Of a stretch of 42,807 bases of DNA, positions 1 to 42,807 are shown piece by piece. Under the pieces are notes generated by a model. The model was not told the DNA's origin, made no database searches, and saw only the letters and a list, made by a program, of their open reading frames with translations. The stretch covers positions 1-42,807 of the forward strand of contig NZ_FMID01000061.1 in assembly GCF_900095385.1 (NCBI RefSeq), in the 5' to 3' direction. Position 1 is the first letter of the stretch. The number at the start of each line of letters is the position of its first letter. This DNA is from Methanoculleus chikugoensis (lineage in GTDB: Archaea > Halobacteriota > Methanomicrobia > Methanomicrobiales > Methanoculleaceae). Position numbers and translations under genes: made by a program.

Positions 1-2
1 CG

Positions 3-212
3 GTCAACCGGAGATCCCGGAGACAGCCGAAACGAGGGAGGCCATTCTGGTTCGATACAGAACTCTACAAGAAGCGCAGTGCGGTAGAGCGGTTCTTCAG
101 CTGGATTGAAGCGTTTAAGAAGATTGTTCCACGATATGAGCGGTATGAGCACTCATTCATGGGACTGATTCACCTGGCATGCAGCGTCATGATCGCGAGA
201 GTATTGGGATGA
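3..212 (+). mobile_element. C-terminal end of an IS5/IS4-type DDE transposase, cut by the window edge
   Basis: The reading frame is open from the left edge and ends with TGA at 210-212, giving about 69 residues. It carries AVERFFSWIEAFKK, the region holding the third catalytic acidic residue of DDE transposases of the IS5 type, then a hydrophobic helix ending MIARVLG. The N-terminal catalytic aspartates would lie outside the window, so it cannot be judged whether the element is intact. It differs in sequence from the transposase at 25524-26462, so it belongs to another element. I could not define its terminal repeat. It borders the restriction genes that follow. Confidence 0.75.
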
Positions 213-255
213 CCTCTACGACTGTGAGCAGCCAGAAGGAAGAGTGTGATGGAGT

Positions 256-714
256 ATGATTCCCGATCTAAAAAACAAATCGCCGTACTTGCTCACTCTG
301 GCGCCCACCCTCTTCTGGGCGACGTTCCTGACCGAATTCAATCTGGTAATCTTCGTGATCACCATTGTTGGTGCAGTCCTCTCAGGAACACACTTGGCAA
401 TCGTTGAGAGTATCAACCTGATCCCTAAAGACGAAAGCGTAGAGAAGCGGTATCATGAGCTTTTAAAGGGGAAAGTCGTCGGCGCATTTTTTAGCGTTGT
501 CGGGATCTATTCGATCATTACGTATGCCGGTCTGGTTTACTTTGTAATCACAGCGTCTGGCGATTTGAGATATTATCAGTGGGTCATGATCATTGTGATG
601 ATCATCCTGGCGGTTGCGTACTGCGTTGGAATGCTGATATCCAAAGAAAAGAGAGCAGGTTTTCACCTTGCAGCGAATCTGGGAGAGGAACTGATAATAA
701 GGCGTGACCGCTGA
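256..714 (+). CDS. Small integral membrane protein, unknown function
   Basis: This 152-residue ORF is not assigned to a family. Hydrophobic stretches at about residues 12-25, 27-46, 75-98 and 106-125 suggest four membrane helices, with a charged loop (about 50-73) between helices 2 and 3 and a charged tail. ATG at 256 is preceded by GGAG three bases away, which is tight. It begins 43 bases after the transposase stop and lies 230 bases before the hsdR start, on the same strand. Its codon use is less GC-rich than its neighbours, fitting an acquired gene. A role in the defence island is possible only by location. Confidence 0.55.
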   Translation: MIPDLKNKSPYLLTLAPTLFWATFLTEFNLVIFVITIVGAVLSGTHLAIVESINLIPKDESVEKRYHELLKGKVVGAFFSVVGIYSIITYAGLVYFVITASGDLRYYQWVMIIVMIILAVAYCVGMLISKEKRAGFHLAANLGEELIIRRDR

Positions 715-944
715 TAATCGAAGACTCTTGCACAAACACGATTACACTGGTCTCACCGGTGTCTGCAGAGATCCCCTAAAAAGAACCTAATGCCCCGATT
801 TCCAAATATTTCGTGTCTCGCCGTATTTCATGGGGCCACGATCCCGCCAGCATCTCCGTCCTGCACAAGAGAGAAAACTTCGCCTCCAATCTCTTCTTCA
901 GCATTACGTTTATCAACCCTCCTGCAAATGTGGTATTACGGAAA

Positions 945-3900
945 ATGACCTGGAACGAGGAGACCTACGTCGAAATCCCCTTCTGTGAGCAACTCGCCCG
1001 ACTGGGCTGGGAAGTCCGGCATCTCCCGGCGGGTGCCGAGCCGGGCGAATCGCAGCGGCTCTCGTTTCGTGAGGTCATCATCGAGCCGGAACTCAGGGAG
1101 GCCCTCCGGGCGATCAACCCCTTCCTCGAGGACGACCAGATCACCGAGGTCATCACCCGCCTTGACACCATCCCGCAGACCCCGCTCATCGAGGCGAACA
1201 TCGCCGCCACCGATCTGCTCCTGAACAACACCACCGTCCACGAAAACCGCATCGACGGCACCCCGAGCCCCACTGTCCGCTACATCGACTTCGACCACCC
1301 GGAGAATAATCGGTTCCTTGCAGCCCGGCAGTTCAAGGTCGCCGTCCCCGGCACCACCAAACACATCATCCCCGACATCACCCTCTTCGTCAACGGTATC
1401 CCGCTCATTGTTATCGAATGCAAATCCCCCGCCATCCCCGAGCCTATCCAGGAGGCCGTCACCCAGCTGCGGCGCTACAGCAACAGCCGGGACACAGAAC
1501 TCCCCGAGGGCAGCAACCGGCTCTTCACCTACAACCTCTGCATGATCGCGACTTCGCGGGAAACGGCGAAGGTCTCCACCATCGGCGGGCGGGAGGAGCA
1601 CTACCTGGAGTGGAAAGATCCTTATCCGACCCCCTTCTCCGCGATCAACCCGGACGGCCAGCCTCCCGACAGCCAGCAGCGGTTGATCCACGGGATGCTT
1701 GCTCCCGCCCGCCTCCTTGAGATCCTCCGGAACTTCACCGTCTTCCGTGAGAACGATCAGGGTAAGAAGATCAAGATCGTCGCACGCTACCAGCAGTACC
1801 GGGCGGTGCAGAAGATCCTCGCACGGCTGCGTTCCGACCAGGATCCGAGAGAGAAAGGCGGCGTCGTCTGGCACACCCAGGGCTCCGGCAAATCGCTGAC
1901 GATGGTCTTCCTCATCCGGGCGATGCGAAAAGACCCCATCCTGAAGAAGTACAAGGTCGTTCTCATCACCGATCGCACCGACCTTGAGCGGCAGCTCGAG
2001 GAGACCGCGGCCACGGCCGACGAACAGGTTTATACCGCCGGGAACATCGCAGAACTGAAAGCCCTCCTGCAGACCGACACCTCAAACGTCGTCATGGGCA
2101 TGATGCAGAAGTTCCAGGAGAAAGGGGGGAAGAGGGTCCGGAAGTTTCCGATCCTTAACCGGTCGGATAAGATCCTCCTCCTGATCGATGAGGCGCACCG
2201 GACCCAGGCGTCGGTCCTCGGCGCAAACGTCGAGCAGGCTCTCCCGAACTGCACCCGGATCGCCTTCACCGGCACCCCCATCATGAAACCGAAGGCCGTC
2301 CGCGGTGGGCAGCGCCGGAGACGGACCACCACCGGCATCTTCGGCGAATACATCGACAAATACACCATCCGGGAGTCGATCGAGGACGGAAGCACGCTAC
2401 AGATCATCTACGAAGGCCGGACATCCAGAGATGCCGTCAAAGACGGGCGGGCGCTCGACGACCTCTTCGAGGACATGTTCAAGGACCATACCGAAGAGGA
2501 GAAAGAAGCCATCCGAAAGAAGTACGGCACTTACCGGCGGGTGTTGGAGGCGCCCCGCCGGATCGAGAAGATCGCCGCCGACATCATCGACCACTACCGC
2601 ACAAACATCCTCCCCAATGGGTTCAAAGCGCAGGTCGTCGTCTCCAGCCGGCTCGCTGCGGTGCGTTACAAAGAAGCGCTCGACCGTGCCCTTGCAGACG
2701 CAATCGCTGACCTCGAAGCAGATGCAGGCACCCCGGGAGAAGACCTGGAGACGCTCCGACGCATCAAGACCGACGTTATCATATCGGGCTCGCAGAACGA
2801 CGAGGAGATCTTCAAGCCCTACACCAACCCGCAGAAACACGAAGCCCAGATCGCCCGGTTCAAAAAACCCCTGGACGCCGACGACCCTGAGAAGCAGGAT
2901 GGTCTGGCGCTCCTCATCGTTGTCGATATGCTCATCACCGGGTTCGACGCTCCGATCGAACAGGTCATGTATATCGACAAGAGGCTTGTCGAGCACAGCC
3001 TCCTGCAGGCCATCGCCCGGGTCAACCGCCCCGCAAGCGGGAAGAACTGCGGCTACGTTGTCGATTACTACGGGATTGGGCACCACCTCAAAGAGGCGCT
3101 CGGGGTCTTTGCGGATGAGGATGTCGAAGGAGCGTTTGACCAGCTCGGCGACGAGATCCCCAAGATGCGGGAAGCATACACTCGCCTGTTGCAGTTCTTT
3201 GCTGCGGCAGATCTCAATGCAGTCCCGGAGAGTGCAGCTGAATCCTCCTCCTATGCGGGCAGAACTCTTGATCCCCTCGGGAACGAGTACGCAATCAACG
3301 AATGCGTCGAGTACCTCGCCGATGAAGAAAAACGGGCGGAGTTCCTCGTCTTGTACAAATCGTTTGCCCGGAAGGTCGATATGATCCTCCCGGACAGGCG
3401 GGCGCTGGATTATGTCCACCCGGTGAAGGTCATCGGGTTCATCAACACCCTGGCCGAACGGCGCTACCGCGACCGGACGCTCAACCTCGCGGGCTGCGGA
3501 GAGAAAGTCCGAGCACTCATCGACGACTACGTCTTCTCGCAGGGCATCGACCCGAAAGTCCCGCCGGTCTCGATCACCTCCGATGACTTCGAAAAGTCCT
3601 TGAGTAGCCACCGCTCGAACAAGGCAAAGGCCTCGGAGATGGCTCACGCGATCCGCTACCACATCTCGCAGCGCTACGACTATGATCCTGAGTTCTACCA
3701 GACACTCAGCGAACGGCTCAACGATCTTCTCACCGCTCACGAGGAAGACTGGGACCTACTCGTCGAAGAACTCCGGAAGTTTCTCGAAGAGGTACGGGAA
3801 GGGCGACAGGATGTCGAGCACGGCCTTGACCCGGTTATTGAAATGCCGTTCTACGACATCCTGGTAAAGGAAGTATACGGCTCGAAGGATCTTTCGGAGA

Positions 3901-4142
3901 AGGAAAGAGAGATGGCTGCCGGAACGACAAAAGATATTGTCTCCATGATCCAGCGGGAAATCCGAAAAGTGGACTTCTGGAAGAAAGCGACCGAAAAGCA
4001 ACTCCTTCGCCGGTATATCAAGGAGATCCTGCTCGAGTCACGGCTTCCCGAAATTCTTCAGAAGCGCAATGCCATTACGGATCGGTTTATCCGCCTTGCC
4101 GAACACCTTGATGCAGAGTTCAAACACAGGGTGATCCTATAA
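945..4142 (+). CDS. hsdR: Type I restriction enzyme, R (endonuclease/translocase) subunit
   Basis: HsdR is the ATP-dependent translocase and nuclease subunit of type I restriction-modification complexes. Numbering from ATG at 945 (1065 residues), a PD-(D/E)xK nuclease has the ECKS motif near 158, Walker A GSGKS at 313-317, DEAH at 415-418, FTGTPI after it, and the helicase motif VI region QAIARVNR near 688; the C-terminal part is the helical region that docks on HsdM. The frame extends up to a GTG at 813, but the added residues do not resemble the family N-terminus, so ATG 945 is preferred. No HsdM or HsdS gene is in the window, so activity depends on partners upstream of the transposase fragment or elsewhere. 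The next gene overlaps its stop. Confidence 0.9.
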   Translation: MTWNEETYVEIPFCEQLARLGWEVRHLPAGAEPGESQRLSFREVIIEPELREALRAINPFLEDDQITEVITRLDTIPQTPLIEANIAATDLLLNNTTVHENRIDGTPSPTVRYIDFDHPENNRFLAARQFKVAVPGTTKHIIPDITLFVNGIPLIVIECKSPAIPEPIQEAVTQLRRYSNSRDTELPEGSNRLFTYNLCMIATSRETAKVSTIGGREEHYLEWKDPYPTPFSAINPDGQPPDSQQRLIHGMLAPARLLEILRNFTVFRENDQGKKIKIVARYQQYRAVQKILARLRSDQDPREKGGVVWHTQGSGKSLTMVFLIRAMRKDPILKKYKVVLITDRTDLERQLEETAATADEQVYTAGNIAELKALLQTDTSNVVMGMMQKFQEKGGKRVRKFPILNRSDKILLLIDEAHRTQASVLGANVEQALPNCTRIAFTGTPIMKPKAVRGGQRRRRTTTGIFGEYIDKYTIRESIEDGSTLQIIYEGRTSRDAVKDGRALDDLFEDMFKDHTEEEKEAIRKKYGTYRRVLEAPRRIEKIAADIIDHYRTNILPNGFKAQVVVSSRLAAVRYKEALDRALADAIADLEADAGTPGEDLETLRRIKTDVIISGSQNDEEIFKPYTNPQKHEAQIARFKKPLDADDPEKQDGLALLIVVDMLITGFDAPIEQVMYIDKRLVEHSLLQAIARVNRPASGKNCGYVVDYYGIGHHLKEALGVFADEDVEGAFDQLGDEIPKMREAYTRLLQFFAAADLNAVPESAAESSSYAGRTLDPLGNEYAINECVEYLADEEKRAEFLVLYKSFARKVDMILPDRRALDYVHPVKVIGFINTLAERRYRDRTLNLAGCGEKVRALIDDYVFSQGIDPKVPPVSITSDDFEKSLSSHRSNKAKASEMAHAIRYHISQRYDYDPEFYQTLSERLNDLLTAHEEDWDLLVEELRKFLEEVREGRQDVEHGLDPVIEMPFYDILVKEVYGSKDLSEKEREMAAGTTKDIVSMIQREIRKVDFWKKATEKQLLRRYIKEILLESRLPEILQKRNAITDRFIRLAEHLDAEFKHRVIL

Positions 4143-4816
4143 AGGGGCGAGAACTCACCTATCAGCTGATTCGTTCGTCAAGGAAATCGCTTGGCCTTAC
4201 CATCGAACGCGATGGATCGATTATTCTCAGGGCACCGGATGACTGCCCGGAGCATGCAATCAATGCTTTTTTCCAGAGCAAGAAATTCTGGATCTACCAG
4301 AAACTGGCAGAAAAACGCCTCTTTGAAGAGACCCCCCCGAAAAAAGAGTATGTAAATGGTGAGGGTTTCCCATACCTCGGCAGGATGCATCAACTCGTTC
4401 TTATTGATGAAGGAAAACCACTCCGCCTCTACCGCAGTTCCTTTGAGATGAACCGGGCGTGTGTTGGCAGAGGACGGGAAACCTTCATTCGGTGGTACCG
4501 GGAGCATGCACGCACTATCCTGGAGAACCGGATAAATCGATATAAGGACCGGTTTGCAGTGCAACCGACCGACTTGAAGGTTCTCGATCTCAAGTACCGG
4601 TGGGGATCGTGTTCTCAGGACGGCACGCTCAATTTTCACTGGAAGACGATTCTTGCACCGATGACAGTGGTGGACTACATCGTGGTTCACGAAATGGCTC
4701 ATCTAATCGAGCATAATCACACCCCCGAGTTCTGGGATCTCGTCGGAACGGTTCTATCTGATTACGAGAAGAGAAAAGAATGGCTCGAGAGGAACGGGAA
4801 ATACCTGGATATTTAA
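4139..4816 (+). CDS. YgjP/DUF45-type zinc metallopeptidase, apparent ATA start
   Basis: Numbered from 4139 (about 225 residues), the protein has the DUF45/YgjP layout: an N-terminal beta domain beginning KGRELTYQLIRSSRKSL, WIYQK near 67, RWGSC near 160, and the zinc site HEMAHLIEHNH at 184-194 with a following FW. The frame opens after a stop at 4109-4111 and has no ATG, GTG or TTG before ATG 4385, which would delete about 80 conserved residues. ATA at 4139-4141 sits in an ATAA overlap with the hsdR stop and follows GGTGATC (4130-4136), a good match to the archaeal anti-Shine-Dalgarno. I infer an ATA start or a start codon recently mutated from ATG. Family members often sit beside type I restriction genes; the role there is unknown. 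Confidence 0.8.
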   Translation: MKGRELTYQLIRSSRKSLGLTIERDGSIILRAPDDCPEHAINAFFQSKKFWIYQKLAEKRLFEETPPKKEYVNGEGFPYLGRMHQLVLIDEGKPLRLYRSSFEMNRACVGRGRETFIRWYREHARTILENRINRYKDRFAVQPTDLKVLDLKYRWGSCSQDGTLNFHWKTILAPMTVVDYIVVHEMAHLIEHNHTPEFWDLVGTVLSDYEKRKEWLERNGKYLDI

Positions 4817-4832
4817 AATTTCATAGGGCACC

Positions 4833-4892
4833 TCACCCCCCGCCGAGCACCCTCACGAGCACCGCCACGACCCCGCCAGCACCTCCGCTAGT
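4833..4892 (-). pseudogene. C-terminal scrap of a small membrane protein like the one at 10286-10549
   Basis: On the minus strand a short frame reads GGAGGVVAVLVRVLGGG followed by TGA. This is nearly the same as the C-terminal membrane segment of the protein at 10286-10549 (GGIVGGVVAVIVRVMGGG). The DNA of the two places is also visibly similar. No start or N-terminal part is present, so this is a remnant. It lies just downstream of the 27-codon ORF at 4910-4993, in another frame. Confidence 0.45.
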
Positions 4893-4909
4893 TCTCCCCC
4901 TCTGAATCC

Positions 4910-4993
4910 TTATGCCTGATACCGCTTCCACTTCCGCACCTTTGCCAGGTCGATGGTAAACCCTTTGACATCTCTCACCGCCCCGACACTCAT
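4910..4993 (-). CDS. 27-codon ORF translationally coupled to the GmrSD-like gene
   Basis: The ATG at 4993-4991 overlaps the TGA of the upstream gene as ATGA, the arrangement seen at the other junction of this operon. The product (27 residues, beginning MSVGAVRDVKG and ending KWKRYQA) is not recognised. It is followed within 20 bases by an unrelated gene scrap, so it may be the surviving N-terminus of a third operon gene rather than a complete small protein. Confidence 0.35.
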   Translation of the reverse strand: MSVGAVRDVKGFTIDLAKVRKWKRYQA

Positions 4994-6798
4994 ACCGTCT
5001 CTACCTCCTCCCGGATCACGGGCTTGCCCATCGCGGCCTCGATACGGTCGAGGATCTCCTCGTACCGCTGGTCGTAAAACGCCCAGAAGTCGTCGTTCCG
5101 AAGCGCTTCCGGGTCGATGACGTGTGAGCGCAGGATCTGATCCAGACGCTCTGCAGGAATCCCCTCGTTCTTCTCGATCCGCTGAAGGTATGCGCTCGGT
5201 GCGCTCCCGCCGATCATACGGTTGGTGCGTGCCGAGAGAGGCGCCTTGTTGATGATGCAGTCCACCTCCGCCCCATGCCTGTTGATATCCTGCTCGTTGG
5301 CATGATCGTCGCACCATTTTCGGGGGAAGATGTGGTGAATATCGACGTTCTCATCGTAATAACTGGTAATATCGATCGGCTGGCCGGAGCGGAAGTCCTC
5401 ACACCCGTCCCGCATCATCAGCGCGAAGATCCCCTTGTATGCCGCACTCCGGCGGCTTGTCAGTTCTTCGAGGCGGGCTCCGGAGAACGTGGCCTCTTTC
5501 ACCGCCGTAGGTTCGTCGCCACCCCGGGCCCACGCGATCAGTTCAGGGAGATCCTTGGAAAACCGGCTCTCAATCGTGCTCCCATATAATTCGCCGAAGA
5601 CCCCGCACCAGTACCACCGCGAGAGGAGTTTTCTCACCGTATCGTTATCTGCCTCATCGCCCAGAACCGCGAGAGTGGCGGCCAGCGGAACGATCTGCGT
5701 CCGGTACGGCAGGTCACGGCTGATGAAGATCTTCTGCATCCGCAGGAACTTAGCCGCCTTCAGGAACCCTTCGACCACCGCGTCCCGGTGCTCACGGTAA
5801 TCATCAAGTTTGAGTTTGAGGATGTCTTTGCGCTTGCAGCTGATTGCAGGCGCACGCCCGTCCGGATCGGTTCCGTCGACGTGCTCCCGGTAACGCTTCA
5901 TCGTCGCAAGCAGGGTGACCGCCTGGAGGAAGTCGTCGCTCGGGATCTTTCTCAGGACCTCCTCTCTGGCGAATCGTTGTGCGATCTTCTGCCAGTCGTC
6001 ACGGAGCGAGAAATTATCGGCTGCAAATGTGGCGGTCAGGAGTTCAAAGACCGTCAGTGTTACCCCGCCGGTGTTCACCTTCTCAAAGACAAGGCAGACC
6101 GCCTCTTTTGGAGTGTCCCTCCCCATCTCGATGACCGGAAGCTGGTACTGCTCAAACCGCTGGATGATCTCCTTGTAAAATTGATTGAAGGTTCTCATCT
6201 TGGTTTTATCATAGTCCCAGTACTCGTCGTACCCCTCTTTCCAGGTGAAACTATCATACACCTGTTTCACCGGAAAGAGGCCGGCCGCATACTCCTTCTC
6301 TAGGGTGGAGTAGTCCTCGATAACCTCGCCCCGGAAGTTTCTGACGCACTTATCATCCGAGATGCTCCGGATGCACTCTTCACGATCCTCGTTGGGATCC
6401 AGACATTTTTCAATGTCAAAGTAATAGTGCCGGAAGATTGTCTTCTTCTTAATATCCTCGGTAACCACCGCTCCCGGCTTGATCAAAGCCTGGAAAAGGG
6501 CCGTGAGTCGTTGCTGCCCGTCGAGAATCAGCTTATCCGGTTCGACGTCTGATTCCAGGGGTAATCCTTCTATCGGCCGCGGCTTGAATCGGCACTCGGT
6601 ATTTCCGGTCTCGAGCATCATTACAGCCCCGATTGGGAACGAGAGGGAGACGCTTGAGAGCAGACTCCGGATCCGGTTGTCGTCCCACACCCATCCCCGC
6701 TGGAAGTCGGGGAGTTGAATCTTGCATTCGTTGATCGCCCCAAGAATATCCTTGAGGAAAACCTTGTTACTCTGGAAACTTGCAATCCCGGCAGTCAT
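4990..6798 (-). CDS. GmrSD-like type IV restriction protein (DUF262 + HNH)
   Basis: This 602-residue protein has an N-terminal DUF262 domain with LPDFQRGWVW near 29-38 and the diagnostic DGQQRLT at 93-99, and a C-terminal HNH-type nuclease with DIHHIFPRKW near 486-495 and a downstream NKAP..ARTNRMIGG segment. The family includes GmrSD/BrxU-type enzymes, in which the DUF262 domain uses nucleotides and the HNH domain cuts modified (for example glycosylated) phage DNA; fused forms carry both functions in one chain. The start overlaps the upstream Mrr-type gene by ATGA (6795-6798) and its stop overlaps a 27-codon ORF, so the three are probably one transcript. All key motifs look intact. The substrate is not known. 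Confidence 0.88.
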   Translation of the reverse strand: MTAGIASFQSNKVFLKDILGAINECKIQLPDFQRGWVWDDNRIRSLLSSVSLSFPIGAVMMLETGNTECRFKPRPIEGLPLESDVEPDKLILDGQQRLTALFQALIKPGAVVTEDIKKKTIFRHYYFDIEKCLDPNEDREECIRSISDDKCVRNFRGEVIEDYSTLEKEYAAGLFPVKQVYDSFTWKEGYDEYWDYDKTKMRTFNQFYKEIIQRFEQYQLPVIEMGRDTPKEAVCLVFEKVNTGGVTLTVFELLTATFAADNFSLRDDWQKIAQRFAREEVLRKIPSDDFLQAVTLLATMKRYREHVDGTDPDGRAPAISCKRKDILKLKLDDYREHRDAVVEGFLKAAKFLRMQKIFISRDLPYRTQIVPLAATLAVLGDEADNDTVRKLLSRWYWCGVFGELYGSTIESRFSKDLPELIAWARGGDEPTAVKEATFSGARLEELTSRRSAAYKGIFALMMRDGCEDFRSGQPIDITSYYDENVDIHHIFPRKWCDDHANEQDINRHGAEVDCIINKAPLSARTNRMIGGSAPSAYLQRIEKNEGIPAERLDQILRSHVIDPEALRNDDFWAFYDQRYEEILDRIEAAMGKPVIREEVETV

Positions 6799-7787
6799 TC
6801 TTCATCCTCCTCGAGGTCGATGAGATCGTAACTCGTCCGCATCACCCCGATATCATACTCAATAAGCAGGTTCACCATCTGCTCGCCGTTCATCAGCGCG
6901 ATGGGCGTCTTGTCCGGCTGCTCCGCCTCCTGCCGGGCGCCGGTGGAGAAGTCGCTCGTGGTGATGATCAGCCCCTGCTCGTGCACGCCGAGAGAGCCCC
7001 TGACCTGCTGGACGATCGGTGCCTGGACGTTGTTCTTCCAGCGCTTCACCTGGACCGCCATCCGCGTTTTGATGACGTCGCCGGCAACAAGCGTCCCCCG
7101 CACGTCGATGCCGCCGTCGCCGCTCGCCCGGGTGACCGCAACATCCTCGAACCCGATCTTTGCGAGCAGTTCCCCGACGAGCTCCTCGAACGCGGCGGGG
7201 TTCATCGTCCTGATCCGTTGCATGAGGTGCTCCCGCACCTCCCGGTTATGCACCTCGATCTGATAGGGGAGCCCCTCTTCGTGCCACCGGGTCAGTCCGA
7301 CGTAGCCTTTGCCGAGTTTCTCGAATCTCGGGAGTTCCCCCCGCTTGTTCTGCCGCTGGATCTCGGTGAGGATCGCGGCATACATCGTCGCTTCGGGGGT
7401 CAGGCCGCCGGTTGTGATCAGGTCGAGGTCGAGAGCCTTTCGGGTGATATCCCGGTAGTGCATCGGTTGCCTATCTGCATAATCCTCGAGCACCATCTCG
7501 GCGGCGTCGAGGAAGGACATGCTATCCCGCTCGGGTTCGGGCTCCGGAGAGGGGTTGGGATCTCCAGCCTCACGGCACCCGAAGATGCCGGGAGCTGCTC
7601 GATAAAATCTGGACTGCTCCCGGTTTCTCTTGATATCAACAGCAATCCGGGCGTTGACCGAATCCCAGGGGGTCAGCCCTGCGCTCGACCAGAGGCCTCG
7701 ATCGAGCATCCGTTGCGTGATCTCGCGGTAGTGGAGCGGTTCGCCTGCTGCACGGAGCACCTCATATGCGGTATCGAGAACGCTCAT
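6795..7787 (-). CDS. Mrr-type restriction endonuclease with two HARE-HTH domains
   Basis: The 330-residue protein has two HARE-HTH domains: residues 1-75 (PLHYREITQRMLDRGLW) and about 90-165 (PMHYRDITRKALDLDLI), joined by a Pro/Glu-rich linker near 78-88. The C-terminal half is a Mrr_cat PD-(D/E)xK nuclease, with GGIDVRG (Asp228) and QVKRW (Gln246, Lys248). Mrr-type enzymes cleave modified or foreign DNA; HARE-HTH domains are thought to recognise DNA or its modifications. The gene leads the operon with the GmrSD-like gene, joined by an ATGA overlap. Both partners belong to modification-dependent restriction families. The tandem HARE-HTH arrangement probably sets the substrate range, which is inference. 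Confidence 0.88.
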   Translation of the reverse strand: MSVLDTAYEVLRAAGEPLHYREITQRMLDRGLWSSAGLTPWDSVNARIAVDIKRNREQSRFYRAAPGIFGCREAGDPNPSPEPEPERDSMSFLDAAEMVLEDYADRQPMHYRDITRKALDLDLITTGGLTPEATMYAAILTEIQRQNKRGELPRFEKLGKGYVGLTRWHEEGLPYQIEVHNREVREHLMQRIRTMNPAAFEELVGELLAKIGFEDVAVTRASGDGGIDVRGTLVAGDVIKTRMAVQVKRWKNNVQAPIVQQVRGSLGVHEQGLIITTSDFSTGARQEAEQPDKTPIALMNGEQMVNLLIEYDIGVMRTSYDLIDLEEDEE

Positions 7788-7931
7788 CCCTCATCTCCTG
7801 CCCAGAGAGCTGAATATCTGCGTTTGGGTTGATGTCACCGATAATTTGCTCTTTGGTTGCGGAGAGTGTTCCGTGCGCTGAAAATCCTCCATACAATTAT
7901 CCGGTGGTGTGAAAGGGTATTAATATTGACT

Positions 7932-8213
7932 ATTTGGAGTTGCAGCGTCCATCATCCGGCATATGCAGCGGAACACCGCCCGGACGAATAGATCTCCCCC
8001 GACCAGATCAGGAGATACAATGCCTACTCCCGGTCGAACCGCATCCCTGTCTTCGTGGTGATTGGTGTCGGAGGCAGCCCGAAAAAGCCGGCAACGATGT
8101 TCTGTATCCCTCTCAGAGATGCAAAATACCCCGAAATCTTCCCGAGCGTCTTTGAAAAGTATGAGCGGGACCCCGGCAAGACCTTCTTCTGGCGGGACGG
8201 GATGCTGAAGTAA
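7932..8213 (+). pseudogene. C-terminal remnant of an unidentified gene with an in-frame stop
   Basis: The frame reads HHPAYAAEHRPDE, then TAG at 7989-7991, then ISPDQIRRYNAYSRSN, IPVFVVIGVGG and a tail ending FFWRDGMLK before TAA at 8211-8213. The protein-like composition continues on both sides of the TAG and there is no start codon, so this looks like the broken end of a longer gene. The pattern resembles the C-terminus of PD-(D/E)xK-like nuclease proteins, but I cannot name the family. It is on the opposite strand to the Mrr/GmrSD operon. Confidence 0.5.
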
Positions 8214-8220
8214 CCACCCC

Positions 8221-8295
8221 GCCCACGACCGACCGGTGCATGCACCCTGCGGGCTCATAGAGGAGGAGATCGCAATCGTGGAGGGGGCATCCTGA
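8221..8295 (+). pseudogene. C-terminal scrap resembling an Eco57I/TaqI-class methyltransferase-restriction enzyme
   Basis: A short frame ending at TGA 8293-8295 reads VHAPCGLIEEEIAIVEGAS. Type IIG-like and related adenine methyltransferase proteins often end with a YGLTxEEIAIVEG motif, and this is a close match. Nothing upstream in this frame is coding, so only the last 25 codons remain. It supports the view that another restriction-modification gene once lay here. The call rests on one short motif. Confidence 0.4.
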
Positions 8296-8383
8296 TGCTC
8301 CGGGCCGCTCGAACCCGCCAGACTTCTCTCACATAATGAAAGGGGGATTCCTCCCCCGGGCAGAGCGGGACGCCGCTGCAACC

Positions 8384-9169
8384 TCACCCGGAAGCCGTCC
8401 CGGCCATCTCCCGGAGGTGCTGCATAATCCGGTCTTTGTTCCCCGGCAGGTTTGAGAACTGCTTATCGCAGACATCGCTGAACTTCGCGAGGACCTTGCG
8501 GTTGACCTCCTCCTGATCCTCGAATATGCCGACCGAGACGAAGGGCCGCCCCCACTTCTCGAACTGCAGGATGTTTATCGTCGCGTCACGGACCCGGTCG
8601 TCGTTCGCGAGCGCAAAGATGTAGATCGGCCTCTGCATGCCGTTGATCTTGCAGTCAACGGTGTATTTCCCTTCCGGATCATGCTCGGGATCGTGCCAGT
8701 CAAACTCCCTGCGCCCCTCAGGGACGGCCTCCTCGATGAGCGCACGGAGATCCTCCTGGAACGTGGAGTAAACGCGCGATCTCGACAGATACGTAAGATC
8801 CGATATCCGGATCAGCGCCTGGATGAAACTCCAGAGGGCATCCCCAAACCGGTCGCCCGTGATGCGAATAGCGAGCTCGCCCCGGTTGTTCTCCAGCCCG
8901 AACCGGGACAGCACACTCGCGATCACCTTCTGGCGGGTTCCCCGCTCTAACTCCCTTGCGTCGATCGAGTAGGTCAGGTGCATGAGGGTATGCCCCTCAT
9001 CCGTCAGCGTCCAGGCGCCGTCCTCATCCTTCAGGACGATCGCGAGGTTATCCCCATCGTCAAAGACAAACGGTGTGAAGACCCGGTACCGGTTGATACC
9101 CTCCGGGCGGAGATGGATCTGGCTGCAGACCTTCCTCCGAAACTCCTCTTCGATTGCCTCGATTGCCAT
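8384..9169 (-). CDS. DUF1828/DUF1829 domain protein
   Basis: The 261-residue protein has an N-terminal DUF1828-type domain (about residues 30-105, with [16 protein letters not shown]) and a C-terminal part (about 115-255) that fits DUF1829. It has no signal peptide or membrane segment. DUF1828 proteins are uncharacterised and are often found in mobile or defence-rich regions. It starts three bases after the stop of the 161-residue gene upstream, so the two form an operon. No catalytic motif can be pointed out. The pair could act as a defence or toxin-antitoxin-like module, but that is inference from context only. Confidence 0.7.
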
Positions 9170-9172
9170 TGG

Positions 9173-9658
9173 TTATATCCCCCAGTCGGTAAGATCCTTC
9201 GTGGTTACCGCTGACCCCTCAAACCCGCAGTCATTGAACATGCTCTTCAGCGCGCCGTGGTGATCCGAGTACCGGTCTGTCGGAACCGCATACCCATCCT
9301 CGTTCCAGCCCGCGGTCTGGTAGCGCTCTGTTGCAGTATGGATGTGGAAATCATAAAACTTCTCCTGCTCAAGCCTGTTCGTGTGTTCGTGACTTTTCCC
9401 GTTATATCGGCGTAGCCGGAACACCTGGTTTGTGTTTGGAATGATATAGCCGAGGATCACGGAGAAGTCCAGCGAGTTGAATAGACTTTGCCGAAATATT
9501 AACCTGAACCGGGATTGATTCGCACCCTCTATACCGATCTCGTACTCCTTATGGCCGCCCTTCTCTTTAGGGCGAAATCTCCTGGAGAAATCTCCCGGCA
9601 GCGGCTTGGCCTCTCTGAGTAACGCATCGATCTCATCATCAGTGAGCCGCAAATTCAT
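9173..9658 (-). CDS. DUF6978-like protein paired with the DUF1828 protein
   Basis: The 161-residue soluble protein has a charged N-terminal helix (LTDDEIDALLREAKPLP), then a compact region with LDFSVILGYIIP, FRLRRYNGKSHEHTN and FYDFHIHTATERYQ, ending in DCGFEG. The order of these motifs matches my memory of the DUF6978 family, which occurs beside DUF1828 proteins; the family name is less certain than the pairing. The conserved histidines in KSHEHTN and DFHIHTATERY could be catalytic or metal-binding, but no fold is known to me. It is the first gene of the two-gene unit; upstream lies about 100 bases without a gene. Confidence 0.6.
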   Translation of the reverse strand: MNLRLTDDEIDALLREAKPLPGDFSRRFRPKEKGGHKEYEIGIEGANQSRFRLIFRQSLFNSLDFSVILGYIIPNTNQVFRLRRYNGKSHEHTNRLEQEKFYDFHIHTATERYQTAGWNEDGYAVPTDRYSDHHGALKSMFNDCGFEGSAVTTKDLTDWGI

Positions 9659-9754
9659 TCAGGTAGCCTCCACCGGAGTACTATTTCATTTCAATGATTC
9701 TACGGTCGCCGGGGAGAAAGATAACTATTTCTATAACCACGGGTGTGAGAACCG

Positions 9755-9999
9755 TCCTCCGCATATGAAGAGCAGCTCGCCTCCCTCGGTCTGAATGAGC
9801 GGCAGATCGCTTCCCTGCACTACCTGAAGAGCGGGGGCTCCATCTCAAATCAGGAATATCAGCGCCTCTACAGTGTTAAGAAGTCAACCGCAACGCGGGA
9901 TCTTACTGCCATGGTCAACGAGGCATTTTCTATAAAGAGGGGGCGGCAGGAGCGGGCGTGCACTACTCGCTGAGGTATGCAACGGTAGAGGGATCGTAG
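9755..9999 (+). pseudogene. C-terminal winged-helix remnant of a Schlafen/AlbA_2-type regulator, frameshifted
   Basis: The frame reads AYEEQLASLGLNERQIASLHYL, YSVKKSTATRDLTAMVNE and then runs off; shifting frame after GTCAACGAG near 9918 restores GIFYKEGAAGAGVHYSLRYATVEGS before TAG at 9997-9999. This is the typical C-terminal winged helix (STATRDL recognition helix) of AlbA_2/HATPase_c_4 ATP-binding transcriptional regulators. The N-terminal AlbA and ATP-binding domains are missing and one indel separates the halves. A second, less decayed remnant of the same class lies at 11287-11724. Confidence 0.6.
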
Positions 10000-10285
10000 A
10001 GGATCAACGTAGGTCAAAACGAATCATAATTGGCCCATAATGGGCTCATCCATGGTTGCAGTGAATACTCGAAACCAGAGCAGGTGCATCCAATCCCCTG
10101 AAAACTACCACTATGGCCGTTTTGTAATGGGCTCACGTCTCCCGCCGATTGCAGCCGGCATGCCCCCAACCGTACTCCAGGCAAACCGGGGACCGAACGG
10201 CAGGGCGAAGACGCCATGTCCTTCTACCACGTATTCCTCCGGCGGGGTGTAGCAATGCACAGGAAACATCGTATGGAACAGTGAC
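10000..10285. other. Intergenic stretch without a supported gene
   Basis: No convincing gene, RNA or repeat was seen here. A 67-codon minus-strand frame (10111-10314) overlaps the end of the next gene and resembles nothing known. The stretch separates the decayed defence genes from the element remnants that follow. Confidence 0.4.
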
Positions 10286-10549
10286 TCATCCAGTCTCTCT
10301 GGACTCACCCCCACCCATCACCCGCACAATCACCGCCACCACCCCGCCGACGATCCCGCCCGCCCCGGCGCCGAGCGTCGAAACTCTCCGCTCCTCGCCG
10401 GCCTTCTCCGCCTGCCAGCCCTCCAGCGCCCGGATCCGGGCCTCAAACTCCTCGTCCTGGGCCTCCATCCGCTGCAGCATCCTGCAGATCCACTTCACAT
10501 CCCGGTTCGTCTCGTAAACGAGCTCCCGGGTGGTCTTTTCCTCGGTCAT
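10286..10549 (-). CDS. Small coiled-coil protein with a C-terminal membrane helix, provirus-like
   Basis: From the ATG at 10549 the product has 87 residues: a charged helical part (MTEEKTTRELVYETN, MLQRMEAQDEEFEARIRALEGW) likely to form a coiled coil, and a glycine/valine-rich membrane segment (GAGAGGIVGGVVAVIVRVM) near the C-terminus. This layout resembles hemolysin XhlA-type or holin-associated proteins of viruses, but there is no clear sequence motif. A longer reading from 10618 adds residues that look non-coding. It is divergent from the gene at 10732. A scrap of a near-identical C-terminus is found at 4833-4892. Confidence 0.6.
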   Translation of the reverse strand: MTEEKTTRELVYETNRDVKWICRMLQRMEAQDEEFEARIRALEGWQAEKAGEERRVSTLGAGAGGIVGGVVAVIVRVMGGGESRETG

Positions 10550-10731
10550 CCTGGTATCCCTCCTGGAGAACAGTAGGACGGCGGAGAGAAAATGCCTGAC
10601 CGTAACGGTTATATTCAAGAATCAGGGCCCAATCCGCCCTCCCCGATAAAGTCAGGCTGATACCCTTACGGGTCGACCCTATAGGTGTCTGTCACATTCC
10701 CGGGAAGCCTGGCAGGCAAGGAGAGCCAACC

Positions 10732-11238
10732 ATGGCAGACTTCGTGCAGACTACCGTGAACAAAACGGCGGTCCGGGACCTCGCCGTCCCGATCGCCAGC
10801 GTAACGTCGTTTAACAACCTCATCCAGAGCGTCATCGACGACAACCCGTTCGGGTGCGTCGGGTATACCGGCGCCGATGGGCAGCCGGTGGCCGCGGTCG
10901 TCCGCAACCGCGAGCACTACACCGCAAAGGTGAACTTCCTCGACGGTGAGGGCAAGCGGGTCGGGACCGTCTCGATCCAGTCCCCGACGATCGCGGCGTT
11001 CGAGGCGAACGCCGCCGAGGTCATGGGCAACGCGGCCCTCGAGGCCGCGATGGGCGGCGAGGCCGTCCGAAACGCCCCCGGCGAGACCTACTACGCGCAG
11101 CTCAAGTGCCACGACCCCTCGGGTGACGACTACTACGTCACCTTCACCCGCAAGACCGTCCGGCTCTCGTCCTACCAGGACGACGCCATCCGGAACGCGG
11201 TCGAGGCCTGGGCCGACACCGTCGGTTCACTGGACTGA
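10732..11238 (+). CDS. Unknown acidic 168-residue protein
   Basis: I do not recognise the family. The protein is soluble, acidic and alanine-rich, with a beta-rich first half (GCVGYTGADGQPVAAVVRN, HYTAKVNFLDGEGKRVGTVSI) and a C-terminal part ending in a helix (AIRNAVEAWADTVGSLD). GGAG lies seven bases before the ATG, a good ribosome site, and a T-run terminator follows the stop, so this looks like an intact single-gene unit. It sits among remnants of an integrated element and could be a viral or plasmid protein. Confidence 0.65.
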   Translation: MADFVQTTVNKTAVRDLAVPIASVTSFNNLIQSVIDDNPFGCVGYTGADGQPVAAVVRNREHYTAKVNFLDGEGKRVGTVSIQSPTIAAFEANAAEVMGNAALEAAMGGEAVRNAPGETYYAQLKCHDPSGDDYYVTFTRKTVRLSSYQDDAIRNAVEAWADTVGSLD

Positions 11239-11269
11239 AGGGGGGGAGCCTTCCCTCGCTCTTTTTTTT
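11237..11269 (+). terminator. Hairpin plus T-run after the 168-residue gene
   Basis: A G-rich run followed by GCCTTCCC can form a short stem (GGGA with TTCCC), and is followed by eight T residues at 11262-11269. It directly follows the stop at 11238. Archaeal termination relies mainly on the T-run. Confidence 0.5.
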
Positions 11270-11286
11270 ATGGGCTTACTCATTGG

Positions 11287-11724
11287 ATGACCGATAATTC
11301 ATCCATCGCGAGACTCCTGTTCCTTGCCGGGTATATCGAGCAGTGGGGTTCAGGCACGCTCAGCATGATCGCCGCATGCAAACGAGACGCCCTCCCGGAG
11401 CCGCAATTCCAGGAGATCGGCAGCGATTTCGTCGTTACCTTTACTGGCTCGGTACTTAATGCACTTCTCGAACGCCCGGAACTGCTGAACGAGCGGCAGC
11501 GCGGAGTTATAGAATACCTCAAGGCACATCCGCCCATATCGACAGAGGAGTACGGAAACATCTACGGATGCACTGCCCGGACTGCCCGACGCGATCTCTC
11601 TGCTCTTGCCGAAATGGGTATCACTGCCGTGAAACGGGAGGGGCGACTGCGGCGATATGTGCTCAATCCATCATTCCGGTCATTGCGGACAATTGCGGAC
11701 AATCCCGGACAGAACCCCGACTGA
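11287..11724 (+). pseudogene. C-terminal half of a Schlafen/AlbA_2 ATP-binding regulator
   Basis: The 145-residue ORF begins inside the HATPase_c_4 region (SIARLLFLAGYIEQWGSGTLSMI, then LPEPQF) that in full-length family members follows an N-terminal AlbA_2 domain of about 350 residues. It continues through a winged helix (ISTEEYGNIYGCTARTARRDL) to a short tail. The ATG at 11287 falls where homologues have RNP, so it is probably a chance start after truncation. A stub protein carrying only the winged helix could still be made. The last codons overlap a set of 10-bp repeats. Confidence 0.65.
11682..11711 (+). repeat. Three tandem 10-bp repeats, ATtgCGGACA
   Basis: ATTGCGGACA occurs at 11682-11691 and 11692-11701, and ATCCCGGACA at 11702-11711, in perfect head-to-tail 10-bp phase. 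They span the last codons of the truncated regulator gene and lie about 190-220 bases upstream of the Orc1/Cdc6 start. They could be protein-binding sites or merely a repeat in the old coding sequence. Confidence 0.65.
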
Positions 11725-11800
11725 GGGGGAAGGGTAAAACCCATATCCAACAAGCAGAACTGCCGAAAAACAAAGGATCAGGCGCAGATCTCGGTAGCAG

Positions 11801-11820
11801 TATCCGGACAATTGCGGACA
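11801..11820 (+). repeat. Two further copies of the 10-bp repeat near the Orc1/Cdc6 gene
   Basis: TATCCGGACA (11801-11810) and ATTGCGGACA (11811-11820) repeat the same decamer in tandem, 80-100 bases before the Orc1/Cdc6 start. The stretch between the two clusters is not coding. Confidence 0.65.
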
Positions 11821-11899
11821 GCCGGCATCTGGGCCCTCTCCTTACTTTCACGACGCGCACGGCTCCCTGTTATCAACGAGCGCTTCTCCACTCTCTCCT

Positions 11900-13078
11900 A
11901 TGACGCATTCCTCTCTTCTCCGTAGCGACCAGACGCTCTTTCGCGACCCCGACACGTTTGAGCCCACGTTCGTCCCCGAGCACCTCCACCACCGCGACGC
12001 CCAGGTCCGGGAACTCGCCTTCCTCCTCCGGCCGGCGCTCCGGGGCGGGAGCGCCCTCTCCGCCATCCTCCGCGGCCCCCCGGGGACCGGGAAGACCACC
12101 ACCGTCCGCCGGATCTTCCGCGAGGTCCGGAAGGAGACAAAGAGGATCGTCCCGGCGTACGTCAACTGCCGTCATGACCGTACCCCGCTCGCGGTCTACC
12201 GGAGCATCTTCAAAGCCCTCCTTGGCTACGCCCCACCACCGACCGGGTGGCACCTCGACGAGATCAAGCAAGGGATCGCGACCTGGCTCCACGACCACGA
12301 TGCGGCGCTCGTCGTCTGCCTCGACGACGCAAACGAACTCATCGCGGCCGGAACCTACAACACCGTCCTCTACCAGATCCTCCGGCTCTACGAGAAGTGG
12401 GACGTCCGGAAGGCAGGGGTCTTCGCGGTCTGTAGCGATCTCTCCCTGAACCTGTATGCGGAGGCCGACGAGAGCGTCCGGTCGGTCTTCCACCCGACCG
12501 AGATCACCTTCTGGCCCTACACGAAGGCCGAGATCCGCGAGATCCTCACCGACCGTGTCCGGCAGGGGCTCTACCCCCGGGTGGTCTCGAAGGTCCTCCT
12601 TGAACGGGTCGCGCAGATCGCCGCCGGCGAGCAGGACGTCCGTGTCGGGATCGACCTCCTCCGGGCTGCCGTCCTCCGGGCGGAGAAGGATGGTCGCCGG
12701 CGGGTCACCCCCGGCGACGTGACGACCGCAGCCCGGATGGTCAGGTCGCCGGCACTCCGGGCCCGGGCCGCGGCGCTCTCGGACGACGAGCAGGTGCTTG
12801 CGCGCCTGATCGCGAAGCGGTCAGGGGAAGGAGCGGATATGGCGGCGGGTGCGGTCTTCGAGGCCGCACAGGAGTATCTCCCGGTCGGGAGGACGGCCTG
12901 CCACGAGCACCTCAACGGGCTCATGGAGGCCGGGATCGTCGATCTCGTGCCCCGGGCGGGCCGGGGGAGGGAGCGGGAGGTCCGTCTCCGCTACGACCCC
13001 GGGGACGTGGCAACTGCCTGCACCGGATCAAAAAACCCCGGACGGATCGTCACCCCGGATTCGGCTCGCGATCGATGA
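11900..13078 (+). CDS. Orc1/Cdc6-family replication initiator
   Basis: The 392-residue protein has the archaeal Orc1/Cdc6 plan: a short N-terminal segment, an AAA+ domain with Walker A GPPGTGKT at 59-66, a Walker B-like VVCLDDAN at 138-145, FWPYTKAEIREIL (about 201-213) leading into the lid, and QDVRVGIDLLRAA (about 246-258). The C-terminal part (about 295-375) is the winged-helix region. These proteins bind origin repeats and load MCM. Walker B ends in Asp-Asp rather than the usual Asp-Glu, which may lower ATPase activity. It is surrounded by truncated genes and carries repeats upstream, so it is more likely the initiator of an integrated element than the main chromosomal one. No clear TATA box or ribosome site was seen. 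Confidence 0.85.
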   Translation: MTHSSLLRSDQTLFRDPDTFEPTFVPEHLHHRDAQVRELAFLLRPALRGGSALSAILRGPPGTGKTTTVRRIFREVRKETKRIVPAYVNCRHDRTPLAVYRSIFKALLGYAPPPTGWHLDEIKQGIATWLHDHDAALVVCLDDANELIAAGTYNTVLYQILRLYEKWDVRKAGVFAVCSDLSLNLYAEADESVRSVFHPTEITFWPYTKAEIREILTDRVRQGLYPRVVSKVLLERVAQIAAGEQDVRVGIDLLRAAVLRAEKDGRRRVTPGDVTTAARMVRSPALRARAAALSDDEQVLARLIAKRSGEGADMAAGAVFEAAQEYLPVGRTACHEHLNGLMEAGIVDLVPRAGRGREREVRLRYDPGDVATACTGSKNPGRIVTPDSARDR

Positions 13079-13376
13079 TTCCCGCCCGGTCCTTTGGAAT
13101 ACCCTTTTTTGGTAAAGCAACGTTTAAATAGGCTCCTATGGTCAATTCAGGATCATCGGATCACCTTTTTAACCGACGGTTCCCGATGATGGTCTATGTG
13201 CCGGAGAACTCTCCGGTGCAGGGAGCTACCAGGAAATGCAACACGACAGAAGATCCCGGGAGAACAAAGCCCCGGGAGGAACCGAACCGAGAACCAGGGG
13301 CGGCAGCCCGAACCAGAAGTGTGACCGCACCGTCGGCCAGGCCGCCACTGGTACATCTCCACCGGAAGAGATAAGC
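13079..13376. other. Leader region of a three-ORF cassette, with TATA-like sites and an inverted repeat
   Basis: This stretch holds TATA-like TTTAAATAG near 13124, a second candidate CCTTTTTAACC near 13162, and a 7-bp inverted repeat, CCGGAGA-AC-TCTCCGG, at 13201-13216. Short frames here (for example 13138-13374) lack protein-like composition and are not called. The inverted repeat is a possible operator for the cassette that follows. Confidence 0.35.
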
Positions 13377-13517
13377 GTGTCCCCGGTGCCGCTCTTCCTC
13401 GTCCCGCGGGTGGTGGCGGACGAGATCCGGCGGCACGGCCGGGCCGTCCGGGAGATCAACGTCAGAAGAACCCGGAACCACCAGTATACCGTCAGCGTCG
13501 AGCGGGGGCGGCCATGA
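13377..13517 (+). CDS. Small basic protein, first ORF of an overlapping cassette
   Basis: From GTG 13377 the product has 46 residues (MSPVPLFLVPRVVADEIRRH, then REINVRR and HQYTVSVERGRP). The frame is open upstream to an ATG at 13236, but that part is Pro/Arg-rich and unlike a protein. The stop overlaps the next start as ATGA at 13514. The function is unknown; close packing with a primase fragment suggests virus or plasmid origin. Confidence 0.45.
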   Translation: MSPVPLFLVPRVVADEIRRHGRAVREINVRRTRNHQYTVSVERGRP

Positions 13518-13852
13518 CGGAGCCGGGAACCCTCGCCTGTACCGCTGCGGGCGGGCTCATCGTCCACGTCGAGGCGGAGCGCTGCCGGATTACAACCGAG
13601 GACGCAAAGGCGCTCATCTTCTTCGGCCGCCCGGCCCCGATCATGCGGGAGCGGGTGCGGCGGACGGGCGGGATCGTCACCTCGTCCGTGACGATCGAGG
13701 GGCATGCGGCGGTGAACCACGCGGGGCGGGCAGTGGTGTTTCGCCTTCGAACCGGTTGCTGGATCATCCCGTTCGTCTCCTTTCGGCGGGTGGCCTGCGG
13801 GGAGGCCGCGAGCGCCCCCCTTTTTCCCTTGATCCCGGAGGAAAGCGTTTGA
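13514..13852 (+). CDS. Unknown 112-residue protein, second ORF of the cassette
   Basis: The start overlaps the previous stop (ATGA, 13514) and its TGA at 13850-13852 overlaps a TTG start for the next ORF. The N-terminal two thirds looks like a small beta-rich domain (GGLIVHVEAERCRIT, GGIVTSSVTIEGHAAVNHAG). I do not recognise the family. The tail after about residue 80 resembles out-of-frame sequence, and its last codons contain the ribosome site of the next gene. Confidence 0.45.
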   Translation: MTEPGTLACTAAGGLIVHVEAERCRITTEDAKALIFFGRPAPIMRERVRRTGGIVTSSVTIEGHAAVNHAGRAVVFRLRTGCWIIPFVSFRRVACGEAASAPLFPLIPEESV

Positions 13853-14139
13853 AAGAAGAGATCCGCCGGACCGTGGAACTCCTCGCCCCCGAAGGCGGGG
13901 TGGTCGAGGTCCGGGCGCTCGCCGACGGCGCGACACATTCGGGCTACTTCGATGACCACAGCGCCCTCGCCCGAGCCGCCGAGGCCCTCGACGCCGATCC
14001 GGCGGTCGCCGGGATCTATGTCACCCTCAACACCGTGAACCCGGCCCTCCTCGCCCGGCGACGAGAACGTGCGGCTTGCGAGCCCGAAAGGGTCCCGGGC
14101 TCGTGGGGGAATGAAAGATCGGGACGAGAGGCCTTTTGA
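13849..14139 (+). pseudogene. N-terminal fragment of a virus/plasmid DNA primase
   Basis: From TTG at 13849 (GGAGG eight bases upstream; TTGA overlap with the previous stop) the 96-residue product contains VELLAPEGGVVEVRALADG, HSGYFDDHSALARAA and GIYVTLNTVNPALLARR. This order is that of the N-terminal catalytic module of primase or primase-helicase proteins from archaeal and bacterial mobile elements, as I remember them. Those proteins run to several hundred residues. Here recognisable sequence stops after about 68 residues and unrelated codons lead to a stop, so the gene is cut off. The downstream HRDC gene lies where the rest would be. Confidence 0.6.
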
Positions 14140-14853
14140 TGCTGAACTCTTCGAGGACCTGCGAGTCATCCGCAAAAGGCTTGCGGATGACCTGAGCATC
14201 CCGCCCTACGCGGTCTTCCATGACAGAACCCTGAAAGAGATGGCTCGCCGGTATCCGCAGAGCCTCGAAGCGTTTGCAGCTATCCCCGGCGTCGGGAATG
14301 CGAAACTCCAGAAGTTCGGCGAGATATTCATCGCTGCGATCGGTAACCGCCGGAACGGTCGGCCCGGCGGTGAAGTGCCGGAATGCCCGCCCGCTATGGC
14401 CGGAGAAGGGAGGATGGTTGCTGCAGGGGACGCGGCGGCAACCCCCGGCGGCGAGCACCCCGAACCCGCGGTGCAGCCGGGCACCCCGGACCATCCCCGC
14501 ACCCCCGACGAGATCCCCGACGACCGCCTCCTCGAAGAGGCCTATGCGCTGCAGGGTTACATTCGGGAGCTCCGAGAGGAGCTCCGCGAGGCCGAAGAAC
14601 TCCATAAAGCACTGCTGGAGAGAGCACATGGGCTGGGTATCCGGGAGAACGAGGCCTACGCCGTAAGACAGAGATCAGCCGACGGCGCCATATCGTCACG
14701 GAACGGTTCTACGAGCGCTACCCGGAGGTCTTCGTGAAGATCGCGAAGGTCACGATCGGTGCCGCCGAGAAGGCGGTCGGGAAGGAGGAACTCGAGGAGT
14801 GCGTCGAGTACGAGGAGTCGGAAAGGCTCAGCGTCAGGAGTAAGGCTCCGTAG
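14111..14853 (+). pseudogene. HRDC-domain protein with coiled coil, frameshifted near 14655
   Basis: From ATG 14111 the first 80 residues are an HRDC domain like the C-terminus of RecQ helicases (AELFEDLRVIRKRLADDL, PPYAVFHDRTLKEMA, IPGVGNAKLQKFGE). A Pro/Gly-rich linker follows, then a coiled coil (YIRELREELREAEELHKALL). The frame ends at 14737, but from about 14655 another frame is clearly protein-like (TERFYERYPEVFVKIAKVTI, then GKEELEECVEYEE) to TAG at 14851-14853. One indel therefore splits the gene. The HRDC part may be a severed RecQ end joined to element DNA. A separate overlapping gene in the second frame is possible, but I see no good start codon. Confidence 0.5.
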
Positions 14854-14911
14854 GAGGGTTTAGCCGGGCACCGCACGGGATGGCGCGGAGCAATGGCTCT
14901 CGCCCGTCGGG

Positions 14912-15185
14912 ATATCGGAACCGCTTCTCTCGACCGGTTGCGATTGGGCGTACAACATCGCCTACAACGCAACCCTCCGGGCCGGCCGGGCGTTGATGGT
15001 TGCAAAGGGTTGCCGTCAGGACGGTGCAAACCAACATCCGGCGAGGTTTGCCCGGCTCTTCCCCGGCGAGGGTGACGTCCTTGTCTTCGACCGCATGCGG
15101 CATAAACGGCACAGTCCGGTCTACGGCCGAAGCGGAATTTGCGGTGAGCGCAGGTGAGGCTCTGGTGCAGAATACTCCCCGGGTG
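14912..15185 (+). pseudogene. HEPN-domain remnant
   Basis: The frame reads TGCDWAYNIAYNATLRAGRA, LMVAKGCRQDGANQHPARF and LVFDRMRHKRHSPVY, with TGA at 15155-15157. In another frame AEAEFAVSAGEALV (about 15126-15170) continues the family pattern. This is the helical core and C-terminal helix of HEPN proteins, which pair with minimal nucleotidyltransferases as toxin-antitoxin modules. There is no start codon, and at least one frameshift and a missing N-terminus make it non-functional. No MNT partner is nearby. Confidence 0.55.
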
Positions 15186-15230
15186 CCGTCATCTCGGCAC
15201 GGAACGCCGCTCCCCCCATCGCCGTCGAAG

Positions 15231-16007
15231 TTATTCCGCCGTATTACCGCCGCCCACCCGCTCCCCGACAAACGCTGCCGAATCTCCCGAGAGGGTATAC
15301 CGGACGTCCGCCCCGCTCTTCTCCCGGAGCACGACCCCGTCGCCCCTCAGGCGCCGCAGGTGCCACGAGACCGATGAGGCGGTGATCCCGAGCCGTTCGG
15401 CAAGATCCCGCCGCGACGCCCCCGGTTTCTCCAGCAGCGTGAAGAGGATCTCCCGGGTGTTCGGGTTTTTGAGGTGGATGAGCACCTTTGCTTCGAGTTC
15501 TGAGTACCTCTGCCGGTTCTCGAAGTATCCCGTCTGCCCGCCGACGGCGGTGGCGGCGACCATCCCGAACTCCTGCAGTCTCCCGAGGTGGTAGCGTAAG
15601 GTTCCCCGGTTTATCCCGAGGTCCTCGGCGAGGGTGCCGAGGCGGATGCCCGGGTGAGCGCGGATGTGGTCGTAGATCGCCGTCCGGGTCTCGTGATCGA
15701 GCGCGGCGCGTTTTGCAATCCGGCGGTAGCCGAAGAAGAGCCAGACGTTCAGGAGAACGAGGATGTTCGCGACGACCACGAGTTCGGGCGCGGTTCCGAT
15801 GAGCAGGCTGGTAATCAGGATCTGGGGCGGGACCTGCCACCACTCGATGGGCGTCATATCCTGTGGCGGACGGTCGGGCACGTAGTCGCCGGTCGGCATG
15901 ACCGTATGGCCCGCGGTTGCGCAGGAGGGGAGGGCAGAGAGAAGGATGATCAGGATTACGGCAGCCGGCCAGCGTCGCATACTCCAGGAATCGGAGTAAG
16001 GAAGCAT
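15231..16007 (-). CDS. Membrane-anchored regulator with two winged-helix domains
   Basis: The 258-residue protein has an N-terminal signal or anchor (about 10-32, ending LLSALPSC, a possible lipobox), a short external segment, a membrane helix (about 82-116) and then two winged-helix domains in the cytoplasm: about 120-175 (RLGTLAEDLGINRGTLRYHL) and about 185-245 (SRRDLAERLGITASSVSWHL). Both resemble ArsR/MarR-like helices seen in methanogens. It fits a one-component switch that senses something outside and binds DNA inside. It is divergent from the exported-protein genes starting at 16120, with 112 bases between, so they are its likely targets (inference). A second ATG at residue 9 is an alternative start. 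Confidence 0.75.
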   Translation of the reverse strand: MLPYSDSWSMRRWPAAVILIILLSALPSCATAGHTVMPTGDYVPDRPPQDMTPIEWWQVPPQILITSLLIGTAPELVVVANILVLLNVWLFFGYRRIAKRAALDHETRTAIYDHIRAHPGIRLGTLAEDLGINRGTLRYHLGRLQEFGMVAATAVGGQTGYFENRQRYSELEAKVLIHLKNPNTREILFTLLEKPGASRRDLAERLGITASSVSWHLRRLRGDGVVLREKSGADVRYTLSGDSAAFVGERVGGGNTAE

Positions 16008-16091
16008 TACTTTTACGTTTTGCCGGCGCCCCTTCTTGCCCGGCTTCAGGGAAAACCGGGGCTCGCGAGTAGACGGCCGGCACAGAAACCG

Positions 16092-16099
16092 TATATAAT
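16092..16099 (+). promoter_or_regulatory. TATA box for the exported-protein locus
   Basis: TATATAAT lies about 25 bases before the ATG at 16120. Archaeal transcription starts about 25-27 bases after the box centre, so this mRNA is probably leaderless or nearly so. Confidence 0.65.
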
Positions 16100-16119
16100 T
16101 CCGCGTCCCAGTTTCCCCT

Positions 16120-17703
16120 ATGATGGAGGGAGAGGCGCCTGGAACGGGTCACCGCCGCATCGCCGCCGTCTCGGTCGGCATCGGATTCCTTGCCGGGGCG
16201 GCCGTCCTCGGGGTGGTGGGAGCGCTCTCGGGGTGCTGGAGCACCGTGTCCGCCTACAACCAGGGTCTCCTGGGGGTGGGGATCACGCAGACCTTCGTCT
16301 CGGTTCTGCTGGTTCTCTTCTTCGCCGGGTTCCTCCCGGCCTACGCGGGCGGCACCGCCTCCCGGAGCGCCCGGCTCCTCTCCGCGCTCATCGCCGGCGC
16401 GGTCGCCGGATTCGCCGCCCGGACGCTCCTCTTCGCGGGCAACCCCACCTACCTCGTCCAGTCGCTCACCACGGCCCCGGGGCAGGTCCTCCTCCTCGTC
16501 GGCGGCGCGATGCTCGTCGCCGGGCTCGGGGGACTGGTCGCGTCGTTCCTCGACCCGGAGCGGCCGTACCGCGACCTTCTCCCGGTTGCGGCGGTCGCCG
16601 TCGCGTTCCTCGTCGCCCCGCCGCTCCTTGCGACGGCCGGCATCGTAGCGGGCGTCATCCCGCCCGCGCCCTACTCCGGCGGCGAACCCGCGCCGGAGAC
16701 CGATATCCTGATCATCAAGGTCTCCGCCGCCGGGGATATCGAGTGGGAGGCGCGGGTTGATATCGACGCTTACGACCGGCCCGACGTCATCGCTGAATGT
16801 CCGGGAGGCTACGCTCTCGCGGTCACGGAGTACGGCCGGGAAGGGAGCACGGCGCATATCCTCACCTACGACGAGCACGGGGACGCCCGCGGTCGGCTGG
16901 CCTTCGGTATCGATTCCGGTCGTGTGACCGCGCTCGCCCCGGCGCCCGGCGGCGGATTCCTGGTAGCCACGGAGATCCCCGGGCTCGTCCGGGTCGGTGC
17001 CGGGGGCGAGGTGCTCTGGGAACAGTCATTCGCCGGCGAAGACCAGGGGATGGTACCCGTTTCCCTCCTCGCTCACACGGACGGTCGATACGTCGCGGCG
17101 TGGGAGGATAAGGTCGCCTGCTTCAGCGAGAACGGCACCCGGCTCTGGCAGACCTCGCTCGACGCCGCGGGCGGTATCGGGTACCACCCGATCTACCCGG
17201 CGCCGGAAAGGGGTGTGCTCGTCTTCGGAGAGGGGCAGCACGTCTTCTCCGGGGATCGTTTCGAGGTGTACCTGCAGGCAGCCCGCCTGGACGAGAACGG
17301 CACCGTCCTCTGGAAGCGGGACTTCGGGAGCGACGGGCTCGACGAACTCCTGGATGTCCGGGAGACGGCGCCGGGACGGTTCGCGGTTCTCTACCGGTCG
17401 ACGACCTTTTCCGGGAGTTTCTGGGGCGGTGTCGAACGGGTCGACCGCGGCTACCTCTTCTCGCTCGACGAGAACGGCGAGGTGACGGATTACAGAACCG
17501 TCGATGACGCCGGCGGTGTCGTTGTCCAGTCGCAGGGTGGTTCCCTCTCGGTCACCGCCGCCGGTGCGGGCGTCACGCTCATCGGCAGGGATACCAGGGG
17601 CAACGAGATCCGGCGGCAGGAGCAGCCGATCGACCTCTACTCGTTCCGGGGCATCGGCACGGCGGACGGCGGCTACCTCATCGCCGGGAGCGTCGCCGCA
17701 TGA
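16120..17703 (+). CDS. Multi-pass membrane protein with an external beta-propeller domain
   Basis: The 527-residue protein has about five hydrophobic segments in residues 14-185 (for example AVLGVVGALSGCW, SVLLVLFFAGFLPAY, LLVAGAMLVAGL-type and a long one at 155-183). A domain of about 340 residues follows, with repeated units like IIKVSAAGDIEWEARVD, VGAGGEVLWEQSF and LDENGTVLWKRDFGSDGLDE, the pattern of PQQ/WD-like propeller blades found in archaeal surface proteins. The propeller probably faces outside and may bind a ligand or partner; no enzyme site was seen. It is the first gene of the locus and its stop overlaps the next start (ATGA at 17700). Confidence 0.7.
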   Translation: MMEGEAPGTGHRRIAAVSVGIGFLAGAAVLGVVGALSGCWSTVSAYNQGLLGVGITQTFVSVLLVLFFAGFLPAYAGGTASRSARLLSALIAGAVAGFAARTLLFAGNPTYLVQSLTTAPGQVLLLVGGAMLVAGLGGLVASFLDPERPYRDLLPVAAVAVAFLVAPPLLATAGIVAGVIPPAPYSGGEPAPETDILIIKVSAAGDIEWEARVDIDAYDRPDVIAECPGGYALAVTEYGREGSTAHILTYDEHGDARGRLAFGIDSGRVTALAPAPGGGFLVATEIPGLVRVGAGGEVLWEQSFAGEDQGMVPVSLLAHTDGRYVAAWEDKVACFSENGTRLWQTSLDAAGGIGYHPIYPAPERGVLVFGEGQHVFSGDRFEVYLQAARLDENGTVLWKRDFGSDGLDELLDVRETAPGRFAVLYRSTTFSGSFWGGVERVDRGYLFSLDENGEVTDYRTVDDAGGVVVQSQGGSLSVTAAGAGVTLIGRDTRGNEIRRQEQPIDLYSFRGIGTADGGYLIAGSVAA

Positions 17704-18419
17704 GAGACCGGTGGCTTATCCTCGGCATCGTTATCGTGGTGATCTTCGTCTTCTGGCGTGCCTCCTACGTTCCGCCCGGCTACGAGACGATCAAGTACGA
17801 GACCGTCCCCGTCCTCCCGGTGGAAGAGTACGACCCCCCGTTCCTTGAGATCTGGGAGGCGATGGAGCGCGAGATCCCGTTCGAGAACGAGACGGCGAAG
17901 TCGCCGCTGCTCGTCATGGAGTTCGATAGGAACGGCTCGTTCACCTACATCCAGTTCGCGTTCTTTGCCGACATGGAGGGGGAGCCCTGGGTCCACTCCG
18001 CCTTCGTCCTCCAGAACGGGAGCACCTACCTCTCGTCCCAGCGGCTCGACTACCGCCCTCCCCACGCCCACCCGCTCGGAGCCCTCGCCGCCGTAGACGA
18101 GATCCCGTTCGACGAGATCTCCTACGGCATGAAGGGAATGAGCCTGAAGGTCTTTTACCACGAGCAGAACCGGACCTACGACGACACCTACAAAAACATC
18201 TACGCCGTCGAGAACGGCACCCTCCGCCCGCTGGAGTTCATCTCCTTTGCCACCACGGAGGTCTGGAACACCATCGAGATCTACCCGAGGGACCCGCCGG
18301 ACGGGAACCGGACACCGACCACCATCGACGAGGATCCCCGGGCGCTGGTCGTCTTTCCTCCCCGGGAGATCGCCCTGGCGGAGAGAGTTTTGTACGCGGA
18401 GACGAACGGCACAGAATAG
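17700..18419 (+). CDS. Membrane-anchored extracellular protein, unknown
   Basis: The 239-residue protein has an uncleaved-looking anchor at residues 4-21 (WLILGIVIVVIFVFWRA) followed by an external domain with several N-glycosylation sequons (NET, NGS, NRT, NGT). No family was recognised. The ATGA overlap with the propeller gene upstream points to coupled translation and possibly a complex. A new TATA box right after its stop serves the next gene. Confidence 0.65.
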   Translation: MRDRWLILGIVIVVIFVFWRASYVPPGYETIKYETVPVLPVEEYDPPFLEIWEAMEREIPFENETAKSPLLVMEFDRNGSFTYIQFAFFADMEGEPWVHSAFVLQNGSTYLSSQRLDYRPPHAHPLGALAAVDEIPFDEISYGMKGMSLKVFYHEQNRTYDDTYKNIYAVENGTLRPLEFISFATTEVWNTIEIYPRDPPDGNRTPTTIDEDPRALVVFPPREIALAERVLYAETNGTE

Positions 18420-18427
18420 ATATAAAC
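18419..18427 (+). promoter_or_regulatory. TATA box before the PGF-CTERM protein gene
   Basis: GATATAAAC starts at the stop codon of the previous gene and lies about 40 bases before the ATG at 18463. Transcription would start near 18449, leaving a short leader that contains the AAGGAG ribosome site. Confidence 0.55.
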
Positions 18428-18462
18428 GATCCCTCCCCATCCCTCTTCCAAGGAGCCGGACT

Positions 18463-19212
18463 ATGAGACGAACTATTCTGACGATCTTCTGCATTCTCGT
18501 GCTGCTCATGGCGGCAGCCCCGGCGAGCGCCGGGGGGGAACCGGTCGAGACCTCGACGTTCCTCTCGGTCATCTCACCGAAGCAGTACGAGACGGTATGG
18601 AGCGATCTCGTCCCGCCCGAGGTCACGGTCACCGGCAGGGCCGAGGCCTCGAACGGGATACGGGACGTGGTGGTCGCGAGCAGCGCAGGTATGGTCTCGT
18701 GCGGGAACGCGACCAATTTCTCCTGCACCGTCCCGGTCGCTGAAGGGAACGAGACGATCACCGTGACCCTGATCGACAACCTGGGGAAGACCTCTGAGGC
18801 GGTGCTGCACGTCTACGTCAACGTCGATATCTCGCCGCCGCCGTGGATCTCCGTGATCGGGACGGTGAAGGACGTCGACGGTCGTCCGGTCCCGGACGCA
18901 ACGGTGAGGTCCGAGTCCGTCCTCCCGCTCGCCTGGGGGCCGCACCCCGTGACGACCGGGACCGCCGGTGACGGCAGTTACCTGGTCGAGAACGCCTTCG
19001 GCTACGGGCAGAACATATCGGTCGAGAAGGAGGGCTACCTCCCCCTGCACCGGGAGGTCGTCTTCGAGAACACTACCAACCGCCTCGACCTGGAACTGGA
19101 GCCGGAGCCGCCGCAGACCCGGACCGCGCCCGGGTTCTCCGCCGGGATGGGCATCCTTGCGCTCGCGGGAGGGCTGCTCGCCGTTCGAGCACAGAGGAGA
19201 CGTGAAGGGTGA
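18463..19212 (+). CDS. Exported protein with PGF-CTERM-like surface-sorting tail
   Basis: From ATG 18463 (AAGGAG seven bases upstream) the 249-residue product has a signal peptide (LTIFCILVLLMAAAPASAGG), an Ig-like region (about 30-125) and a carboxypeptidase-regulatory-like beta-sandwich (about 132-215, GTVKDVDGRPVPDATVRSES). The end has APGFSAGMGILALAGGLLAV followed by RAQRRREG. PGF, a membrane helix and a basic end make up the archaeosortase PGF-CTERM signal, so it is probably cut and lipid-linked on the outer face. NAT, NFS and NET sequons suggest glycosylation. Its stop overlaps a GTG start (GTGA, 19209). Confidence 0.75.
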   Translation: MRRTILTIFCILVLLMAAAPASAGGEPVETSTFLSVISPKQYETVWSDLVPPEVTVTGRAEASNGIRDVVVASSAGMVSCGNATNFSCTVPVAEGNETITVTLIDNLGKTSEAVLHVYVNVDISPPPWISVIGTVKDVDGRPVPDATVRSESVLPLAWGPHPVTTGTAGDGSYLVENAFGYGQNISVEKEGYLPLHREVVFENTTNRLDLELEPEPPQTRTAPGFSAGMGILALAGGLLAVRAQRRREG

Positions 19213-19742
19213 ACCGCGCATACCGGTTCGGGGCGGCAGTTCTCGCGGTCGTTGCGGCGGGACTGGTCCTTGCGTTCCTCGTCCCTCCGGTTCAGCTGAC
19301 CGAATACGATGCCACCGGTGATGAATTCAGGAAAACGGCAATATTTCTGCATGACGGCAGGGAAGTCTTCCCCGTATCGGTGCTTAATGAACCGCTCCCC
19401 GCCTCCGGCCGGGCACGACTGGTTGTCGAACTCGGGGATCGTGCAGGGATACGTATCGAGAGCGTGACGATCGGCGTCCGGGGTTCCACGGAGGCATACC
19501 TGGAGGCTCTCGGCGGCGATTCTCCGGTTATCCGTTTTCAGCACGCAACCGACGGCGGATACGGGAGCATTCTTGAGATCCCGGATACGGGGATTCAGGG
19601 CAACGGGGCGATGATGATCCCGTTCCTCCTCCAATCTTATGGGGACGGGACGGAGAACCTGACGATTGACATCGAGGCGCGGCTTTCGGAGACGGGTTTC
19701 CCGTGGCGTCGCTACGAGGCCCGGCACAGATTCGAAGTCTGA
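19209..19742 (+). CDS. Membrane-anchored extracellular beta-rich protein, unknown
   Basis: A GTG start (GTGA overlap) gives 177 residues with an N-terminal anchor (FGAAVLAVVAAGLVLAFLVP) and an extracellular domain rich in beta strands (ARLVVELGDRAGIRIESVTI). No family is recognised. Coupling to the PGF-CTERM protein suggests joint action at the surface. Base composition of the middle part is slightly less GC-rich than its neighbours. Confidence 0.65.
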   Translation: MNRAYRFGAAVLAVVAAGLVLAFLVPPVQLTEYDATGDEFRKTAIFLHDGREVFPVSVLNEPLPASGRARLVVELGDRAGIRIESVTIGVRGSTEAYLEALGGDSPVIRFQHATDGGYGSILEIPDTGIQGNGAMMIPFLLQSYGDGTENLTIDIEARLSETGFPWRRYEARHRFEV

Positions 19743-19779
19743 CCGCTGCCCTGCAGGGTAGATAGTCCGCACAGAAGAG

Positions 19780-19788
19780 ATATATAGC
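19780..19788 (+). promoter_or_regulatory. TATA box for the second propeller gene
   Basis: GATATATAG lies about 96 bases before the ATG at 19881, so the transcript would carry a leader of about 70 bases. No riboswitch-like fold was recognised in it. Confidence 0.5.
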
Positions 19789-19880
19789 GCCTTCCCCCAT
19801 CGCTCATTAATAGGCCTTCCGTTCTGCCGGCAGACGTGCCGGACCGATGTTTGACGAAATCGGGAGGCCGGAGTGTTCCC

Positions 19881-21494
19881 ATGAAGTATCTTCACGTTAT
19901 CCTCATCCTCTGCCTCTTCATCCTCCCTGCGGCTGCCGAGACCCCCCGTCCGGCCGAAAGCCCGGTGGAGGCGCCCGTCGACCGGCTTGAGATCGACGAC
20001 GCGGTGAAGCGGGCGTCGCCCTACTACGTCATGCTCGCCGGGACGGAAGACGAGCGGGAGAACCTGCTCGGCTACATCGACCGCTCCCCCCGCTCCGCCG
20101 AAGAGAAGGAGGCGTTGAAGGAGTCCCTCCGCGAGATCTGGCGAAAGTATCCGGTGGTGCACGAGACCGAAGGCTCGGTGACCCGGATCGCGTTCGACCC
20201 GGCGGCGGGGGAGAACCCGGTCCTGACCGATGAGGAGAACGCCCTGCTCGCTGATATCTCCCGGGCCATGGCGGAGGCGTTTGCCACCGAGCCCACGGGC
20301 ACGCAGGCCACCTGGTATGACCTCTCCGTCTGGCTCGTCAAGACGGACGGGCAGGGGAACGAGGTCTGGAACCGGACCTACCCCGGCGGGGATAGTGCGG
20401 ATGTCGCGTCGGTGCTCCAGGCGGACGATGGGGGGTACCTGATCGCCGGAAACACCGGGTTCCGGGACGCCCTGCTGCTCAGGACGGACGCGGACGGCAA
20501 TGAGGTCTGGAGGAAGACTTACGGCGGGCCGGACTGGGATACTGTGCGTGCCGTGGTCGCGGCCGACGACGGCAACTACGTCGTCGCCGGGAGCACCGGC
20601 TGGACGCCGGAGAAGGATACGCGGAGTGCCTGGCTCTTCAAGGTCGCGCCGGACGGTCGTGAGGTCTGGAGCCGGACGTTTCCGGGGGACGGGCTCTTCA
20701 CGACGGTCGCCATGACCGGTGACGGCGGGTTCATCCTTGGCGGGAACAGAAAGACCGGAACCGACAACGCCTGGCTGGTTCGGGTCGACCGCGATGGGAG
20801 AGAGGAGTGGAGCCGGTCCATCGGCGGCAACGGTTCCGGGATCGTGGACAGCGTCATACCAACCCCGATCGACGGCGGCTACCTCGTCGCGGTGAGGAAC
20901 CCCTGGGAAGCGGATCGTTCCGGAACCGCCGCGCCGATCCGGGTGTTCAAGACCGATCCGGCGGGGGAGGTTCTCTGGACGAGGACGCTTGACGGGATGG
21001 ACGGCGGCACCAGCGCGACTCTTCTTGAGCCGCCCGGCGGAGGCGCCGTCGGTTACCTCGTCGCCGGCGGGGCATTCCGGCCCGGAAGCGACCTCCCCGG
21101 CCCCTGTCTCATCAAGATCGGCGGGACCGGGAATGTCGCCTGGACCGTGACGCCGGAGATTCCCGGCATCTTGGTCACGTCGGCGGTCGCGCCGTCTCCG
21201 GGGCAGTATGCCTTCACCGGCACGGTCTACGCCGGAGGGCCGCACGACGGGTGGCTGGTGATCCTGGACTATACGGGAAACGTCACCGCTGCGCACTCGT
21301 TCGGCGGAGATGCGACCGACGATATCTCGGCTCTTGCGGCGACGGCCGACGGCGGCTACATCCTCGCCGGGACGACCCGGTCGTTCGGTGAGAACGGGTG
21401 GACGGCGCCCGCCCGTGCCCCCGGGTTCGGGACGCTCGCGGCGACGGTCGCCTGCGGGATCGCGCTCCTCTGCCGCGGGGTGAGGCGAGGATGA
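19881..21494 (+). CDS. Exported beta-propeller protein with PGF-CTERM-like tail
   Basis: From ATG 19881 the 537-residue product has a signal peptide (LHVILILCLFILPAAAE), a helical region (about 35-140), and then a propeller of about seven repeats, each with a strand like WLVKTDGQGNEVWNRTYPGG and an end like DDGGYLIAGNTG. Such repeats are common in surface proteins of Methanomicrobia. The C-terminus (APGFGTLAATVACGIALL, then RGVRRG) is a PGF-CTERM signal, so the protein is probably processed by an archaeosortase and anchored. The propeller resembles that of the gene at 16120, so the two may be related by duplication. Its stop overlaps the next start (ATGA, 21491). Confidence 0.78.
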   Translation: MKYLHVILILCLFILPAAAETPRPAESPVEAPVDRLEIDDAVKRASPYYVMLAGTEDERENLLGYIDRSPRSAEEKEALKESLREIWRKYPVVHETEGSVTRIAFDPAAGENPVLTDEENALLADISRAMAEAFATEPTGTQATWYDLSVWLVKTDGQGNEVWNRTYPGGDSADVASVLQADDGGYLIAGNTGFRDALLLRTDADGNEVWRKTYGGPDWDTVRAVVAADDGNYVVAGSTGWTPEKDTRSAWLFKVAPDGREVWSRTFPGDGLFTTVAMTGDGGFILGGNRKTGTDNAWLVRVDRDGREEWSRSIGGNGSGIVDSVIPTPIDGGYLVAVRNPWEADRSGTAAPIRVFKTDPAGEVLWTRTLDGMDGGTSATLLEPPGGGAVGYLVAGGAFRPGSDLPGPCLIKIGGTGNVAWTVTPEIPGILVTSAVAPSPGQYAFTGTVYAGGPHDGWLVILDYTGNVTAAHSFGGDATDDISALAATADGGYILAGTTRSFGENGWTAPARAPGFGTLAATVACGIALLCRGVRRG

Positions 21495-22033
21495 AGGCCG
21501 GTCCGCTCATCGCCGCGAGCGCGGTCTTCTTCTTTCTCTGGGCGGTCATGCCGGTGATGCTCGCTTCCCATGGCTCCATCGGCTCCGGGAGCGTCATATT
21601 CCTGCTCTCGCTCATCTCGCTCGCCGGGTCGGTTGAGTTCCTGCGGGCGATGCGGCGGGAGTCGCCCCGGTGGTTCTGGGGCATACCGTTCGTGGCCGTC
21701 TGTACTGCTCTTCTGCTCTGGACGGGGGTCGCGGCGTGGGCTGTGCCGGATCATTCCGGGAACCCCGCCTTCCAGATCATGTTCCTTCTTCCCCCGGCCG
21801 CGGCACTGCTCCTCTCCTCCTTCCCGGACGACTGCCGGAAGAGGGTGCGGATGCCGACCGTCGTCGTCACGGTACTCGGCATCGCCTCGCTCTTCCTGGC
21901 CTTTGGTGCGTTCCTCATCCCCACTCCCGTGTCCGCACCGGGCGTCATGGAGTTTGTCGGACCCCTGTATGCCCTCCTCCTCATGCCGGTCGTCGGGCTG
22001 CTCCTTATCGTGGCGGGGGCGGCCTGCCGATGA
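21491..22033 (+). CDS. Integral membrane protein, unknown
   Basis: The 180-residue product has five likely membrane helices (near 5-24, 32-49, 63-83, 95-108 and 123-145, with a further one at the C-terminus) and short loops. No family is recognised. It is joined by ATGA overlaps to the propeller gene before it and the lipoprotein gene after it, so the three are probably made together. It could be the membrane partner of the exported proteins; that is inference. Confidence 0.65.
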   Translation: MKAGPLIAASAVFFFLWAVMPVMLASHGSIGSGSVIFLLSLISLAGSVEFLRAMRRESPRWFWGIPFVAVCTALLLWTGVAAWAVPDHSGNPAFQIMFLLPPAAALLLSSFPDDCRKRVRMPTVVVTVLGIASLFLAFGAFLIPTPVSAPGVMEFVGPLYALLLMPVVGLLLIVAGAACR

Positions 22034-23133
22034 AGCATCTGGTGCTCGTGCTCCTCGTCCTCGCCTGCACCGCCGGGTGCCTCGGCACCGCCGCGGACCC
22101 GCCGCCGGCGGACGAGATCGCCGCCCGGTTCGTCGCGGCGGAGGAGCGGGCGACGGACTTCTCCGCCACCGTAGCGGTAGCGGCCGGTTCCGAGAACGTC
22201 ACCGCGAGGCTGTTCCGGAAAGACCCCGGGTGTTACCGGATCGAGTACCTCGAGCCCGGGGACCTCGCGGGAACCGTCGTCGTCTCGAACGGCACCCGGA
22301 AATGGCGCTACGACCCGACGACCCGGACGGCGCTGACGGTCGCCGGGCCGTATATGAATGCCGCCTTCTCCGAACCGCCCTACCCCGGCTGGGCGGAGGG
22401 GGTCCGGGGGTATACGGAGACGGTCGCGGAGTCGCTTGCCGAGCAGAACGCCTCGTACCGGGGCACCGAGATCGTCGGCGGCCGCACCGCCTATCTCCTT
22501 GAGGTCGCGGACGACTCGAAACTCTTCGAGGCGCCCACTCGCTACCGGGAGGCGGTGCACCGTTTCAAAGTCCGGATCGACGCCGAGACCCGGCTCCTCC
22601 TCGGCCTGGAGATGTACGGCAACCAGGGGAACCTGATCCTCGCAGCCGATTACACCGATCCTCTGGCGAACACCGGGCTCCCGGACGACCTCTTCGTCTT
22701 CGACCCGCCGGCCGGAACCACGATCCGGCCGATGCCGACGGCCGCGATCACGCCGCTCTTCTTATCGAGCATCGACGACGCCCGGCACTATGGTGTGGAG
22801 ATGCCGTCCTCCCTCCCGGAGGGATACGCCTTTGCCGACGGGACGCACCTCCCCGGCGGCTATACGGTGCTCCGGTTCACGAACGGCAACAACGACCTGG
22901 AGGTCGTGAAACGGCTGCACGACCCCTACCGGGAGGAAAGGGTGCTCCCCGGGACGCCTGAGGCGGTGCTCCTCTCCGACGGCCGGGAGGCCGAGTACGT
23001 CTCCGCCGGCGGGAAGGACCAGCTCCGCTGGCGTGACGGCGAATACGCCTACCAGGTTACGGGCGCCATGCTCGGCAAAACTGAACTCGTGCGGGTGGCG
23101 GAATCGGTAGAGGCTGCGCCGGTTCCGGCATGA
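22030..23133 (+). CDS. LolA/RseB-like lipoprotein with DUF4367-like C-terminal domain
   Basis: The 367-residue product starts with a lipoprotein signal (LVLVLLVLACTAGC, Cys17). The first domain (about 25-240) has the layout of LolA/RseB-like outer-membrane carrier folds (FSATVAVAAGSENVTARLFR, YRIEYLEPGDLAGTVVVSNG, LFVFDPPAG). The second (about 255-365) resembles DUF4367 (SSLPEGYAFADGTHLP). In bacteria, proteins of this type sense or carry lipids; in archaea the role is unknown. It is the last gene of the locus, joined by an ATGA overlap. Confidence 0.7.
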   Translation: MKHLVLVLLVLACTAGCLGTAADPPPADEIAARFVAAEERATDFSATVAVAAGSENVTARLFRKDPGCYRIEYLEPGDLAGTVVVSNGTRKWRYDPTTRTALTVAGPYMNAAFSEPPYPGWAEGVRGYTETVAESLAEQNASYRGTEIVGGRTAYLLEVADDSKLFEAPTRYREAVHRFKVRIDAETRLLLGLEMYGNQGNLILAADYTDPLANTGLPDDLFVFDPPAGTTIRPMPTAAITPLFLSSIDDARHYGVEMPSSLPEGYAFADGTHLPGGYTVLRFTNGNNDLEVVKRLHDPYREERVLPGTPEAVLLSDGREAEYVSAGGKDQLRWRDGEYAYQVTGAMLGKTELVRVAESVEAAPVPA

Positions 23134-24031
23134 ACCCGGCGGACGCGTCCTATCGAGCGCGACCGCTACGTAGTTAAAATAAGAATCACCGCACCCGGAT
23201 GAGCGTGGCTTCCTGACCGGGCGAACCCGCGCCATGGGGTGTGTATAGGGGTCCGGTCTCCGCGGCACGGGGAGATGGTTCACATCTTCCCGTGCCGTTC
23301 CCCTCTCCGGAGACCGGTGACCGCCTGTTCTGCCCCCCCTCATCCCTGCCGGTCAAATGGGAGGTAACGCGTGTGGATTGAACTAAATTGATAATGAGAC
23401 ACCTGGTATGTGGAATGAGACGTAATCTGATATGGTATCCGGTAAGTTTGTAACGATCGCCTGAAGGATTACGATGAGTGTTAACGGGCGTTACCCGGTT
23501 TAACAGAGGACACCGTGCCAACAGGCAACTATTCTAAGACCCGCCTTATCATAACCTTTTCCATTTGTTATTTTAACGATATGCCTTTATTTTGAATAAA
23601 TAGTAATATAACGCGGTTATTGAGGGCGAATGGCCTTTCGCCGAATCCCGTGACGGCACCTCTAAAAACCACGACTCCCGGGGGCAGAACGGGCCCGTGT
23701 TCCCTGCGTTCGCCGCCGTCCGTACCGGTTCAGGCACCCGGTCGGTATCCCCGGGAAAGGGGTGACGGGCAGGAACCTCAAGCGTTCGGGAACAGCGGGC
23801 CTGCGCGGGCCTGATCCGGGATAGTGCGGCGCCGGTCCCCTGCACCGCTCTTCTCTCCCGCCCGGGGGACTGCTTCAGCGGCGGATTCCGGTATGCCCGT
23901 AGTCCCGCCCGAGTCGCTGTTTAGATGCCATGGTCCTGCAATCGCGGTGTGGCCTGAATTCCGCTGATAGACGGCTCCTTGCGTTGCGCCGGCCGGTTCG
24001 GGAGCCTCAAAGATGGTGGAGTCCGGCGCTC
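23134..24031. other. Long intergenic stretch with one strong hairpin
   Basis: About 900 bases carry no supported gene. The ORFs here on both strands overlap one another and lack protein-like composition. The centre (about 23390-23620) is clearly more AT-rich than the surroundings. A strong nested hairpin lies at 23253-23317 (see its own entry). No RNase P or SRP RNA core motif was recognised. Confidence 0.5.
23253..23317. ncRNA. Candidate structured RNA or DNA hairpin with two nested stems
   Basis: CCGGTCTCCG (23253-23262) pairs perfectly with CGGAGACCGG (23308-23317). Inside, GGCACGGGGAGAT (23264-23276) pairs with ATCTTCCCGTGCC (23284-23296) with one G-U pair and a 7-base loop; about 11 unpaired bases separate the stems on the 3' side. 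A 10-bp outer and 13-bp inner stem are unlikely by chance. A weak TATA-like TTAAAATA lies near 23174. It could be a small RNA, the 3' end of the upstream mRNA, or a mobile-element relic. The strand is undetermined. Confidence 0.4.
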
Positions 24032-24298
24032 CTACCGGGCAAGGATCTTCTGCTTCTTCTGCTGGAACTCCTCCTCCGTCAGGGCCCCCATCTGTTTCAA
24101 CTCCGCGAGTTCCCTGAGTTGAGCCATCTTATCCTCCTGGGTTATCCCTGTCGGGGCGGGCGCCTGCACCTGCGCCGCCTTCTTCATCTCCCTCTCCCGC
24201 ATCCTCTTATCGACAGCGCGGGTAGTCACGGTGGCTGTCCCCGCGACCACCGCGGTACGGGCCACGGTGCCGATAAGGCCCGGCCGGCCGCCTCTCAT
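24032..24298 (-). CDS. SHOCT-domain small protein
   Basis: From the ATG at 24298 (ATGA overlap with the gene upstream) the product has 88 residues. The first half is Gly/Arg/Thr-rich with a weakly hydrophobic stretch (GLIGTVARTAVVAGTATVTT), and the C-terminus is a typical SHOCT motif (QLRELAELKQMGALTEEEFQ, KKQKILAR). SHOCT is a short helical pair used for oligomerisation. Pairing of DUF6325 and SHOCT genes is known from bacteria and archaea, but the function is not. Confidence 0.8.
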   Translation of the reverse strand: MRGGRPGLIGTVARTAVVAGTATVTTRAVDKRMREREMKKAAQVQAPAPTGITQEDKMAQLRELAELKQMGALTEEEFQQKKQKILAR

Positions 24299-24744
24299 GG
24301 TGCCGCCTCCAGTGCTTCCTGCTCTTCTGGTCTCCACGCCAGCGCGGCATCCACCCTCTCTTTTGGGATGCGTTCGCCCGCGATCAACCTTCCGTCGGCG
24401 TTGAGAACGGCGTCGCGGAACCTCGTTGCCCATACGTGCTCGAAGAGAAGCAGCGCCACGGAACTGTTCTTCTCCATGATCTCGCCGACCTTCTGTACAT
24501 CCTCCTCGGCGAAGAGCGTGCTCGCCTCCCGCGCGAGGGGGGCGAACGCGTCCGCCGCATCCTTCTGGAGGTCGGCAAGTTCCATCACGCTGACGTTGCC
24601 CTGCTCGTCTTTCCTCACGAAGACGAGATCGATGATGCGGATGACGCCTTTATCGACCACCTCGCGCAACGCCGGGACGATCTCGCCTTTGAACTGGTTT
24701 CCCGGAAACTCGATGACCATATACTCGACCGGACCAAGAGACAT
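24295..24744 (-). CDS. DUF6325-family protein
   Basis: The 149-residue protein begins GPVEYMVIEFPGNQFKGEI and continues VVDKGVIRIIDLVFVRKDEQ and SSVALLLFEHVWATRF, a pattern I associate with DUF6325 (related to DUF1269). It is soluble. It forms a two-gene unit with the SHOCT gene through an ATGA overlap. A TATA box sits 33-39 bases upstream of the start. Proteins of this group are often stress-linked, but no reaction is known. Confidence 0.7.
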   Translation of the reverse strand: MSLGPVEYMVIEFPGNQFKGEIVPALREVVDKGVIRIIDLVFVRKDEQGNVSVMELADLQKDAADAFAPLAREASTLFAEEDVQKVGEIMEKNSSVALLLFEHVWATRFRDAVLNADGRLIAGERIPKERVDAALAWRPEEQEALEAAP

Positions 24745-24776
24745 CGTGCGCCTCCGGAGCAGGATGCCGGTTCAAC

Positions 24777-24783
24777 TATATAT
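24777..24783 (-). promoter_or_regulatory. TATA box for the DUF6325-SHOCT unit
   Basis: On the minus strand ATATATA lies about 35 bases before the ATG at 24744, giving a leader of about 10 bases. Confidence 0.6.
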
Positions 24784-24833
24784 CTCGTTCTGTTGCCCGG
24801 CATCCGGGCGTATCGCAGTCTTCGCCGTTCGTA

Positions 24834-25373
24834 TCAGAAGACCACCCGGACGAACCCGAGCGCCACGAGCAGGAGGAAGCCGGTGACGAGGATCCATCCC
24901 AGCGTGACGAAGAAGACTGACTGGAGTTTGTTCCACCGCAGAAGCCACCCGATGACGACGCTGGAGTAGAGCCCGATCACCGGGAGCATGGGGAGGATGA
25001 TGAGCGTGACTGCGCCGTACCTCTGCAGGATCGGGTACCGCTCCATCTTTGCCTCCGTGCTCTTCGTGAAACGCCTGACCCTCTCCGACTGCTCGGCAAA
25101 CACGTCCAGGATCTCGTAGATGGCAAGGACGATCCCGAGTTCAACGAACGTCATGACGGCGAGGATGAATGCAGGGTTCAGGCCGAGCCCCATGCCGACG
25201 AAAACGGCGTTTGCCTGGAGAAGGAGGGTGGAGACGATCAGGGAAAAGACCCTCGCGGTCGGGACGGAGAGGAGAAGCCCGAGAAGCACGGGTATCAGGG
25301 TGGCGACGACGAACGCGATGGCAACTGCCCGAAACCCCTTCCGGACCCCATCAATCGCCTTAGATCGGTCCAT
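24834..25373 (-). CDS. Small membrane protein, possibly small multidrug export family
   Basis: From ATG 25373 the product has 179 residues with about four or five hydrophobic segments (near 15-38, 40-60, 66-88, 120-140 and 150-176) and a conserved cytoplasmic loop (RRFTKSTEAKMERYPILQRYG) followed by ILPMLPVIGLYSSVVIGWLL. The loop and the helix after it resemble the Sm_multidrug_ex family, whose substrate is not proven. The frame goes further up to 25421, but the added residues look non-coding. The IS element at 25474 lies about 100 bases upstream and may have separated the gene from its promoter. Confidence 0.55.
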   Translation of the reverse strand: MDRSKAIDGVRKGFRAVAIAFVVATLIPVLLGLLLSVPTARVFSLIVSTLLLQANAVFVGMGLGLNPAFILAVMTFVELGIVLAIYEILDVFAEQSERVRRFTKSTEAKMERYPILQRYGAVTLIILPMLPVIGLYSSVVIGWLLRWNKLQSVFFVTLGWILVTGFLLLVALGFVRVVF

Positions 25374-25473
25374 TGTTTCACCCGAACGCCGGGAGAGGGG
25401 CGAGCCCCGGAGTTCTTGCAATTCCGGCGTGCCATAGGGTGCGCACTGTGGTATATGAACATTGCCCCGGGAC

Positions 25474-26531
25474 TGCTGTGTTGCATAATTATCCTGGTGG
25501 TTACCCCCGCCATTCCCCTCCTGTCAGGCTGCCAGAGCGATTAACCTGTTATAGCAGTTCACTTTCATCCGTAATTCACGAAACATCCCCTCCCGAGACG
25601 TCGCCTGTACCCCCTCTCCCAGGATCCGTTTGATGGTGGAGAAGGCTCCTTCCGCCTTCCACCGCATCCCGTAGGTAACTACCAGCGCCCATCTGAGATA
25701 TCCACCCCATCTGTTTCGGTTTCTGACGCATTCGGCTCGATACGGTGACCCGGTCGAGTGGGTTGCAGCATCAGTTCTCGTCTTGACGCCCGAGGCGATT
25801 CCCCGGTGTTCGAGGGCGTTGAAGAGTTCGTTCCGGTCATAGGCACCATCCGCGAGAACTCGGTACACCGGGTGTTCCTCGCCACAGTGTTGTTGGGTCT
25901 GGTCGAGGAGGGGAATGAACAGCTGGTCGTCCTGTACCGACTCATCGGTGATTTCCAGACCGAGCGCCTGGTTGGTCTCGACATCGATCATGAGATGCAC
26001 CTTGATCCAACCACGTCTGGCCCCCCATTTCTCGCGCATCCACTCCCCTCGGTTCGTGACCTTGATCCCGGTGCTATCAGCGGCGATGATGACATCTTCG
26101 GCGAGGATCTCGGGGAGTACCTCGAGCGAGAGATCCAGATTCTTGATTCGACGGAAAAGCGTGGTATAGTCGGCTGCCCGGAGAGAGGGGATGAATGTCG
26201 CGAGTTTCCGGACAAATCCCTCCATCTGGCGGTAGGGCATCCTCAAGAAGACGTGGATGCGGGCCATCCATTCAATGAATGATGCAGGATATTGGAAGGG
26301 CTGGCCACGCTTGCCAGCGTTCATCTGGGCGAGCTGGGCATCCCACTGGTCGACAAAGTCAAGCGAGAGATAGAACTCGCCGCGCTTGGTCAGGAGCTCA
26401 TTATATATACCCCAGTCACGAGTATCGGGGTACGGGCGTCCCCAACGTTCGGTCTTTGGCATGAAGGGGCGGAGGGGATGTCCGGCATCTTCTGTGTTGG
26501 GGTCAGTGGATCAGATTTATGCAACACAGCA
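25474..26531 (-). mobile_element. Complete IS5-family element, ISH1-like, 1058 bp
   Basis: The ends are inverted repeats: TGCTGTGTTGCATAA at 25474-25488 and its complement at 26517-26531, with weaker similarity further in. Directly outside both ends lies CCCGGGAC (25466-25473 and 26532-26539), an 8-bp target duplication. Within the IS5 family an 8-bp duplication and about 1.1 kb length point to the ISH1 group. The single transposase gene is intact and the duplication is perfect, so insertion was fairly recent. It landed between the small membrane protein gene and the PsiE-like gene and breaks no recognised gene. Confidence 0.88.
25524..26462 (-). CDS. IS5-family DDE transposase
   Basis: The 312-residue protein has the IS5 layout: an N-terminal helix-rich part (QYPASFIEWMARIHVFLRMP, YRQMEGFVRKL), then the catalytic DDE core with Asp in IIAADSTGIKV, Asp in VLADGAYDRNELF, and Glu in RWKAEGAFSTIKRI. 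The length and the Y..R..E region fit intact members of the family. It is framed by the inverted repeats of the element. Expression is probably from a promoter inside the right end. Confidence 0.92.
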   Translation of the reverse strand: MPKTERWGRPYPDTRDWGIYNELLTKRGEFYLSLDFVDQWDAQLAQMNAGKRGQPFQYPASFIEWMARIHVFLRMPYRQMEGFVRKLATFIPSLRAADYTTLFRRIKNLDLSLEVLPEILAEDVIIAADSTGIKVTNRGEWMREKWGARRGWIKVHLMIDVETNQALGLEITDESVQDDQLFIPLLDQTQQHCGEEHPVYRVLADGAYDRNELFNALEHRGIASGVKTRTDAATHSTGSPYRAECVRNRNRWGGYLRWALVVTYGMRWKAEGAFSTIKRILGEGVQATSREGMFRELRMKVNCYNRLIALAA

Positions 26532-26666
26532 CCCGGGACAGATCGCCTTCGCATCTCTCCGGGGGCACGGCGCCCCCAGCACCGCGTGAGACCGGGAGGA
26601 TCCCATAAATCAGAATCTGCAACATTTCCGGCATCTATTTATGCGGATCCGCAGGATAACCTATGC

Positions 26667-27098
26667 ATGCGCCGTTTCGTGGAGCGTTTTGAGCACGTTA
26701 CCTACATCGCGCTCATCGTATTCCTGGTTGTGCTGCTCTCCTTCTCGCTCCTCGAACTGGGGTGGATGGTGGTCACGGCGGTGTTCGAGGTCTCCACCTA
26801 CCGGCTCGATAGCGATGAACTCTTCGATCTTCTCGGGTACTTCCTGCTGATCCTCATCGGCCTGGAACTCCTGGAGACGATAAAGGCGTACCTCGATAAG
26901 AGAGAGTTCCACGTCGAGATCGTCATCCTCGTCGCGATCATCGCCATCGCAAGAAAGGTCATCCTCCTCGACACGTCAACCGCAGGCGAGCTCATCGGTA
27001 TCGCGCTGATCATCATCGCCCTCTGCGGCGGCTATTACCTGGTGCGCCGGGCAGGACTGCCGCATTCGCTCAGGCCGGGGCGGCGCGAAGAGCCGTGA
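26667..27098 (+). CDS. PsiE-like membrane protein
   Basis: From ATG 26667 the product has 143 residues with four hydrophobic helices (near 11-37, 52-70, 80-98 and 105-124) and the FDLLGYFLLILIGLELLETI and FHVEIVILVAIIAIARKVIL regions typical of the phosphate-starvation-inducible PsiE family. The function is unknown; bacterial members respond to phosphate starvation. A longer frame from 26292 runs through the IS element and is not real. The IS right end is about 135 bases upstream. Confidence 0.75.
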   Translation: MRRFVERFEHVTYIALIVFLVVLLSFSLLELGWMVVTAVFEVSTYRLDSDELFDLLGYFLLILIGLELLETIKAYLDKREFHVEIVILVAIIAIARKVILLDTSTAGELIGIALIIIALCGGYYLVRRAGLPHSLRPGRREEP

Positions 27099-27294
27099 TA
27101 TCCGTCTCCGGCCTACAGGTTTAAGTACCTGGATTGCAACTGAACGCGATGACATCCCCGGCAGTCTCCGGTGACGGAGTATTCCTGTTATTTCACGAAA
27201 TCGCCCTCTCTCCACGACCCGATGGTGAACCCCTCTCATCCCGCCCCTCCTCTCCGGGTTCGGGAGAGACTCCCCGGCGGGGTGGAGGGCCCCC

Positions 27295-28677
27295 ATGACC
27301 TCTGAACCCGGCCGTGTCACGGGGTTCGTCCTCGTCGTCGCGGCAATCGCCGCCGTTGCCGGGATCCTCTTCGGGTTCGATACCGGCGTCATCTCCGGGG
27401 CGATCCTCTTCATCAACGAGGAGTTCAGCTTAACAAGCGTCACGACCGAGGTGGCGGTGAGCTCCGTGCTGATGGGCGCGATCCTCGGGGCGCTCTTCGG
27501 GGGGCCTCTCTCCGATCGGGTGGGGCGCCGCACCTCCATCCTGGCCGCATCGGTGATCTTCATCGCGGGCACGTTTGTGGTCGTTCTCTCCCCCATCTTC
27601 TCCATATTCATCATCGGCCGGATCCTGATCGGGATCGCTATCGGCGTCGCATCGTTCGTCGCGCCCCTCTATATCTCGGAGATTGCGCCGGAAAGCATCC
27701 GGGGCGCCCTTGTCTCGCTCAACCAGCTCCTGATAACGGTCGGCATCCTGATCGCCTACGGCGTGAACTACTCCTTTGCGGCAGCCGGCGACTGGCGGGC
27801 GATGTTCCTTGCGGGCGTGATCCCGGGCACGGTTCTCCTGGTCGGCATGTTCCTGATGCCCCGGAGCCCCCGGTGGCTGATGTTCATGAACCGTCCCGCC
27901 GAGGCCGCAACCGTCCTCAAAAAGATCCGCGGCACCGCCGACGTATCGGACGAACTCGGGGAGATCGAGAGGAGCGTGCGCACGGAGGGGGCGGGGACGT
28001 TGTCGGACCTGGTCGCGCCCGCGGTTCGGCTCCCGCTGCTCCTGGGTCTCGGGCTCGCGATCCTCCAGCAGGCGACCGGGATCAACACCGTCATCTACTA
28101 CGCCCCGACCATCTTCCAGTTTGCCGGACTCGCGGAGGCGACCGCCTCGATCGCCGCGACGGTCGGGATCGGCGTCGTAAACGTCCTGGTGACCCTCATC
28201 GCCATCCGGCTCGTCGACCGGGCGGGGCGCCGGCCGCTGCTCCTCTGGAGCCTTGCCGGGATGGGTATCGCCATGCTGCTCCTCGGGATCGGGTTCGCCC
28301 TCGAGAAGAGCGGCGCCGGAGGGGCGGCCGTCTCGCTCGGGCAGGTCACCGCGGTGAGTCTCATCATCTACGTCGCCGCCTTTGCGCTGGGCCTCGGCCC
28401 GATCTTCTGGCTGCTCATCGCCGAGATCTACCCGCTCAGCGTGCGGGGACTGGCCATGAGCCTTGCGACGGTCACGAACTGGACCGCGAACTTCCTCATC
28501 GCGGCGACGTTCCTCTCGCTGGTGGACCTGATCGGGGAGTCGGGGGTCTTCCTCCTCTACGCGGTGGTTGCCCTGCTCGCGTGGCTCTTCGTCTTCAAAC
28601 TCGTGCCGGAGACGAAAGGGCTGTCCCTGGAGCAGATCGAGGCCTACTTCCGGTCCCGCGGGCGTCCGGGCGGGTGA
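27295..28677 (+). CDS. MFS sugar porter (sugar:H+ symporter type)
   Basis: The 460-residue protein has 12 expected helices and the signature motifs of the sugar porter family: GFDTGVISGA in helix 1, DRVGRRTS in loop 2-3, PRSPRWLM after helix 6, QQATGINTVIYYAP in helix 7, DRAGRRPL in loop 8-9 and PETKGLSLEQIE at the end. Relatives such as XylE and GalP import hexoses or pentoses with protons. Methanogens of this group are not known to grow on sugars, so the substrate is uncertain; it may be a polyol or osmolyte. The 3' end overlaps the convergent MFS gene by 34 bases. A glucosidase gene lies two genes further on. Confidence 0.88.
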   Translation: MTSEPGRVTGFVLVVAAIAAVAGILFGFDTGVISGAILFINEEFSLTSVTTEVAVSSVLMGAILGALFGGPLSDRVGRRTSILAASVIFIAGTFVVVLSPIFSIFIIGRILIGIAIGVASFVAPLYISEIAPESIRGALVSLNQLLITVGILIAYGVNYSFAAAGDWRAMFLAGVIPGTVLLVGMFLMPRSPRWLMFMNRPAEAATVLKKIRGTADVSDELGEIERSVRTEGAGTLSDLVAPAVRLPLLLGLGLAILQQATGINTVIYYAPTIFQFAGLAEATASIAATVGIGVVNVLVTLIAIRLVDRAGRRPLLLWSLAGMGIAMLLLGIGFALEKSGAGGAAVSLGQVTAVSLIIYVAAFALGLGPIFWLLIAEIYPLSVRGLAMSLATVTNWTANFLIAATFLSLVDLIGESGVFLLYAVVALLAWLFVFKLVPETKGLSLEQIEAYFRSRGRPGG

Positions 28678-30176
28678 CGGGAGGGGCGCCGATCAGGCAG
28701 GCTCGGGCCCGGGCTCCGGGGCACCGGACTCGCGGGCAGCATGAACGCAGCTGCAAGGCCGACCAGAGCAAAGAACACCAGGACGACCAGCGCAAGGGCG
28801 TAGCCCATGTTCCCCTCAACAAGGGTGGATACGATGACGGTGCCCGCGATGGCCACGCCGAGCGAGGAGCCCAGGTTCGAGACGCTGCGCGAGAGGCCCG
28901 ATATCTCCCCCTGGTCTTTCTCGGGGAAACTGGACTGGACGACGTTGACCGAGGATGTCAGCATCACCCCGACGCCCAGGCCGACCAGAAAAAGGCCCGG
29001 CACGAAGGTAAGGACGTTCGAGGTCTCCCGCACCCACAGCAGCAGGAGGAGCACGCCGACGACCGTCACGATGAACCCCGCCCGGATCAACGTTGCCTGG
29101 GAACGCCTCCGCGCCAGCCTGGCCGCAGCCATCGAGGAGAGCAGGATGCCGATCGTGGCCGGTGTCAGGACCAGGCCGGTCTCGATCGCGCTGTAGCCCC
29201 GCACCGTCTGCAGGTAGACCGACACCACGAACGAGAGGCCCATCAGGACCAGCCACTGGATGTTCTGCGTGATGAGGCCGAGGTTCGATGTGCGGTTCTT
29301 AAACAGCCTGGTGGAGAGCAGCGGCTCCTTGCCCGCCCGCTCCATGGACCGGATGTGCCAGAAGAACCCGGCCAGCAACAGCAGTCCGATCAGCACGAAG
29401 ACCCATACCGGCGATATGCCGCCCTGCGGGATCAAGACCGTATTCCCGATGACGAAGTCCTGACTGGCCGCAAACCAGCCGTAGGTCGAGGCCTGCAGGA
29501 TGCCGACCACCACGAAGAAGAGTCCCGCCGCCGAGAGGATGGTTCCGACGATGTCCAGACGGGGTTTTGGGCCCTGGATACCCGGGTCGACGATCTTCCG
29601 GCTTTGAAGGATGACGATCCCGACGACGAGAGCCTGCACGACAAAGGCTGCTCGCCAGCTGATCGCGGTGGTGATGATCCCGCCGACCAGCGGGCCTGCG
29701 GCCGCCCCGATACCGCCCGCCGCACTGATCGCGCCGAAAGCGCGGGCGCGTGAGGTGAGGTCGGGAAAGAAGACCGTCGCGAGGATGTAGACAGGCGGGA
29801 TCAGCAGCGCGGTCCCGATGCCTTCGAGGAGCGAGTAGCCGAGGATCAGGATCCCGATCCCCGGCGCCGCTGCTGCAACCAGTGCTCCCACGCCGTAGAC
29901 CAGCAGGCCTCGCCGGAAGAGATACGTGCGGCCCAGGATATCCGTCAGCTTGCTGCCGGGGATCATCAGGGCCGCCATGGTGAGCGTAAAGACGGCGATG
30001 GTCGTCTGGACGCCGCTGACCGTCGTCCCCAGGTCGGTGGCGATGTTGCTGATGGCCACGTTCATGTTCGAGGCAGCGTAGCTGCAGATGAACTGGGCCA
30101 GCGCAAGCGGCAGGAGCACGCCCTGCGGGGCTGCCACCGGTGCCGGAGGAGCCGGGTCTGCGGAGTTGGTCATCAT
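28644..30176 (-). CDS. MFS efflux transporter, EmrB/QacA (DHA2) type
   Basis: The 510-residue protein has 14 expected membrane helices and motif A in loop 2-3 (GSKLTDILGRTYLFRRG), with AAGGIGAAAGPLVGG as motif C in helix 5, both marks of DHA2 drug:H+ antiporters. It probably exports toxic compounds. The C-terminal tail is Pro/Arg-rich and overlaps the end of the sugar porter gene. A TATA box lies about 40 bases upstream of the start at 30176; ATG 30173 is an alternative. Confidence 0.85.
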   Translation of the reverse strand: MMTNSADPAPPAPVAAPQGVLLPLALAQFICSYAASNMNVAISNIATDLGTTVSGVQTTIAVFTLTMAALMIPGSKLTDILGRTYLFRRGLLVYGVGALVAAAAPGIGILILGYSLLEGIGTALLIPPVYILATVFFPDLTSRARAFGAISAAGGIGAAAGPLVGGIITTAISWRAAFVVQALVVGIVILQSRKIVDPGIQGPKPRLDIVGTILSAAGLFFVVVGILQASTYGWFAASQDFVIGNTVLIPQGGISPVWVFVLIGLLLLAGFFWHIRSMERAGKEPLLSTRLFKNRTSNLGLITQNIQWLVLMGLSFVVSVYLQTVRGYSAIETGLVLTPATIGILLSSMAAARLARRRSQATLIRAGFIVTVVGVLLLLLWVRETSNVLTFVPGLFLVGLGVGVMLTSSVNVVQSSFPEKDQGEISGLSRSVSNLGSSLGVAIAGTVIVSTLVEGNMGYALALVVLVFFALVGLAAAFMLPASPVPRSPGPSLPDRRPSRHPPGRPRDRK

Positions 30177-30213
30177 GTCAGCCCTCGATTCGATGCATCA
30201 AACGTAGAGGGTG

Positions 30214-30222
30214 TATATAAAT
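30214..30222 (-). promoter_or_regulatory. TATA box for the MFS efflux gene
   Basis: On the minus strand TTTATATAC lies about 40 bases before the ATG at 30176, in the expected position for a short leader. Confidence 0.55.
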
Positions 30223-30463
30223 TCAGCAGACCGGCGTTCCCGGATGGCAGTGCATCGCCCGTTCGAGAAGACCGGGCGAGCGGCCCGGCGGTAGCGGCAA
30301 CGGGGCCTCCCGGTCTGCCTGCCGCACCGGCCGGCATCCTCCTGTTCTGCTTCCTCATCCGGTCTTCCTGGACGGCCTATGAGGCGAAACCCCCGGATCC
30401 CGCATACACAGGGGGTGAAACGCCGCATGGTGCAATTGGGGTAACCCGGAATTCAATTCCTCG

Positions 30464-30474
30464 AAAAATATATT
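30464..30474 (+). promoter_or_regulatory. TATA box for the GH63-type gene
   Basis: AAAAATATATT centres about 30 bases before ATG 30500, which suggests a leaderless or nearly leaderless mRNA and supports that start over the TTG at 30494. Confidence 0.55.
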
Positions 30475-30499
30475 ATGTGATGGATGGTCTGGCTTGCGC

Positions 30500-33250
30500 A
30501 TGACACCCGCAACGTTTGTACCCGGCACATCAGAGGGGCAACGGATGCTCGAGATCCGCGCCAGCGGTATCCCCTGGCGTCGGTGGGGACCCTACCTGAG
30601 CGAACGGCAATGGGGGACGGTGAGAGAGGATTACGGGGAGGACGGTAATTCCTGGGCCTATTTCACGCACGACCAGGCACGGTCCCGCGCCTACCGGTGG
30701 GGGGAAGACGGGATTGCCGGCATCTCCGACGATGGCCAGCGCCTCTGTTTTGCGCTCGCTCTCTGGAACGGTGCCGATCCCATCATCAAAGAACGGCTCT
30801 TCGGCCTGAACAACGGCGAGGGGAACCACGGGGAGGACGTGAAGGAGTACTACTACTACCTCGACAACACCCCTTCGCACTCCTACATGAAGTACCTCTA
30901 CCGGTATCCGCAGGCGGCGTTCCCGTACAACGACCTTGTCGAGACGAACCGGCAGCGCACCCGGTATGATCTGGAGTACGAGCTCATCGATACGGGGATA
31001 TTCGACGGCGATCGCTACTTCGACGTCTTCGTGGAGTACGCGAAGGCAACGCCTGAGGATATCCTGGTGCAGATCACCGTGCATAACCGCGGTCCGGAGG
31101 AGGCATCCCTCCACGTGCTGCCCACCCTCTGGTTCCGCAACACCTGGTGGCAGGGCGACGGTGCAGAGAAACCGGCCCTCCGGAAGACGGAGGGTCCGCC
31201 GGGGACCAGCGTGATCGCGGCCGGCCACCCGGATCTCGGGCAGCGTTACCTCTCCTGCGAAGGCGCTCCCGTTCTGCTCTTCACCGAGAACGAGACCAAT
31301 ACGGAGCGTCTCTTCGGGACGCCGAACGCCACGCCGTTCGTGAAGGACGGCATCAACAACTACATCGTCGAGGGGCGAAGCGGCGCCGTGAACCCGGAAG
31401 GATCCGGGACAAAATCCTGTGCGCACTACCGGTTGACCCTCGGCCCGGGGGAAGCGCAGAGGGTACGACTGCGCCTCGCCCAGACCCCGCCCTCCGGGGA
31501 GGCACCGTTCGGGAGCCCCTTTGAGAACGTGCTCGCAGAGCGGCAGAGGGAGGCGGATGCGTTCTACGAGAACATCACCCCTCCATCGGTCGGCCCCGAT
31601 GCGGCGAACGTGATGCGCCAGGCGCTCGCCGGGATGCTCTGGACGAAGCAGTACTATCTCTACGAGGTCGATCGCTGGCTGGATGGGCACGATCCGGGCC
31701 AGCGGCCCTCCCTCAGGAACAACTCATGGTTCCACATGGTGAACGCCGACATCATATCCATGCCCGACAAGTGGGAGTATCCCTGGTATGCGGCATGGGA
31801 CCTGGCGTTCCATACCATTGCCCTTGCCATGGTGGACCCGGACTTCGCCAAAAACCAGCTCGACCTGATGCTGCGCGAACGCTACCTGCACCCGAACGGC
31901 CAGATCCCGGCCTACGAATGGAACTTCAGCGACGTCAACCCTCCCGTGCATGCCTGGGCCGCCCTGTTCATCTACCGGACGGAGAAGGAACTCCTTGGCG
32001 CGGGGGACGTGCGGTTCCTGGAGAGAATGTTCCAGAAACTGCTGATGAACTTCACCTGGTGGGTGAACCGCAAGGACCGCGCCGGCCAGAACGTCTTCGA
32101 GGGTGGGTTCCTCGGCCTCGACAACATCGGGGTCTTCGACCGCAGTGCGCCTCTGCCTACGGGAGGCTACCTGGAGCAGGCAGACGGGACGGCGTGGATG
32201 GCCCTCTTTGCCCAGACGATGCTGGATATTGCCGCTGAACTCGCCGTCCACGATCCGGTCTACCAGGAGATGGCGACCAAGTTCTTCGAGCACTTCGTCT
32301 GGATCGCCTCGGCGATCAACAACATCGGAGAGCACCAGGAAGGGATGTGGGACGAGGAGGATGGTTTCTACTACGACCTCCTCCGCCTGCCCGACGGGAG
32401 CGCAACCCGCCTCAAGGTGCGGTCCCTGGTGGGACTGCTGCCGCTCGCCGCAACCACGGTCTTTACCCGGGAGATGGTCGAGCAGATGCCTGACTTCGTG
32501 GAGCGTGCCCAATGGTTCAACCGGTACCATACGCGTATGGCGTCCACCATCTCGAACATCGGCCGGGCCGGCGTCGGAGGACGCATCCTCCTGTCGCTCC
32601 TCACCGAGGAGAGGCTGCGAAGGGTTCTTTCGCGAATGCTGGACGAGAACGAGTTCCTAGGCGACTACGGGATCCGGTCCCTCTCCCGCGCACACCTGCA
32701 CGACCCCTATCTCTTTTACCAGGACGGGCAGGAGCACCGGGTGCAGTACCTGCCCGGGGATTCCGATACGGGTATGTTCGGCGGGAACTCCAACTGGCGG
32801 GGGCCGATCTGGTTCCCGATGAACATGATGCTGCTCCGGGCGCTGTTGAACCTCTATGCGTACTACGGGAACGACTTTACGGTAGAATGCCCGACGGGGT
32901 CGGGGAACCGGATGAACCTCTACCAGGTGAGCGAAGAGATTGGACGGCGCCTGACCCGGGTCTTCCTCCGCGACGAGAGCGATCGGCGCCCGGTCTTCGG
33001 CTACGCCCAAAAGTTCCAGGACGATCCTCACTGGCGCGACTACCTCCTCTTCTACGAGTACTTCCACGGGGATAACGGAGCCGGGATCGGTGCCAGCCAC
33101 CAGACCGGGTGGACGGGGCTCGTTGCCCGGATCATCCAGATCTTCGGGTACATGAGCCCCGAACAGGTGCTCGGGGAGGAGGCGCGGAAGCTCGTCTACA
33201 GGAAGGAGGGATCTCTCCCCCAACCGGTGCAGGGGCCTGCTGCCAGATAA
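30500..33250 (+). CDS. GH63-type glucosidase (MGH1-like glycoside hydrolase)
   Basis: The 916-residue protein lacks a signal peptide. It has an N-terminal beta-sandwich (about 15-350, WGPYLSERQWGTVREDY near the start) and an (alpha/alpha)6 barrel (about 370-900) with WYAAWDLAFHTIALAMVD, YEWNFSDVNPPVHAWAALF and GGNSNWRGPIWFPMN, features of the large bacterial and archaeal GH63-like glucosidases. The Asp in AWDLAFH and the Glu in AYEWNFSD are likely near the active site. Known relatives hydrolyse alpha-glucosides such as glucosylglycerate or mannosylglycerate; a compatible-solute substrate would suit a methanogen, but this is inference. ATG 30500 is preferred because of the TATA position. Confidence 0.82.
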   Translation: MTPATFVPGTSEGQRMLEIRASGIPWRRWGPYLSERQWGTVREDYGEDGNSWAYFTHDQARSRAYRWGEDGIAGISDDGQRLCFALALWNGADPIIKERLFGLNNGEGNHGEDVKEYYYYLDNTPSHSYMKYLYRYPQAAFPYNDLVETNRQRTRYDLEYELIDTGIFDGDRYFDVFVEYAKATPEDILVQITVHNRGPEEASLHVLPTLWFRNTWWQGDGAEKPALRKTEGPPGTSVIAAGHPDLGQRYLSCEGAPVLLFTENETNTERLFGTPNATPFVKDGINNYIVEGRSGAVNPEGSGTKSCAHYRLTLGPGEAQRVRLRLAQTPPSGEAPFGSPFENVLAERQREADAFYENITPPSVGPDAANVMRQALAGMLWTKQYYLYEVDRWLDGHDPGQRPSLRNNSWFHMVNADIISMPDKWEYPWYAAWDLAFHTIALAMVDPDFAKNQLDLMLRERYLHPNGQIPAYEWNFSDVNPPVHAWAALFIYRTEKELLGAGDVRFLERMFQKLLMNFTWWVNRKDRAGQNVFEGGFLGLDNIGVFDRSAPLPTGGYLEQADGTAWMALFAQTMLDIAAELAVHDPVYQEMATKFFEHFVWIASAINNIGEHQEGMWDEEDGFYYDLLRLPDGSATRLKVRSLVGLLPLAATTVFTREMVEQMPDFVERAQWFNRYHTRMASTISNIGRAGVGGRILLSLLTEERLRRVLSRMLDENEFLGDYGIRSLSRAHLHDPYLFYQDGQEHRVQYLPGDSDTGMFGGNSNWRGPIWFPMNMMLLRALLNLYAYYGNDFTVECPTGSGNRMNLYQVSEEIGRRLTRVFLRDESDRRPVFGYAQKFQDDPHWRDYLLFYEYFHGDNGAGIGASHQTGWTGLVARIIQIFGYMSPEQVLGEEARKLVYRKEGSLPQPVQGPAAR

Positions 33251-33335
33251 GAGATGTACAGGCCCGGAAAGACGGTCAGGCCGGCGGATCGGGGAGGACT
33301 CCGCCGGACCGGGCCGGGCGGATGAGGGCAGATAC

Positions 33336-33344
33336 TTATATATA
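33336..33344 (+). promoter_or_regulatory. TATA box for the HdeD-like gene
   Basis: TTATATATA lies about 35 bases before the ATG at 33375, a strong match to the archaeal consensus with a leader of about 10 bases. Confidence 0.65.
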
Positions 33345-33374
33345 GCGACAGTGAGCCCTCCGCACGGTGTTGTT

Positions 33375-33926
33375 ATGGCTAACACGCTGTTCGGTGCCGG
33401 CACCTATGAGTCCGGCGCTGCTCTGGCTCCGTCACGCCGGCTCGTGCTGCTGCTCGGCGTCATCGCGATCATCTTCGGCGTTCTCTTCTTCATCTACCCC
33501 ATTCCGACGCTGGAAATCCTCGTCATGTTCCTCGGCTTGTACTGGTTGTTCAACGGTATCGTTGCGTTCATCGGCCTCGTTACGGACAAAACCGGGCGGG
33601 GCTGGAAACTGCTGGTCGGGATCCTCGGCGTCCTTGCAGGAGTCCTGGTGCTCGCCTATCCCCTCTACAGCGCTATCCTCATCCCGACAGTCTTTGCGGT
33701 CATCATCGGCGTGGAGGGACTGATCATCGGTGCGGTCTACATGGTGCAGGGCTTCTCCGGCGCCAGCTGGGGGACCGGGATCCTCGGCATCCTGAGCATC
33801 ATCTTCGGCCTGGTCCTGATCGCAAACCCGCTCGTCGCGGCTGTCGGCCTGGTGCTGCTCCTTGCGGGGCTCGCCATCGTCGGCGGCATCGCGGCGATCG
33901 TCGTTTCGTTCCGACTGCCGGGGTGA
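33375..33926 (+). CDS. HdeD/DUF308 membrane protein
   Basis: From ATG 33375 the product has 183 residues. Six short hydrophobic helices are arranged as repeats (VLLLGVIAIIFGVLFFIYP, LLVGILGVLAGVLVLAYP, TGILGILSIIFGLVLIANP), each a helix pair ending with a proline, as in HdeD/DUF308 proteins. Bacterial HdeD is linked to acid resistance; the mechanism is unknown and a role in archaea has not been shown. It is a single-gene unit with its own promoter. Confidence 0.85.
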   Translation: MANTLFGAGTYESGAALAPSRRLVLLLGVIAIIFGVLFFIYPIPTLEILVMFLGLYWLFNGIVAFIGLVTDKTGRGWKLLVGILGVLAGVLVLAYPLYSAILIPTVFAVIIGVEGLIIGAVYMVQGFSGASWGTGILGILSIIFGLVLIANPLVAAVGLVLLLAGLAIVGGIAAIVVSFRLPG

Positions 33927-34064
33927 AGGAAGGGGAGGGATCGGAGCGTACGGCCTCCCCCTCTCTTTCGCAAAGAAGTGTATCCTGCTGCCGCCCTCTC
34001 CGGTACGAGGGCGCGTGGGAGCGCCGTTGCGGAGCACCCGGCTCACCGCAATAGATTGGGATAG

Positions 34065-34075
34065 TTTTATATATG
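34065..34075 (+). promoter_or_regulatory. TATA box for the small lipoprotein gene
   Basis: TTTTATATATG lies about 55 bases before the ATG at 34124, leaving a leader of about 28 bases with a GGGAG ribosome site in it. Confidence 0.6.
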
Positions 34076-34123
34076 CTATGTTATCATCCGGCACCGGGCA
34101 GGATGACTGCCCGGGAGACGGGT

Positions 34124-34543
34124 ATGAAGAAGGTAGGGATACTGTTCGTCGCGCTGGCCCTCGTCCTGGCCTGCGCCGGTGCCGGGTGCGTCCAGCCGTC
34201 TGAAGAGGAGGCGGAGGCGCAGCTCTGCCAGAGTCTCGCAGACCTCGGAGCCGCGGTTGAGAGTATGGAGAACACCAGCCTGAGATCCTCTGTCGGCGAT
34301 ATCCGGGATGGACGGGACCAGGTCCGGTCCGCCATGGAGAACGTCAGGGATTCTGCAGGCCAGGTCGCTAACATCCGGGTCGACGATCTCAACGCGGCGT
34401 ATGAAGACCTCGACCGGGCCGTAGAGGATCTTCCTGACGATCTGACCGTCATTGAGGCCATTCAGACCATCCGCCCGCAGATACAGGCCGTCCGGACTGA
34501 ACAGCAGAGCCTTTACGCAGACCTGAACTGCACGGCGCAGTGA
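34124..34543 (+). CDS. Small helical lipoprotein, unknown
   Basis: From ATG 34124 the product has 139 residues: a lipoprotein signal (ILFVALALVLACAGAGC, Cys22) followed by an acidic, helix-rich body with heptad-like spacing (QVRSAMENVRDSAGQVANI, DDLNAAYEDLDRAVEDL). No family name is known to me. It is probably tethered outside the membrane. An upstream extension to 34073 reads through the promoter and is not supported. Confidence 0.75.
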   Translation: MKKVGILFVALALVLACAGAGCVQPSEEEAEAQLCQSLADLGAAVESMENTSLRSSVGDIRDGRDQVRSAMENVRDSAGQVANIRVDDLNAAYEDLDRAVEDLPDDLTVIEAIQTIRPQIQAVRTEQQSLYADLNCTAQ

Positions 34544-34707
34544 TAGAGGGTCGAGAAATCGACCGGATCCAGGCGGTATCAGGGGTGTCACATAGCGGGT
34601 GAGCTAAAAATCACGAGGATGCCGTGCGCTGATGACGGCTATCATTGCAACGGTCTACCTGAGTGTCTTCGCCTGTGGGATCCCCGGCAGTATGAGAACG
34701 GAGTGGC

Positions 34708-36003
34708 GTGATGCGCAGGCCTGATGGCGAGGCACCCCTCGCCTTCCACATCATGGCAAAGCCGACCGGCGCCCGGTGCAATCTCGACTGCGCCTACTGC
34801 TTCTTCAGAAAGAAGGAAGGGCTGTACCCGGAGAGCAACTTCCGGATGACCGATACGGTGATGGAAGAGTACATCCGCCAGACCCTCGCAGGGCATCACG
34901 TGCCCCCTGTGACGATCGCCTGGCAGGGGGGAGAGCCGACCCTGATGGGGCCGGAGTTCTTCCGGCGGGCAGTGGAAGTGCAGAAGAAGTGCGCGAGGCC
35001 CGGAACCCGTATCGAGAACACCTTCCAGACAAACGGCATCCTCCTCGACGACGAGTGGTGCCGGTTCTTCCACGACAACAACTTCCTCGTCGGCCTCTCC
35101 ATGGACGGTCCCGGGCACCTCCACGACGTCTACCGGAGGGACAGACGGGGCCGCGGCACGTTTGACCGGGTTCTCAAAGCCGCCCGCCTGCTCCGGAAGC
35201 ACCATGTCGAGTTCAACATCCTCTGTGCGGTCACCGGCACGAACGCCGATCATCCCCTGGAGGTCTACCGGTTCTTCCGCGACGAGCTCGGTGCGCCGTA
35301 CATCCAGTTCATTCCCATCGTGGAACGGGAGAACGAAACGGGGTTTCAGGAAGGAAATACGGTCACCGATCGATCCGTCCGGCCGGAACAGTGGGGACGG
35401 TTCCTGATCGAGATCTTCGATGAGTGGGTCAGAAGGGATGTCGGCCGGACGTTTGTCCTGAACTTCGACTGGGCGCTTGCGGGATGGCTCAACATGGCGG
35501 GGACGGTCTGCATCTTCGCCCCGACCTGCGGCCTCGGCGTGGCGCTCGAGCATACCGGCGACCTCTACTCCTGCGACCACTTCGTCGAACCGGACCACTT
35601 CCTCGGCAACATCCTCACGACACCGCTGGTCGAGCTCGTAAGTTCCCAAAAACAGCGGAGGTTTGGGGCGGCCAAGCGCGATACGCTTCCCCGGTACTGC
35701 CGGGCATGTGCGCTCCTCCCCGTCTGCAACGGCGAATGCCCGAAGAACCGGTTCATCGAGACACCGGACGGCGAGGCGGGACTGAACTACCTCTGCGAGG
35801 GGTATAAAGCGTTCTTCTCCCACGCCGACCGCCCGATGCGGATGATGGCCGACCTGCTCCGGCAGGGGAGGTGCGCCGACGAGGTGATGCCGGTGCTCGC
35901 GGCGGAGAGGAAGGTGCCGGGAAGAGTCGGCCGGAACGAACCCTGCCCCTGCGGGAGCGGGCTGAAGTACCGGAAGTGCTGTGGAAGACAGACGGCGCCC
36001 TGA
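34708..36003 (+). CDS. Anaerobic sulfatase-maturating radical SAM enzyme with SEC-C tail
   Basis: The 431-residue protein binds the radical SAM 4Fe-4S cluster through CNLDCAYC (Cys24, 28, 31). [24 protein letters not shown] and GLSMDGP follow in the order of anSME enzymes, and a SPASM region holds [30 protein letters not shown] and a late Cys in YLCEGY for auxiliary clusters. These enzymes turn a Cys or Ser of sulfatases into formylglycine without oxygen, as an anaerobe needs. The last 25 residues form a SEC-C zinc motif ([18 protein letters not shown]), an added domain. The convergent sulfatase gene, 26 bases away, is its evident substrate. GTG 34708 or ATG 34711 may be the start. Confidence 0.9.
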
Positions 36004-36029
36004 AACAATGATGGTTTCTGGATCAGGGG

Positions 36030-38378
36030 TTAATCCCGCATGATCCAGGCGGCCACTTCTTTCTCGTGGTCGATATAATACTCACCGCTCACATCGATCA
36101 CCACCCGATCGATGGTCCCGCCCGTAAAGGCGAAAGGCGCGGAGTAGTCCGGCGACACCGGCGATCCGCTGTCCCGGCCGACACAGAGCCCGTCGCCGGT
36201 GAGGGAGAAGGATCCCGGCTGTGTCCTGATCCGTCCCTCGCCCACCTTCTCCATGTCTATGTAGAGAGTGAGGGTGCCGACGGCGCTCCTGGTATCGGGA
36301 TCCACACCGTCCTTTATGAACTCCGCGGTGAAGACGTGCCGGCCGGCGGGCACGGTGCTGCTTGAGGAGATCTTCTGGATCGCATCCCCGAGCCAGTTGT
36401 AGACGTAGTGAAGCCGCCCGTCTGCAATGTAGAGGCTGTGCCCGCCACCGACACCTCCGTGGGCGAACAGCACGCCCTGCGTCTCCGGCCCATCGGTGAC
36501 GGCGCCGGCCACGATCCCATACGATCGCCCCCGGATATTGACTGCTACCGTCTCGGGAACCTCGGCAGCCCCCGGGTAGTAGATGTAACGGGTTCTCGGG
36601 CTCGCGGGCTGGGGACGCGGCGTGAGAAAGATCTCCAGCGGGTTGCGGTCATCGAGGGGCATACCCTGGTAAATGCCCGCATAGTAGAACCAGAGTCCCT
36701 TGAGGAGCTCGAGCACGTCTTTCTTTTCGTCGGCAAGGTTCTGGATCTGGGCCCGGTCTTCCTTCAGGTTGTAGAGCTCCCAGACGTCGTGTGCGTAGTT
36801 GCCCCAGCCCGAGAGGGGCGGGTGAACCGTGGTTGCCAGCCAGCCCCGGTGGTAGATCGCCCTCTGGCCGAGCATGGCATAGAACTGGGTTTCCCGTCCC
36901 GGCGCATCGGGATCGTCAAAGCCGGCCTTGAAGCTCTCTCCCTCGATCGGGCTCTGGGTATAGCCCTTCAGCACCTTCGGCGGCTCGATCCCCAGCAGGT
37001 CGTAGAGCGTCGGGACAATGTCCACGGCGTGGACATACTGGTGGCGTACCTCGCCGCGGGCACTGATGCCGCGGGGCCATGCAATCAGGCACATGTCCGC
37101 AGTTCCGCCCTCGTACCCGGCAAACCGCTTCCAGTAGGGGAACGGGGTGTCGAAAGCCCATGCCCAGCCGGTGCAGTAATGGTTGTATGCCGCCGGGCCG
37201 CCAAGCTCGTCGATGTGCGGCAGATTCGCCTCGACCGTGTCGGGGATGTTGTTTAAGAACTTGTTCTCGTTGAAGGAACCGCTGGGCCCTCCCTCTGCGC
37301 TGGCGCCGTTGTCGGATACAACGACGATGATGGTATTCTCCAGCTGGCCGGACTCCTCGAGGTAGTCGAGGACCCGTCCGATCTGGGCATCGGTGTAGGT
37401 AACAAAGCCGGCGTACACCTCCGCCATACGGATGAAAAGCCGCTTTTCGTCCTCGTTCAACGAGTCCCAGGGAGGTACGAAGTCCAGAGGCGGCCATGGC
37501 TGACCGTCGGGTCCGGTCGTTGTCGGCTCACCGTGAGGGTTGATGGGCGATAGCCCGGTATTCTCCGGCAACAGTCCCATCTTCTTCTGGTTATCGAGGA
37601 TCTGCTCCCGTATCTTCTCGTAGCCCATATCGAACCGGCCCCGGTACGTATCAGCCCATTCCTTGAAGACATGGTGCGGGGCATGGGCACACCCGGGGCA
37701 GAAGTACATGAACCAGGGCTTTTCGGGGGCGATCATCTTCGCGTCGCGGACGAACTCGATCGCCCGATCGGCGATATCCCGTGAGAAGTGATACCCCTCG
37801 TCCGGGCGGTAGGGCTGGTCTATTGGGTGGTTGTCGTAGACGATATCGGGGTACCACTGGTTGGTCTCCCCGCCCAGAAATCCGTAGTAGCGCTCGAATC
37901 CCCGCCCGAGCGGCCAGCGCCCCTTCCACGAGGACATGTCGGTCTCTTCTCCCGGGGTCAGGTGCCACTTGCCGACGGCGTAGGTGTTCCAGCCCCGATC
38001 GTTGAGCACCTCTGAGATAAACCCGTTCTCAAAAGGAATGCGGGCGGAGATCCCCGGAAAACCGGTGGACGCCTCGGTGATGCAGGCCATGTTGTTGCTG
38101 GTTGCGTTGCGCCCGGTGAGCAGGCACGAACGGGTGGGCGAACAGAGCGCCGTGGTATGGAAGTTGCTGTAACGTATGCCCATATCGGCGATACGCTGCA
38201 TTGTGGGTGTCTTGATGGGCCCGCCGAATACGTCCATGGCCCCGTAGCCGACGTCGTCCCAGACGATCATCAGGACGTTAGGGGCACCTTCCGTTGCCTG
38301 CGGCTGCAGGTAGGGTTCCCAGTCAGGCACCGAATCCCGGATATCGAGATTGACCGTGCCCTTCCATCTCTCGGACAT
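36030..38378 (-). CDS. Cys-type arylsulfatase, cytoplasmic
   Basis: The 782-residue protein is a type I sulfatase. Metal ligands lie in IVWDDVGYG (Asp41-42), the formylglycine site is Cys79 in CSPTRSCLLTGR (C-x-P-x-R), GKWHL is near 145, and DNGAS supplies a later Asp. The core runs to about residue 600; the last 150 residues form a beta-sandwich-like tail. The sequence starts MSERWKGTVNL with no signal peptide, so the enzyme appears cytoplasmic, where the maturase next to it also works. It would release sulfate from sulfate esters; the substrate is unknown. Arylsulfatases are uncommon in methanogens, so the pair may have been acquired by transfer. Confidence 0.9.
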   Translation of the reverse strand: MSERWKGTVNLDIRDSVPDWEPYLQPQATEGAPNVLMIVWDDVGYGAMDVFGGPIKTPTMQRIADMGIRYSNFHTTALCSPTRSCLLTGRNATSNNMACITEASTGFPGISARIPFENGFISEVLNDRGWNTYAVGKWHLTPGEETDMSSWKGRWPLGRGFERYYGFLGGETNQWYPDIVYDNHPIDQPYRPDEGYHFSRDIADRAIEFVRDAKMIAPEKPWFMYFCPGCAHAPHHVFKEWADTYRGRFDMGYEKIREQILDNQKKMGLLPENTGLSPINPHGEPTTTGPDGQPWPPLDFVPPWDSLNEDEKRLFIRMAEVYAGFVTYTDAQIGRVLDYLEESGQLENTIIVVVSDNGASAEGGPSGSFNENKFLNNIPDTVEANLPHIDELGGPAAYNHYCTGWAWAFDTPFPYWKRFAGYEGGTADMCLIAWPRGISARGEVRHQYVHAVDIVPTLYDLLGIEPPKVLKGYTQSPIEGESFKAGFDDPDAPGRETQFYAMLGQRAIYHRGWLATTVHPPLSGWGNYAHDVWELYNLKEDRAQIQNLADEKKDVLELLKGLWFYYAGIYQGMPLDDRNPLEIFLTPRPQPASPRTRYIYYPGAAEVPETVAVNIRGRSYGIVAGAVTDGPETQGVLFAHGGVGGGHSLYIADGRLHYVYNWLGDAIQKISSSSTVPAGRHVFTAEFIKDGVDPDTRSAVGTLTLYIDMEKVGEGRIRTQPGSFSLTGDGLCVGRDSGSPVSPDYSAPFAFTGGTIDRVVIDVSGEYYIDHEKEVAAWIMRD

Positions 38379-38607
38379 CTTGCACTCTCCATGTTATGAG
38401 CGCCGTGTCAGGTGCCGTCACGGATTAATCTCTTTCGATGCCCGAACTCCGCCGGAGGATCGCACCCGGGCGGCAGCGCTCCGGCGACCGAACGGTTCCT
38501 GCCGGTTCCGGCCTGCGGAACCGCCGGCCTGCACTGTGTAGTAACCATAATGTGCGGGTACTGTGATTGGCGACGGCAGTCTGAAAGACACGCAGAGGAT
38601 GATATCC

Positions 38608-39147
38608 ATGATGCGAAGGAGAGCAGAAGGCGGCCTTGCGGGCCGCGAAGAGGCCGGCGGGGCACACCGCTATAAGATGCACGAGAAACTCGTCTCCATC
38701 GGGGACGACTACTGGATCGAGGACGCGGCCGGAGAGCGGGCGTTCAAGGTTGACGGGAAAGCGCTCCGCGTGAGGAACACCCTCGTCATCCAGAGCAGGG
38801 AGGGGCGGGACCTCTACACGATCCAGGAGAGGATGCTCCGGATCAAGGATACGATGGAGATCGAGCGGGGCGAAGGCGGCACGGCGGCGACGATCAAGAA
38901 GGCGCTGATCGCGCCGCTCCGGGACCGGTGGACGGTCAGTATCCCCGGAGGGGAGGACTGGGAGGTGCAGGGGAACATCCTCGACCACGAGTACCATATC
39001 GAGGCCGGGCGGCGGGAGCGGGTTGCCGGGGTCTCGAAGAAGTGGTTCCGGGTCAGGGATACCTACGGTGTGGAGGTGGAGCCGGGGCACGACGACGCGC
39101 TTGTCCTCGCCGTGACGGCGGCGATCGACCAGATGTCACACGATTGA
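38608..39147 (+). CDS. LURP-one-related (tubby-like fold) protein
   Basis: From ATG 38608 the product has 179 residues. After a basic N-terminal stretch it shows the LURP-one pattern: HRYKMHEKLVSIGDDYWIED, AFKVDGKALRVRNTLVI, YTIQERMLRIKDTMEIER and ending with WFRVRDTYGVEVEPGHDDAL. The family forms a 12-strand barrel around a helix and may bind lipids; the function in archaea is unknown. GAGGATGAT just upstream resembles a ribosome site and favours this start over those at 38563 or 38599. It is divergent from the sulfatase gene. Confidence 0.75.
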   Translation: MMRRRAEGGLAGREEAGGAHRYKMHEKLVSIGDDYWIEDAAGERAFKVDGKALRVRNTLVIQSREGRDLYTIQERMLRIKDTMEIERGEGGTAATIKKALIAPLRDRWTVSIPGGEDWEVQGNILDHEYHIEAGRRERVAGVSKKWFRVRDTYGVEVEPGHDDALVLAVTAAIDQMSHD

Positions 39148-39791
39148 CGGGGGGCACCCGCGACACAGGTTCCGAAGACAGGGATGCAGCGTGGAGGGAT
39201 CCCCTGCAGCGCCTTAAAGACCAGCGCATGAGCTGGAGGCTCCGGATGGTGGCCTGGACCGCTCCTGCCCGGGAGAGGCACCATCCTGCTCTTTCCGGCG
39301 TTACACCCATGTTTACCGCAACCCTGCCCCCCTTGTTCTCTTTCCCGGTCCCCTCACGGCCGTTAAGGGCATGCGGCAGAGGGACCGGGAGGGGCACGCA
39401 GAAAGGGATATCGCCCGGGGGAGTCTCACGGTCGTCACAGGGATTGCTCTATTCGTCTACCGGGAGGTGTACCTCATCCTCGTGACCCGGTTCTTTGCCC
39501 GCGTGGTCGTCACGCTTCTCCGGGTGGTTCGGGAGAAAGGGATTTACCGCAGGGCTTCCGGCACACGTCCGGTATGTTCGCCGGTTCTCGGGCTTCTCGC
39601 TGTTACCCTGCCCAGGTGAGCGGTCGGTCTCCTCGCCGGGATCGTGCTCATGGCGGGTGTATTTCTGTTATAGACGCGTGCGTGTTGAGGAATGCCGCCC
39701 GGCTGATGGAAGAAGGCGACTTTGCCTGACGTTCCCTCCCGACCGGGGGCTTTCTGCCCCTCGTTGCCATGCAGATCCGGCTGACCGCCTC
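39148..39791. other. Gap holding traces of a small membrane protein
   Basis: About 640 bases carry no clear intact gene. A plus-strand frame at 39371-39619 has one convincing hydrophobic region (SLTVVTGIALFVYREVYLIL). Another frame around 39627-39674 reads GLLAGIVLMAGVFLL and ends in TAG. Together they look like one small membrane protein broken by frameshifts, but no family is recognised and chance is not excluded. Confidence 0.3.
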
Positions 39792-42700
39792 TCACGAGTA
39801 ATGCTTCTTCAAAAATTCCTTCACTTTCCGCGAGACCAGCCATCCCCGGTCGAGCTCGTCGATGATCGCATTGATCGCCCATGCCTCCCTGCTGACCTTC
39901 CGGTCGGTCTCCGTATCCCCCATCTCCGCAAGAGCGATGATGACGGTGAGGGGGTTGCGGATAGAGTCGTTTAAGATGGCAAGCCGCTCGATGTTCTCCT
40001 CGATCTGGAGGAATGCCTTCTTTTTGAGTTCCTCCAGCTGGTGCCGCTCCGAGGTGTCGCGGGCGCTTGCAAGCACCAGGGGCCGGCCGTCGACCGTCAC
40101 CCGGAATGCCGTTATCTCCACGGCGACGCGGGTGCCGTCCTTGCGGAGATAGTTGAACTCGATTGGGCCGGCCGTGGTCCCGGTCGTGAGCTGGCCGATT
40201 ATCATCTCCACCTTCGGCAGTTCCTCCGGCGCCACGAATCCGGATTCAACGACGGTTTTGCCGATGAACTCCTCCTTCGGGCTGCCTGCCAGCCTCTCGG
40301 TCGCCCGGTTCGCGTCGATCAGGACCCTGTTCATATCAACAAGGAAGAGGGCGTCCGGGGCGTACTCGAAGAGGATCTTCAGCCGCTCCTCCGAACTCCG
40401 CAACGCCGCGTCCGCCCGTTTCCGGTCGGTTACATCCACCAGGTTGCCGATGGTCGCCGGCTGCCCCTCGAAGAGAAGGCGGGTTGCAAAGTTCTCAAGA
40501 TAGATGGCCCGCCCGTCCTTGCGGACCCCGCAGAACTCGTGGTGCTCCGCTTCAACCTCGCCGTAGAGCAGGGCCTGCAGCCGCCGATACATATCGTCCC
40601 GATCATCCGGGGCAACCAGAGCGAGGTGTGTGCCGGGGTTGTTGAGCTCGTCGGGTGTGTAGCCGAAGATCTCGGCAAACCGCGGGTTGACGTATTTCAG
40701 GCGATCGTCCTGAAAGAGGTAGACGCCCACCGGCGAGCGCTCCACCGGGTTCCGGTAGACCTCCTCGTTCGTCGTTCTCAGGATCGCCGAACCCATGATG
40801 CTTGCCGCCGCCTGGAGTGCGTCGATCTCCGCCGGGGACCAGGTGCGCTCCCTCCGGGTCTCGTCGAACCCGATGAAGCCCCACCAGTGTTCATGGACGA
40901 ATATCGGGACGACCGCGATGGAGAGAAGCCCCTGGGACTCAAGGCATGCCCGCTCGCCCGGAGGGAACGTCCGCACCGGCCCGACGATCGCTCTTCCGGC
41001 CGCGAGCTCCGTGCACCACCGGGGAACCCCGCTGTAGGGGACGCTCTGGAGAGCCGGGTCGTCCACCCCGGCGGCGACGCTCTCCGCGGTCCACTCCCAC
41101 CGGTGGCCGCAGACGGATTTGCCGGTCGCAGGATCCGTGTCGTTCTCGAAGATGTAGACCCGACTCACATCGGTGGCCCTGCCGAACCGCTCAAGAACCT
41201 CGTGCATCTGGGTCTTCCAGTCCGGTTCCTTGAGGAACCGGTCGGCCGCAAAGTTCACCGCGCTCATGATGGCGTCGTGCCGGCGGAGGGTCTCGGATGC
41301 ATTCTTTCGTTCCGTGACATCCTCAAAGAGGTAGAGCCTCCCGAAGTACCGGTCGTCCGCATCGCGGATCTGGGTGGAGAATCGCCTGATGCACCGCCCG
41401 TCGACGAACTCGATCTCGTCCTCGATGGCCGACCGGTTCGCTTCATCCTGGAGCGGCGTGCAGGATGCGGCAAACGCCTCCGGGTCCCTGACGAGCGGGA
41501 TACAGCGAGAGGTGATATCGCTGTTCGTGAGGGTGCCTGCCCGCATCTCGTCCTCCAGGTGTGAGAGCCCCCACATCTCGCAGAACCTGCTGTTGAAGTA
41601 GTGAATCTCGTCCGTCCGGTTATCGACGACTAAATAGGCGAGCGGGGAGGCCTGGGCCATTCGGGAGAGCAACGCCTCGTTCCACCGGAGCCTCTCTTCC
41701 ACCCGCCGCTCCTCGGTCACATCGCGGCCGCACCCCACGGTCCCGATCACCTGCCCGTTCTCGTCCCGGAACGGGGCCTTGCTGACGTCGAGGTAGAGGA
41801 ATTTCCCCTGTATATTCCCGTACTCGTCGAACCGTCCCGCCTCGCCGCTCTCCATGACGACTGCATCGGAGTCCCGGCAGATCTCGCCGAAGGTGTGCCA
41901 GGCAGGGTTGTCGGGATGAGCCTGCCGTTCGCGCCCGGCAAAGAACATATCCGTCTTGCCCAGCGGTTCGTCGGTGTCTGCGGCATTGAGGAGTTTCTCG
42001 CAGATGGCCTTGTTCGCGAAGAGGTACCGCCTCTCCATGTCTTTTGCCCATATGAGGTCGGGGACGTTGTCGCACATCATCCGGACGAGACGGTAGAGGT
42101 CGCGGAACTGCTGGTTGGTCCGGGCGAGTTTGCCCTCGACGCTCTTCCTCTCCGTGATGTCGCGGAGCGTGACGAGGTTTGCTTCCCGGCCTTTGAACGT
42201 AATGGCCGAACCGAGCCCTTCGATCCATCTGTCGTTCCCGTGCAGATCCCGCATCAGGTAGTGGGCGAGGTAACCGTCGTGTCCGGACCGCACGTTCGTG
42301 AGGTCACGGGCGACGGCTGCTGTGTAGTCGGGGTGGACGAACTGCAGCGGGTTCAGGCCGATGATCTCGGCCGGCGAGGAGACGCCGACGAGCGTTGCGG
42401 CTGCGGCATTGGCAAACAGGGCGGTGCCGTCCCAGTCGAGGATGAGGACGGCATCCATGAGGGAGTTGAAGATCTGCAGGTTCTCCTCCTCTTCCCGGGG
42501 GCGAAAAGAGACGATGCAGGTGATATCCGTCTCCGGAAAGGAGGATGCGGCAATCGTCACCGGGAGAAGCGTGCCGTCGCGGCGGAGCAGGTTGGCGGGG
42601 AAATCTGCGACCGCCTGTTGCCCGTCGATCGACCGGACAAATCGCTCCCGCTCCGTCTCGTCCGGCCATATCCCGGAGAGGGTGAAGGAGACGAGTTCTT

Positions 42701-42807
42701 CCGGGGGGTAGCCGAGCATGCCGGAGAGAACGCCGGTGGCCCGGGAGATGCAGAACGTTCGTGGATCGAAGGTGAAAACACCTGTTTTTGTAGTTCCCTG
42801 TCCACAC
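39792..42807 (-). CDS. Multi-PAS/GAF sensor protein with an incomplete kinase core, open at the right edge
   Basis: The frame is open to the window end, so the N-terminus is missing; about 1000 residues are seen. In order: the end of one PAS domain, PAS (DAVLILDWDGTALFANAAAA), PAS (DNVPDLIWAKDMERRYLFAN), PAS (SPLAYLVVDNRTDEIHYFNS), GAF (VLERFGRATDVSRVYIFEND), PAS (SPVGVYLFQDDRLKYVNPRF), PAS (DALFLVDMNRVLIDANRATE), then a DHp-like helix with LAILNDSIRNPLTVIIALAE. Where kinases have His before the x-RNPL motif this protein has Ser (codon 39963-39965), and it stops 56 residues later without an ATPase domain. It is thus likely a sensor or signalling partner rather than an active histidine kinase. 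No transmembrane helix is visible in the part seen. Confidence 0.85.
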   Translation of the reverse strand, partial: CGQGTTKTGVFTFDPRTFCISRATGVLSGMLGYPPEELVSFTLSGIWPDETERERFVRSIDGQQAVADFPANLLRRDGTLLPVTIAASSFPETDITCIVSFRPREEEENLQIFNSLMDAVLILDWDGTALFANAAAATLVGVSSPAEIIGLNPLQFVHPDYTAAVARDLTNVRSGHDGYLAHYLMRDLHGNDRWIEGLGSAITFKGREANLVTLRDITERKSVEGKLARTNQQFRDLYRLVRMMCDNVPDLIWAKDMERRYLFANKAICEKLLNAADTDEPLGKTDMFFAGRERQAHPDNPAWHTFGEICRDSDAVVMESGEAGRFDEYGNIQGKFLYLDVSKAPFRDENGQVIGTVGCGRDVTEERRVEERLRWNEALLSRMAQASPLAYLVVDNRTDEIHYFNSRFCEMWGLSHLEDEMRAGTLTNSDITSRCIPLVRDPEAFAASCTPLQDEANRSAIEDEIEFVDGRCIRRFSTQIRDADDRYFGRLYLFEDVTERKNASETLRRHDAIMSAVNFAADRFLKEPDWKTQMHEVLERFGRATDVSRVYIFENDTDPATGKSVCGHRWEWTAESVAAGVDDPALQSVPYSGVPRWCTELAAGRAIVGPVRTFPPGERACLESQGLLSIAVVPIFVHEHWWGFIGFDETRRERTWSPAEIDALQAAASIMGSAILRTTNEEVYRNPVERSPVGVYLFQDDRLKYVNPRFAEIFGYTPDELNNPGTHLALVAPDDRDDMYRRLQALLYGEVEAEHHEFCGVRKDGRAIYLENFATRLLFEGQPATIGNLVDVTDRKRADAALRSSEERLKILFEYAPDALFLVDMNRVLIDANRATERLAGSPKEEFIGKTVVESGFVAPEELPKVEMIIGQLTTGTTAGPIEFNYLRKDGTRVAVEITAFRVTVDGRPLVLASARDTSERHQLEELKKKAFLQIEENIERLAILNDSIRNPLTVIIALAEMGDTETDRKVSREAWAINAIIDELDRGWLVSRKVKEFLKKHYS

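Follow-up and report, generated by a model that had tools for sequence, protein, structure and literature searches.

The window (the whole stretch of 42,807 nucleotides analysed here) carries two adjacent nuclease genes on the minus strand, an mrr-type gene and a GmrSD-type gene, which lie among remnants of type I restriction-modification (R-M) genes and converge with an hsdR gene on the plus strand. The features of the locus are as follows:

7874–7936, minus strand: first codons of hsdM (from the ATG at 7892) preceded by its upstream region, a putative promoter for mrr-gmrSD
7783–7866, minus strand: internal hsdM scar, about codons 221–246, running into the hsdM end/mrr start (GGGATGA)
7787–6795, minus strand: mrr-type gene, 330 aa, with profile matches to HARE-HTH (twice) and Mrr_cat
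Residues 1–73 of the mrr product: first HARE-HTH domain
About residues 91–166 of the mrr product: second HARE-HTH domain, as placed by the predicted fold
Residues 192–308 of the mrr product: Mrr_cat PD-QXK nuclease domain
6795–6798, minus strand: ATGA overlap of mrr and gmrSD
6798–4990, minus strand: GmrSD-type gene, single chain, 602 aa, with a profile match to GmrSD_N
Residues 16–258 of the GmrSD-type protein: DUF262/GmrSD_N domain with DGQQR motif
About residues 484–530 of the GmrSD-type protein: HNH-like C-terminal stretch
4990–4993, minus strand: ATGA overlap of gmrSD and the hsdS stump, a putative former translational coupling
4872–4993, minus strand: hsdS 5′ stump, by DNA homology to intact hsdS
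4993–4910, minus strand: 27-codon ORF within the hsdS stump, ending at a 2-base deletion at about hsdS codon 28
813–4142, plus strand: hsdR, 1109 aa, convergent with the pair
813–4816, plus strand: hsdR and a YgjP-like peptidase gene, with no hsdM or hsdS upstream in the window

A sequence-only reading of this DNA had described an mrr gene with two HARE-HTH domains overlapping a GmrSD-like gene by ATGA, and both the coordinates and the domain matches agree with it. The 330-aa Mrr protein gave two matches to HARE-HTH (whole-protein E = 5.5e−34) and also matched Mrr_cat (PF04471, E = 1.1e−28). Both profiles were matched by all 31 of the Mrr sequences compared, and the Mrr_cat residues D228, Q246 and K248 were invariant in all 31. 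The predicted fold (mean pLDDT 85) starts with two winged-helix-like units and continues into a restriction-nuclease fold; its best solved matches were MspJI and AspBHI. These are modification-dependent enzymes, and by analogy it is most likely that Mrr is a type IV-like nuclease which would prefer modified DNA. HARE-HTH domains are proposed, in passages of PMC11037411, to be readers of modified bases, either adenine or more likely cytosine. A second mrr gene, 86% identical to that of the window, was found on contig C39 of the same genome.

The 602-aa protein matched GmrSD_N (PF03235) at E = 2.6e−30, which upholds the DUF262 part of the DUF262/HNH architecture first suggested for it; for the HNH part, motifs of this type are visible in the C-terminal stretch (DIHHIFP...N...TN, in which DIHHIFP and TN are conserved), with Pfam GmrSD_C (DUF1524) falling below threshold in the profile search of this protein. 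The predicted fold had a mean pLDDT of 76, dropping below 50 at residues 478–518, and is weak over the HNH-like stretch. Three fold matches had E ≤ 0.001, all of them to BrxU chains, and BrxU was the only solved GmrSD-family match, both by sequence and by predicted fold, at 13–15% identity in the fold alignment. By this likeness the GmrSD-type protein is most likely a modification-dependent restriction enzyme which would act like BrxU, an enzyme described in passages of PMC8565348 as cutting DNA containing 5mC, 5hmC and glucosylated 5hmC and as complementing BREX.

The 27-codon ORF had been taken as coupled to gmrSD and as the possible start of a conserved third gene. The ATGA overlap is present, but the ORF does not encode a third component: taken as a protein gene, it did no better than chance expectation, and its peptide (FTIDLAKVRKWKRY) aligned with the start of HsdS from C39 and G022. 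The DNA match to hsdS (75–78%) does not stop with the ORF but continues beyond its stop codon. The stump matched the 5′ end of hsdS at 75% over 100 nt (62.6 bits, E = 6e−14), compared to a best score of 33.7 bits against the same hsd genes for 1000 control segments (173 nt each) taken elsewhere in the window. Where intact hsdS has GCGTATAAGG, the window and G004 have GCATAAGG, two bases fewer, and this loss produces the TAA at which the 27-codon ORF ends. Judged by this DNA homology, the ORF is a remnant of the 5′ end of hsdS (the gene which sets the specificity of a type I R-M system) and was cut off by a 2-base frameshift. The stump was found at three of the four loci with an mrr-gmrSD pair and other sequence takes its place at the fourth (G136), and the reading of the ORF as a conserved peptide was rejected on the DNA match and on this absence.

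Upstream of mrr, window positions 7874–7936 matched the start region of hsdM (84% over 63 nt, 69.8 bits) and positions 7783–7866 matched the middle of hsdM (75% over 76 nt, 52.7 bits). Both matches are collinear with intact hsdM, and the GGGATGA at which hsdM ends and mrr starts in intact operons is still present. The pair is flanked by hsdM and hsdS scars only and not by linked hsdM, hsdS and hsdR genes. The retained hsdM upstream region is a candidate promoter for mrr-gmrSD. Over its whole length the mrr-gmrSD cassette is 95% identical to that of G004 and 85% identical to that of G023. All three loci have the internal hsdM scar, and the upstream part was also found in G023 (the G004 contig begins just inside it). 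Because these scars are common to the window, G004 and G023, the deletion is older than the split of these copies.

Relatives of both genes were found in type I operons. On C39 the order is still hsdM-mrr-hsdS, followed by a DUF2513 gene and, further on, hsdR; in G022 it is hsdM-mrr-fic-hsdS-hsdR. Homologues of mrr lie between hsdM and hsdS in C39, G022 and G203, and homologues of gmrSD lie within type I operons in G049 and G004:C92. These homologues are R-linked ORFs, in the sense of genes located between hsd genes, and the window itself shows scars only. We then compared the HsdM of C39 to 100 relatives, of which 19 matched at E up to 1e−100. The HsdM loci of 18 of these 19 were read (G007 was left out, as its hsdM is at a contig end) and two, G037 and G093, could not be resolved, giving 16 resolvable loci. 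With genes named from Pfam or from likeness to Pfam-named genes, the hsdM-hsdS gap contained:

Mrr alone: C39
Mrr and Fic: G022; broken in G089
Fic: G011, G002, G087 and G010
GmrSD and a Hypoth_Ymh gene: G004:C92
GmrSD, SIR2 and HerA: G080 (locus L195)
SIR2 and HerA: G003 (locus L194)
YhcG: G060 and G040; stump in G065
An ORF of unnamed kind: G064
Nothing: G047 and G084

An identified gene (Mrr, Fic, GmrSD, YhcG or SIR2-HerA) thus fills the gap in 13 of the 16 resolvable loci. Of 17 hsdM ends (the 16 loci and G203), 15 have a 4-nt overlap between the hsdM stop and the ORF that follows, although it should be noted that these ends are not independent, several being of recent common ancestry. Cargo-bearing loci had the exact 4-nt overlap in 14 of 15 cases, the exception being G203, against a background of 26 of 155 same-strand neighbours across the window and the archaeal loci that were fetched. 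As a tentative proposal, which we regard as possible rather than probable, the archaeal hsdM stop may act as a “socket” where unrelated antiviral genes are repeatedly swapped into the hsdM-hsdS gap at a translation-coupling 4-nt overlap, the type I genes being a disposable chassis from which cargo later escapes to become free-standing under the hsdM promoter. No account of an hsdM-hsdS slot was found in the open-access PMC literature.

We also examined how common the pair is. Among 232 genomes of the order, GmrSD was found in 9 (cut-off E up to 1e−60) and Mrr in 13, at 14 places (cut-off E up to 1e−40). The two genes are adjacent in 4 of the 232 genomes, namely the window, G004, G023 and, from another family, G136 (whose length and coordinates are those of L082), so that adjacency in other genomes, which the sequence-only reading had asked for, was observed in two families. 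G089 and G095 carry mrr and gmrSD apart. Of the 14 places, 4 have GmrSD directly after mrr, 4 have Fic, 3 have hsdS and the remaining 3 have another neighbour; in G095 and G001, GmrSD relatives occur by themselves.

A wider scan for Mrr gave 76 loci from genome_contigs and one (L154) from viral_contigs, from which 12 weak or partial matches (L142–L153) were left out, giving a sample of 65 loci (L078–L141 and L154). Genes on fetched loci were called using our own codon-usage and longest-ORF scripts, and the neighbour lists may omit short genes. The following neighbour counts are lower bounds, many loci being on short contigs: matches to the GmrSD query at 4 or more loci, including L082, L085, L090 and L091, Fic at 5 or more, and type I genes no more than 6 ORFs from Mrr at 13 or more of the 65. 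The 43 scored downstream neighbours included GmrSD_N in 3 cases (two of them the archaeal pair), Fic_N in 3, HsdS in 2 and AAA_5 in 2, and N6_Mtase occurred once among 33 upstream neighbours. With type I genes at 13 of the 65 loci and so few HsdS and N6_Mtase neighbours, Mrr is mostly unlinked outside the order; it is a widespread nuclease whose association with type I genes is strongest in these archaea. The idea that Mrr proteins of this family have GmrSD as a constant partner was rejected (4 of 14 places in the order, 3 of 43 neighbours in the wide sample). The clearest bacterial type I case was L095 (Aeoliella), with hsdM, an unnamed gene, mrr and hsdS, and hsdR six ORFs on. In a locus from Verrucomicrobia (L090:1718–4665) an Mrr of the same family is ATGA-coupled to a distant GmrSD (query E = 1.8e−27), an independent pairing.

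The pair had been proposed to be a composite module with two modes of recognising modified DNA; a rival explanation is a true two- or three-protein module, in which Mrr would bind GmrSD and the small peptide would regulate them. What stands of the first proposal is that the two genes are adjacent, form one apparent transcription unit and are under purifying selection (see below), and the rival explanation gains from the ATGA coupling of all three ORFs, from the occurrence of the pair in 4 of 232 genomes of two families and from the separate coupling of Mrr to a different GmrSD in Verrucomicrobia. However, the peptide is the hsdS stump, Mrr in this order adjoins Fic or hsdS as often as GmrSD, relatives of GmrSD are found alone, and unrelated cargo genes are also 4-nt-coupled to hsdM, so that the coupling is no evidence of interaction. 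We therefore consider such a module improbable, and read mrr and gmrSD as two independent cargo genes of one slot, GmrSD not being a fixed partner.

Selection on the two genes was estimated as dN/dS (Nei-Gojobori, own script) in ten pairs of sequences for each gene. Values ranged from 0.13 to 0.20 for mrr and from 0.09 to 0.15 for gmrSD (0.09–0.13 among the pair loci); between the window and G023, both of which are scarred, they were 0.195 for mrr and 0.130 for gmrSD. Judged by these ratios, mrr and gmrSD are held by purifying selection after the decay of the operon. In the same comparison dS was 0.23 for mrr vs 0.81 for gmrSD, which suggests that recombination has mixed the cassette and that gmrSD may have entered separately. 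The locus could also be an eroding defence island whose last surviving genes happen to be these two, with no selection for the pair, as relics are many, the mrr of G004 is frameshifted and both cargo genes of G089 are broken. Full-length frames and dN/dS of 0.09–0.20, at dS of up to 0.8 in the scarred lineage, speak against this and make it unlikely in our view. The mrr of G023 has a shifted C-terminus with its last residues altered, and lacks the ATGA overlap.

Besides the event common to the window, G004 and G023, cargo whose type I genes are lost or fragmentary was found at three loci: G124 has the last 34 hsdM codons, then an intact mrr and a truncated fic; G201 has an intact GmrSD (45%) amid hsdM, hsdS and hsdR scars; and G031 has a match to the hsdM upstream region, then mrr and fic. 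G203 is the opposite case, in which hsdM, mrr, hsdS and hsdR are kept and the GmrSD gene found between hsdS and hsdR has been reduced to a relic. Intact fic genes were also seen beside C-terminal relics of mrr in G000:C54 (L075), G031:C6 (L076) and G001 (L073), where the Fic cargo survives alone; those of C54 and G031:C6 are seemingly in the same chromosomal neighbourhood.

The convergent hsdR is of another lineage, with 24% identity to the HsdR of C39 over 645 aa. Contig C36 (G000:C36:1-6975) carries hsdM-hsdS, and both it and the contig of the window end in what we take to be transposase-like sequence; the window hsdR and the C36 hsdM-hsdS may be one operon split in the assembly by an insertion sequence. 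With two hsdM/hsdS pairs kept in the genome, on C36 and C39, the pair might serve a type I enzyme in trans (for example that of C39 or of the convergent hsdR), much as PrrC-like guardians act in cis; passages of PMC2610378 offer a precedent in RloC beside an hsdR relic. This too seems improbable, as the two proteins belong to modification-dependent families of DNA nucleases rather than to the tRNases, and G023 carries scarred copies, with no close HsdM found in that genome at E = 1e−100.

Several further features were observed around the pair. In G011 a similar convergent YgjP-HsdR arrangement lies beside the hsdS stump. Upstream of the pair, positions 8384–9658 (minus strand) hold a DUF1828 gene (PADLOC PDC-M24B, E = 7e−23) and a weak DUF6978 match, a candidate defence pair. 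A direct repeat of 41 nt (83%) at 4837–4877 and 10308–10348, which corresponds to the 3′ end of a small gene (10549–10286), is possibly an old recombination or integration end, and its two copies might bound an integrated element; a piece resembling it lies after the hsdS stump in G011, and a gene like the small one precedes the hsdM scar of G124. Window positions 7998–8212 are a truncated copy of a 179-aa gene on C54, whose end (L075:4858-5072) they match at 94% in DNA, and shorter matches to them lie upstream of hsdM in C39.

Taken together, we consider it probable (roughly 0.8) that mrr-gmrSD was once carried as cargo between hsdM and hsdS in an archaeal type I R-M operon, now decayed, and that the pair was kept, each enzyme acting alone on modified DNA. 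The ancestral operon would have been hsdM-mrr-gmrSD-hsdS with hsdR beyond, the place of gmrSD in this order being deduced from the scars. Deletions would then have taken nearly all of hsdM, and hsdS past its first ~40 codons, sparing the hsdM upstream region before mrr, the ATGA couplings and both nuclease genes. HsdR cuts only in complex with HsdM and HsdS, so that the loss of hsdM and hsdS would be harmless to the host and the cargo could outlive its operon. In the Mrr protein the HARE-HTH domains would read a modified base and the PD-QXK domain would cut, and in the GmrSD protein the DUF262 NTPase and HNH domains would cut other modified DNA, as in BrxU. By analogy with these families, the pair likely restricts modified phage DNA through two independent enzymes, with specificities, a division of labour and any cooperation that are presumed from their relatives. 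Within an intact operon, Mrr and GmrSD may have backed up type I restriction against phages whose DNA modification evades it. Points against the cargo reading are that the GmrSD relic of G203 sits between hsdS and hsdR, that most Mrr outside the order are not in type I operons, that the mrr genes of G004 and G023 are altered and that dS differs between mrr and gmrSD; an intact hsdM-mrr-gmrSD-hsdS operon was not found among the loci surveyed.

Type IV-like genes in type I loci are already known (RloF; compare BrxU beside BREX). Passages of PMC4619093 report that GmrSD genes are enriched near type I genes, and the same source and PMC2610378 describe in part RloF, a DUF262 gene between hsdS and hsdR in Campylobacter jejuni. 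Like the ancestry proposed here, RloF and other R-linked ORFs place a DUF262/GmrS-type gene inside a type I R-M operon; unlike it, RloF lies between hsdS and hsdR, whereas here the hsdM-hsdS gap is the slot, Mrr and Fic can occupy it too, and the operon has been lost. BrxU, as portrayed in passages of PMC8565348, is likewise a single-chain DUF262 and HNH enzyme backing up a methylation-based system, but beside BREX; the partner here was type I R-M, lost in the window, and fold identity is 13–15%. HARE-HTH-nuclease fusions accompany BREX and Dnd systems according to parts of PMC12839542 and PMC10853773, and share with Mrr the HARE-HTH and PD-(D/E)XK nuclease beside a DNA-modifying system; what differs here is that HARE-HTH is present twice and that the gene sits within type I operons, the likeness being one of domain architecture. 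DarTG2, between hsdS and hsdR in the RptR island, also embeds defence genes in a type I operon, though sections of PMC12255303 present it as toxin-antitoxin cargo in another slot of an intact operon. PrrC within EcoprrI is similarly an accessory antiviral gene in a type I locus, but parts of PMC12707154 and PMC2610378 describe it as a tRNA nuclease which is switched on when the R-M enzyme is inhibited.

What is new here is that the genes are placed between hsdM and hsdS, that cargo of several kinds shares one overlap and that the pair persisted after the decay of its operon. Adjacent defence genes are often taken as one system; at this locus the scars explain the adjacency as a shared slot in a decayed operon, and such scars can help to tell true multi-protein systems from cargo inherited together. 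Should the slot prove general, unknown antiviral genes might be sought in the hsdM-hsdS gap, with the 4-nt overlap at the end of hsdM as a simple search rule.
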